A DNA stretch of 64,000 nucleotides from positions 18,293,375 through 18,357,374 of the forward strand of contig CAIIXF020000005.1 in assembly GCA_903813345.2 (NCBI GenBank), in the 5' to 3' direction. Below are positions 1-64,000 of this stretch, piece after piece; within the stretch, counting starts at the first letter, position 1; each line of letters begins with the position of its first letter. Below the pieces are notes generated by a model. It was not told where the DNA came from and searched no databases. It was given only the letters and a program-made list of their open reading frames with translations. Made by a program: the position numbers and the translations under genes. The DNA comes from Owenia fusiformis (Eukaryota > Annelida > Polychaeta > Sabellida > Oweniidae).

Positions 1-955
1 GAGTTTATTCATAACTTCACCACACCTTGGATTGAATGTAACGCTAGAATGGTTGTTATAGCATGCTCTGCAATGGGGAGTACTATTATATTCCTGGCTT
101 TTTTAACAGCTGTTTTGTTAAGGTACTTTTGGAATGACATAAAGTACATCAAAATGGTGCGCAAAGCAAGAACACACGGGAGAAATGATCCAATACCAGA
201 AGCTCCAAGAGAGGATGGTTTTACAATTGAGGATGATGCCTTTATCAGCTACCATAGTGATAAACAGTTGTGGATTGAACGAGATTTGTGCAGGGAGTTA
301 GAAAATGGAGATGATATTAAGTTCACTCTGATGTATGATGATAGGATCATGCCTGGTGGCTCAATCTTTACATCACTAGGCAACGCCATCAACAGCTGTA
401 GGAGGATTCTATTTGTGGTGAGTCGTGGATGGGTAGCAGATGCCATGAACCAGTTCGAGGTGAGTATATTATATACACTGTACTACAAGTATATGAATTT
501 TCAAAAATTATTCGAATTAATTAAGATTCAATTTGAAAATAAATAAATGAAAAAGGTTCATGCTGCACTCACTTCAAACCATAGAAATTTAACCTGTATA
601 TCTCTAGTTTGACCGAAGATATTACAGTTTCAACCTACACCTGCATTTTCTCACTACAAGTGTATTACTACATATTTTTGTCAAGGCTAAATCATCGTGA
701 AAATTACAGATACATATGATCTGTTTTCTGGTACAACAGGTTGATATGGCCTTGGTGAAGATGCTAGATGACCACAGGGACATGATCATTGTGCTTCTCA
801 TGGAACACATCCCTAAAACGGAGATGCCTGACAAGCTAAAAATGATGGTGAAACACAACACCTGCCTCAGGTGGAGTGACAATGAGAGACTACAGGCAAA
901 GTTCTGGAGGGACCTAAAACTGGAACTGGGGAAACATCACTTGGAGAAAACATAA
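1..955 (+). CDS. Toll-like receptor, C-terminal part (membrane segment and TIR domain)
   Basis: Innate immune receptor; the cytoplasmic TIR domain recruits TIR adaptors such as MyD88. The frame is open from base 1, so the leucine-rich ectodomain lies left of the window. Exon A is 1-459 (donor gtgagt) and exon B 740-955 (acceptor acag, stop TAA); the join is in phase 0. The 224 visible residues hold the end of the ectodomain, a hydrophobic segment at about residues 17-43, a basic linker, and the TIR. TIR box 1 is DAFISYH, box 2 is DRIMPG (the usual pattern is RDxxPG) and box 3 is KFW near the end. The intron cuts the TIR just after NQFE. The family call is secure; the orthology group cannot be assigned without the ectodomain. 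Confidence 0.93.
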
Positions 956-2560
956 AGCCACAGTATTAGGAAAACATTGTTAATTGGAGAATACATAAAG
1001 CTTGACCATAAATTCACACACACTGAGTTTGATACATTATGTCATTATTTATCAATTATATCACTGCTCAGTGTACGGGCAAACCCATGCGGGTGTATAT
1101 AGTTACATATGATTATATTATAACAATATGTCACAAACATAGTTCCAACATAGTTCTCTATTGTGAGAAAACTTACTCATACATAGCCACTTTTAAATAG
1201 TGTCTGGCTCTTTACAAGTATAATAGACGCGAATAGATGCGAGTAGAAATAATCATGATTTACGTCATTTATATATTCAAAATTAGGTCAAAGTGATGCC
1301 ATATTTGAAATCTACATGTAAAAGTACATCTAGAAAATATGGTTTTGAAAATTGTTTATCAACTTTAATTTTTGGGAAAGCATGACTTCTAGTTCGGGGA
1401 GATTCCCATAGACCCCATGTTACAAAACGTGAAATATCTTTTCTTGTATTGAATAGATAATATTTTCTTTTACTGGACATATCTTAATTTGCATTAACTA
1501 TTGGAGACATGAGGGTGATATGAAAATTGAACCACTGAAACAGATGAATATTTAAGTTAAAGGGAGCTTTCTACTATACCCGCCATGTTATCTGACCCGA
1601 ATGAGCCACCTATTGGTGAAACTGGTAACTACCTACTCGTATCTGAGTTATTGCATTACTAAGCGTTCACTTGGTGAACCATTTTATATTTCTTCAATCA
1701 ATATAAGCTTCACTATTATAAGATACTTGAGCTCATTGATAAGAGACACAACTATTCACATTCATAAGTATGTTTATTCTATCTATCTTCTTTTTAATGC
1801 CTCTGTGCATTTTCAAACAAAAAGGTGTCACGCAGGATTGTGTACCTATACATGGTGACCACAAAAACTTTGACCCATTAATTTTGGAATAACTTTTTTA
1901 TTATGATGTGATCTTCTAGAATTATCATGTGGAGATATAGTGTTTCATGCGTTCCATGATGTACTTGCTGTAAAATATGTCAACCTGTTCATATTTCATG
2001 ATTTTCTTAATATGTGAGCCTATTGGAGATGACAAAATTGGGACTGAGCATAAGTGTTCACAGTGAGAGGTGTTTCGGATTAGAGAGGTGTTCAGATATA
2101 GAGATTACACTGTATGTACAATAGCATCAACAACTTTGAGATGTAGAAATCATGTTTTCATTCAAATCATGCTCATATGACTCATATAATAAATCAATTT
2201 TTGAAAATACAAGTTCAGATATTTGAGGTGCCTGTTTTTGTGATTATTTAAGTTATTTCTGGATTTCATTATTAGATAAATAATGACAAAGTTTGATTTC
2301 TGGACTGGATTTCTGGACATTTTTTGCATGATTTTATGCATGCAAATGCAGAATATGATTAAGTCTCAAAGCCGCTGATTCTGCTTGTAATGTGTGTCTC
2401 ACTGTTTCATGCATTGGAAACTAAAAGGGTATATTGGGTGACAAGCTCGCTTTCATTGATCAATGCGATCTTTGTGGCCAGATATGGACTACCCAACTTG
2501 CTAATTGATATTATTATGTAATATTAAATAAAGCAATTACATGTACACCAACACAAATTG
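956..2560 (+). other. Probable TLR 3' UTR and non-coding DNA
   Basis: No convincing exon on either strand. An AATAAA at 2527-2532 followed by a T/G-rich stretch is a candidate poly(A) site for the Toll-like receptor, which would give a 3' UTR of about 1.6 kb. About 2030-2115 is a fragment of the dispersed GAACACCTCT repeat seen elsewhere in the window, in reverse orientation to the copy at 5890. Confidence 0.4.
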
Positions 2561-4517
2561 TATTTGTTTTGTCCAATTAGCAACTGAGCAGATCAAAGGA
2601 AGAGACACAAAAGACAAAAGTTATTGATTTGCAATTTTGGGGTCACCCTATACATGATGACTTCCTAGTGTAGTTAGTTTTCGAAAGAAACTTTATAGTC
2701 AAATAAACATACCATATATGTACATAATATGAGCTCATCTTTGTGTTTGCTTTGAATATCCTGGTTAGGATCATCAATTATAACTTCAGAGACTGGAATG
2801 TGGGATGATCTCATAAGCATCTTTTGTATTTGATAATACTTGAAATACTATTGTGTATACAACCCAATAGAATGAAAGCCACCATTCAGCTCATTCTTGA
2901 CTGTTGTTTAAGTGCACATACCTATCACTTATATTCATTATTCAAACATTTTCCCCCAATTTTGAAAACTCGTTATTCACACGAGCGATACTGTATGAGG
3001 AAATTGCATTCCTTCTCTATCACTATTCCCATTTTAAACTACTGATCTGCTCTTTTTGGTTTAGTTTCTTAAATATTGAGTGAAATGCATATTATCACAC
3101 CCTAAATCCTTTAGATATTGTAAATGAAGGGTCAGCTGAGTGACCATGTTTTAAAAAGTTATCCCAAGCATTAAAATACTTCCAATTTGGTACAGAATGT
3201 AATAAATAAATAAAAATATTTAGGAATTTAAGACCTGGACTAAGTGCAATGAGAAATGACCATTCCTTAAAGGTGGGGCTTTTCAAAATTTGCACAAGAT
3301 GTGGAAAATTGAGTGTTAATTTTAGGAAACAATAATTGAAAGGAATGGTCATTACACAAGGCATCGAGTCTTTGCCTTAAATTCTTTTCACATATTGCAA
3401 AATATTTTCTACAAAATCATCTACTTAAAGAACATATTTTCAATGAAACCTTTTGCAAGGGTCAAGCTGGCAAAGTATCAATTTCAATATTTAGAGTCCA
3501 GTCATCACCATGACAATGGTTTAACTAGTAACCTTGAGTTCGTTATTGGATGTATAACAGAAAGCAGTTACATGAAATAGCTTGGCTGGCTGGAATTGGA
3601 CACGCCTTGCCTTGCTATGTGTGAATTCACTATCATGGGAAATATAGCATCAAGATGGTCATACAGTATATGATATATGTCCCATGATTGTGAAATTTGC
3701 GTAACCCTAATATTCTTACTTTTGTTGTTTGGGTTCACTTCCAATAAGAACTTTTGTCATCCTCTTGGTTATGGATTTCGATCCTTTTTTGTCAAATGAA
3801 GAGGATGCGTTGGATCCAGTGGGTGTGGCAGCAGCTGGAATCACAAAAATATTATACAGTACTGTATAAAAGTTTGGTTTCAGGTAATATAATTTACTTG
3901 TTACATTTCCAAATACTTGGCATTTTTATATGGTGCTCAATGCGGTATTGAATAGTAATTACATGAACTATTTTAAACGTTTTTGAAATTGATATTCAAA
4001 TTACTTTTATAGCTTTCTTTGCTTTTCTCTCTTTTTTATTTATTTATTCTTTATTATTCTTTCAAAGCATTTCCTCCTACTAGCTTCCAACTATCTACTA
4101 AATGTTCTTCGTAGAACCTGGATTGAACATGGAAGGAAATTTTTTTATCTAGGTCAAGGTCAAAATCTAGATCAAATCTAAGTTTTTCAAGTTTCTCAAA
4201 GCTTGTCCTTATACTTGTACTTAATTATCTCTTTTGATGAAATACATTCTAACTAGATTTAAGCATTCTCAACAAACGTTTAGCCTTAAAAGATATTTGA
4301 ATGGGACCATTTGAATTTGGTTTGGGTGAAGAGGGCAAATCCTCGAAATTAAAATAAACCTTGATTAGAATATCTTCTTATAGAAATGAGCCAAAAATTG
4401 TTAACTGAGTGAGAATAATTATGATTGGTTCTGGAATTCTGCAAAAATGCATTGCAATTTGAGTGTACCTGTATGTGGAACAATATCATGCATGTTCAAT
4501 TATAAAATGTTGTTTAC
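2561..4517. other. Gene-poor gap between TLR and WDR11
   Basis: I searched both strands for further WDR11 exons and saw none. A hairpin with arms around AATGACCATTCCTT lies at 3253-3356. A short coding-like island starting with ATG at 3771 (+) is described under findings. The rest is AT-rich with homopolymer runs. Confidence 0.5.
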
Positions 4518-7242
4518 CTTGCGAACTTGGACTGGAGATGTAGAACTTCTTGCCATTACTGGAAGGGGCTTTGCTTATGTTGAAGTCATCCACAAACAGG
4601 ATACAGTCTGAACCAAGGACTACAAATACAGAGAAGCATTTAATACTACCCCATACAATCAGGGTTCAGGACTAAGGTTGAAAATATGATTGCCCAATTT
4701 AACATATTAGCATTCAGTTGCCATTGGCAGTCAGGAAGCTATGGGTTTTGAGGCCTTATGTAACACACGAAAAACACGATTCATAATATATCACATTTTT
4801 AGACTATTTACATGTCTTACAAAAATCAGCGAAAATGTGTCAATTGATTTTATTACAAATTAAATGTTTGTTTCGGGATGCATTACTGTATTGTGAATAT
4901 CATTCTACTTTGCTTCTACTATTTATTCACTGAAATATGATCGAAAAAATGATATGCACATGTAAATTATGTTTTAGTTGATAATTACAAAAAAGGTTCA
5001 AAATCTATTTGCATATAAAAAAAAGATTGAGATTTCAAAATTCTAGCATATAAAACAGAATATATCTACTTACATGCTAATTTAGAAAATTCAAATGGAT
5101 CAAAAGCAAATGCCTGTAAAGTCTCAGTATAGGATTTCTTCCAAAGTTTAGTTCCAGTGTCCGCATTCCAGAGCACAAGTGTAGATGGTGGGTGGAGTGC
5201 GGCTAGCAGGTCATGAGAGGCATCCTGCCACTTCAGCCATTCTAGGTCTACAAATAACAGCCCATTTTGTAATCAACTATGTATGACACTCATTCGTGTA
5301 TGACGGCAGACTCAAGACCTTGCACTCATTCATGTATAACAACAGACTCAAGACATTGTACTCATGCATGACAGCAGACTCAATATTCTGCACTCGTTCA
5401 TTTATGACAGCAGACTCAGAAAAAGTAAATTATTTGAAAAGGTACATTTTAGGGTGGTTAAAATGGAATAAGAAAATCTCCCATAATCTGGCATTTACAC
5501 TTTACCTGCAATAGGTCTAGATCCATCAGAGAATTCAGCCCTGATAGCTGCTGAGGCCACGTCCCAGACAATTATGCGTCCACTGGCATCAGCTGATGCT
5601 ACACGCAGTGTGTAAGGACTTGTGATGTCATGATGGTAGTTCTCTCGCATCCATTTCACCTAATGTATAGATTGAAAATATAAGTCTTAAAAATGTGCTG
5701 GATGGGTTGAATGTATGTTTAATAGTAGTGGTGCAACTTGAATGCCAATACTTGCCATTCACTCATTGAATCCATCCCAGATGCTTGCTCGAACATGTTT
5801 TTTACATTCAAGTACGTAGGCATGTTGTAAAATTGTTATGTTGCGTTGTATAATAACCCAGGAATAAGTATTTTCTTTATGCACTGAACAAAAATAAAGT
5901 CACACCTCTCAATATGAACACCTTCAGTCCCAATTTTGTAATCTCCCATTGACTACCATGTAAAAGAAACCTTGAAATGTGAACACTTGCTGTTATAAAC
6001 ACTTTATCGCCATTCCAGTGATGTTTGGATTAAACAGGTTTTACTGTTTTAATGAGGAGTCATGACAGAAGCCTGATATTAGATTTTGATTATAAAGGTA
6101 TGTTATGTTTATTTACCTTGACAACAGTTGATCTGTGTTTGTCTAGTGCTTGCACAATCTGTATAGTCTTGGGATCAAATATCACAACAAGACTTTGGCA
6201 CCCATATGCCAGAAACCCTTGATAGCCCCTGAAATCATTGACAGAAGTTTAGATGTTAAATAATACTATAAGTTATTGAATGATTTGAAGTGCAATACAG
6301 GACATATTCTGCTCGAAAAATTCCGTATTGGAACAAGACGAAGTCGAGTGCCAATATAGAATATCGAGACAGAATATATCCTGTATTGCACTTCAAATCA
6401 TTCAATAACGCTTTTATCGTGTGATCTTCTGTATTGCTACTGAGATTGTCCCCCTGTACCAATATTTTCTGTATTGCAACGGAGATGATCAACGGGGACA
6501 ATCTCAGTAGCAATACAGATTGGTACAGCACAATAACTGACCAATCAGAAGGATTCATTTTACAGATCATACGATAAATTCATATTGACCAACATTTTGT
6601 AAAGATTCAGATTACAGAAGTTTACATGTAAAAGAATACTATAATACAAATATTCAATTCTATTCCACAAGTGTGAAAGATGTCACAGGTATTCACCAAA
6701 AATGGAATTAAATATTTGTTTTATTATTCACTGTTAAATTCCTCACTCACTTTAATGAAATAACAAACTATCTGGCACACGAACGGGGTCATATGGAGCG
6801 GGATGTGGAACCGTGAATATGGAAGAGTGAAAATTGACCAATTCTGGTTTTTTTTAGAAAACATCGCAGAATAATGAAATTCGCTCACTTGAGTCTCTAG
6901 CCAAATTACTTGCTGGAATATAGTGTTAGAAGAAGGTGGATTTGCCAAATTACCAATGCTGCTTGCACCACAAATGATTGGTGCACGGTATAGATAGAAG
7001 ACAATTATTGCTTACATTACATCTATAACAATAGTATTACTGAAAATATCGAAATAATATGTTATCAAAGTTGTCGCAATAACATACCAATCACACGCCC
7101 CTTTATTCAATGTGTTCGATATCCCAGTGATGGTCTTTGGAGCCAACTTCATATTCATTCGAATCTTAAGCTCATCTGTCTTTCCAGCTGCATCCACTCG
7201 AGTCATTGAGACCTTACTTAAGTTAGGATTGGCCACTGACAT
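4518..7242 (-). CDS. WDR11: WD repeat-containing protein 11, first five coding exons only
   Basis: WDR11 is a large beta-propeller protein of the trans-Golgi/endosome tethering complex, also tied to hedgehog signalling. Exons in coding order: 7242-7088, 6228-6117, 5659-5506, 5247-5074, 4619-4518. All junctions are canonical and the frame is continuous for 232 residues. The translation follows vertebrate WDR11 block by block: DWGYQGFLAYGCQSLVV, VKWMRENYHHDI, ASADASGRIIVWDVAS, LVLWNADTGTKLWKKSY, and KKFYISSPSS. The start is the ATG at 7242-7240, the first in frame. The usual length is about 1,220 residues, so roughly four fifths are missing. The last exon ends in a normal GT donor, so the gene is meant to continue leftwards, yet no exon 6 is visible before the Toll-like receptor gene on the other strand. 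Confidence 0.93.
5288..5422 (+). repeat. Tandem repeat, about 34-bp unit, in WDR11 intron 3
   Basis: About four imperfect copies of a unit built around ATGACAGCAGACTCAAGA. It lies fully inside an intron, and the apparent open frame over it is a by-product of the repeat. Confidence 0.7.
5890..6050. repeat. Dispersed repeat (GAACACC / AACAGGTTTTACTGT family)
   Basis: Begins near CACCTCTCAATATGAACACC and ends near AAACAGGTTTTACTGT. Related copies or fragments lie at about 2030-2115, 20765-20910, 22865-23015, 28610-28780 and 59440-59670. The ends are loosely inverted, as expected of a small non-autonomous DNA element. This copy sits in WDR11 intron 2. Confidence 0.6.
6256..6550. repeat. Double-hairpin MITE-like element in WDR11 intron 2
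   Basis: Two adjacent inverted repeats. The first has about 40-bp arms (around TGAAGTGCAATACAGGA) at 6268-6310 and 6370-6408. The second has about 25-bp arms (around GCTACTGAGATTGTCCCC) at 6430-6457 and 6494-6519. No coding capacity is seen. Confidence 0.65.
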
Positions 7243-7789
7243 TAGTTTATTCTGCAAATTCTAAATTGATTCAAAAATTTTCATTTTTCAGGAAATCAAC
7301 ACCAGACAAGACTAATCAATCAATAATATTTTTCATTGGTCACTCAGGGAAATTTTGCTACAAATCTAATGAAATTGCTTCTATATATGATAAATCGAGT
7401 TTAAAAATTATTATATTGGCTAGAGATGTAATATAGAAACGGATAATCAACGAAAATAACTAGATAAATGTTGCTTGATTAGTACAGAATATGGCATTGT
7501 GGGATAGAAAAATCGTCAGCTTTGAAAATATTGAAAATTTTCTCCACACCTGCGTTCCTTACTCTTGATTGAATGAATAAAACCTTATGATATAATTAGC
7601 GGAAATATATAGTATAGTTATCTATACACAAAGTAACAAATAACGGGGTATACTTAAACAACTAGCACAAAAATGACTCTTCAAATAATCAAATTTTGAC
7701 ACGTTCACGAATTTTTTCAGAGAAAAACATTTTATTTTCCTTTTTTATTTATTGTATAAATGAACAGGAATAAATTATAACACATCAGG
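7243..7789. promoter_or_regulatory. Shared divergent promoter region of WDR11 and the lipid phosphatase
   Basis: The two start codons point away from each other across 547 bp, so both promoters and 5' UTRs must fit here unless untranslated exons lie elsewhere. The DNA is AT-rich; I saw no convincing TATA box or CpG cluster. Confidence 0.45.
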
Positions 7790-10700
7790 ATGGATAAGAG
7801 GATATTGATCGAAGTGTTTGGCAGAGTTCTCCTGATCTGTATATTTGTGTAAGTACTGAATTATATAACAATTTACCCTATTATCGCCCACTACAGTATG
7901 CTTCAAAGGCAAGTAGTATGCATAGAACCTGACAGATAAGAAAGACTATTGTACAATAAAATATAGAAAAATATATTCATATTGCACACAAATGACATTT
8001 GTATATCTTGGATTGCTTGTGAATTGGCTTATAAAGTCTGTAACCTCTTATATTTTGATAGACGTCAATACGCCCAAATCCAAACAGGGGGGTAAACACG
8101 AACGGGTTCCAAATAATGGCAAGCAGATCATTAAATTGAATAATAGTACCTCTACTACCTCTTCATAATATTTATAGCCTGAAAGATACAATATAATGAT
8201 GTATACCAACAATCTTACAATAAAATAATCAATTATGATGATTTAGGTGTTCGGAATTACCCCCATGCTAGTGTTTGGAATTACCCCCACAAACTATGTA
8301 CGCTTAAATAAATAGATGTCAGTAATAAATGATTTAAATTTGGGTTTCTTGATATGCAGGGGTGACAGGATCCAGTATCATAAGTTAAGGGTATCATATA
8401 ATGATATACCATCAATCTAATAATTAAAACAATTAAGTTTAAGTTAAGTGTTTGGAATTACCCCCATGCAAGTGTTCGGATTTACCCCCCAAAAAAACTC
8501 CTGTTCAGAATTACCCCCCTAAAATACCTTGTAGTAAAAATGGAATAACCCAGATATTTTTTACAATTTTTCGTAATTTTTTCTGCAAATGCATTCTACA
8601 GTGGATAATACACATAATATATATAGAATCATAGCATAGATGTGCAGTACAGCCAAGCTAACTACATCTTTTGATGGGGGTGTTTGGAAATAGACGTACT
8701 GACTCTACTTTCTGCCTAGACTAGATCTACAGTGGGGGACAAAAATAAAACTCAACATTCACAAGTTGTCACAATGAGCTAATTTCCAAGTTTCGTGTCT
8801 CAAACTCTCTCAAGCGGTAGAAAAATAATTCCCGTTCACTAAAGTAGCACAATAAATGAATCCAAAGCTTCATACCTGCAAATAATGGATAAATCCCTAC
8901 CAAATCAAATGAATGTTTTCATGAATCGCCATGTTTGTTATCCAAGGACGGTTGACTCCCAGAATGCAACATCAGTTACCGTATTTACTCATGACAGGTT
9001 TCAAAATTGTGGAACAGCATTTTGAAAGCTGGCACGTGTCATGTTGCATTCTGGGAGCCAATCCTCCGTTCCGGCGCAGGTGGGCGACAAAATCACCTCA
9101 ACATTTGAAGAGTCGGCATAACATGTGAATATCCACTTCGACTTTTGAAGTTCTTATTTGTCATTAGGGACACAAATTCCACTATATTTGGACTTACTCA
9201 GACGGAGAAAATAGAGCACTGAATACACTGAGGTAAGAATTTATTACATGTGCGACAGCATGTAATTTTCATAGCTGTTGCAATTCTTTATGATCCCCAC
9301 TGTATCCTTCGTCTGAATAAATTCAAACTATAAGTTTCCTATTGTAAAATGTGGTGTTGGATAAATGTTACGATAAGTTTGTTTAATGATAAAATGAATT
9401 GCTATGAAGAAATTACAATACTGTTTTTACGTATATTGTCCTCTTACTGAAGATATTCATAAAATATACAGAATCTTCTTGTACTGAAGGCATTGATAAG
9501 GTCTAGCCGTTTTGGCAATTTCAATTCTCAGATTAAACGAGATTTAACTAATGACGTCAGTCTATTTGTAAACAAATAACACGTGGAGAGGTCTATGTCT
9601 ATGTCAATAATCTGCAAAAGGCCTGATAAGCCCATATTAAAGCAGATATACTGTACATGCAGGGCTGCGAGAGCGAAGCGACTGCGCAAGCGGAGCGAGC
9701 CTAAGCTAGGGGGTCCGGGAGTTCTTCCCCCAGAAAATTTTTATAATGTACATTTCATATGGTGCATTCTAAGCATTTCTGGCAATAATTTGGTAACGTT
9801 TTTTCATAAAATTTAGATTTCAAATTTCCCGCAAAAAATAATTGCAAAAATTCTTATATGCTCAGCTAAAAGCTAATATCGTGTAAAATCATGATTTATA
9901 AACAAATTGTGAATTTTGGCTGTGGTTACTACAGTTTAGACTGTGGTTACTACCTTCTATGATAGATAGGTTGTGGCGGCACTCAATTAGAGTTTGGCGC
10001 CCCGCCACACTCTAAAAGCGTAGCGAGAGCCCTGACATGTATAATTATATTTAGGTGGGTGGAAACATTATGGAAGCGTATTTATAAATGGAATTTGTGT
10101 CTATGTGAATAACATATTACGATTCTTACAATTCAGTTTTGAGTTTTGGTAGTTAATGGCCCTTAATTATTGACTAATGAGGTTGACTGACCAGCTTCTA
10201 TTTACCTTATACTAAGAATTAGCATAATTTTGGCTGCATAAGATGATATCTCATCAGAATCCTCAATCTATGACAAATTAATAGGGTTTTGGAAATATCA
10301 GAAATATCAGGCTGATATTCCAAGGTATGAACACATCATACCTTGGAAATCCAAGATGCATCAGAGGTTAACATGACAAAGTTGCTCTGATTTAGGTCGA
10401 TATCATATTATAATATTACAAGTTAGTATATCAGTATTTAGAAAGGGACCTAGGAATTGTTATAACATAAGGGCAAGTACAATTAGCAGTAGTTATACTT
10501 AACAAAAGATTAATAGAAACAATTTTATAATGAGGCCATAATAATGCCGAAATCAAATTTAATCTTAATGGTTTACATTTAATTTTTGTGATTTTCAGTT
10601 ATACTGAGGAACTTACACCATTTTTTCGAGAGATCCAACCTGAAGAAATGTGGCTTTACAAGAATCCTCGCACAACCAGTTTTGTTCCGTCACCACTTCT

Positions 10701-13700
10701 TTGGGTAGGTACACATCCCTAAAAAGCATGTCAAAAAAATGTTTATAAGCCTTGAAATGATTACTTATTTAAATAAAGGGACTAGAATGGATAGAGAAAA
10801 GTTGTGAGTACGTTCAGGAAGTTTTTCACAATGTAACAATATTTTTGCTCTTATCATGATTCCATGTCATGCTTATTTTCCCCAGACGAACAGATCTGAC
10901 TGTTCCTGATTTTAGGATAACCCTTTGCTTTTTAAGGTGTAATGAATTTGGACATTTCTGGATCTTAGATCTCAATGGTTTGGCTTGAAACATGTATTGT
11001 ATAAACACTTTATAGGACAGAAAATTCATAATGGCTACCTCAACATTGACCAATAATTCAAAAAACTAATCAGTTTTAGATTATCATAAAAAGAAACACC
11101 CCTGAAAATTTGAAATCAAACCATCAAACATTTTGCCTGGAATAATGTAGACAATAGATACTACGTCTTTACATACAAGATTTTAGGCTGAAAACCCAAA
11201 ATGTTCACCTTAACATTTACAAAGAATTCCCAAAAACTAATCATCTCTAGATTTTCATACAAAGAAACATTCCTGGAAATTTGAAATCAATCCATCAAAT
11301 AGTTTGTCTGAAAATCCATAATGGCCACGCCAAAACTAATTATTAGTTTGATATTTTCATTCAAAGAAACATCCTTTAAAATTTGAAATCAATCCATCAA
11401 ATATATAAAGTGACATAAACACGTATATACCATTGTAAATACCGTTATGTGGCACCTAATACTCCCTCTTAGGGGTCAAAGCCACTACAACCTGTAAATA
11501 TGTTACATTGATTTTAATAAAAAATAAATGAAATAAAATAAAAAATGAACAGCTATACATTGAGGATAAACTGAACAATTTTGACAGTCATTGAGTATAT
11601 TAAAGTAATTGTTGTTTCCAACGTATGAAAATCTATAACTGATAAGTTTTAGCCCATTCTGTCTGTCTGTCCGTCAACAATAGTGGCATGTTTTAAAGCC
11701 TCTGTCGATAGGATTCCTGTTTTAAGTTATTTCTGTTCAACTTCAATACAGAAAAGTCCCCTATGACTCCTGGTTCAAAAGCTCGCCTATTTTCAAAATG
11801 GCCACCATTTTTGTCTCGCGAAATTCACTTTTGAGTGGCACGTTTTAAAACCTCTGTCGATAGGATTCCTGTTTTAAGTTATTTCTGTTCAACATCAATA
11901 CAGAAAAGTCCCCTATGACTCCTGGTTCAAAAGCTCGCCTATTTTCAAAATGGCCGCCATTTTTGTCTCGCGAAATTCCCTTTTGACCCATTTCCTAGCT
12001 TTACAAATAATTTCAGGTGTCCTACATTGTAAAAATCCATGTCAATGTAAAGAGTAGATATATGAAATAATTTTGTTACAAAAAATCAGCGAAAAATTGT
12101 ATCCATTTTTTTTATTTTTCAGCCATTTTAGTTAACATTGATTTGTCTATCTGACTTGTGAAATCCACTTTTCCGTCAACAACAGTGGTACGTTTTAAAA
12201 CTTCTGTCGATAGGATTCCTGTTTTAAGTTATTTCTGTTCAACATCAATACAGAAAACTCCCCATTGACTCCTGGCTCAAAAGCTCGCCTATTTTCAAAA
12301 TGGCCGCCATTTTTGTCTCGCGAAATTCACTTTTGACCTATTTCCTAGCTTTACAAATAATTTCAAGTGTCCTACATTGTAAAAATCCATGTCAATGTAA
12401 AGAGTAGATGTATGAAATAATTTTGTTACGAAAAATCAGCAAAAAATTATATCCATTTTTTTTATTTTCAGCCATTTTAGTTAACATTGATTTGTCCATC
12501 TGTCTCGCAAAATCCACTTTTGGACCATTTGCCTTAAACCCTCTGTCGATAGGATTCCCGTTTAAGTTAATTTTGTTCAACATCAATACAAAAAACTCTC
12601 CTATGACTCTTGGTTCAAAAGCTCGCCTATTTTCAAAATGGTCACCATTCTTGTCTCGCGAAATTCACTTTTGGCCCATTTCCTAGCTTTACAAATAATT
12701 TCAGCTGTCCTGCATTGTAAAAAGCCATGTCACTGTAAAGAGTAGTTGTATGAAATAATTTTGTTACAAAAAATCGGCAAAATATTATATCCGTTTTTTT
12801 TATCTTCAGCCATTTTAGTTAACATTGATTTCGTCCATCTGTCTCTTAGTCAGTCCAAAATAGTGGCAAATTTTAAACCTCTGTCAACACTTTTTAAATC
12901 CTCTGTAGATAGGATTTCCGATTTAAAATATTTTTGTTCAACATCAATAAAGAAAAAAAAACTGTGACTCCTGCTTCAAAATCTCGCCTATTTTCAAAAT
13001 GGCAACCATTTTTGTCTCGGGGAAATTCACTTTTGGCCCATTTCCTAGCTTTACAAATAAGTTCAGGTGTCCTGCATTGTAAAAAGCCATGTCTTTGTAA
13101 AGAGTAGTTGTATGAAATTATTTTGTCACAAAAAATCTGCAAAAAATGATACCCGTCTTTTTTATTTTCACTTTTGAGCAACACCATGTGAGCCCAGTAC
13201 CCACGGTACTAATTTTTACTTAACATGTACTAGGTAATTCATAAACTTTTGTATTAATAATATTTCATTTTCAGATGCTTGTTGCGTTAGCTCAGATTAC
13301 CATAATAGTTGTAGGAATTATACGTAAAGACAAATTGGACACCATGTATGCATTGTTAGGTAACTACTGCAATTTGTGGGCACTTTGAGCATGTTGAATT
13401 TTTGAGCAAAATGTCAATATATTTAAAAGCATCAATATTTTATGTCAGAGTTAGAGTGAATGGGTCAGAATTCAATATTTACAGAAATTAATATTCTTAT
13501 CTTCAATAAGTGTCGATAAATTACCAAACTTCTCTTTTATTTGGCATCAAAATGTCACATTTTTGACTGCTTTTTATTTTTGAATTTTTTTTTGTAGGTA
13601 TAAATCTTAGTACATTTCTAAATGGTATTGTGACAAATGTCATCAAGAATATAGTAGGAAGGTAAATTCATTATTTTTTATAAAATAGACTATTAGGGCT

Positions 13701-15545
13701 ATTTGTATGAGAATATGTGATAATGTGTGAAGACTGCCACCAAATGCATTACATAGTGTGTCCATTGTACATATTTTGGTTCTATAAATCTAAAAATAAA
13801 TGTACCATTGTACCTCTGGCTCCCCTAATACATTCTGCAAGATTCTACATTTCATTTTGAAAAGTAAGCTTTTGGAGTTTTTGTTAGTGATTTTTTTGTT
13901 AACTTATGGCTAAGTTGACACAAAAGTGGCAAATCCTTGGCAGAAGTGTCAATTCGAAGTCCTTTTTATGCCTGAAAAGTGAAAGTGCCTTGTCAAGTGC
14001 TACCGTTTATTGTATTGGACTTAAAAATTTTGAATAATACCCTTGTTTACTCTAATTTGTTTCACTTGTTTCAGACCAAGACCAGATTTCTTCTATCGTT
14101 GTTTTCCTGATGGTATATATCGTGAGGGAATGAAATGTACAGGAAAACTAGATGTTATCATAGAGGGACGAAAGAGTTTCCCAAGTGGTCATTCTTCATG
14201 TAGGTTGTTTTATTCCATCTTGGTTTATTTCATTTTTATCTCACAACATATTTTTATAGTCTCCAACTTTTTTGTAAATGGTGTTCAGCATTTTGCCCTT
14301 GTCATTCAGCATCTGTAACAAATGGCAGGTGGTGACATTTTGCATGTTAATGCCTTGTTTGCAAATGTGACATCTTGCAGGTGTTATTCATTAAGTTGGT
14401 GAAAAAAAATTAAAAGATTTCAAAAGTTTCTGGCCTTTTGCATTAGAAATATATTTTTTATTTTCAGTGGCATTTGCTAGTCTTGGGTTCCTAACATGGT
14501 TCTTATGTGGAAAATTACAGCCATTTACAAGTGTTGGTCGGGGCCAGTCTTGGAGACTAATATTAACCTTTTTTCCAATGTTCCTGGCCCTCTGTACAGC
14601 TTTGTCTCGCACTTGTGACTATCATCACCACTGGCAAGGTAATTACTAATGAGCCATTTATACAGTACTCTCAGTATTTTTCTCGATATTCACGATTGTC
14701 AGAAAAACATCAAAAATAATTGTCGCAAAATTTAGTAATTGTAAATCTTATCCAAATATGACATTTGGTAGGTGTAATTACTGCACATAAGGTAACTTAG
14801 TTTACAGAGCTTGATGATTCAGAGAATAAGAATATTTAAACTTACGAAATCCACAAAATTTAAATATAAAAGCTTCGAAATACAGTGTACATGTACTTAC
14901 TTATTTACCACAGCACAGAGTCTTCTTTATTATATGATCCCCTATGATGGGCAGGCATACAGAATTAAATAAATATATAATAAGCAATATTTAGATAACA
15001 GATCAAAACTTTTTTTCTTTTCACTGAACTCTTTATTAGCTCACTCAGCATCCTTTTGTTGGCCCATCCATCAGTCTGTCCATCAACATTGTGGTTTAAA
15101 TTAAAACATCTATTTGCATTTATGTTTATTCATAGTACATGTATCTACTAGTATTTTACCTGTCATCCCCATTTCCCAAGTCATCTCTGTTTTCAAGAAA
15201 TTTTTGACGTAAAATTTACATTTTTTGGTTCAACATATGTTCTGGACATTGGATAATATACATGTATGTTGAACTAAAAATGAGACAAAAAATGATTGAC
15301 ATGTTGTTTCTATTCCAGATGTTACAGTTGGTTCGCTTATGGGACTGTCATTCTCATATCTCTCATATAGACAGTATTACCCACCAGTGTCTTCCGAGGA
15401 CTGTCATACACCATACGCTTGCCAGACTTTACAGACATTACATAAGTCAGCTAGCTCAAAGGACTTCAACAATGGACAGAAGATTCCCACCAGCCCAGCA
15501 CCGCAGTATGATAGCTACATGGATAGTGCAAGCAAAATTATATAG
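7790..15545 (+). CDS. Phospholipid phosphatase of the PLPP4/PLPP5 type (PAP2 superfamily)
   Basis: Membrane enzyme that dephosphorylates phosphatidate and related lipid phosphates, usually without Mg2+. Seven exons, all with canonical junctions and continuous frame: 7790-7848, 10599-10704, 13275-13359, 13598-13661, 14075-14199, 14468-14638, 15319-15545. The product is 278 residues; human PLPP4 and PLPP5 are about 265-270. The N-terminal part has the family block [12 protein letters not shown]. All three catalytic motifs are present: K100-x6-R107-P108 (KNIVGRPRP), PSGH at 141-144, and S193-R194-x5-H200-x3-D204 ([12 protein letters not shown]), with D204 split across the exon 6/7 border. H200 and D204 fit the phosphohistidine relay. 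Several hydrophobic segments fit six membrane passes. The start is the ATG beginning [11 protein letters not shown]. The sequence resembles PLPP4 and PLPP5 about equally, so no single symbol is given. Confidence 0.95.
8194..8525 (+). repeat. Local direct duplication with GGAATTACCCCC motifs
   Basis: GTGTTTGGAATTACCCCC or close variants occur about five times in two clusters about 200 bp apart (8194-8290 and 8399-8525), each preceded by a similar 50-bp AT-rich stretch. It lies in intron 1 of the lipid phosphatase gene. Confidence 0.6.
8730..9302. mobile_element. Tc1/mariner-type MITE with TA target duplication
   Basis: Terminal inverted repeats begin CAGTGGGGGACAAAAAT on the left and CAGTGGGGATCATAAAG when the right end is read inward. 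TA flanks both ends. Inside, 8945-8965 and 9043-9063 form a second inverted repeat (around CCCAGAATGCAAC), which looks like a nested hairpin. No transposase frame is seen. Confidence 0.65.
9660..10034. mobile_element. Small GC-skewed MITE with CAGGGCT ends
   Basis: Starts CAGGGCT and ends AGCCCTG, with ACATG repeated on both sides as a likely 5-bp target duplication. Subterminal DNA is rich in GCGAGAGCGAAGCG-like motifs, unlike the AT-rich surroundings. It lies in intron 1 of the lipid phosphatase gene. Confidence 0.6.
10150..10358 (+). repeat. Dispersed repeat, copy 1 of a pair
   Basis: About 210 bp, nearly the reverse complement of 32957-33167. Shared blocks include TTAATGGCCCTTAATTATTG, GACTAATGAGGTTGACTG and ATCAGAATCCTCAATCTATG. 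One end carries a small hairpin around AAGGTATGA. Confidence 0.8.
11640..13190 (+). repeat. Block of long tandem units (about 150-360 bp) with ATGGCCGCCAT cores
   Basis: CTGTCGATAGGATTCCTG recurs near 11703, 11853, 12205 and 12543, with a variant near 12903. TTCAAAATGGCCGCCATTTT plus TGTCTCGCGAAATTC recurs near 11793, 11943, 12293, 12633 and 12993. The first spacing is about 150 bp, later ones 340-360 bp. Apparent open frames over it repeat with the units and are not genes. It lies in intron 2 of the lipid phosphatase gene. Confidence 0.8.
14318..14385 (+). repeat. End fragment of the GTGGTGACAT repeat family
   Basis: Contains AGGTGGTGACATTTTGCATG followed by TTAATGCCTTGTTT, the same right end as the copies at 19846-19989 and 54806-55982. 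Only the terminal part is present. It lies in intron 5 of the lipid phosphatase gene. Confidence 0.7.
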
Positions 15546-16738
15546 GAAGGATTCAGCGTAAAGATACAGACTCTGTTGATAAGAGTGAGGCCTTTCTCGG
15601 TTCTTGTCTCTCAGTATTGTTTTTCGAATCATATACTTAACATGGTGGGCCTCATTGTAGATTTTCAATTCATGACAGAAATATGTCAATATCAATGGTT
15701 ATTGATATTGTCATATTGATTATTGAAATCATGGTTATGACTGACCAAACTCAACTATTGATGCTTTCCATTTTGGTGCTATACAGCAAGTACATCTACA
15801 ATTATGAAAGTGTGTACAGCAAGCACCTGCACATGATACAGTATAAAGTGCATGTGACTTAGTTGGGTACATATATAGACTATAGAGGTTATATAATGGG
15901 AGGGATGGAATATGAATTTTATTCAGAGCAAAAATATGATATTGCCCAAGGAAAATATCATATTGACTGAGGGCGATAGCTGGAGTGTCAATGTGTGGTT
16001 TTCCGATCCAGTTTGGGAATTTGGCTGATACAGGATCTGATACTGGATTTTTTTAATCAATTCTATTATGTTTATTTCCCAGGGAAAACCCAGGGAAAAC
16101 ATGTTATTATGGAATAATAAGTGATTACTTAATATTAAATAAATGTATACAATGACAATTAGTCATTGTTGTACGATGACAAATTAGTCATTGTATTAGA
16201 CCTAGAATAGGTCTGTGCCTTTAACATATATACAGTAACATATTTCAATAAGGGCATGAGAGTAACAAGATGCATTCCCTTTCATTGTTCAGATATACTG
16301 GATCTCAATACATATACTTATTTCATATTATTCCTACAAAGGAAGTGTGAGAAAGTCCCATTGTAAAAAAACTGTGATCACATATGGTTTTGAATATTTA
16401 TTCAAGTTTTTATTCATGAATATATATTTTTAAAAATGTTTTTGATGTGAAAAGATGAAATGTGATTAAAATCAATTAGTCTGTATATGTCTTATATACA
16501 GTATACACCAATATTTCACCAATACAATTTACATGTATATAAAAGAAATTGGTTTGATATAGGCCAGTGGTATGTGCAATGGTCATTTCAAACAACTCAT
16601 GATAAATACTTTATTTATTAGGAAAATTTTATATCACCATGACAAACTACTTTTGCATCATTGAAATACTTAGAGTCTCATTATTTTTTGTCAAATAAAT
16701 CCATGATTTCCATTTCTCTAATCAGTCCAGATCAATAT
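15546..16738 (+). other. Probable 3' UTR of the lipid phosphatase gene
   Basis: No exon is seen. An AATAAA near 16137 is a plausible poly(A) signal. A small inverted repeat around CAATGACAATTAGTCATTG lies near 16150-16195. Confidence 0.4.
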
Positions 16739-19041
16739 CAGGCCTCCTAGACTTCCAACAACGCGAACATCAGTTCTGATACCGCGAACTACGTTCCTTG
16801 CACTCGAACCACGAATCTCATATCGCGAACGTGAAATCTTATGTCGCGCACCACCATTTCCTTGTTTCCGAACATATTTCTTGTACCGCGCACAGAGATC
16901 CGTTACCGCGAACCACGCATCTGATCGAAAAAAAGTCCGTAATTTTGTTCGTATTATTACGCATAAGTAAAATTCCAAGGAAGTGTTTTCATATGGAATT
17001 CGGAAGAAATATTTTCCCAGTTTTCATCCATGTGAATGAATATCCACTCATTGACGATAACAGTATTTTCAAGCTCTAGGAAACACAAAATATTGGGACT
17101 ACCTTGCAATCACGCGCATTGACATTTTCAGTGAAAGGGCTGGGTAATAACAACAAAAACAAAAACCTGACTTTTGAGTAACAACACGTATGGCCAAATT
17201 AGTGACAGCTTTTTCCAATTTTGTCCATTTGAGCCGATGATTGCATCGGAATAAAGAAATGAGTTACCCTATGTACAATATTCCTGATTTTATAGAATAC
17301 TTGATGTGCTATATCTGTAGCTCCAGCTACTGATAATTTGAAGATGCTACCCTTTGCCATGAAAACTTAACTTAAATGTTGCCCCCCCCCATTACGGCTT
17401 GTGGGATTAACTGTTTACATACAGGAAAATAACAATCTATCATCCTGTTAAAGATTTTAACACTTGGTTTTGTTTCAAAACATATCAAATGACTACTAAA
17501 TCGTAATTTTAGAGTAAGGGCTAAGAATACTAATCTTTGACCGTCTGAGATAAATGTGTGTTGACGAGTCATGTAGTTAATAACTCTTGGTTTTAAAACC
17601 GAAGCTTTCATTGTGGGCTGTTCTGCCCCACCCATGGGCCATTTTGCCCTACTCTCCACATTATTCTCGAACACTGAAAAATCACAGAAAATGTGAAATA
17701 TAATCCCTTCATAAGATGGAACATGAAAGTTCGCGATGATTGACAGATTAGAAAAACCTCTGCACGGATCAAATTATTATGAGGGCCGTTTTGCCCCATG
17801 TTCCCAAAAAATTCCCGACTCCAGGACGATATCTGACCCAAGACATGTGGAGCGCTAAAATGTCGGACCCTATTTTTCTGGGCCCATCTCAGAGGGATAA
17901 CTGATTACTACAATGTAGGTGTACTGTATAAGAGTAAACCTTGTAGTTTAAGGTCGCATGATGCAGTGTGACCAGGATCACACTGACCATGGTCAGAATG
18001 ACCCTAGACATGATGAAATAACTTTTTCAGCCCTCTGAAAAGGTCAATGTAAATAGCTTTAAGTAGGAGCATAGGAAAGGTAAATGAACAGGATCTTTTG
18101 AATTCTTCAGAAAATGTGCCCAATATATTGCTCTAAATGATACAATCTTTAAAATTTTAGAAACTTTTCTGAAAAAATGGCGGTCATAAAAAGGAAAAAA
18201 TATCGCTTTTCAATTCAGTTTTTTGATTTTTTTCTTTTTCAACGAATGATATCAAATTTCCCAAGATTGTATCAGTGAGAGCAATATATTAGGCACATTT
18301 TCTGAAAAATGCAAGAGATTCTGTTCAGTGACCTTTCCTAAGCTCCTACTTTTATCTATTTTTCAGTCACAAATTTCAAAGGGCTGAAAAATTAATTTCA
18401 TCATGTCTAGGGTCAACCTGACCATGGTCATTGTGATCAATGAAAAAAGATTAACTATACAAAAGCATGAGTCACAAAAATGGATGTCGGGAACTTGATC
18501 ATCGGTGCAAGCGTGTGATATACTAGTGTCAAGACAGTTTCTGGTCCAACCACAGCTATCACACACCTCTACACTTTCGTTGTGGTTCTTACAAATGACA
18601 TCTCCTATTACACCACACCGTGCGCAGATACTCTCTGATCCCAAAAATGAATGACTGTGGGACGCAGTGCTATCCTTTGACACATCATTTAAAATCCTGC
18701 CAACTCGGGGCGTGGATGCTAATCTTGCATGCTTTTCAAAGGAACGAAAGTCCGCCGAAAGCGGAGGAGAAACTGAATTTCGTTTCCTTGTTTCACTCCG
18801 TTGCATATTAGTGGTATATACATGTAACTTGGAATCCCAAACACCCGGATGTATTATGTACAAATTGTTCGCGGTAACGGATCTCTGTGCGAGGTACAAG
18901 AAATATGTTCGGAAACAAGGAAATGGTGGTGCGCGACATAAGATTTCACCTTCGCGATATGAGATTCGTGGTTCGAGTGCAAGGAACGTAGTTCGCGGTA
19001 TCAGAACTGATGTTCGCGTTGTTGGAAGTCTAGGAGGCCTG
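16739..19041. mobile_element. 2.3-kb DNA element with about 170-bp terminal inverted repeats
   Basis: The left end (16739-16910) and the right end (18870-19041) are nearly identical in inverted orientation, beginning CAGGCCTCCTAGACTTCC. AATAT lies directly outside both ends as a 5-bp target duplication. The repeats are rich in CGCGAAC-like motifs and much less AT-rich than the surroundings. The interior contains a second complete palindrome (17976-18438) and a cysteine-rich open frame on the minus strand. The high identity of the two ends suggests recent activity. No known transposase motif is visible, so the superfamily is open. Confidence 0.85.
17976..18438. mobile_element. Palindromic element nested in the 2.3-kb element
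   Basis: The arms begin GATCACACTGACCATGGTCA and run inward through matching blocks (CATGATGAAAT, AATATATTGCTCT, CACATTTTCTGA) to a centre near 18210. The arms are imperfect, so this insertion is probably older than the last copying of its host element. Confidence 0.7.
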
Positions 19042-19052
19042 AATATGTCCAT
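18363..19052 (-). other. Cysteine-rich open frame of 229 codons inside the 2.3-kb element
   Basis: The frame runs from the right terminal repeat inward and ends in the nested palindrome. Its first third is read through the inverted repeat and its tail through the palindrome. Only the middle (about 18480-18840) is unique. That middle holds a run of CxxC-type pairs (CARC, CDSC, CDSC) with intervening H and C residues, like a zinc-binding module. I do not recognise the family. The length is unusual for AT-rich DNA, but the repeat-derived ends argue that part of the opening is chance. Confidence 0.25.
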
Positions 19053-19094
19053 TCAAATTGATGTATCTATCAAATATATTAGGGTTTTTATCAC

Positions 19095-19600
19095 ATGGTT
19101 AGGAGTTTCTAAGCATTTTGATTGGTCAATTGTGACGGTTTATATTCCGTATCACATGACACGTGACTAATTTTCATGTGCTACGGTGGGCTGTATTACT
19201 ACGGAGTCAATAGTAATGACGTCACTGGTTATATCACTTTGTAGCTAAAGAAAACAGTATGACATATCATTTCACTAACAAGTATGAATACAACAGTATG
19301 ACATCACGTTATTTCAAAGGGAACTTTCAAAACACACAAAATTATAACAGTTACCAGGAGTACAGAGTACTGAACAGCTGAACACAATTATAATGACCAA
19401 ATCAAAATGCTTCAATTAAACATTTCAAGACATGTGATAAAATCATAATCACATGTTTCAGCTTATGTGATACAGGAAATATTCCACTTGGATAAGAATG
19501 TATCACCACTCAAGCTTCGTTTTCGTGGATGATACAATATTACCTTTCATGGAATATTTCCTGTATCACATGCTGAAACATGTGATAACTATTATTTTAG
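19095..19600. mobile_element. Palindromic MITE, family shared with 56275-56695
   Basis: The outer inverted repeats are AAGCATTTTGATTGGTCA at about 19111 and its complement near 19405. Then follows a hairpin with arms around GTGATACAGGAAATATTCCA (19465-19490 and 19553-19575). The second copy in the tetraspanin intron has the same order of parts, with the hairpin loop CACCACTCAAGC conserved. Confidence 0.7.
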
Positions 19601-19845
19601 GTTTTTGATTTGAACTAGTTATCAAATAAATTAAATTTGGAATCTGCACAACATTCCACCATAAATGACAGGAACATCAACTACCTGTAATGATATTTGA
19701 TGTGATTCAATGTTTTGAGTGATATTATTTTTATGAAGTTACAATATCAATACGACAGCATAAGTTGGTATATTTATCCCATGATCATTTCCAAAATGTA
19801 TTCAACTAGTTAGTGTTTCAAATATTGCTCTGATATCAATGCTAT

Positions 19846-19989
19846 TATTATGTCACCACCAGAAGTGGTGACATATTGTTTGTCTCTAACTTTATTGTGA
19901 ACAACGGTAAGCATTTGGTGATTGACATTTGGTGGTTGGCATCTTTAACAAATGGTAGGTGGTGACATTTTGCATGTTAATGCCTTGTT
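19846..19989 (+). mobile_element. Short internally deleted copy of the GTGGTGACAT element
   Basis: Starts ATTATGTCACCACC followed at once by GTGGTGACATATTGTT (a terminal hairpin) and ends AGGTGGTGACATTTTGCATG plus TTAATGCCTTGTT. It has the same ends as the 1.2-kb copy at 54806-55982 but lacks the tandem core. Confidence 0.75.
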
Positions 19990-20489
19990 CCACTTGCATA
20001 ATCGCTTGCATACTCTTGGGATAAGTGTGTGTTTTTAGAGTTCATGGGTGTATGTGCTACTATTTATTCTGCTCAGGGTATGAAGGTTTAGAATAATTTA
20101 TGAACATACTATATTATGTTCTGTATGCTAGTACTTTGTTATTTTTGTTGTTGTTGTTGAACTAGTACTATCAATGCTTGTCAATTATGTAATTACATGT
20201 ATCTGAGAGTGTGTGCTTCCAATTAATGTAAGACTGTTACAAAATATTTTCTGTTTAGTCTTTTAAACTGCTTCATGATAACCAGTTGAACCTGGAAAAT
20301 AATAATAAAAATAATCTAAGGGCCAATGTGCAATATTATATGGAAAAACATATTCATACTGCACATAAATTACATTTCTATATTTCAGATTTTTTAGATT
20401 TTCGTGCAATAAGCCTGTGTCATGTAATTTTTTTTAATCAATAGTCTATAGATTTCATATTTTTTAGGTTCAACTGGTTATTATGAAGC

Positions 20490-20612
20490 TGAGGGTCATT
20501 AACAGAAACTTCATAAAGTTACAAATTCGTAACCATGGTTATAATGACATCACAGTTAGAGAACAATGGATTTTACAAATTCTAACTAACGAAGTTTCTG
20601 TTAATGGCCCCC
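20490..20612. repeat. Hairpin element with CATTAACAGAAACTTC arms
   Basis: The left arm GGTCATTAACAGAAACTTC and right arm GAAGTTTCTGTTAATGGCC bracket a short AT-rich centre. It probably belongs to a small MITE. Confidence 0.6.
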
Positions 20613-20764
20613 AGATTAGCAGACTGTAGCAGTGCGTAATGGGTCATTCCTTCCTATAGTATATATGTGCAACTGCTGAATGGACATCAACCTGTAGTGG
20701 CCTTACCACTCTAACCATCTTAGTGACAGTAATAATAGAATGTTGCAGTATTGAAACTTGTATA

Positions 20765-20910
20765 TTCAAACACCTCTCAATGTGAACACTCTTTTGGTCC
20801 TATCTTGATCTGCCATAGATTTCCATGTTAAAACTTGAAATGTGAACATTTGCCAATCTGAACAGTTTTGACTTGTTCAAGTGGTTTTTGGATTAGACAG
20901 GTTCTACTGT
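20765..20910. repeat. Dispersed repeat (GAACACC / GACAGGTT family)
   Basis: CACCTCTCAATGTGAACACT at the start and TTAGACAGGTTCTACTGTAC at the end match the copy at 5890-6050 throughout. Confidence 0.65.
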
Positions 20911-21049
20911 ACAACTTAAATACATTGTATGTGCATTTGTTTATGTTTTAGAGGTAATGCTATATTTTGTAAGACATTCTGCTTGGTTATCTCACATATT
21001 ATATCATGACATTTTCTGTAATATTATTTAATTATGTTATATGCTGCAG

Positions 21050-21163
21050 AATGAATTAAGAAATTCAGATTCAAGTTTACATTCAGCGAGGGCTGAAAAG
21101 GAAGCTGTTGAAATGTTTAATGTAGATAGCTAACCAAATGTAATAGGAAGGGTATGAATAAAC
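21050..21163 (+). other. Possible orphan terminal exon with poly(A) signal
   Basis: A TGCTGCAG acceptor is followed in phase 0 by 27 codons rich in E, S and A (starting NELRNSDSS, ending FNVDS) and a stop, then AATAAA about 20 bp later. It could be an alternative last exon of the upstream lipid phosphatase gene or an exon of an unseen transcript. No family is recognised. Confidence 0.25.
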
Positions 21164-21606
21164 TATCATAATTTCTATCTATTTACTTGTATTTGCAACT
21201 TTGATCTTTTTGGCATGCTACAATTAACAGTTATCGTATTTAACTACTGTCACTAAAGTGTAGATGAAGAATTGACTGATTTAGCAGTGAGATATTTAAC
21301 TTTTGAACTGCTCCTTTTAGCCTGAAGTTTTTATCAAAGCACACATTCAAATATAATGCATCCTGTTAGACTAATTTTATTATGAAAAATATGATAAATA
21401 CATGAAAATAACATAGAAGTTTTGTTTATTTCTCAATTTTTCTTCATAGTAATACTCGTATAGTAGTAATTGTAGACAAAGCAAAAAACTTTCCATGCAA
21501 TACTGATAATGTAGGGCACAATAAGTTTGTCAAACTGTTTCTGCAGTTATTGAGGAGACTAAATGAGTCAATGTCAGTCCTCTGGAAAATGCCTTTACAC
21601 TTGCAT

Positions 21607-24013
21607 TTAAAGTTTTGATTGGTTCTTGGGTTTTATTAATTTAAGACTTTCATCTTCCTCAACCAACAATGATGGGAACTTCCTAGGCATCATCCTTGGA
21701 GGTTCAACATCAGGGTTACATCTGTATACACTGAAGTCTGTTACCCCCTTGCTGTGCAAGTAGTCCTCATCTAATAAAGCTTCACCATTCAAACTGGAAT
21801 ACAGTACATAAAGATTATTTTATACTAGGGATAGGATATGGATGGTATCGAGAGAAATTATGATATTTGAGGGACCTTTTAATAAATATATCGTAATTAC
21901 TAGCTGGGAGGAAAGGGTATGGATTTAATCCAACATGGCTGATATAAGATACAGATATAATATTTTGAAACATTTATTATTCTTTTTTTATCCCAGAAAA
22001 GTCAGATTATGGATTGAATTTATGTGTATTGTGATAACATTTTTTGAAGTTATTTGAAGTGTCTTCAGTTCATACACAGTGTAAATACCTTTGGGCATCA
22101 TCTTTACCAATTTCAAGGCAAGCATCAGCAAATATTGTTGATTTACGCATCACATCTTGGGGGACATTTTGTTGCTGGGTCACAAAGCTCTCAATACCAG
22201 TAGCTGGCCATAGGGCTGTCACACTTACACCTAGAATATCAATACATGTATGTCACACTTACACCTAGGATTTCAATGCAGAAGTCACACTTAATCTAGA
22301 ATGTCCAAATATTTATGTCACACTTACACAAATTATATTGATGCATGCATGTCTCACACACATCTAACATGTATATGCATAACTTAATGCACAATATATT
22401 GAATACATGAGTCAGAAATGAAATCTTATGTCACACTTATGTAGCTTGAAAATATATTGCCAGTATATTTATGAAGATATTCTAAATGTATTAATGGAAA
22501 GTCTTTCTTTCACCTTTAAGCAAATTCTCTACTTAGCAATTAGCTTCTGCTTATATATTCATTCATAATCATTTAAAACATGGCCTCACCCGTGCCCTTG
22601 AGCTCATTAGCAAGTCCATGTACAAGAACTGTCATCCCAACCTTTGTGATTGAATATGGTGTTTTGCCTTTGAAGAACCTATTCATAAAAAGTAAAGAAG
22701 ATTTAATGACTATGTAAGTAGCCTATTATCAGGAGTTTCAAAACTAAACAAATCATGACATAACACTAAATAAAAACTGAATAAATAATGACATAACATT
22801 TTGGTTTTGAATTTTTTCTCTGAACACAGTCTTGAGGAAGACTATGAAATTTAATATACGTGTACAGTGAAACCTGTAAAGTGAAACACTTTTAGAAGTT
22901 GAACATCTCTGTTAGTGGAACAAAGACCAAATGACTAAATTTTAAATGGACCTTTATAAGTGGAACAGTTTTATAGGTACCAAATGTGTTTCACTTAAAC
23001 AGGTTTTACTGTACATGTATTTACAGCATACATACCTGCTGTATATAGGTGGTGCTACAAGAAGTATCTTCCCAGACCCTTGTTCTATGAAGTATGGTAG
23101 CACCTTCTGGACCATAACATAAGCACCTCTTACATTCACCGAGTGCATCAGGTCATACCTGAACATTTCAAACAAATGAGGTTAGAGGATAGGAAACTAC
23201 CACTATGAACTACTTGTGTATTGAAATATTTCGATTGATAATAAGTTGGATAAAAAGTGGTTATAAAATTCAGCTTTCTACTGACATCATTTTTCAACAG
23301 CAAGATTTCAATACAAAAGTTGTTGTGGAGGTGATTTGAAAAATCAACTCCACATTTATGGGGGTATGTAATGCAATACTGTAACTCAGCCTAATGACAG
23401 CCATCATCCATCAAGTGACGCTGACAACAAGTTGCAAACGCAAAATTGATGCTCATAAATGATGATCAAGATGAAAATCATAATGATATAATGGCAACAA
23501 TAAAGATTATACTTATGATGACCATGTTTAAAACATCGATTGACATTATGACAACAATTATGATCATGCTTACTTTGATGTTGATCAAGGTGATAATCAT
23601 AGTGAAAATAGGATGAAAGGGAAGTAGATGATGACAATTAAGAAAAAATGATCACTTATATCATTATCAAGAATAATAGTGCACCTCTTTAAAGGGGTAT
23701 CAATAACGGGCTTCCATAAGATTGCTCCAGCATTATAAATTGCATAGTCCAACTTTCCAAATGTCTCGATACAAGTATCAACAGCCCCATCTATCTCTGA
23801 CGGATTGCGGCAATCACATTTAATAGCAACTGCCTTCCCACCAGCATCCTCGATCTCTGCTGTCACACTATGTATCGTCCCTGGAAGTGAGGCAGTTTGG
23901 GCAGTTGTTTTGGATGCTACACCAACTTTGTAGCCATTTTCTGCTAGGGAAAGAGCAATTTGACGACCGATTCCACGAGATGCACCAAGTACTAAAGCAA
24001 CTTTAGAACTCAT
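21607..24013 (-). CDS. Peroxisomal short-chain dehydrogenase/reductase, HSDL2-like SDR domain without SCP2
   Basis: NAD(P)-dependent oxidoreductase fold; the substrate is unknown. Coding exons in order: 24013-23685, 23158-23036, 22678-22590, 22230-22089, 21793-21607, giving 289 residues. The first exon has an acceptor at 24055, so at least one untranslated exon lies upstream; the ATG at 24013-24011 is the first to start a normal Rossmann strand. Motifs: G10-ASR-G14-I-G16 for the cofactor, YNAG at 93-96, N118, and Y159-SIT-K163. The residue blocks GTIHSVTAEIE, DTPLKR and ALWPATGIE follow the HSDL2 SDR domain. The usual catalytic serine region reads LLVAPP, with alanine at 145, so the standard N-S-Y-K tetrad is altered. 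The protein ends in SKL, a peroxisomal targeting signal. Human HSDL2 has a C-terminal SCP2 domain that is absent here. Confidence 0.9.
22865..23015. repeat. Dispersed repeat (GTGGAAC / AACAGGTTTTACTGTAC family)
   Basis: Inverted ends ACAGTGAAACCTGTAAAGTG and CACTTAAACAGGTTTTACTGT. It is most like 28610-28780 and sits in an intron of the SDR gene. Confidence 0.7.
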
Positions 24014-24055
24014 GTTGACCCAGTCATTCGAGATTAGTGGTACTGTATGGAGTCC

Positions 24056-24739
24056 TGTAAAAGGAAAACAAACAGAGAACCATAGCCCAAGGGAAAATAG
24101 CATTAGCCCAATGTAGAAAGTCTTTCAAGATTGAGCTGATGCATTTCATTTGGCCTATAGAGAATAGATGTAAATGCCAATGTTAGTATATTATACATAA
24201 TTTAATTACTGACAACACAAACCACCAAACAAACAAAAATACATATGTTAGTATTAATCAACCTTTAGTCCAAATTCCAAATCATCTCTGTATAAAATGT
24301 CACTGTGCATGCACTAAAGTACAGCAAGTACACTTTGATGACCTTGGGGACTAGTCATTTTCTTCTGTAGTTCACACAACTATTTCATTTTGAATATGAA
24401 GAGCATGACAAATAGCTCAAGTATATCATGATTGTATTATCCACATGTTATAAATGTTTGATTCAACACATTTGTGTACTTATCTCACATATTAGCCTTG
24501 CCCCAAGTCGGTATTTTTTACTTTATCTGATCTGAAATCAAGATAAGTAAAAGAGACCGACTTGGGGCAAGGCTACTCACATATCAACCAATAATAAAAG
24601 TTCATGTCATTGTTTACATTTTGTAAGTTATTGTAGATCACATGACCAATCATATGACCTGACCTATTTACTGTCCTTCAGCAATTTTGATTTTCTAGGA
24701 CATTTCGCACCGACTTGAACGCCAAAGACAACTGATAAA
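24056..24739. promoter_or_regulatory. Divergent promoter region of the SDR and DyP peroxidase genes
   Basis: About 0.7 kb separates the two start codons. It contains the SDR's untranslated 5' sequence and a hairpin at 24493-24577 with 19-bp arms AGCCTTGCCCCAAGTCGGT. The hairpin looks like a small insertion rather than a control site. Confidence 0.4.
24493..24577. repeat. Hairpin with 19-bp perfect arms
   Basis: AGCCTTGCCCCAAGTCGGT and its exact complement enclose about 45 bp. It lies between two divergent genes. Confidence 0.75.
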
Positions 24740-27700
24740 ATGGCTTCAATGCGATCGGGAACTAGGCTATTTAGGTTCATAAACAGCTCAAGAGGTAATA
24801 TCATATATAGTTTGCAAAGAACAGGCATTGGTTCTCAGAGAAATAAGATAAACTTGTTATGAAATTTTTAAAAATTGAAAACCATGATGGCTGCTCATTT
24901 TGACCTATATTGTAAATGCTGATTTCAGGATTTCTTGAATTGCTTGACCTCTACATCTGCAAAATTACATATGCCAGTTTTACTCAAAATATTCATTATA
25001 AATAGAATCTTATTGTTATGTCTAACATTACCTAACAAAAACATCAAGGTTTCAAAACCTGTTTCATAAAAAACTTAGACTATATCCTATTTAGTCTGAA
25101 TTATATTCAGACTGACTTCTAGTCAGTCTGTTGGATACATACTAATAAAAAACTGAGAACCTCAAATGACTCCACACTGGTCCAATTTATGTAAAACAAT
25201 TATTAGTCATAATTTAAACACACAAAGACATTCATCATTCCGGAGGTAACAGGTTGCGGTCCAAGCTAGAGTAAAAGTTTGTATATCACTGTACATGTAG
25301 GCATGTCTTTTTATTCTGAATCACATCATTAATGTACATCAATCAAAAATGTTAAATGGTTTAAGAACAAGAAAGTTACATGCTCTAAAACACCTGAAGA
25401 GTGGATGTGGTTTTTCAATCCTGTTTCCATAGCAATGTCAGTAATTCTGACTATCTTTTCGTTGGTATCAAATGTATCTGTGTATGCATTTTTACTTCAA
25501 TAAGAAAGGTTTCAATCATAAAAAACCCTGATGGCTCTGAAAATATTGCTATTTATTGACAAAATATGGTCAATGACATCTTAATAGATATGCAAATGAG
25601 ATAATTGACATGATTAATGCAGTAAATTACTGCCAGTAATGCATCATATGAGAGTTATTCTTACTAAACTTCTGATACGAATAAAGTTGTCCATTGAGAA
25701 AAAAAGCTACAATCTAAAACTTATAAAAAGATTTGAAAAGTGGGTGTTGCCTTTGCATCCATATTCCATAGTAACGGATGCAAATTTGGAGAGGTCTCTA
25801 GCTTTGATTTGTTACTGTAAAGTTGTATTCATACTCAAGACTTTAACTCTTTATTTTCACAAAGTTCCTACTCTCCTATATTACCCGAGAGAAATTGCAT
25901 GACCTTTTTATTTGCCTTAATACTTAATACCTTCTGTCGTTTCAGTTGGTGTTAGGAACCTGAGCAAGAAACAGGCTGGAACAGGATATGCTGCATTCCG
26001 TCCAGTCCTTCTGGGTGGTATTGCTATAGGGACTGGGTCCTACCTTGCTTATGAGGCCTACAAGAACAAGAGTGAATTGATGGCACCATTGAAGGTGGCC
26101 CATGCAGCTACTCCTGCTGAACCACAACCCTCAGTAAGTACTCTATGCTGGTATGGATTGTTGTCGTTGTTGTTATGTTACCAAGTCAACAAGTGGTGAC
26201 ATGTTTTATTCCATAGTTAGCATGATATTCATAGGATAACATGTCAAAATAAAAACGATATTTTTGTGATCAGTGGTAAAATATGATATTTTCACTTGAC
26301 CATAGCATATGGTGTTTAAGACATGACATACGGCGCCGTGTGCTATGAATTAAGGATTTTTGCTACTTTAGACTCAAAACGAAGCTAAGTGTCAACATCG
26401 CCGGATTCATGGATAAAAATCATATCACTCATAAATCATAGGATACCTTCTACCACTTTGTTCAGTACTAGTTTCTAAAAGTACTTGATGTCTAGCAATT
26501 GTTCTATATTTTTGTAACCATTTGGAAAATGTTCCAGGTGGTGATATTTTGTCCTGTTGATGCCTTGTTTAATTGTATATGTTTTCTGAATGAAAATACA
26601 TTCTATGTCTAGACATATAAATTATCCCTAAGGTTATGCGCCTTGAATGAAATGGTGCTAACCGACTTAGTAGAATGCCAAGAACAAGGATTACTCGACC
26701 AATATTTGATTTTGACTAATGCTGAAAAAGGCCATAGAGGATGGTTTAAAGAGGTTAAAGATATATTCAAAAATGCTAACCTCTTAGATCTCTATAATGA
26801 ATGTTTTTATAACAATTCAAGTGCATGGTTAACATTAAAAAAATGTAAAAGATTCTGAAATGAATCACTTCATACATAAATGGACCTTTCAGATAAATAC
26901 AATGTCAAAGTTACATACATATAAGTTAATTAAAGACAATTTTGGTATAGAGGATTATATAAAATTATATTTATCAAGGAATCAAAGATCTGTTATTGCA
27001 AGAATTCGCTCAGGTACTCTTCACCTGAACATAGAAACTGGTTGATATAAGGCCTTGCTGTTGAACAAAGACTTTGTGAGGCATGTAAATATGGACATAT
27101 AGAAACTGGGAAAAATTTTCTTCTAGAATGCTCTTGTTACAAAGATTTGAGAAAAACTATAATCAGACCCCCTATGGTTCATGATAATCAAGATTTGTTG
27201 AAACATTTTCTTTCAAATAAAAATTATGTAAAACTTACAGCAAAATTTATAATACCAGCTCTTGAAAAACGACCAAAATTTTTGTAAATTACCTAATGAA
27301 GTGATCTAGGGCTAGCTACATGTATGTGATATCATATGATATCAATATTTATTATATCATTGAAATGTTTCTCGCTTTCTCATTGGATAAGAACTGATCA
27401 CATGATTAGAAATATTAGGGTGTATTTCATTGTTTCCTGCAGTCTCCAGCCGCAACCTCGTTTTCAACTGTATATACCACGATGTATATACCACGGAGTA
27501 TATACCACGGTAGAAAGTCCTGGATGCTATGTTTTTGTAATGACGTCACAACAATATTGTAGAAAATACATGGATACGCACGGCAACAAAACTTCATTGT
27601 TATGACGTCACAGGTTATATTTGTAATATGAGCATGTGTACTCGTAGCAATTGTGCATCCGTTGCCATATTCTTGATGTTTATAAACCAGTGATGTCACA

Positions 27701-30700
27701 AGTCATCTTGCACATGTGACTTTTGAGCAAGGGCGGATGAAAGATGGCAATATCTTGCATAATATAAGAGTGGCTGTAGTTAGAGTGGTTATTCTGATGA
27801 GCACATGTATTGTATCTATGTATTAATGGTTAAAAGAAATACACTTAATTTGTAGAACATTCAAATGATACAATAAATCAAATATTCCATTCTATTTTTG
27901 GTGAATACATGTTCATCTTTCCTTCAGATATAGTTCCCTTGGAGGGAAAGATGAACATGTATTCACCTCAATAGAATAGAATAGATGGAGTAATTTATTA
28001 GAATGAGATATAAGGAAAATGCAGGGTTTCTTTTTTGACCACCTTGTATGTAAGGGTTTAAAGAGGAAATACATACACAATTTTTTTATTGTTTCTTTTG
28101 CAAGGGGTTGTGTAAGAATATCTGATAAAAGGCAAAACAAATGAATAAATTTTGTTGCAAATTACATTTTAAACATAGAAACAGTTGCAAAATCTCTCAC
28201 AATATTCCAAACTTTGATATACATGTATTTTGACACCATGTCCATGGTGGTTGGATATGTCTCTGCACTACTTATTCAACCTTTAAATTAGTTGAAACAA
28301 TAATCTTGAGTTCAAAGAATAATCTTCACATATGCAAAGATATTTTGCTGTGCTGATCATACTTCAATCTTATTAACACTCCAACCACATTCAGAGGTAT
28401 TAATCATATGCTTTCAACTGTAAGATAAGGATTATGTCATATGACTAGTAAATTGTATATTAATTTATACACATGTAACATGTACTATATATTGTTTACA
28501 CATACTCAAATATAATAGTACATGTAATATTAATTTTAGATGAGCTCCTATGGTCAATTCAGTATTGGTATTATTTAGATAAACTGCTAAAATCATAATA
28601 TACATGTACAGTGAAACTTGTAAAGTGGAACACCTCTTGAAGTGGAACACCTCTGTAAGTGGAACATTGGTTCCAAGACTAACTGTCTTAAATGTTAAAT
28701 AAACCTCTATTAATGGGACACCTCCCAAGTGGAACACTTTTAAGAGGTTCCAAAGGTGTTCCACTTAGACAGGTTTTATCCTATATATTTAACAGTTACT
28801 CATACAATAACCCTTTTAAACCTTCTTTGACCAATAATGTTTCATCAATCCATTGCATTGATATTTAGTAATTTACTGATATGTGCAAAAATCTGTCCAC
28901 AAAAAAACTAAGAGAATTTGGCATTTTAATCTCCTGATAATAACATATACAAATGCAACAACCTGGGGCAGAAAAAATTAGATCTTCCTTCTCCATAAAA
29001 AATATGAATGAAACCCATGGGACCATGGTCTTATGTTGTTTTGGTACTGTGACCTCAAATTTTACTGGGTGTAAGATCAAATTTGGCCCATTTCTCAGAC
29101 ATTTCAAATCCACCCAGTTTCTGGCACATATTCAGAGATACAGTGTTAAAATAATCAACTCCACAATATGGAAGCATTCCTTGTTTGATGATTTTTTTGC
29201 ACAGGTCTTTAACAATCTTTCCACCTAAGCCCTGTCCTCGATATCTGGGCTCAACAAACAGTTTTCCCATTATGAAATTATGTGTGCACAGAATGAAGCC
29301 TATAAGTGCCCCACTGGTGGTTCGAATGCAACTTGTTGGTAGATGCCTTATCATGGTTATTATACGCGGATCATATTCAGAACTCTTCCATGTATATGAA
29401 TAATGCCATGACTTTTGAACTGATTCATAATCTGTTTCTCCCAGTTCATCAAAGTACATCCCATGCGGCAATTCTTGGTCTTTGTTAAATGTTGTAACAT
29501 CTTTGTCAAACCAGAACATTGCATAAGATTCTAGGCATTCCATGTAGACAGGTTTTAACTCATTAAGTGCAGAATGCAGAGCACTAATATCCGATATCTT
29601 GGCACCTACATTAAGGATAAAACAGAAAATGAGAAAAAGTATTCAGTAAAAGCAATTTATTGATTTTAAAGGAACCTTATTTTCTTTGCATGGGGGGGGG
29701 CTGGATAATTATATGACCAGATATAAGTTTTATTATAGATTCAATGATAATAGATTCTATTATGTATAAAAATATGACTTATATTTTTGTTTATATCACT
29801 ACCAAGTTATAAGTGATATTACATTATTGCATTTCATTAATAAAAAACGTTATGTTGTAAAATTGAGACATATCTAATGCGTTTAATGACTAAGAATGTT
29901 TCAAAAATGAAAGGTTAGCTAATATACAGTGGTCACCATAAATAAATGATGCCTGGATTTGCTGAAGTGAGCATTTCCCATGTTAAAAAGAACATAATAT
30001 TCAAGAGGCTATACATCAGTGGATGAGAGTATACAAAATGTAAAATATACAAAACTTAAGGGATGTGTATCTAGACATTATCGGAAAGTATGAAGTCTCA
30101 AATCACCATGGTCTGGAAATGGTGATAGAAAATCCAGGTGTCGTTTATTTATGGTGAGCACTTTACATGTACATGTTTTTAAAACCCTTACAGGCAAGTA
30201 TCATATGCAGAGAGTGGTGATATAGTACAGGGTGATAAAAATAAACGGAACCCCCTACGCCATTTTCCTCATATCTTTTTCATTGTAGGAAATAAATCCC
30301 TGATATTTTACACATTTGTACATCATTTAATTGGGGCCCTTTAATCTAGCACTCCATTGGCCACTATTGTGCTGTTGGCAAACCTGCACTGCAACAAAGA
30401 TAGAGTGTATGAGAATGACCACAGGACAATTGCAGACCCCAGACGTTAGATCATTTGTGTCATTCAGATCATAACTCTGTGCACATTCGGCTCATTGACA
30501 ACTGTGCAGGTTTGCCTACAGCGCGATAATGGCTAAACCTGAGGCATGTTGTTCAAAGTGTTGTAAAATTGTGACTATCAGTCCGATGGTCATCAAGTAT
30601 ATTAGGGTGATAGGAAATTGAATGATGTACAGACTACAGATGTATTATATGAAATATCATGGAGTACCTAAAATGACAAAGATACGAGGAAAATGCAGGG

Positions 30701-33700
30701 TTTTCGTTTTTTACCATCCTGTAGATTAATTTCATAAAGTATAAACATAAGAATTATATGCAAAAAGGAATCTTAATCTCTAAATCTTAATATCATGCGG
30801 AAATGAAAAAGTCATTGGGTCTTGTAGCTCTATGGGGTCATGAGTTCGATCCCCACTGGGGCATTTCATTCTGTGTTTTACAATTCTAACTTACAAATTG
30901 TAACGGGAAACTCCTTGAAAACACCAGATGTCTTTACAAAGGTGCTGATAGCATCATGTGATGTAGCAAATAGAATCCCTGCTAGATTATCTCTCATTTC
31001 TGGATTCTGGAAAATTGTAATTTAGGTATTTAACAAACAACAAATAAAAAGGAAATGGGCAAACAAACAAACAAACAAACAAACACAGAAACAAGTAATT
31101 ACCTGTTCCAGAAACTGCTTCTTTTGTGGAGCATAAAGGATTTGAAAATCTGGCCATTTGTCAACTATTATATCACTCCAACCTATATCATACACCATTT
31201 CCACCATCACTACACCTAATGCCTAAAATCGATGTTTTAAAGTTTTGAATATTTATATGTTCTTTAACCCCTCTAAGGTAGCAACACAATAAAATGAAAT
31301 GTAGTTTATTTAAAAAATATACACTTGTAACAAAGAAGGGTGTATTCTTTTCTATTGTTTTTAACTCCTTCGTGACTGGTCAATTTTTGGAAAAATGAAA
31401 AAAAAATGAAAAGCTGAAATGAAAATGAATCTATAAGCAAAAGAAGAAGCAACACCCAATTAGTTATATATCATTTTGAAGGGCTGGACCCATACTTTAT
31501 GTTTTTTGAAAAAATATGTGAATATGTGAATGAGATACTGTCATTGTAACGTCATAATTCAAGATGGCACAGTTGGATTTTTATCAAAATGGAATTATTT
31601 TTAAGCATTTAATTTTTAATTGAGACTTCAATTTAAAAATCTGAAAACGCAGAATTATAGATCTTTTTATGCTGATTGCAGTGGTATTTGTACCATGACA
31701 TAACTCCTACAAATAATTTTTTGGAGCTTCGAGACTGAAAATTCCAGGAAAATCCCTATGGCGATTTAACATGGGATTTTATCGTTTTCGCAATTTTTCG
31801 TGCGCTCACCAGCTTCGGATCACTGTAACTTTGTAAAGTTAGAGGCACTTGAATCTGACATGTCGCGAAAAAATATTGTAAACAATAACATCCCATGATT
31901 TTCCGAGAATTTTCAGTGTCAAAGCTCTAAAAAATGTATTTGTAGAAGTTATGTCATGGTACTCATACCACTGAAATCAGCATAAGAAATTGCATATTCA
32001 CATTTTTTTCAAAAAACATAAAGTATGGGTATATCCCTTCAAAATGATATATTACTTATTGGGTATTGCTTCCCTTTCTTGCTTCTGGAGTCATTTAGAT
32101 TTTAGTTTTTCATTTCTTTCCATTTTCCCCAAAATTTCCAGTCATGAGAGAGTTAAAGAATTCATACTTGGCAAGCTATCAAAAACCAGTGTGGCACAAT
32201 AGATGATTGACTGTCACATGCAGTACATTAAAATTGAACTCATTCAATAGATATAGAGTAAACACAAAGGATATCAAATTTTGAATTATATCTGACCGCT
32301 GTTATATTTGGTGCACTGAAACTGAACTAATTGCTCCCACTCACTTCTCATCACAATTAAATTATACCCCAACTACCATAAAACAAGGTTATGGAAATTA
32401 ATGCATGTTTTTCCTTTCTACAATTTGCTTTTACATGTATTATCATTCAGGACCTAATTACTTTGTATATAATTTCTTACTCCATAATCCTGGTCTAAAT
32501 TCATTTAATTAGTAAATTGTATACCTCCGCTAAAAGCCTGAGTATTAGCTTACAGTTAAGGTTAACAATTATTCCAGTCTACCTCTGAAATTGCATACTG
32601 TACCCTTATTGAATGTGGTGTAAAAGAATTCAGTCGATGAACGGCCAGGGGGAAGTCATCTTTTGTAAGAATCCTCATATCCTGTTATTGTCTTCTACTA
32701 TATGAAAATGCTAAAAAATTATTACAGTTATTTTTTATGAATTTTTATTCCTCAAAGATGACTTGATAGTATCAGCTAAGTCCTAAATTTCAATGTTAAC
32801 CAAGTTGAATTGCCCTAGACATATACATGACATACACGAATAGATTAATATTGAGTTGGGTCAGACTCACCTAGCTCTTGGTATTACGTACATGTATGTG
32901 TTAAACCTGCATGCATCGGGTAAAATAAATGATATTTAGTCTGACATATGTTGTGTCATCTTGGATTTCCGAGGTATGATGGGTGTTCATACCTTGCAAT
33001 ATCAGGCTGATATTTCTGCCCAAAACCCTATTAATTTGCCATAGATTGAGGATTCTGATGAATGAGATATCATCTTATTCAGCCTACATTATGCTAATTC
33101 TTTTGTATAAGGTAAATAGAAGCTGACCAGTCAACCTCATTAGTCAATAATTAAGGGCCATTAACTATTGTTTAAAAGGAGTCCGACCAATGAGATCCTA
33201 GACCCATATTATTGCTGTTTGCAGGTGGTAAGCCAAACCAAAAGCCATGCTCTCTATCTTTGGATTAACTTAAAGCCATCGGCTGATGTCAAGGCATGTG
33301 CCAAGGTCGCAGCAAAGCTTCAAGATATGGTAAATGCTGTCACTCCTCCCAAAGATGCTGATGATGACACTGAAATCTGGGCCGGGGTAGGATTCGGGCC
33401 AAACTTCTATGCGCAAGTTGCTGGGAAAACAAAGAAGAACTACAACTACCCACATAGAAAGGGTGCCCTTGGGGATATGCCAAGTTCAGGTTAGACAACA
33501 CTTTAAGATATATATTTAAAGATACATTTTGTTATATTAATGTCTTAAATTCTGTTATGACTTACTTTTATATAAAACTTTTGGGTGGAAATATACATCC
33601 GTTTTTTTTTGTACTCCAGTTTGTGTTATTTTGTGAAATAATGTAAATCTCAACTTATATTCTTATTCCATATACTTACAGGTGGCGACATCTTTGTACA

Positions 33701-36259
33701 TGCCAAGAGTGACTCCAACAGCAAATTGTTTGAGCTTGCCCACAAGTTTGTGACCAGCTTGCCTAAAGATTCTGTGGATAACCATGAAGATATCTACAGT
33801 TGGGTGTACAAGAATGGACGGGATCTTTCAGGCTTTATTGATGGTGAGTTTACCATGAGCTGATATACTGTATCTATGTTTGGAGGAAGGCTTAAATTAT
33901 GCATAAAAGAAAATTCTAAGAGCAACATTTGAAGTACTTGAATATGAGCAAAAATACATTTATAAATAAACTCATCAATGAAACAATCATGCACTACATG
34001 TATGTTCTTTAGATTTTATTGCTGAGGTTGTCCCAATGTGAAAGAAAGTAAAAAACAATATTACCCTTGATTTAGGAACTGAGAACCCTGCAGATGATGA
34101 GCATCGTACAACAGTTGCAGTGGAGCCAGAAACTGGAGGCAGTTATGTCATCACACAGAAGTGGGTACATAACCTCAATGTAATCAACTCTGAGAAAGGT
34201 ATGTGTGATGTCACAATATGTCTTAATTTTTGCAAATTATTTCGATACAGTGCTAGTAGAAAAATATTTGTTCACATATGATAAATAAGTTGATTTAGTG
34301 TAATTTTAAACCGGAAGTGTGTCAGACACAATCTGTTTTTTTGTTTGATTTCAAGTACATATGAAGACTTCCGGGTATCTTTGATATAAAGCACTGTTGT
34401 AACAGTATTATCTACAACCATTGAATATTAATATTTTTTGAACTCCTGATATAATATTGTATATATGTAATATTGCTGATGTCTTTGATCATATGCAGGT
34501 AAAGTTTGATAATTTTTACAGACAAAACCCTTGAGAGCTGGGTTGGACGACGCAAAGAAGACAGCATTGAATTATCACGTAAAAGCATTTCATCACACGT
34601 TGCCAGGATGACTGGTGGTAAGTACAGTATGTAGGGCTTACATCAAGACAAACGTTAGATATCAAATCATTGGGTCAATATTACAAACCCAAATTGTTTG
34701 ATGATTGAATGTGTATTGAATTGTTCAATGTTATTATCCTATTTAAAGTGTGTTTAGTTTACATTTGAAGAGAATCTCTGTTTCCTAGCTATATATAGTA
34801 GTAATTTGATCAGTTCATTATCCCATCGAACGAAGTTCGGAGGGATATAGGGAACGCCTCCGTCCGTCCGTCTGTCCGTCCGTCCATCTGGGCAATAACT
34901 CAAATACCGTTGGCCCGATTTTGTTCATATTTTGTACACATATTCCCTATGGGGCTAGAAGTTCTGCTCGAAAGCCGATTTTCAAAATGGCCGCTCATTT
35001 CAAAATGGCGGCCATTTTAGTGCCAAATTTACAGTAATTTAGGTGCAATATGTAAAACTGTAATAGCAATATGTTTTAGATGTAAAAAAATTATATAGGA
35101 CATTAATAAAGCTAGAAATGTAGATATTAAAGAAGCACAAGGCAGCCATCTTGAAAAATGGCGGCCTTTACTCGTTATTTTACGATTTTTGCTGTAACTC
35201 GAAAAGTAGTGGAGCGATTTTGTTCATATTTGGTATGTGAATACTATAAACATTGCACACTGTCTAAAGACACTTTTGGTAGAAGGTGGCCATTTTAAAA
35301 AATGGCCGCCATTTTAAAAAATGGCCGCCATTTTAACCTATTTTACTATAACTCGAAAAGTAGTGAAGCGATTTTGTTCATATTTGGTATGTGAATACTA
35401 TAAGGATGGCACACTGTCTAATGACACTTTTGGTAGAAGGCGGCCATTTTTCAAAATGGCTGCCATTTTAACGTATTTTACTATAACTGGAAAAGTAGTG
35501 GAGCGACTTTGTTCATATTTGGTATGTGAATACTAAAAGCATGACACACTATCCTATGACACTTTTAGTAGAAGGTGGCCATTTTGAAAAAAATTTGGAA
35601 AAAAAAATTATTCGAAAAGTAGTGAAACGATTTTGTTCATATTTGGTATGTGAATACTGTAAGCATGGCACACTGTCTAATGACACTTTTGGTAGAAGGC
35701 GGCCATTTTGAAAAATAGCTGCCATTTTAACGTATTTTACTATAACTCGAAAAGTAGTGGAGCAATTTTGTTCATATTTGGTATATGAATACTTTAAGTA
35801 TGGCAAATGGTCTAATGACACTTTTGGTAGAAGGCGGCCATTTTGAAAAATGCCTGCCATTTTTGCTATAAACTTTGTTTTTAAAAATGCCATCCATGGC
35901 TGTTCGATGGGATTCGCTACGCTTTGGCGTTGCCGTTGTTCTGGTTAAACTTATGATTGTTGCAAAGTAATTCAACATCAGTTTTAGTTTTCACTTTCGT
36001 TTCACTTTCAGGAAATAACTTTGAGCAGAAGAAGGTGTTTGAAATTGTCCGTCAATCCATGCCTTTTGGTACCGTAAGTGACAAAGCTGGTCTCTTCTTC
36101 ATTGGTTATGCAGCCTCCCCTGAACAGCATGAATACATGCTGGATCGCATGGTGGGCGCTGGTGGAGATGGCCATAGCGATGACATCATGAGGTTATCCG
36201 AATGTGTAAAGGGAACATATTGGTATTTCCCAGGTTCCGGAGAACTCAAGAAATTGTAA
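24740..36259 (+). CDS. Dye-decolorizing (DyP-type) heme peroxidase with mitochondrial-like presequence
   Basis: Heme enzyme that uses hydrogen peroxide to oxidise broad substrates; well known in bacteria and fungi, rarely discussed in animals. Seven exons: 24740-24794, 25946-26133, 33225-33489, 33682-33843, 34076-34198, 34522-34617, 36012-36259. The frame is continuous for 378 residues. Residues 1-30 are rich in R, S and K without acids, and a hydrophobic stretch follows at 38-54, fitting a mitochondrial presequence plus a membrane anchor. The catalytic core starts near residue 82. GFIDG at 220-224 is the DyP GxxDG signature, with distal D223. H290 in SSHVARM fits the proximal heme ligand and R310 in IVRQSMPFG the distal arginine. 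GLFFIGYAASP and the GTYWYFPGSG end also fit. The 7.1-kb second intron holds an antisense gene. An AATAAA lies at 36647-36652. The core call is firm; joining the two N-terminal exons rests on phase alone. Confidence 0.9.
26195..26577 (+). mobile_element. Degenerate copy of the GTGGTGACAT element
   Basis: Starts near ACAAGTGGTGACATGTTTTA and ends CCAGGTGGTGATATTTTGTC plus TGTTGATGCCTTGTTT. It differs from the other copies at many sites, so it is an older insertion. It lies in intron 2 of the DyP gene. Confidence 0.55.
26640..27287 (+). mobile_element. LINE fossil: C-terminal end of a non-LTR retrotransposon ORF2
   Basis: Three blocks in two frames: 26643-26858, 26860-27045 and 27051-27287, separated by stops, so the copy is dead. 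The middle block (YIKLYLSRNQRSVIARIR, then LNIETG) and the last block (RLCEACKYGHIETGKNF with LLECSCY, a C-x2-C-x8-H-x4-C type cluster) match the tail found after reverse transcriptase in CR1/jockey-like LINEs. The copy is 5'-truncated, as usual for LINEs, and ends at a stop at 27285-27287. Confidence 0.75.
27466..27506 (+). repeat. Short tandem repeat GTATATACCACG
   Basis: Three near-identical copies of GTATATACCACGR in a row within intron 2 of the DyP gene. Confidence 0.7.
27898..27967. repeat. Perfect hairpin with 23-bp arms
   Basis: Arms start with GGTGAATACATGTTCATC and its complement and enclose about 24 bp. It was probably left by a small foldback insertion. Confidence 0.75.
28610..28780. 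repeat. Dispersed repeat (GTGGAACACC family)
   Basis: The start ACAGTGAAACTTGTAAAGTG and end GTTCCACTTAGACAGGTTTT are inverted; internal AAGTGGAACACCTCT units are repeated. It lies downstream of the N-acyltransferase gene. Confidence 0.7.
29055..31222 (-). CDS. Glycine N-acyltransferase-like protein (GNAT fold), 5' exon not found
   Basis: Acyl-CoA-dependent N-acyltransferase that conjugates acyl groups to glycine or a similar amine in vertebrates. Coding exons in order: 31222-31103, 31006-30895, 29605-29055; about 260 residues in one frame ending at a stop. The first visible exon carries VDKWPDF, the family hallmark near the N-terminus (VDSWPDF in human GLYAT). The last exon carries the C-terminal GNAT domain: IGFILCTHNFIMGKLFVEP, then RYRGQGLGGKIV, the R/Q-x-x-G-x-G acyl-CoA loop. 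Human family members are about 296 residues, so one short upstream exon of about 30 codons is probably missing. The whole gene lies inside intron 2 of the DyP peroxidase gene on the opposite strand. Confidence 0.82.
29927..30163. mobile_element. Tc1/mariner-type MITE, TA flanked
   Basis: The left end CAGTGGTCACCATAAATAAA and the right end read inward (AAGTGCTCACCATAAATAAA) match over about 35 bp, and TA lies on both sides. It is 237 bp with no coding content and sits in an intron of both the N-acyltransferase and DyP genes. Confidence 0.7.
30227..30722. mobile_element. Inverted-repeat element with CATTTTCCTC arms
   Basis: The left (GGTGATAAAAATAAACGGAA, then CCATTTTCCTCATATCTTTT) and right ends are imperfect inverted copies of about 55 bp, with a second inner pair around GCAAACCTGCAC. 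A related fragment lies at 27995-28050. Confidence 0.6.
30815..30880 (+). mobile_element. tRNA-derived SINE fragment
   Basis: TAGCTCTATGG resembles an A box and GAGTTCGATCCCCAC a B box. The downstream TTTCATTCTGTGTTTT is shared with the fragment at 40235-40312. It is too short and unpaired to be a tRNA gene. Confidence 0.5.
31060..31085 (+). repeat. Microsatellite (AAAC)n
   Basis: About six units of CAAA next to the donor of the N-acyltransferase exon. Confidence 0.85.
31365..32160. mobile_element. Large imperfect palindrome, about 0.8 kb
   Basis: The ends read TTTAACTCCTTCGTGACTGG and, inverted, TTTAACTCTCTCATGACTGG. Many internal blocks pair (CATTTTGAAGGG, ACATAAAGTATGGG, ATGTCATGGTAC), centred near 31790. 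Arms differ often, so it is an old foldback element. Confidence 0.65.
32957..33167 (-). repeat. Dispersed repeat, copy 2 of a pair
   Basis: Reverse complement of 10150-10358 at high identity. It ends about 60 bp before the acceptor of DyP exon 3. Confidence 0.8.
34819..35914 (+). mobile_element. Element with ATCCCATCGAAC ends and a tandem core
   Basis: The left end ATCCCATCGAACGAAG and right end GTTCGATGGGAT are inverted. The core has about five units of 125-155 bp carrying TGTTCATATTTGGTATGTGA, ACACTTTTGGTAGAAGG and ATGGCCGCCAT. A GTCCGTCCGTCTGTCCG run lies near the left end. It is in the last intron of the DyP gene. Open frames over it repeat with the units and are not genes. Confidence 0.8.
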
Positions 36260-37934
36260 AATGCAAATGTGAAATCTCTCAGATTATCAGTTATCTGAAT
36301 ATATGATGATAATGATAACTCAAACTGTAATACAGAAAATGGGAATGATTATTTGAAGGATTGAATCAAACGAATCAGTGGCAGTAATTTTTTTTTTTAT
36401 TTGACATGAGAACTATTAGAATACATGTACATGGTACATGTATGTCATAAAATTGTTATGTAATAATGATGTAATCAAACTATTGTAGTTTAGATCATTA
36501 TATTCTGTTGCATGAGCTGAAAAATATTTTTAAATGTGTTCATATTAGTATTATTAGTATTTGATACTCTATAGTCTGTACCTTTTTACATAAAAAACAA
36601 TCTAGAAAGAAAATGGTGAAGGAAATGTAATGTATGCACTAAAACAAATAAATGATCATATAATTGATTGATTGAGGACATTTAACGTGCCTCGAAATTA
36701 TGATAAATGAGATTATGATAAATGGTGCACAATTAAATAAACATTAGAATGTATATATACAATCATTGCGCTTAATAAAAATATAATGGATAGTTAATCA
36801 ATAAGTAATGAGTGCAAAACACAAATACACCAATTGATTTTGTTAACAGTCAGAGAAATTATTATTGTTTATAAGCTTTGTTATTCTTTTGATTAACAAT
36901 AGCACAGATCATAAAACATGACACCGAATAGGATATGTATGTGAAATATTGCAATAATGATATATTAATTGAAATGTGATATGTAGTTAGCCTTTATAAA
37001 TTGAATGAAATATATTTTGTTATAATCAATTTGCATGTATTCTGTTATTGTTGAACATTTTTGTTTAAGTGACTGAATGCTTAAATTTCATTTATAAAAA
37101 AAATTCAAAAATCACTTGATATCAATTATGTAACTTTATCTTGAATTCAAACATCAATAAAACACAATTAGAGTAAACAGTTTGATTTCACAATTAACTT
37201 GAGTTGAGGTTGGAGGTTAGATTCATTCATTTAAAAAACATGTAAGTATAAATATCCTCCTTAGACTAAGTTATGCATTGCCTATTGAAATACCTTCCAT
37301 TTTTGAATCCTGGTTACACTAATGGTCATTGCATTCAGGATCCAGTTACATCAAAACACATTGACTATAATTTTAAAAATGCATTATATTTTTAGGGTTA
37401 TTATCACAAATGCGTTCATATCATATTAATTACTGCTATATGACATTAAGATACACCAAGTGAGTTAACTTTTGAATATTTGAGCGTCTCATGTTAGTAC
37501 TGAAGCCTATAAGTTAATCAAGGCACAAGACAGAAACAGGAAGCCATAATAGAGAACAAAATGTAGAAATATAATATAACAAAATGGTGTTTATTTCAAC
37601 ATTGATAAAATCAAATATAAATCATGTGAGCTTCACATTGCAGCATAAGCTTACAACTTTAGAAATATCAATAATAATTGATGATACATACATATAATTA
37701 TTAGATTTGTTCAACTTAAATTTTGAATTTCACATTGTATATTACAATATAAATACATATATTTGTCACAAGGTATCAATAAATCATATTACTGTCACTA
37801 GAAATAAGTACTCAACTTTAACATTTCAAGAAAGTTCAGCTTAAATCCTCATATATTTGTTGATGACTGAAATACTGCATCCAGAATTATGAATAATGTT
37901 CATAAGACAGAGTGTGTTGATAGTTTATGCTTCA
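36260..37934. other. Convergent 3' UTR zone of the DyP gene and CFAP58
   Basis: AATAAA at 36647-36652 (+) suits the DyP gene, and TTTATT at 37590-37595 (AATAAA on the minus strand) suits CFAP58. Very AT-rich, with no exon or element recognised. Confidence 0.5.
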
Positions 37935-40900
37935 CTAAGCCACCCCCTTGCTCTGTTTAAGGTTGAAACCTCCCCCTGTAAACCTGGCCTGGTCTGTCCT
38001 CTGGGGTTGTATTATAGGGGCACCAGCCTGAGCAAGTTGTCTCTCACGTTCCCTGAAAAATAAAAAAGTGGATTCATTAAATATTTTAACATGTATTTAC
38101 TCCCAGGACAACTGTATGGGAAATATGGAATCATCCAGGAATGAATGAAGCAAACAAGCCCATAAAGTTAGAACCCAATGTATTGAAGGTCAGAAACTAC
38201 ATAATGTTTAAACATGACTATACATAGAACTATTCATAGATGTACACTCCCCTCCATAAGTTTGGCAACCAGAAGTTATTATTGCATAACATGTCCAAGC
38301 CTGTCAATATTTGGATCATAATGTTCTTCCTCGCAAACAATAGTACAGGAACTTACGACAAAGACGATTTTTTTAAAATCACCAAATGTAGACTTTTAAA
38401 CAAGTGATTCAACTTATGGGGGATTGTATATATCAAATTATTTTCTATATAATTAAATTCTGCTTACTTTGATTGTTGTTCCTTTCTCTTCTGCATGTAG
38501 TATTTCTTCTTGACCTCCTGCAGCTCCCTGGCAATCCTCTCTATCTCATATTTGTATTCTTGCACCTGGGACTCGTACATGTTCAGCTCTGAAGACATTG
38601 CCTGTAACATAACAATAATGTTGTTGATGAGAATGCACAAAGGGAAACATTACAAAAACATGTTGAGACATAAACCATGTAAACCCCTTTAAAATGTAAG
38701 CCTTATCTTAAATAAACAATTTGAATCATAATACCTTTGAAGAATACTATACAGAAATATTCAACAGGCAAAATTAACCGAGTGTTAACCCATTTTGACT
38801 ATGTACATGCTAAATTCTTGTACCAACTTAGTTACTGATCAATGCTATATAAAGAAATATATTTACTCACTTTCATTTGTTTGGTTTTATCCTTCAATGT
38901 GCTCTGATATATCCCTAGTTGTTCAGCTACTTCAGGGCCAGGTTGACGTGCGAGGATGTGTTTCAGTTCAACATAGAGCTTCTCTTTCTCTTGAATCAAT
39001 AGTTCTTTCTCTACCACCTCTTCTGTCTTTGCTATCAATCTCTTCTGTAGGGTTTGTATCTTCTGGATCATCTCGTATGTACTTGGGTCGCTACCTTCTA
39101 ATTTACGCCATCTGTGGATATTCATGGGGTTCTCTAATTCTTCTTCAAGGGCTTTACAACGTGTTCGCTCCCGGAGTAATTCACGCTGAATATGGTATAC
39201 TTCACGACGGAGGTCATCAACATTAGCAACACTCTTCTGAAGGATCGCCTTCTCACGACGTAATTTCTTGATTTCAAGTTTGAGCACACGAATGTCTTCT
39301 AGACGTTGATTGTATTGGATCTCTCCCTTGTTGAGTGTGGATTGTTGGATCTTTATCTTTTCATACAAGAGAGCCAGTTCATCGTTACGTCGCACCAATT
39401 GAGTACCCAGAATGTCACGTTCACTGATAACCTGATCTAACTCCTTCTTCTGTCTGACTCTCTCGGCATCTGCCTCTGCAATGATCTTGAGCAGTTTAGT
39501 CTCCTCAGCTTGTTGGGCCTCAATGTATGCCTTGCTCTCTGCTGCCATTTGCTTCATTCTCTGCAGTTCAGCCTGTAAACACAATTGGTATTACAAATAA
39601 GAGAAAGAAAATATAACTACATGGATGTATAAATATCAGATTATGCAGCTTAATCTATCATAATGCATTTCAAAATATTGTGTACAACTGGTATGATATA
39701 TCTGCTACACAAATTGGAACTACCAACTGGAATTTTATCAACATTGCCCTGGTTATTTGTCCATTCAAGTCATGCTTCATTTTCATACTTGAAATGTTGA
39801 GCTAAAGTTAATTGTACTCTACCTTCAGAGCTTCCTTCTCTTTCTCAACCCGTTGATGTTCAAGATGTTCTTTCACAAGAGCAGCCTCCTTTGATGAGAT
39901 CTCCTCCTTCAGTTGATCAATCTGGTGGTTCATAATCTTCAGTTTACGTTTCATTTCTGTGATCTCATCCTGGGACTCAATCAAGTTCTTGCTGTAAAGA
40001 TTTCTGTCACTTCTAACAGCCTCATAAAGATTCTGCTGTTGTTTCAGTTTAGTTTCTGCCTCAGCAATCTTCTTCTTGTAGTCAAAGATTTGCATCTCTC
40101 TCACTTTGACATCTTCCATGTGTTGTAACACCTACAATACACAAGAAATAGGGTAATATTAGAATGAGTCGCAATTAATCACATATTGCATATTTGTAAC
40201 ATAAATTCAATTTTTCATCAGAATTTTAAATTTTATGTTCATGTTTGATCCCCACTGGGGTGGACTGACTTTTTCACATCAGCAAAACAGAATTTCATTC
40301 TACGTTTTCATTTTACCAAGTATATGTCTATATGAATGGGTATCTTGATTTTTACCATTAAAAACTGAACAAAATTAGGACTATAATAAAAAAAACTTGT
40401 AATGAACATGTGAAAGACTTTAACTGTCATTCTCTTAGAAATTTTAATAATCAAGCAATAATTTATACCTTCTGTGTAAGATCACTGGCTTCATTGATAT
40501 ATCTATCTCTTTCTTTCTCAAGTTGGTAAATGATCTTCCTCTGTTTCTGGGCCTCATCTTTGTAGTTCTGTATCTCCTGCTCAAGTGTCTGCTTACTCTG
40601 CTCATGTAGCTTCACCAGGTTCAGCTGCTTCTGTGTGGCTCCTGCAGCCTTCAACATGTTCTTGTTGAGGATGTCTCTCTCCCTGACCAGGTCATCAATC
40701 GCCTTCTTATCAGCCTCTGACTGCTTCTTGTTGGTTTCCAGCTCTGAAGAGAAAAATGTCATTTTGGTAAAATTGTTTTCATGTTTTTTTAGAGTAAATA
40801 GTAATCAGTTTATATTTTAGTTATCAGGAGCTTGTTTCATGAAGTACATGTAATTATATAATCCAAGATTTTGAAACCTTTTGTAATGTTACTATCATGG

Positions 40901-43271
40901 TGGCAACATTCTTATTATCCTTTGTTGCAGCAGAATATTTATGAATTAATTTGGAAAAGGCATTCAATATGCTTTTCTTTCTCACCTCTATCCAAGGCAA
41001 TTATCTGGCTCTTCAATGTCTCCTTAGCCCCCTCTGTCTCTAGTTTCTGGTCCTCAACAGAGCGAAGTTTACGCTGAATGGTTTCCCGTAATTTGTTGAG
41101 GCGCTGAGTCTCAGTTTTCAATGCATTCACCTCATCCTCTTTTTGCTAAAAAAAGTAAGTTCAAATACAATTTAACTTCAATAATTACTTATGATAATAT
41201 TTTAGAAAGATGATTTGATTAACTCCAAGACGTTCGGATTCAATGATATGATACAGTTCAATTTTAATATAATTTAATACAGAATGTCACATATTACCAC
41301 CCTACAGTATTCCCCCTCTAGATATCCTTAAATTCATGACACAATGTTTACACAGAATAATGTTTATTTACCTTGAGTTCCAGAACTTTATTTTGGTTGT
41401 CGTTGCTAAGGGAATCTGCAGAAACCAGTTGCATTTCAAAGTCTTGCTGTAACTTTTGGAATCGAGCATTGAGAATATCAGCATCTTTGATAGTGCGCTC
41501 ATTGAAGATCCTTTGTTCTTTCAAAGACTGCTCAAGTTTAGCTGTATCAGTCTTATATCTTTCAATCTGACTTGACATGGTTTTGATCTCCGCCATTTTG
41601 CCATCTAATTCAGCCCGAGCTTGTTTCAATTCACGGTCCATCTTGTCCTTCTTACGACCTTCTCGTTGGGATTCATTGTTTCGCATTTGGATGTCTTGAT
41701 TCAGCTAGAAATTTTAAAGGACAATTGTCATGAATTGGAAAACACAAATCAAACTTTGCCAATGCATTTAAACAATCAAGATGCACAAAATACACCTGTA
41801 TGAAGCTTTGAAACATATTGATGTATAACCTCTGTCAATATGGTTCCTGATATTTTGATGGCATTGTGCTTTGCTTATAATTACAATATGACTTACCATT
41901 TGCTTGAAGCAATAGAATTATTTATAAATACTTGGTCTAATTAAATATTTCTTTTACCTCAGATATTTTCTGGTTTGATTCTTCTTGGTTTTTCTCCATT
42001 TGAGCCTGTTCCTCATTAGCTGAAGCAAGTTCCTCTCTAAGTTTGACAATTTCAGAAAGTTGATCATCACGCTCTTTCGTCAATTCTTCTTTGATCTTTA
42101 ATAATTCATTCACACTAGAAAAAAGTTGAATATTATAAATTACTCAAATCTAAAAAATATTTTGTCAAGATGTTTGTTGAATGAACAATTACATACAAAT
42201 GTACTGTTTATGTGTAGATGCTAAAACACTATTATCCCTGTTGTAATGGTTTCAAGAATATAGTAAGCAAGAATATAGTTGTGGGGCCTTGGACCTTATC
42301 TTGGGCCTATCTATATAATAGATTGAGGAGTAATTTACCTGTGTTCTTGGCCCATTGTAAGTCCAGCTCCTTGTTCTACTAGCTTGCTCAAGTTGGATAT
42401 TTCTAGTTTGAGAGACTGAATTGTTTCTCTGGCCCTTGTTTCTTTCTCATGTGCAGCATCTACCATTTTCCATGCTTTTTCAATCTCCTTCTTTAATGAG
42501 GCGATTGTGGTTTGATCTTCTTGTGATAATTTAAGAGCAGTAGAAACTTTGGCAGAATTTGCAACTATTTCAGCATTCAGTTCTCTGCATTTTTGCATCA
42601 ATCTTTTTTCACTGTCATGTGACTTTTTCAAGGCTCTATGTAATTTTTCATATTCCACTCTGAATTTTTCTAAACTGCGATCACCCATGAGTTCCCCCAA
42701 CACCTCCTGGAAGTCTTTTTCCAGTGCATCAAATGCACTGTCATCCATTGAAGCTTTTTCTTTCTGTAATACAAACATTTTCAGTAAGTTGGATATATAA
42801 TATGAAGTCCTGATGGAATGTAAAATACACATTTATTAAAACATGAAAATATGGACATGACTGTCTGTCAAGCATCCCTCTGTTCTGTCCCTACATGTAG
42901 CCTAGGTCTTATCTTGAAACTAGGCTAAAGGATCTAAAAACAGCAACATTTATAACTATAAGCAAATATGACATGATATATCACCATAACTAATTTAGAT
43001 CTATATTATACTTATAGTGTAATTCAATTCTTTTTTGAAAATCAGAAGTATGAATTTAGCAATTCTTTTTAAAAAAACATGCACTGGAAATGAAATCAGA
43101 ATTTCAAGGAAGAACAAGAATTGAACTTGAAGAAATGCCTGATTTTTGACAGATTTCTGAATATGACTATAGGCCTAATGACTAGATCTAAAATATTGCA
43201 TAAATGTGAGGCCATATACCGAAATTTATATACTCATCATATAGTTAAAGTATAGTTCTTACCTCTGCCAT
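37935..43271 (-). CDS. CFAP58: Cilia- and flagella-associated protein 58 (CCDC147)
   Basis: Long coiled-coil protein of motile cilia and sperm flagella, needed for axoneme and midpiece assembly. Ten coding exons in order: 43271-43263, 42763-42339, 42114-41958, 41704-41372, 41145-40986, 40743-40469, 40131-39823, 39572-38871, 38601-38468, 38052-37935. The frame is continuous and gives 873 residues against 872 in human. Heptad-rich helix runs through almost all of the protein. Long blocks match the vertebrate protein, for example EMKRKLKIMNHQIDQLKEE, KKELDQVISERDILGTQL, LVRRNDELALLYEKIKIQQ, NIHRWRKLEGSD and ILARQPGPE, and the C-terminal FTGGGF. The first coding exon is only three codons (MAE). 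An X-box-like site lies about 105 bp upstream of the start. Confidence 0.96.
38245..38426. mobile_element. Tc1/mariner-type MITE in CFAP58 last intron
   Basis: The left end CACTCCCCTCCATAAGTTTG and the right end read inward (CAATCCCCCATAAGTTGAAT) are inverted, with TA on both sides. 182 bp. Confidence 0.6.
40235..40312 (+). mobile_element. SINE fragment
   Basis: GATCCCCACTGGGG and TTTCATTCTACGTTTT are shared with the tRNA-like fragment at 30815-30880. It lies in a CFAP58 intron. Confidence 0.4.
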
Positions 43272-43375
43272 TGTTTATTTTGATTTTTCCCTCCTAAGTA
43301 TTAAGATTTCCACAAATATATATGCTGATTGTAAATTTATGTTTTCTCAATTTTGATCCGCCATTTATTTGCTAT

Positions 43376-43389
43376 GTTTCCATAGCGAC
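43376..43389. promoter_or_regulatory. X-box-like RFX binding site upstream of CFAP58
   Basis: GTTTCCATAGCGAC matches the imperfect-palindrome X-box (GTTGCCATGGCAAC) at 11 of 14 positions. It lies 105 bp before the CFAP58 start codon. RFX factors control many ciliary genes through such sites close to the start, so gene function and position agree. Confidence 0.6.
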
Positions 43390-45808
43390 GACCTTACGCT
43401 ATCAAAACTAGATCGCGATTTGAGATCATTTTGAACTTGAAAGCTAGAAATTATCAGGAAATAAAACCAATTGCAATCAATTTTAGCATTTGAATCAAAT
43501 TAATTGCATTTATATTGGGAAACTTGTTCCTTGTCATTCATCAACAATAAAGAACTACTTTAGATTACTACGCGGCAATATTACACTAGACGAAATCACA
43601 GTACAAGTTTCAAAAATATTCCCGGGAATATATGTACTTGAAGCATTCAACAATGCTTAATTGTGAAAGATTATTTCATCTAAATTTACAAAGTATGCAT
43701 CACAGTCATGTTTTCTGGAGTATGTCAACGTTTACATATTATACAATACAACAATTTCTTTGTGGCCCAAGTTTCTGTTGAACTGTGAAATCCAATGTTC
43801 AATAAGGACTATAAGGCATTATAAGTTGCAAAATGTCACAACCTACCATTTCTTACGATGCTGAAGGCTGGCTAAAAAACACCAACTGCCGAACACTGAA
43901 CCAAAATGTTGGTTTGTGTCATAAAAATGAATGGGGCAGGTTGAAACTTCCTGGTTAGGCTTTGACTATAATATATTTGGCCTTTCTGTAAAATCAGACC
44001 CATTTTAGTGAACCAGAGAAACAAGGGTACATTGGCTAGTTTTATGCTGTCAAACTTAGCAGGTAGCAATGACTTTAACAATGACATCAAACAATTAGAG
44101 GTATCATTTACTGGATTGGTACTGAGTGGGGATTTGATTGACTCCCATTGAGTGTGGAACAGAATTTACTCAGACAGTCGAATTATAATGTTTACATTAA
44201 CAACTTATATTTCACTATTATAAGTAAGAGTTGTCTTTTTAATTCAAAATACATGTACACCCAATACATGATTACTTAAATTTTTGGACAATTCAGCATG
44301 GTTACAATCAAATAGGGGAGAGTACTGAAAATGAAACTAAAATGTGTTGTTCTTGTTCTGTTTCAGAAGTGCTACCAATACTGTAGTCAAGTATCAATTC
44401 GAAAGAATGGGACAGTCACCATCCCTTTGTGGGGCAGGTAAAATTGGGTGCCTGTACCAGAATAAATAGCTATCCAATATGGCATTGTTTAATATAATAC
44501 ACAGGTGTGATATGGATCTAGATCTTTGGGGCTAGTATGAAAAATGAAACAGAAATTCAATACAAGTACATTTTGGTTGACCTTTCAGGCCATTTATTGT
44601 AAATAAAATACTTTTTTTGTAAAATCTGCACCTTTGAAACAAAACACAAATAAAATATTAAAATAGTTTCTTACCCTTAGCCATACATTAGCAACTTCAA
44701 TTTTCATTCTGGAAATAGTTTTAAGCATATGTTGCTTTATATGGCTAAGTGTTAGTGTTAACAATAGTCTTGCTGTATAACCTTCAGCATTCAGTTTACC
44801 CTGAATGTTAAAATATGCACGGAATATCTTCGCAAACCCCCCAGGCAATATATTGCATAGCATCTACGCCTGGAAGTTATATTTGGTTTGATGTAACTAT
44901 AATTTGGAAATAATAAAATATGATTATTCATTTAAAGGGTCAAATTCTGACCTTTGTTTATAGGCACTCAAAATCTTAAGAATAAATTCTATTCTATTTG
45001 ACCTAATTGTGATACATTTAACTTGTTGTTGAAATAAAACAATACTACACATACAACGAATGGCAGCACTAAAACTGTCTTTGTTTTAAAAAATGCTTTA
45101 AATGGCATTCAGCATTTCACAAGTGGCATTGTGCATTTCACCGTTGGCATATAGCATTTCACAAAAGGCATAACCCGGAGTGCCTAAGAACTAGAAATAT
45201 AAATATGCCATTTACCCAGCTAACTACACTGGAGTATGGACTTTGACATAATTCATTGCATATGATTATTCCTAGCATGTTGTTCTCACAAATAACCTCA
45301 TGGTCCTTAAATCAAATCAACGAAATTCTACAGGAAGACATAACACAAATCTACAAATTTTTCTCTCCAAACAAAGGTCCAAATCTTTTTTTATAGCCAA
45401 ATACAATAGAATAGCATTTTCTTTTATTCTCCCAGCCTAAATTTTGCAACATATTTTTTTTTAGTTAGGGATGCCCTCCCAAGATTTAAAAGTCTAATCC
45501 AAAATGTATTTCTGGCATGTTAGCCCAGGATAAGGTGGAATTATTTGATGACCATGAGATTGATGTAAGAATTTAATACTGCAAGAGTTGCCTACACACT
45601 GGCTCAGATTTTCTGGTGTATTCCACTAAACACTAAATAAAGGCATACTGGTATCACATTATAGCAAGTCACATAAACTATATGTTATTATAACCATTCA
45701 GGTACATTGTAGATTTAATAAAGGTTAAAACAAGTTTTCTGAAATTACTAATTGAGACCACAAGAATATTGTGCATGTACATTTTCTAAAACATGGAGTA
45801 ATGTTCAG
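43390..45808. other. Gene-poor DNA upstream of CFAP58
   Basis: No exon accepted. A minus-strand open frame at 44594-44863 has no recognisable motif and AT-driven composition. Near 45087-45175 the phrase GGCATT-x-CATTTCAC is repeated about three times. Confidence 0.4.
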
Positions 45809-46671
45809 AGGGGTCATTCATCAAGCTATCGCAATCACTGCGACGTCGCAGACACTGCGACCACCGTGCGACGTCGCAGTGACTGCGACTGGGACCTATT
45901 CATTAACAAATCGCAGTCTGCGATGTCCCTGCGACCAGTCGCAGTGATTACCACGTGTACGTGCTTGTACACGTGTTTGTTATCCTTTCGAGATCCTCTT
46001 GTATCATTTCGTAAAGTTTTATAATGGTTAACCTAGGCATGCGATATCGCAAAATAAGGTCCACATCATCGTATATTTGAAGAGGATCTGTACGATCTCT
46101 AAATACGCATTCTCTAGGTAAAGTGTTGCGGTGGAAATCAACCATCAGTTGCGCCATTTTGAACGAATAAACGCTGCTAATAGAGTATTAAACACGTCAT
46201 GCAAGATTGACAATGCGATATTGATGGATACTGAGTGGGTACAGTAACGTGGGTTCAAACCACGTGTAACGCACAATCACTGCGACCGGTCGCACGGTGA
46301 AATACTTAAAAATACAAGCCAAAAACTAGCTGTTTTTGATAGCATCACAAACATGTTAAACATAATGCATATGTTGTGCAATTTTAATATATCATGGATC
46401 GAATATCGGACTGTACGTCCTAGAATTTCCGTATAATCTCATAAAGAAATTCAATTAATTTAAGACATTTTTCTTGAACTTAAATCACTGCGACTGGGTA
46501 CCACCGGTCACTTAAATTTGGGCCATTTTAGGGGTATTTCACTGCGATGTCGCAGAAAATTCAACAGATCGCAGTCGCACGATATTGATGAATAGGACGA
46601 AATCGCTTAAAAGGGCCCTTGCGACATCGCAGGCTTGCGATGTGCTTGCGATAGCTTGATGAATGACCCCT
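45809..46671 (-). mobile_element. PIF/Harbinger element, internally deleted, with start of transposase
   Basis: The terminal inverted repeats AGGGGTCATTCATCAAGCTA and complement are about 25 bp, and CAG is duplicated on both sides, fitting the 3-bp CWG target known for animal Harbinger elements. On the minus strand, 46157-45948 encodes the typical transposase N-terminus (FRDRTDPLQIYDDVDLILR, then RMPRLTIIKLYEMI). The frame then runs out and the DDE core is absent. The rest is dense in CGACGTCGCAG-type repeats, with GC content far above its surroundings. Confidence 0.8.
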
Positions 46672-49412
46672 CAGAATGTTAAACCAAACACTTATATTGC
46701 ATTCCTAGCCTGAGCAAAATCATGTTTTTCCTATTGATTATTTTCCAATGTTCTTTTTGTCATTTGGTGAAAAGGTTTGCTTGACAGGATAAACTTTGAG
46801 TTTTTTAAATTGATTACAATGTACGTGGGTTGCTCAATAAATACCTAGAGACTGTCATATGATAAACATAGCGAGAAACTGCAACTGTATTACTGCACCA
46901 TTATTAGACAATGCCTCATATACAAAGTGATATGACTGTTAAATATTACATCTTCAGGACAATAACTTTTCTACAAAACAATCTAACCCATATCTGTTAA
47001 GTACATACTGAGTATGAAACATGTATGTGAAAAAATGTGAGGCAAAATCTAGTTGCTAGTTGCAAAGAGACATAACTGGTCATTGTTGACAGAACTGGTC
47101 ACTGTTGATCAGTAAGTCTAGGAACAACAAAATACATTGCATATAATAGCATTACATAACAAACATAAACACGATACCAAAAGTATTCTCTAAATGGTCT
47201 CACAGGAAAATAAAATCTGCATTTATATTATCAAATCTCAAATTATCTTTGAGTTATAATGTACAGACCATCTGCTAATGTTCCAGCAGAAATTAATTTC
47301 ATTATTTACAAACAATGAAAAGATGGGGAGTTTCAAAATGTCTCAAAGTAACAACTTACTTTTGATCATCAAAGGCGAGGGTATTGTCTGAAATGTTGAT
47401 CATCCTAGCCATAAGCTAAAGACTATTGTATTGATATTTTGCTATATTTCCACTAACATTATAGGGGTTTGACTTTCCAGTCAGTATCAACATTTTGAGC
47501 GCCCATCTTTTCATTGTCATGACATTCAACTTCATAGTATTACTATAACATAGTATCAGAAAATATGAAGAAAATCTCCATGGAATTTAAACCTAAAATA
47601 TTTACATAACATGTACATATATTGTATTTACTAGTACCTTTGACTCTCTATAGTCATATATGGCTGCAAAAGCTTAACACGTTACAATGACAATGAAATG
47701 ATTTTATACAACATTTAATGACTGATCATGACTCCAATATACTATCCAAGCGTAAGTACATATCAAAAATCATTATTTTCATATTTTGAAAACATGCTAT
47801 TTATTTATTATGGCAAGTTGAAAATAAAGTTCTTTAGCTCCATCATGTGATATCTGATACTGCCAACATGTTAGCTAATAGCATTATTTACAAAAACTTT
47901 AGTTGAATTCTGGTCATCAGGAAAATACATCCCTTATATAATAATAAATAAATACTACACATCCTTTTTATAGTGAGATCCTTTATCAAATAAACACAAA
48001 TATGAACTAAGGTAAACTAGAAATGGGAGACTTCAGTTTAAATATTCAAATCAAATTGGATCTAGACCTAGTATTAATATGTGTGCCTGACAGTAGTTCA
48101 ATATCTAATTCAGGTTCAATCCAGGATATGTGTAATCATGTATATACACTGAACTGATTAGATGACTTGATTATATCTATTTTGATCCTATTTCTGGCTT
48201 TGCATAAAGGTTACACGTTATCAAATACAACTCATATGGCCAAGGTCCAATTAATAATTATGTAGCAACAGGATAACATACATATAATAATAATAAAACA
48301 ATATTTTTCTCAGTTAATCATGTGAACAGCATACTACCATTATTGCACCATTATTTCAGTAGTTTCACAATGCAGTCATGTATGTAAAACATGACAGAGT
48401 CTACTATATCTACCTTGAATTATCACGACAATTAAATGAATTCCAAATTTGAATGACAAGAAAATAACTTTGCTGCCTGATAATATTTAAACCTGAGTTG
48501 TGAAAACAAAGACTTGTATTTTTGCTAAACTGACCCTTTATCTCATGTACTGACCTAGAATTCAAGATAAATGACTAGCTATGGGACTTATATACAATGG
48601 AATATCAGAAATGAAAATTAGTTTACTGATTTATGCAATTTTCACATGAGATCTAAACTCCCCTGATGACCAACTGTGCCCACCAGATATTGATATATGC
48701 ACTGGATTATATACAATTACTCATGGCACCCATAAAGGGTCTTTTTTATTGAGCATTTTTAGATATTGTACTTTTTCTTGCTTTGTAAAATGTTTTATAC
48801 TTTTTCTTGGTTTTTGATGATTTTATAATTTTTTGGCAATTTTTGTAAGCATTTGCTCCTACATTTTGTCCCGTTTTATACTCTTGTTGACGCTGCTGTA
48901 TTAATCATACGCTGTCGTGTCACTTAATTATCGAGTGTGTGTGGCAGATCATTGTAGCACCCTGACAGTAAACTTGATAATTCTAACTTTCAATTTATTC
49001 ATTGACTACATCATCATAAGAAACATGCTGATATGTAGAATCATGCAACAACACAGGAAGTTATTTTCGGAATGAACACTATCTTATCTCCATTTTTTCT
49101 ATTAACTCATATTTTACAAATTCAACTATTCCTTACTTATCAGTCGGCGAATATTGCTACCAAATACAAAGAAAAATTCATGTCAACTGTCAGGGTGGAT
49201 ATTCTTGAACACTGATGGTCATGGTTGAAATCACAGGGAAAACAGTACATCATGCGTACCATACAACATCACATGTTGAAACATACATCTTCCATTGAAG
49301 CTAATATATACAGTATGATAATACATATCCTCTTCAAGGGGAGTTAGCGTGAGTTAATACTTGAGCATAGGATTTCAGTATGGAGACATGTTGTCAAATG
49401 CAGTTACTATGG
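46672..49412 (-). other. Gene-poor DNA, possibly long PAIP2 3' UTR
   Basis: No exon or element recognised. Several TTTATT sites give AATAAA on the minus strand, so part of it may be 3' UTR of PAIP2, which is long in other animals. Confidence 0.35.
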
Positions 49413-50369
49413 TTACGTGGCAGCGGTAAAACGAGGGACAAATTCTGCAGCTTCTGGATTCAGTGTGCTGGATACTTCTTCTTTGTTTGAAACACTCTGA
49501 AAAGAACATATATACATATTCAATTTGATCATACAAAATTAAATTACTTCATAAAGACCACAAAAGGCATTATTATAACCTTTCCTTGTTTTAAAATTTA
49601 TAACAATCTGCTATGAGGCACCAGTATTGAGATCACCTGTTAACTGATCATACATTAATAATTTTTGAACAGATTGATGGAGACAGATTTCAACTGAAAA
49701 GTACATATATAAACTTACAGTTTCTTCACTTTTGTTACTATTGAGATTTTGCATTGTTAGATTCTGCATATTATTGATAAGTTCTTGGTCTCCAGATTCC
49801 TTGGGAGGGAAGCTTTTGCCATTTTCTTCATCCTCAATCATCTGTTCGAAACACATCTCCAGAAACTCTTGTTCTAATTCTTGCTCGACCTTAAACATAA
49901 ATAAAACAGTGTATGATTACATTTTTGTACATCAAACATTTTACAGCAACTTCTTACTTGTGTTTTGAAATGTTGCTCCAGTTAACCCTAAAATCTACAT
50001 GTATTATATATTAATCAACTGTTTCATCTGATAAATTAAATAGTATAATGTTAAAAAGTAAGAATAAGATATCATCATCTTAGGAATAACATTTATTTAT
50101 TCAAAGTGATTCAATAATACTTTTCAATTGGTATCTGACTTTTTGAGATGCTCCTAATATGCACATAAAAGACCAAATAGCCGACACAGAACAATACAAT
50201 ATAAGAACCATTACAAATAATGAAGAAGCACTGAAACAAAGAATACAATATCTCATACCTTTCTATCAAATTCCTCAAGATCATCTGCCATCCACATATA
50301 TTCTGAGAAATCAACATCACTTGGACTGTTGTGGACTGGACTTTGTTGTAGTTCTACTGGACCCTTCAT
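49413..50369 (-). CDS. PAIP2: Poly(A)-binding protein-interacting protein 2
   Basis: Small acidic cytoplasmic inhibitor of translation that binds poly(A)-binding protein through two motifs, PAM1 and PAM2. Three coding exons in order: 50369-50259, 49889-49719, 49496-49413; 121 residues against 127 in human PAIP2. The ATG directly follows an acceptor (TTTTCAG), so an untranslated exon lies upstream. Residues 26-60 form the acidic PAM1 region: FSEYMWMADDLEEFDRK, then VEQELEQEFLEMCFEQMIED. The C-terminal PAM2 is TLNPEAAEFVPRF at 105-117, with L106, N107, P108, A110, F113, V114 and P115 as in the consensus. The PAIP2 and PAIP2B paralogues of vertebrates cannot be told apart here. Confidence 0.95.
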
Positions 50370-51671
50370 CTGAAAACGAACATAGAGAATAATCATAATT
50401 AGATAAAATCTATATCAATCCTATACTTCCAGACTCAACTGAAGATTTGCAAATACCAATAATTGTGTGGTGAGCTTTTCTTGGATTGAACATCAAACGA
50501 CTTGCAAAACTACAATGATATCAGTGTTATAGATGTTGACATCAGCACAACCACAAAAGCAATAAATTCAACAGATTACGACAGAAAGAATAGAAATCTT
50601 TTATAATTTTACTGTATAATACGTTTATATGATAATATTATGAAATGAATATCTAAAAATGATGAATAACTAATATCCTTCCAGCTGGCACATGATCAAC
50701 CACAACTTCAAAGGCCAATCTTCCCAGGTTATTTTTCATTGGGAGTTTTAGCCTAACCGAGTTCCAAGTTCTTGTAACGCAATACTGACTTCAAAGAGTT
50801 ACATTAACAGTAAATGTGCGATCAAAAATAAAACTTTGTGCAATTGTTGTAATTGCCAACTCTAACATTAATTAAACTAAAAATAACATTTGTGTTTTGT
50901 TCGGCCTTGTTTTGCTTTTGGTCGGCCATTTTGTTGACCAATTTCACAACAAAAACAAAGTTTTCACCATTGAAAATCGACATAACATAACGGTAAATGT
51001 TACTTACTTTTACAATTTTGTAGTGTACACTGTGATATTCTACAAGATAGTGTACAGAATATTGGAATCCAATTTACTATGCGTAGAGATATTTGCAAAA
51101 TGTGTGGGGCACTCTAGATGATTTTCTGTGTGTGGCGAAAGATTTGATAACCGCTGGAGATACAATAGCAAAGAATATAATCATAATATTGTAACGAATT
51201 TTAGTTGCCAAAACGTCAAAAAGTTGCATACAACTCATATATCTTCGAAGTATATATACAAAAAGTTTCTTAATAGTAATATTTTGTCTTTACTTAGAGA
51301 TGTACGTACAGAAATGTAACAATGTTTTCGCGGAAGAACTTTGTGTTTACGTCGAACTATTTTGATTGACCTCTGACATAATTTATACACTAGACGAAAT
51401 TAGACTTGGATTCTCGGATGGGAAAATTCAACACGAGTTTAAAATAAAATAATATTGTAATTTTATTAATCTCGAGATTTCTTTATTTTGTATTTTATTG
51501 TGTTATATTTATTCTGATGGTAGAATGGCTCCGACATTAATTTCCCGGGAAAAGTTTCCCGGCAAAAAAATAACAAATAGATGGCAGTACAACCTAAAAC
51601 AACTCAAAAGTGAGTCATGATTTGAGTTGTAAAGTTTTCTAATTTAGTAACTTTTTATTAGTGGCGTATCA
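50370..51671. promoter_or_regulatory. Divergent region between PAIP2 and the tetraspanin gene
   Basis: It should hold the untranslated first exon and promoter of PAIP2 and the tetraspanin promoter. I saw no TATA box or X-box. Two consecutive plus-strand open frames here (50897-51319) were rejected. Confidence 0.4.
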
Positions 51672-54600
51672 ATGGCGTGCTGTGAGAAATACGAGGATAG
51701 TTATGTTAGTCCAGTCGTTAAATATTTGCTTTTTACGTTCAACTTCATATTTTGGGTAAGTTTATTACATTTTATCTCTTATCAGACTATATACTCAGCC
51801 TATGATACAACGATGGGCTTACAAGACCAATACTGTTATATTCGGTCCTATTGGATATAGAAAAGGATCTAGCCTAAATTTTAATTTTATAATTGATAAA
51901 TTTATAATTAATTTTGTAATCAACAATAATTTTCTTCTTTACGTTTCACTGCATTTGCCGTCACTAGCAATAGAGTCTAGGGGTTGGGTGCAGGGGCGGA
52001 TCCAGGATTTTGTGTTAGGTGTGTGATAATAACTGAGAGCGAATTAAAAAGAGTCAAATTTTGTAGAAAGTGATGAGGCGAAACATAGATTTTCCAACAT
52101 TTTAGGGAGCGCGTGCGCCCCCCACGTCCCCGTCTTAATCCGCTGGTTGGATGATACTATTTCTACCAGATGCGATTTGACTGGACTTCACCGTTACATG
52201 CACTCTCTAATATGGACCCCCAGGAATTTTTATAAAAGTTTTTTATGCATGTTCCTGGGGCTTATGCTCTATGGTTTCTCTCTGAATTGTAAGCATTTTT
52301 ATCGTACCTAAGAAGGTATGATATTGTCAGCTTGACAGGCAGCGGGCGGTGTCTCGCTTTCTTGTCATCGCGATTCCAGGAAAACCACTAAACGGATTTA
52401 CTTCATATTTTTACACATATTACATGGTATGAAGTTCAAGAGCTGATTAACTTTTCAGTGGCCATCTTGCATTCTGGTGGCCATCTTGGAAGTTTTTAGA
52501 TAAATCTTGTCATCGCGATTCCAGGAAAACCACGAAATAGATTTACTTCAAATTTTTACACATGTTACATAGTAAGAAGTTCTAGAGCTGATTAACTTTT
52601 CGGTGGCCATCTTGCATTCTGGCAGCCATCTTGGAACTTTTAAGATAAATCTTGTCATCGCGATCCCAGGAAAACCACTTGACGGATTTGCTTTGAATTT
52701 TCACTCATGTTACATGGTAAAAAGTTCTAAAGCTGACTAACTTTTCGGTGGCCATCTTGCATTCTGGTGGCCATCTTGGAAGTTTCTAGATAAATCTTGT
52801 CATCAGGATTCCGGGAAAGCCGCTCTACGTATTTACTTCAAATTTTCACACATGTTACATGGTAAGAAATTCTAGAGCTGATTAACTTTTTGGTGGCCAT
52901 CTTGGATTCTAGCGGCCATCTTGGAAGTTTTTAGATAAATTTTGTCATCACGATTCCACACTGCTATGTTTTAGGTACGATATTGTTCACCCTGTGTTAT
53001 CCCGTTCCCGGACTATAGTCCTGCACTGATCGCATTCATTTGCCTGTACGATTACAACTTGGGAGAATTATCTACGCCCCTTACACTTAAGATACCTACC
53101 TCAATGCATTATAGAACTCAAGATGTAACTTCTAATATATTGGAACCGCCGATTGTCTGGGTATATCGGTAGAACAAGAACATTTTCTCTTTTTCATCGA
53201 GAGAGATTCCATCACTTTTCAAAATGGCGGTTGGATTTAAACGGGGAATCCCCCGTTTGGCTGTCCCGGATGTAGCCCGGAAGTACCAATATGGAGGAAT
53301 TTGACGGTTGAAAAAGGTTAAATGTTACACGCAAATATTGCGATCAAAAACGAAAATGTCTTCGTTCTGCCGATAAACCCAGACAATTGTGGATTCAACT
53401 ACACGAAAAGAATGCTAAATTACCAAGGAATCTATTGAAGTAGGTATCTGAAGTGTAAGATCAGTAAAAAATTCTCCCATGTTGTAATCGTACAGGCAAA
53501 TGTATGGGCTCCGTACAGGACCATAGTCCGGGAACGGGATAAACCCTGTGCCTTGTTCAGCCTTGCCATAGGAGCTTCTAGTAAAGATAGGAAGGACACA
53601 GAAGATAATCTCCCGTTAAGGCAATACAAAAATATTACACTGTGTCTAGTCCATTATTTATAGTTTACTAGAAAAATTCATTAGAAAATAAAAAGATCTG
53701 TTGTAAAATATAAATGCAATGAATATATACGCATGATGAAATACTTTCAGTCACAATTTTTATTTTCAGCTTTGCGGAGTAGGATTAATTGCAGTCGGAA
53801 CATGGGCTTTTATTGAAAAGAACAGCTTTACATATGATAGTGTAAAGAGCATCTATGATGTTTTATTTGATGTTTCCGTCATCTTCATTGTCGTTGGATG
53901 TTTCATTTTCATTTTGGCATTTGCTGGATGTCTAGGAGCACTTAGAGAAAATATATGTCTACTTTATTTCGTAAGTACAGTTTTAAATTATTTGTTTTTA
54001 TATGGTATCAAACACAAAGATTAGTTCTAGAAAATATCAAACTAATGGTGCATGCACATGGTTGAGTTCACCAAGATATGCCAATACTAAATATACTGAA
54101 TATTTACTTGAAAATACTGAAAAAAACTGACAAGCTATAACCTGATAACTAAGGCCAATAGGGATTTACAATGATGTGCTAAGTGAGCACTAAGTGCTTT
54201 GGTAGAAAATGTTTAGTAATACAGTACTGTCTGAAGTCATGCTGCCTTAGGAACTGCAAACAGAAGTCGGAATTTATAGCTCCAATATATTTTTGTGATA
54301 GCAAAGTTCAAAATTAAACACTTATTGTTCTTTCATTTTTGTAGCTGTGCATGAATCATTTTCTCATCCATTCATTGTTACTATTATTGTTAATTGTTCA
54401 GTTCATTTGTTCAATTGTCAGATGTCAGTACCATGTTTTTGTAAGCTTGTTTTATTAATATTTATATTTTTGATTATATGAGGCTTCAATACTCTTTGTT
54501 TCTGTTCCTAGTAACAGTTTGTGTTAGTTTGCAATATCATTGTGTTTAGATTCCAAGTAACATAGGCTCCAGTTGCAGAATGCCATTGTCATTCTGTGTT

Positions 54601-57600
54601 TCAGTTTCAATTACACTATGTTTTACCCTACTCTGTAGAATACCATTGTGTTTCATTTCCAATACCCTGATGTTTCACTTCATATAATACCATTATGTTA
54701 TCATTCTGTATAATACCATTATGTTATCATTCTGTATAATATCATTGTGCTTCAATTCCAATACCACGATGTTTCACTTAATATAATACCATTATGTTAT
54801 CATTTATTATGTCACCACCAAAAGTGGTGACATATTGTTATGGTCTCCGTTTTTTTGCGACGGCGGTTGGTGGTTGGAGGTTGGCGTCCGGCGTCTGTAA
54901 CAATTTCTTACAACTTCCTATAACTTAACAAATACTGTTTAGACTGACTTCAATTTTTTTCTAAATCATCTACATGTTCTCAGAAGTTCAAATCTGACTT
55001 TAGATTTGACATTTGACCTTCAATGACCTTCTCAAGGTCAAAAAGGTCTTTTTTCAACTTGCTTCACATTGACTAAATTTTTTTTCAAAATCATCTACAT
55101 GTTCTCAGAAATTCAAATCTGACTTTAGATTTGACTTTAGATTTGACATTTGACCTTCAAATCTGACTTTAGATTTGACATTTGACCTTCAATGACCTTC
55201 TCAAGGTCAAAAAAGGTCAAAAAGGTCTGTTTTCAACTTGCTTCAAATTGACTAAATTTTTTTTTTGATTTTTTTCAAAATCATCTACGTGTTCTCAGAA
55301 ATTCAAATCTGACTTTAGATTTGATTTAAGATTTGACATTTGACCTTCAATGACCTTCTCAAAGTCAAAAAAGGTCAAAAAGGTCTTTTTTCAACTTGCT
55401 TCAAATTGACTAAATTTTTTTTTCAAAATCATCTACATGTTCTCAGAAATTCAAATCTGACTTTAGATTTGACATTTGACCTTCAATGACCTTCTCAAGG
55501 TCAAAAAAGGTCAAAAAGGTATTTTTTCATCTTGCTTCAAATTGACTAAATTTTTTTTCAAAATCATCTACATGTTCTCAGAAATTCAAATATGACTTTA
55601 GATTTGACTTTAGATTTGACATTTGACCTTCAATGACCTTCTCAAGGTCAAAAAAGGTCAAAAAGGTCTTTTTTTAACTTGCTTCAAATTGACCAAATTT
55701 TTTTTTCAAAATCATCTACATCTTTTCAGAAGTTCAAATTTGACTTTACAAGTTCTCAGAAGTTCAAATCTGACTTTAGATTTGACCTTTGACCTTCAAT
55801 GACCTTCCCAAGGTCAAAAAGGTCTTTTTTCAACTTGCTTCAAATTGACTAATTTTTTTTTCAAAATCATCTACATGTTCTCAGGTCAGAAGTTCTTCTT
55901 AAGGTCAAAAGGTATTTTCCAACTTGCTTTAAATTGACCAAATTGTTTTAGGTGGTGACATTTTGTCATGTTAATGCCTTGTAATATCATTGTGCTTCAA
56001 TTCCAATACCATGATGTTTCACTTAATATAATACCATTATGTTATCATTCTTTATAATATCATTGTGCTTCAATTCCAATATGATTGTGTTTCACTTTGT
56101 ATTATACCATTGTGTTTCAAATACAACCATATTGTGTTTCAAATCCAACACCATAAGGCATTGTGTTTCAATTTCAGTACCATTGTTTCTAGCTTTGTAA
56201 ATCCATTGTGTTTCTATAATGATGCACTTGTTTCATTGTGTATAATACCATTGTTTATCACATACTATGTATAAATCTAGTGATTTGATTGGTTGCTTTC
56301 TATGACGTATTTCCCGTATCACATAAATTTCATATGATACGAGCACACATACCACACGTTGTCTATGGTAACGAAATGACGTCATACAACTTCATTCTAT
56401 TCTTTCCTAATTCAAAATGACGTCACATGTAGGCTATGTTACTATTTCTTAGAAATGATGAATTCGTCATTTGAGGAACTAGAAGTTAGAACGACAAAGA
56501 AAGCTACCAATCAAATCACTAAATTTCTACATAGTATATGATAAAATCGTCATCACACGTTTCAGCGTATGTGATACGGGAAATATTCCACTCAGTAAAA
56601 AAGTATCACCACTCAAGCTGCGCTTTCGTGGTTATACAATTTTTACTTTCGTGGAATATTTCCCGTATCACATGCTGAAACGTGTAATAACTGATAGTAC
56701 TTATACTGTATCTCAAATCCAATACTATTATGTTTCAGTTTGCAATTGCAATAGCTGTCATCTTTATACTGGAAGTCATTGGAGTAGTCTTATGCTTCGT
56801 ATTTGCTCAACAAGCCAAGGCTGCCATCACTGATCTCCTGCAAGATGAAGTCATTGTTAGATATAGGGATGACCCTGACTTACAAAACCTCATTGACTGG
56901 GTCCAAAAAACTGTAAGTCATTTCAAGTATTCATATAACTGAAAAAAACGAATACTTAGGTTCTGAATATTTTGAGAAGAAGGAAAATATATATTATATT
57001 TTGGTATCCATAGAACATCATAACTTATGACTACATCATCCAAAGTTGCCCTTAATTCTATATTTAAGATATCAACTTTAGATTTTACAAAGTACATTTT
57101 AAGTGCTGGTGGAACCAAGTACAAATTGATATGTCATTTGCCATATTGGCAGAACATCCAGTTTCTATCTTTTTTCATTTTCTTACTCTTGCTGTTAAAG
57201 TAGGTCAGACTCATCAATCTTCTTTGCAGTATGTTTTTCATATACACGGGGTGGAACATGAAATGTTTTATATCATTCACAAGCCATTCTACATTTCCAT
57301 GTCAAGTTCATACCCTTTACTATACCCTTTGCATTCGTTTGACCTCACTTCTTGAAAGAAAGCTTTGTCTTCACTCTTTCAAACTGAAATAAACCTGTGA
57401 ACTCAACACGCCAATCAGTGTTCGTCGGCCAAATTTGACCGACGTTCTATATATGGTCATTCCTTCTGACGTCATTGTTGAGCTCGGAGTTGACCAATGA
57501 CATGTGCACATTTAATTAGAACGCATTTGGCATATGTTTCTTCAAGCTCACTGATTGGTGGAAGAAAGGTCAGCACGTAGGTCAAAAGTGATTTATTACC

Positions 57601-60600
57601 CAAACTGTCACTGGCACCCGTCGTGGGGGCGGGGCTACTAAACTGTAATATGGTCTCTACTAGGCAGAGTGTAGTTTAACTAGACTCTGCACGCAGGGTA
57701 CCTTTACTACTGCAAAGCAATAATATTAAAAGTGCATTTGTATAATAGTTCACATTTTGAGTATTTAGTTCCACCAACCTATAAAGGTTATGAGATTGTG
57801 ATTGTCCTGAAAATTAAGTCAACTGGGCCATATAATTTATTTTAGCAAATTACCACAAAATTGGCAATGCTTGGCAGATATGGGTTTACTCTAATTCCAG
57901 GATCAACATGTATTTTGTAGCTTGTCATTTTCTCATCACATTCACTGAATGTTTAACCTCTTTGCCGATTGTAAGCTTAATACACAGGGGCGGATCCAGG
58001 AACCAACAAGGGGGGGGGCCCAAATTTCAGGTCAGAGAAAAAACGTCCGCGCTTGCGGGGAAAAAAATTTTGGGCCCCTAAAATCCAAAAGTGGGCCCAA
58101 ATTTTGAAATTTTGAGGCCCATTTTCTTCAAAATTTGGCCTGAAATTAACAAATAAGGCCTTAAAAGGCCCAGTAATGACCAAAGAGGCCCACTTTTTGG
58201 GGCCTGAAGGCCTTGTTTGGCCCAAAAAATTTTTTGGGCCCAATTTTTTTTTTCTGGGCCCACCCAAGGGGGGGGGGGCCCGGGCCCCTGGGCCCCCCCC
58301 CCTAATCCGCCAGTGATACATGTACATAAAAAAGATTTTGTAAATTCACTAAACTTAAGCATGTACACATTATATTACTGCCTTCAATTTGAATGTTAAC
58401 ACAATGAGCAAACAGTTATTGAATCCCCCCTTATAACTTATATTAGTTCTGTTTAAGTTACTTTAATACAATACCCCAAGGCCTTGTAATTACCATGCTC
58501 TGAATACAACAAATAAATCTTTAATATTCATACTTATAAGACCTTAGTTAACCCAAAGTAGCTGTCATGAAAAATGCCAACTTTTACTTATTATATGAAG
58601 AAAATTCTATATAGGTTAGAGGAAACATTGAGTCTAAACTCAGTTCTCTGTTTTCAATTTCCTAGAAATTGGTTTCGGTTATCGCCAGATGAATGATGAT
58701 GTCATTTTAGAAAATTGTTTTGGAATGCGTGGCTGGGTGTGCACCACATTTTAGAGGTCATGATTTCACTATATTGAAGATTCTTGGATAGAGATCAAAA
58801 ATATTTCATTAGATGAAAGTTCAGTGCATCTAGTATGTATCATTCTGATACTCACTTACAATGTAAAATGATCTGATGACAGAAATTTTTATGTGGTAGT
58901 ACACAATTATAGTATGGCTTTTAATTTAATTTTAAAAATGTGATCCACATGTCTCAAATCAACTTTTATTTATGCAAGTTCTTAGTAATATTAATATTAC
59001 ATATAGTTAGTGTTATTTTTTTCTGGTCATTGTACAAATTATGGCAAGGACTTATGTTAGATTTTGTAATTTATCCCCTCCGACCTAAATTTTGATAGAG
59101 AAAGCATATGGAGGTATTAGACATAAGTCCAAATAGAAAGAAGATGGAGGCAGACCTAGTCCTAGATACAAGATTTTACATATACACAGAGTAAAATCCT
59201 GGTAAAACTGGGGTTATATTAGACTCAGTCAAACTTGCTACAATCAATGTGACAACCAAAATGTGTTAAAGTATCAGAGAAATTAATTAGTAGTTGATAA
59301 GATTGGTTTAAATGTCAATTAACCTTGCAGGGGTTAAGTGTCTGTTTATGTTGGTAAATCACTGATATGTCAGAAGTATTCCATGGTCTCAAATGTGGCT
59401 CTCAGGGCAGTTTGACTCTAAGAGAAGAATTACATACAGTTAAACCTGCCTAATGAGAACACTACTATGTTTAATTAGTGCTAGGTGAAATGGTTTGGAT
59501 AATCATTGATGATCACATTTCAAGATTTTTTTCACATGAGAGTTTTTAACATAAGTTTTTTTTATCATGATGGACACAGTAGGATACTAGAAAGTGAGAA
59601 TGAGAAATTGTTCAAATTGGAGAGGTGTCCACATTAGTGTGGTGTTCGGATATACAGATTTTACTGATCCAAGTATTCATAACCTTTTATAGTATAGTAC
59701 TATACTGTCTCTCATGCTGTTAAAGTTCAGTTTCACTTTCTGATTTGAGAAATACAAATTGAAGAAAAATGCTGAGTAGTAGAGATTGGTCATCTTCAGA
59801 ATGTTGGTATCCAAGGTCCAGTATGCCTTCTTTTAGATCTGTAGCCCAAGGTTTGGTAGATTCTATATTTTAGGTTTACCTATTTATGCCTAACATGAAG
59901 CTTTGATATATGGTATTGGGAGGGTCTATTTCTAGGAAAGCTAGAACATTCTCAATTTTATTTTTTATCTATTGGTATTTGTATGCATAAATGATTCATT
60001 CCTACTGATTTAGACATGAGCTATAAGAAATATCTAAAACTGCTCAAAATATCTTAGTTTTTATGATTTTCGCAGTCATACAAGAATCAAATTGAAAGAA
60101 ATTTTTTGAATTCTCAAAGACTAGAACTGACTAGATGTTTTCATATAAAAGGCAGAGAGTCCAAGAGGAAATATATTTTGATCCATCTTGAGATCTCCAT
60201 TGAAAATAATACACTGGTAGGTGTACATGTATATAGAGAAATATGGAGGAATGAATAAGCTTTTTGATTTTTGGCAAAAGGTAAACTTACGGAAATTGAT
60301 ACAAGCAAATATTTACAAAAAATTTGCCAAAACTAGGTGTGTAAAATGACAACTCTACTTCTAGCTCTAAATATTTACAACCTAAAAACAAACAGCATTT
60401 AAATACTAATTACTTAGTACACTGGTAATGATGATTCTAATCACATAGCTGCTAGTAGCTGCCATACATTAGTCACACTTAGAAGCAGGCCATAGACAGT
60501 TCACTCACTTTCCATCATTAATTATCACACCCTTGGTATACGCAGCTAACGAAAATTGACCGGCACGGGTCAAAAGCTGGACCGGCACGGGTTAACGGTT

Positions 60601-63600
60601 TTATTTGAATTTAAAACAGCCATAACTTGCTCAATATTGACTTCCTCGTGTCTAATTTGAAATATATGATGCCTCCCGATGCTTTTAAGTACCCCAATTT
60701 TTTACAGATTTTTAAACGGACCAAAACTCTCTAAATGCGCATTTATGCTCTTTTCTCTCGAGAACGACTGTCTTATTTTCACGATAACTTTTATTTAGTA
60801 CTTCTAACATATAAGATCTATTTTTCCCCATCAAGGTATGATGTAAATGACATGCTATTTACATCTTGTGAGTTTCAATGACGCGCGTTTGATTTTATAA
60901 AAAATGCCAAACTTTGTGACAAAGAATTTCATCCTGCTTGCAGTGAGAAGACGGACCGGTTCGGGGCAATCTGCTTGCAGAGAGAAGACGGACCGGTTCG
61001 GGGCAATAGCTGATGAAATTCTTTGTCACAAAGTTTGGCATTTTTTATAAAATCAAACGCGCGTCATTGAAACTCACAATATGTAAATAGCATGTCATTT
61101 ACATCATACCTTGATGGGGAAAAATAGATCTTATATGTTAGAAGTACTAAATAAAAGTTATCGTGAAAATAAGACAGTCGTTCTCGAGAGAAAAGAGCAT
61201 AAATGCGCATTTAGAGAGTTTTGGTCCGTTTAAAAATCTGTAAAAAATTGGGGTACTTAAAAGCATCGGGAGGCATCATATATTTCAAATTACACACGAG
61301 GAAGTCAATATTGAGCAAGTTATGGCTGTTTTAAATTCAAATAAAACCGTTAACCCGTGCCGGTCCAGCTTTTGACCCGTGCCGGTCAATTTTCGTTAGC
61401 TGCGTATACCAAGGGTGTATCATGTCTTCAGTCTGGCCATGGTTATTGAACTCCCAGTGTGCAAAGGTTACCTTTTATTGTACCGATTATCAGCAGACAT
61501 ATAGCGGTACGTTCAGGGTAGTTTTGGGGTACTTTCAGCTGTTGGGGTACTTTCATGGAGGGCGTGGTGTCATTCAGCCAACAGATAATACATTGTACTA
61601 ACTAGGGGGTACCAACAAGGTGGTTCTTTCAGCTTGGATTTGTTCTTAGCCCCTCATACTTCCAATGGCTAGTTGCACTTTCAACTATGGGATACTTTCA
61701 GACAGACGTCCTGTGGTATTTTCAAATAACGGAACGCTCACCTGTGTGTGTCATATTTTCAGCTTGGAGGGTATTTTTCTGTCGTGCTATAATTTTTTAA
61801 ACCAAGGGGTTGGGGTCTCACAGCTTTATCCTTTCATCTAACCTTTTCATATTGAAACTGAAAGACAGAAATTGGTGGCTTTCGAAATTGCTATAGTTAC
61901 AGAAAGCATTGTAATGTTTAATTTGAAATTTAATAACTTGAATATACAAGTAGCTCCAGACTAAATATAACTTAAACAGCTAGGTTAATATATGAGTCTA
62001 TCTCTTGTATTGTGCACAAAAACATAATTCATGACCAATTTCAACTTAAAATGGCTCGAGATCAGCCTTCCTGCCCATCTATGTCAATAAAAGTGTTTTA
62101 ATAACAACTGATTCTTTGTTTAGTTCAAAATAAAATACTCAATTTAGTAGTTTTAAACTTCAATCAGTTTCCCTGAGCATGGAAGCATGAACGCTTAAAA
62201 AAAGTCTCTCAAATTGGTTGTTTCCTGTCAAGTGTTGTTTTTAGAGTTATAGTAAGTGGCAATGAAATTGTTTTCCGTTGTAAACAAAATATACAATAAA
62301 GCATTATTTCTAGACTTTGGTTTCTTGGTAAGACTAGGAAGTTAAAATGCATGTGGGTTTATACACTTGACATTATTTTCTTTCCAGTAATTTGTTATCA
62401 TGATCCAGCATAGGCTCAGGAACATGTATAAAAAAGATTGAGTCGAAAACACCTTCTCTTTTCTTTTTCATAAATGTTCCTGAGCATATGTCATCCAGTG
62501 TACATTTGATATGTGTTAGTTCTAGAAATGGGTTATTTATTTTTTACACTTTGAAAGTGTTGTCATCTAATTCAGACTTATCTCTCTCTGTTTTAAACAT
62601 GTTCTGTAAATAATGGCTGTAAATAATTAAGACCTATATAAAAAGATTTGTAACACTGAAACAATGATTATAATCATAACCAACATTTCTTATCAAAATT
62701 TGTTATTGAATCAACACTTTAATGCTGATGAATTTTTCCTTTAACAATGTTATTTGTATTCAGGTGCGCTGAGATTATCTCTTGTTTCAGTATTAATGTG
62801 TTAGGCAGAAGTCAGGGTTGACTGGATTTGACCCCTTAATTTGTATAGTTATGTGTTAATCCAAGCGTGATCCTTCATTTTTATTTTTTCTAAGTTTTCA
62901 TCTTTGCTTTCAGTTTGAGTGCTGTGGAGTAGGAGAGAAAGGCTACAAAGACTGGTCTCTGAACATTTACTTCAATTGTACAGAGGGCAATCCAAGCCCT
63001 GAGAAATGCGGAGTCCCTTATTCCTGTTGTTCCATAGAAAATGATATCGATGTAAGTTTGAATAAATCGAATATTTAAATGAAGCCCAAGAATGATTTTG
63101 ACACATACGTCAGAGATTGCATGACTAGTGGAAGGTTTGGTTCTCGCCTACCTATGCAAAAAGCAAAATTGAAACCTATAATTTTCATGTACATGTTATT
63201 ATAGTGGTACAGTAAATAGTGGTAGAGTCATGTAATTGACACAGTGAGGGCCTCTAATAATCTTGTTGACTTTAGTGTTAATAATCGTGACTTGCTAAAG
63301 TCTGTTTTAAGCTTCAATAGCAAACATAAATTCAACTAATTAAGATCAGTGTTCACAGAGGAAATTATAATGTAAGTTTAATGATGAATTACATGAAATT
63401 GTGCTGTTTATTTTAAGAATATAGCAACAACACTATCTGACTTCTGGCTGAATTTTTCATTTACCCAGTTTTTTCCATGACTTGCACCACTACTATTAAG
63501 TACTGTACGATACTTGTTTTTCCGCGGTTGAGTTATTATCCAGATTTCTAAATTATAGTAAAACCATTATACCATATTAATAGGCTCAACATCTGATTAT

Positions 63601-63690
63601 GGAGCTCAAATTGTGTAACATACTTTGATTTTTGTATTTCAGGATAACTATATCAACACAATGTGTGGGTATGGAATGCAGGATTTATCA
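51672..63690 (+). CDS. Tetraspanin of the TspanC8 group, Tspan33-like (3' end outside window)
   Basis: Four-pass membrane protein; TspanC8 members bind ADAM10 and direct its exit from the ER and its substrate choice. Five exons, all junctions in phase 0: 51672-51755, 53770-53970, 56739-56912, 62914-63051, 63643-63690, for 215 residues so far. The first membrane segment begins KYLLFTFNFIFW, the second ends in AGCLGALRENICLLYF (the typical loop), and the third is FAIAIAVIFILEVIG. The large extracellular loop has YRDDPDLQNLIDWVQKT, then C156-C157-G158, C175, C185, C191-C192 and C207. That is seven cysteines, with the eighth expected in the next exon. NIYFNC, CGVPYSCC and INTMCGYGMQ fit human TSPAN33 best. 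The final loop, fourth membrane segment and stop lie to the right of the window. Confidence 0.94.
51991..52145. mobile_element. 155-bp hAT-type MITE with 8-bp target duplication
   Basis: Begins CAGGGGCGGATCCAGGA and ends TTAATCCGCTG, flanked by GTTGGGTG and GTTGGATG, an 8-bp duplication with one change. The ends are like 57985-58315. Confidence 0.75.
52301..52981 (+). mobile_element. Element with ATCGTACCTAA ends and a tandem core
   Basis: The left ATCGTACCTAA and right TTAGGTACGAT are inverted. Between them are four full units plus a partial one of about 145 bp carrying CTTGTCATCGCGATTCCAGG, TTACATGGTA and GGTGGCCATCTTGCATTCTG. It lies in tetraspanin intron 1. Confidence 0.8.
52997..53542. 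mobile_element. 546-bp MITE with perfect 8-bp target duplication ACCCTGTG
   Basis: Begins TTATCCCGTTCCCGGACTAT and ends with the near complement, with arms of about 110 bp (shared blocks TTGCCTGTACGATTACAAC and TACACTTAAGATACCTAC with gaps). ACCCTGTG lies at 52989-52996 and 53543-53550. An 8-bp duplication fits hAT-, Merlin- or P-type insertion; the ends do not start CAG, so hAT is not certain. Confidence 0.85.
54540..56270 (+). repeat. Tandem repeat array split by an insertion
   Basis: Units of about 30-65 bp built around ATAATACCATTATGTTATCA and CATTGTGCTTCAATTCCAAT occupy 54540-54805 and resume at 55983-56270. The interruption is the GTGGTGACAT element, so the array is older than that insertion. 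Confidence 0.7.
54806..55982 (+). mobile_element. 1.2-kb GTGGTGACAT element with tandem core
   Basis: The left end TTATGTCACCACCAAAAGTG continues into GTGGTGACAT, forming a terminal hairpin; the right end is AGGTGGTGACATTTTGTCAT then TTAATGCCTTGT. The core has about seven units of 130-150 bp, each with TCAAAATCATCTACATGTTC, CAAATCTGACTTTAGATTTG and AATGACCTTCTCAAGGTCAA. Other copies or fragments are at 14318, 19846 and 26195. Confidence 0.85.
56275..56695. mobile_element. Palindromic MITE, second copy of the 19095-19600 family
   Basis: The outer pair is TAGTGATTTGATTGGTTGCT and complement; then comes a hairpin with arms around GTGATACGGGAAATATTCCA. It ends about 40 bp before the acceptor of tetraspanin exon 3. 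Confidence 0.75.
57985..58315. mobile_element. G/C-run-rich MITE with CAGGGGCGGAT end
   Basis: Begins CAGGGGCGGATCCAGGAACC and ends AATCCGCCAGTG, with ATACA on both sides. It contains long runs of G and C and repeated GGCCCA/TTTTTGG motifs. A further copy starts at 63861 and runs off the window. Glycine- and proline-rich open frames over it are artefacts of the repeat. Confidence 0.7.
59440..59670. repeat. Dispersed repeat (AACCTGCCTAATGAGAACAC family)
   Basis: ACAGTTAAACCTGCCTAATG at the start and GGTGTTCGGATATACAGATT near the end place it with the GAACACC family at 5890 and 20765. It is more decayed than the others. Confidence 0.5.
60528..61417. mobile_element. Near-perfect 890-bp palindromic foldback element
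   Basis: Two 406-bp arms (60528-60933 and 61012-61417) are inverted copies with only about two visible differences. The 78-bp centre holds two copies of a 37-bp unit containing GACGGACCGGTTCGGGGCAA. The ends read CACCCTTGGTATACGCAGC, with TATCA on both sides (a 5-bp duplication; a 3-bp ATC reading is also possible). GACCGGCACGGGT is repeated near each end. No coding frame. It lies in tetraspanin intron 3. Confidence 0.9.
61418..62913 (+). other. Intron 3 remainder of the tetraspanin gene
   Basis: No exon or element recognised. Near 61500-61700 GGGGTACTTTCA-like phrases recur several times, a weak local repeat. Confidence 0.4.
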
Positions 63691-63860
63691 GTAAGTAATG
63701 ATCATACAAAGTAGAGTTTTATGTTTAGGTTTCTAAGTTTGATTGCATATTTCATTTTGGTTTAATTTTACATAATCAATATCATGTTAAGCCTCCTGTA
63801 GTTCAGTGTGACACTTGGCATGCAAACTCTACATGGCTTCAAACTGGAGATACACATGTC

Positions 63861-64000
63861 AGGGGCGGATCTGGGAACCAACAAGGGGGGGCCCATACTT
63901 CTGGTCTGAGAAAAAAACGATAGAAAAAAATTTTGGGGCCCTAAAACCAAAAAGTGGGCATTGATTTTGAAATTTTGAGGCCCATTTTCTTCAAAATTTG
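63861..64000. mobile_element. Start of a CAGGGGCGGAT MITE, cut by the window end
   Basis: CAGGGGCGGATCTGGGAACC, GGGGGGGCCCATA and AATTTTGAGGCCCATTTTC follow the copy at 57985 in the same order. It lies in an intron of the tetraspanin gene. Confidence 0.7.

Follow-up and report, generated by a model that had tools for sequence, protein, structure and literature searches.

A class-B DyP heme peroxidase gene in the annelid Owenia fusiformis with an N-terminal extension that may direct its product to mitochondria

The gene and its surroundings

The 64-kb stretch of Owenia fusiformis DNA analysed here (the window) occupies 18.29–18.36 Mb on a contig of 42.5 Mb (assembly size 498 Mb) and carries an intact, spliced animal gene for a class-B DyP heme peroxidase, with predicted peroxidase activity (Table 1). 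Rebuilt from the sequence after correction of splice ends, the gene has the seven exons and spliceosomal introns of the original prediction: the spliced frame is open over 1137 nt, giving a protein of 378 aa, and all six introns are GT-AG. It is a single-copy gene, as a protein search of its own genome returned seven matches, all of them its seven exons, and no second DyP copy. PF04261, when searched exon by exon in the same genome, gave no match, which we put down to its weak score, since the protein query did recover all exons. The GC content is 44–51% in the exons against 23–35% in the introns. Upstream, a short-chain dehydrogenase exon (HSDL2 is the second of its three solved relatives) and the DyP gene are arranged head to head, so that one promoter region may serve both, and CFAP58 is found downstream on the opposite strand. 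Wnt, to our knowledge an animal-only family, gave 42 matches in the assembly and none in 14 control genomes.

Table 1. Coordinates, within the window, of the DyP gene and of other features mentioned in the text.
Feature	Position	Strand	Content	Signals and remarks
Short-chain dehydrogenase exon	23597-24124	-	upstream neighbour
DyP gene	24740-36259	+	seven exons
Exon 1	24740..24794	+	aa 1-18, start of N-terminal extension	donor GTAATA; least certain exon
Exon 2	25946..26133	+	aa 19-81, rest of extension and first DyP-model residues	acceptor TTTCAG, donor GTAAGT
Intron 2	26134..33224	+	7091 nt, between exons 2 and 3	GT-AG
Three adjacent open frames	26613-27287	+	LINE-type reverse transcriptase tail, by eye	in intron 2
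Single open frame, 195 aa	29055-29642	-	GNAT / glycine N-acyltransferase-like	in intron 2, opposite strand
Exon 3	33225..33489	+	aa 82-169, DyP N-terminal domain	splice model and Pfam
Exon 4	33682..33843	+	aa 170-223	last residue is distal Asp223 of GFIDG
Exon 5	34076..34198	+	aa 224-264, inside C-terminal heme domain
Exon 6	34522..34617	+	aa 265-296	carries proximal heme ligand His290
Intron 6	34618-36011		mostly repeat
Exon 7	36012..36259	+	aa 297-378 and stop	distal Arg310, Ser312, Leu324, Phe326, proximal Asp353
AATAAA	36647..36652	+	candidate polyadenylation signal
Open frame containing WRIRGGGPGARAPPPLGG	57977-58345	-	repeat-derived look, by eye

The two exons that encode the N-terminal extension differ in how well they are supported. 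Exon 2 has strong coding support: its codon usage scores 30.2 bits in the proposed frame but -34.4 and -36.2 in the two others, and none of 20,000 background stretches of the same length (188 nt) scores as high (the training set consisted of five stretches, with exons 1 and 2 kept out of it). Exon 1 scores -4.3 bits and so has no coding support of its own; it is one of eight right-phase ATG-to-GT candidates whose donor agrees with the consensus at six or more of nine bases. Its ATG has a good start context (A at -3, G at +4) and is preceded by an in-frame stop at 24716. Of the two separate exons that had been proposed for the extension, then, one is well backed, but the other lacks codon-usage support. 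Exon 3 has no in-frame ATG ahead of the DyP domain and an upstream exon is therefore required; the proposed exon 2–3 junction is based on the splice signals, on phase and on this need for an upstream start.

Several further features were noted in and around the gene. The open frame on the opposite strand of intron 2 (PF00583, 1.7e-9; PF08444, 2.2e-6) can be read as a nested gene or a retrocopy, and the three adjacent frames in the same intron have no Pfam match over cut-off. The repeat that makes up most of intron 6 has a 244-nt unit in four copies at 60–100%, with inverted arms of GGCGGCCATTTT type. Neither Rfam families at gathering score nor tRNAs were found within the 64-kb window. Elsewhere in the genome (C6:27033687-27048438) there are three Eryth_link_C (Pfam) matches over cut-off, one with an internal stop; this family, the annelid erythrocruorin linker, is in keeping with an annelid genome.

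Family and heme pocket

The identification as a DyP peroxidase is borne out by all three domain models. The 378-aa protein matches PF20628 with an E of 5e-34 (117.9 bits, cut-off 20) and the NCBIfam model TIGR01413, beginning at aa 79, with 7.4e-45 (153.6 bits, cut-off 100.5), while PF04261 barely passes, with 2.3e-4 and 21.6 bits against a cut-off of 20.4. In the PDB, 42 different sequences of solved structures match the protein at E<=1e-3 (the best with 1.3e-36), with the Klebsiella DyP (6fks, 34% identity), the Vibrio DyP (5de0, 33%), Dictyostelium discoideum DyPA (PDB 7o9j/7odz, 37–38% over the piece compared), E. coli YfeX (5gt2) and RjDypB (Rhodococcus DypB) among the top matches. The available text of PMC8230527 assigns all five to class B, and the class A, C and D entries that it names (3O72, 4G2C, 2D3Q, 4AU9) are absent from the 42-row list; for the top rows 9li4, 7yzt and 5vj0 the class is not given in the sources used for class assignment. 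By these comparisons the DyP core is nearest to class B (YfeX/DyPA-type) rather than to A, C or D.

The GXXDG motif is present as GFIDG (220–224), where DyPA has DFIDG, and the distal D223 and R310 and the proximal H290 are all intact at the positions originally claimed. Of the heme-pocket residues named for DyPA in the available part of PMC8230527, 7/7 are kept (D149 corresponds to D223, R239 to R310, S241 to S312, L253 to L324, F255 to F326, H222 to H290 and D281 to D353). Around the heme propionates the agreement is lower, with three of the five DyPA residues kept and D227 changed to N298 and K236 to E307; the alignment has an insert of three residues close by. All five residues are kept in the Klebsiella and Vibrio enzymes. 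Differences are also found in the surface aromatics W190, Y191 and Y244, which are proposed to serve long-range electron transfer in DyPA (PMC8230527, available text): they are I260, N261 and F315 in the window protein, while the Klebsiella enzyme keeps Y244 and the Vibrio enzyme W190 and Y244. (Tyr268 of DyPA, also named there, was omitted from the comparison, as the numbering used put no Tyr at that position.) The changes in the propionate pocket and in the surface aromatics suggest that the reductant may differ from that of DyPA.

The N-terminal extension

The protein has about 75 aa at its N-terminus beyond the class-B core. Class-B enzymes are described in the available text of PMC8230527 as cytoplasmic and made without an N-terminal extension; bacterial members, including YfeX, have neither introns nor extension, in contrast to the window gene, which has both. 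The prokaryotic relatives begin near aa 74–79 of the window protein. Among the best 80 of at least 581 relatives, the local match starts at aa 74 or later in 70 loci, and in 71 an ATG, GTG or TTG is found within 30 codons upstream of the aa-79 equivalent with no stop between, both tests being lenient, since local matches may begin late and GTG and TTG are common. Judged from these alignments, the extension is mostly missing from the bacterial relatives compared, and the window protein is best described as a class-B catalytic core made variant by its N-terminal extra.

The original prediction read this region as a mitochondrial presequence followed by an anchor, and the evidence for this is mixed. 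Residues 1–54 contain no Asp or Glu (chance 4e-4 at the composition of the core) and carry six Arg and two Lys, and within the 63 residues of exon 2 the basic residues are followed by a weak hydrophobic stretch at about aa 34–54. R22-N23-L24, ahead of S25, resembles an R-3 processing motif and is a putative cleavage site. However, the amphipathicity is modest, the best window having a moment of 0.73 that 304 of 5000 shuffles reach, and the putative anchor is weak, with a maximum of 1.17 on a 19-residue Kyte-Doolittle window, where 1.6 is usual for a membrane helix. The mitochondrial reading is further weakened because exon 1, which bears four of the six arginines (R5, R9, R12, R18), has no codon-usage support. 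In the first 78 residues there are no curated domains over cut-off in Pfam or NCBIfam and no meaningful match to a solved structure (best E 0.33), and a search of the own genome did not find a source gene for the presequence, the sole other match having an E of 5.5. On this evidence a mitochondrial destination appears plausible and is the likeliest of the location readings.

A different reading keeps the peroxidase as it is and places it elsewhere, with the extension serving either as the signal anchor that ties it to some other membrane or as a flexible tail, the enzyme in the latter case being cytosolic like DyPA. The weak presequence and anchor scores and the first 78 residues, bare of recognisable domains or solved relatives, would fit with this, and DyPA, cytoplasmic and without an extension according to the available text of PMC8230527, also counts against the mitochondrial reading. 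We nevertheless consider a non-mitochondrial location rather unlikely, as it leaves aside the complete lack of acidic residues over 54 positions and the Arg bias, and the strongly hydrophobic stretch that an ER signal would be expected to contain is missing. Alternatively, one gene could make two forms, the long one starting in exon 1 and bound for an organelle, the short one starting at Met64 in exon 2 and staying in the cytosol. Met64 is in frame just ahead of the DyP domain, and the resulting 315-aa, 34.7-kDa protein would be about as long as the class-B enzymes of bacteria, but the start context of Met64 is weak, with T at -3, and two forms seem to us quite improbable.

DyP peroxidases in other animals

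The original prediction treated a DyP in an animal as unexpected, and this cannot be upheld, since such proteins are already in print. Schistosoma mansoni Smp_160550 and its kin, a Trichoplax protein and a mussel protein are likewise DyP-type peroxidases in animals. The available text of a 2009 schistosome study (PMC2764848) describes Smp_160550 as a Dyp-type peroxidase whose family seems to have expanded in flatworms and to be missing from vertebrates, and Zamocky et al. 2015 (PMC4420034, available text) place the DyPs of Dictyostelium, Naegleria and S. mansoni in subfamily B. In a 2015 gill proteome of the blue mussel (PMC5302490, available text), spot 134 was identified as dyp-type peroxidase-like by a match to Trichoplax gi|195996389 (score 59, two peptides, 6% coverage), with an observed mass of 30.4 kDa and pI of 6.00 and calculated values of 33.1 kDa and 6.21. 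The window protein from aa 76 onwards has a mass of 33.5 kDa and a pI of 6.1, and the closeness of the Trichoplax calculated mass to that of this core suggests that the placozoan DyP lacks the extension, which speaks against the mitochondrial reading. In the available texts of these three papers animal DyPs are represented by sequences, transcripts or a detected spot only, with neither enzymology nor a cellular location. The DyP mentioned in the available text of PMC5105290 is that of gut microbes, and the terms peroxidase and DyP are absent from the main text of PMC13342648 and PMC12756402, as far as it was available. No mention of a mitochondrial animal DyP was found in the available text of the open-licence literature searched. 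Animal DyPs themselves being known, the notable part here is the possible mitochondrial address.

Relatives and origin

A scan of genome contigs gave at least 596 stretches, including at least 581 confirmed relatives, and among the best 80 that were kept no prokaryotic locus exceeds 38.1% identity, the best matches being at 34–38%. In draws of genomes from three groups, each including its centre genome, 13 of 385, 4 of 297 and 5 of 294 genomes had matches at E<=1e-20, with identity of at most 37% among the matches listed, and viral contigs contributed nine loci at 28–32%. A close bacterial donor was thus sought in the contig scan, the genome draws and the viral contigs, and none was found, identities staying at or below about 38%. 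The tree had 81 rows and 308 columns and used 79 of 110 loci, with 31 near copies dropped, rows cut at 420 aa and stop letters in over-extended upstream pieces replaced by X; DyPA was present as a 216-aa piece, and no other animal DyP sequence was included besides the window protein. In this tree without animal relatives no strongly supported set holds the window protein, and its end branch is 2.19 against a median of 0.28. Of the sequences in the tree set, DyPA has the highest identity to the window protein (37% over 208 columns). Constraining the window protein and DyPA to one clade costs 30.7 log units with a p-AU of 0.0448, just under 0.05, a result that decides little because of the long branch and the partial DyPA sequence.

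A recent transfer from a bacterium, or contamination, might be suspected in a family that is mostly prokaryotic and fungal (PMC4420034, available text). This is already contradicted by the six GT-AG introns and the higher GC of the exons, by a site 18.3 Mb into the 42.5-Mb contig between the short-chain dehydrogenase exon and CFAP58, by the lack of any prokaryotic match over about 38% identity and by the long end branch, and we regard it as extremely improbable. Contamination and a pseudogene were both rejected on the introns, the open frame, the kept residues and the chromosomal place.

Taken together, the placozoan, molluscan, flatworm and window DyPs suggest old inheritance within animals, and the DyP lineage has probably been in animals for a long time rather than having come recently from a bacterium. 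Whether it goes back to an ancient pre-animal eukaryotic gene, lost in vertebrates and many other lineages, or to an acquisition by an animal ancestor appears to us evenly balanced. The presence of class-B DyPs in Dictyostelium, Naegleria and Schistosoma (PMC4420034), of DyPs in Trichoplax and mussel (PMC5302490), again as far as the available texts go, and the top rank of DyPA by identity in the tree set all speak for an ancient gene, and the placozoan, molluscan, flatworm and window DyPs lean towards the wide vertical inheritance that the original prediction had set against its own view. Against this stand the AU value for the clade with DyPA, of little weight as it is, and the available text of Zamocky et al. 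(PMC4420034), who propose several transfers within subfamily B, with lower eukaryotes as the source of the fluke gene. Of the proposed old acquisition, the old age in animals is probable. A transfer may have taken place, but the prokaryotic relatives compared stay at or below about 38% identity and the tree leaves the gene unplaced.

Proposed role

We slightly favour a reading of the locus in which a nuclear gene of the animal encodes a class-B DyP heme peroxidase that is directed to mitochondria by its N-terminal extension. In this scenario the Arg-rich presequence would drive mitochondrial import and might be cut off near the putative site before S25, and residues 34–54 could hold the protein at the inner membrane, so that the heme domain would be placed in the intermembrane space or the matrix. 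Heme would be bound through His290, Asp223 and Arg310 would split H2O2 to form compound I, and a small reductant would then be oxidised, the net effect being peroxide removal.

The yeast cytochrome c peroxidase CCP1 is a heme peroxidase that reaches the intermembrane space of mitochondria by means of a two-part presequence. Its likeness to the window protein would be a functional analogy only, as superfamily and fold are unrelated. A bolder extension of the same reading, which we regard as speculative and unlikely, is that invertebrates have a mitochondrial DyP made of a class-B core and a two-part presequence, which fills the place that cytochrome c peroxidase has in the intermembrane space of fungi and represents a peroxide-removing system lost by vertebrates.

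Peroxide handling in animals is usually told in terms of catalase, peroxiredoxins and glutathione peroxidases. If the window protein is mitochondrial, it would add a bacterial-type heme peroxidase to the animal mitochondrion, and the gene would offer a natural case for how a bacterial-type enzyme gains an organelle address.
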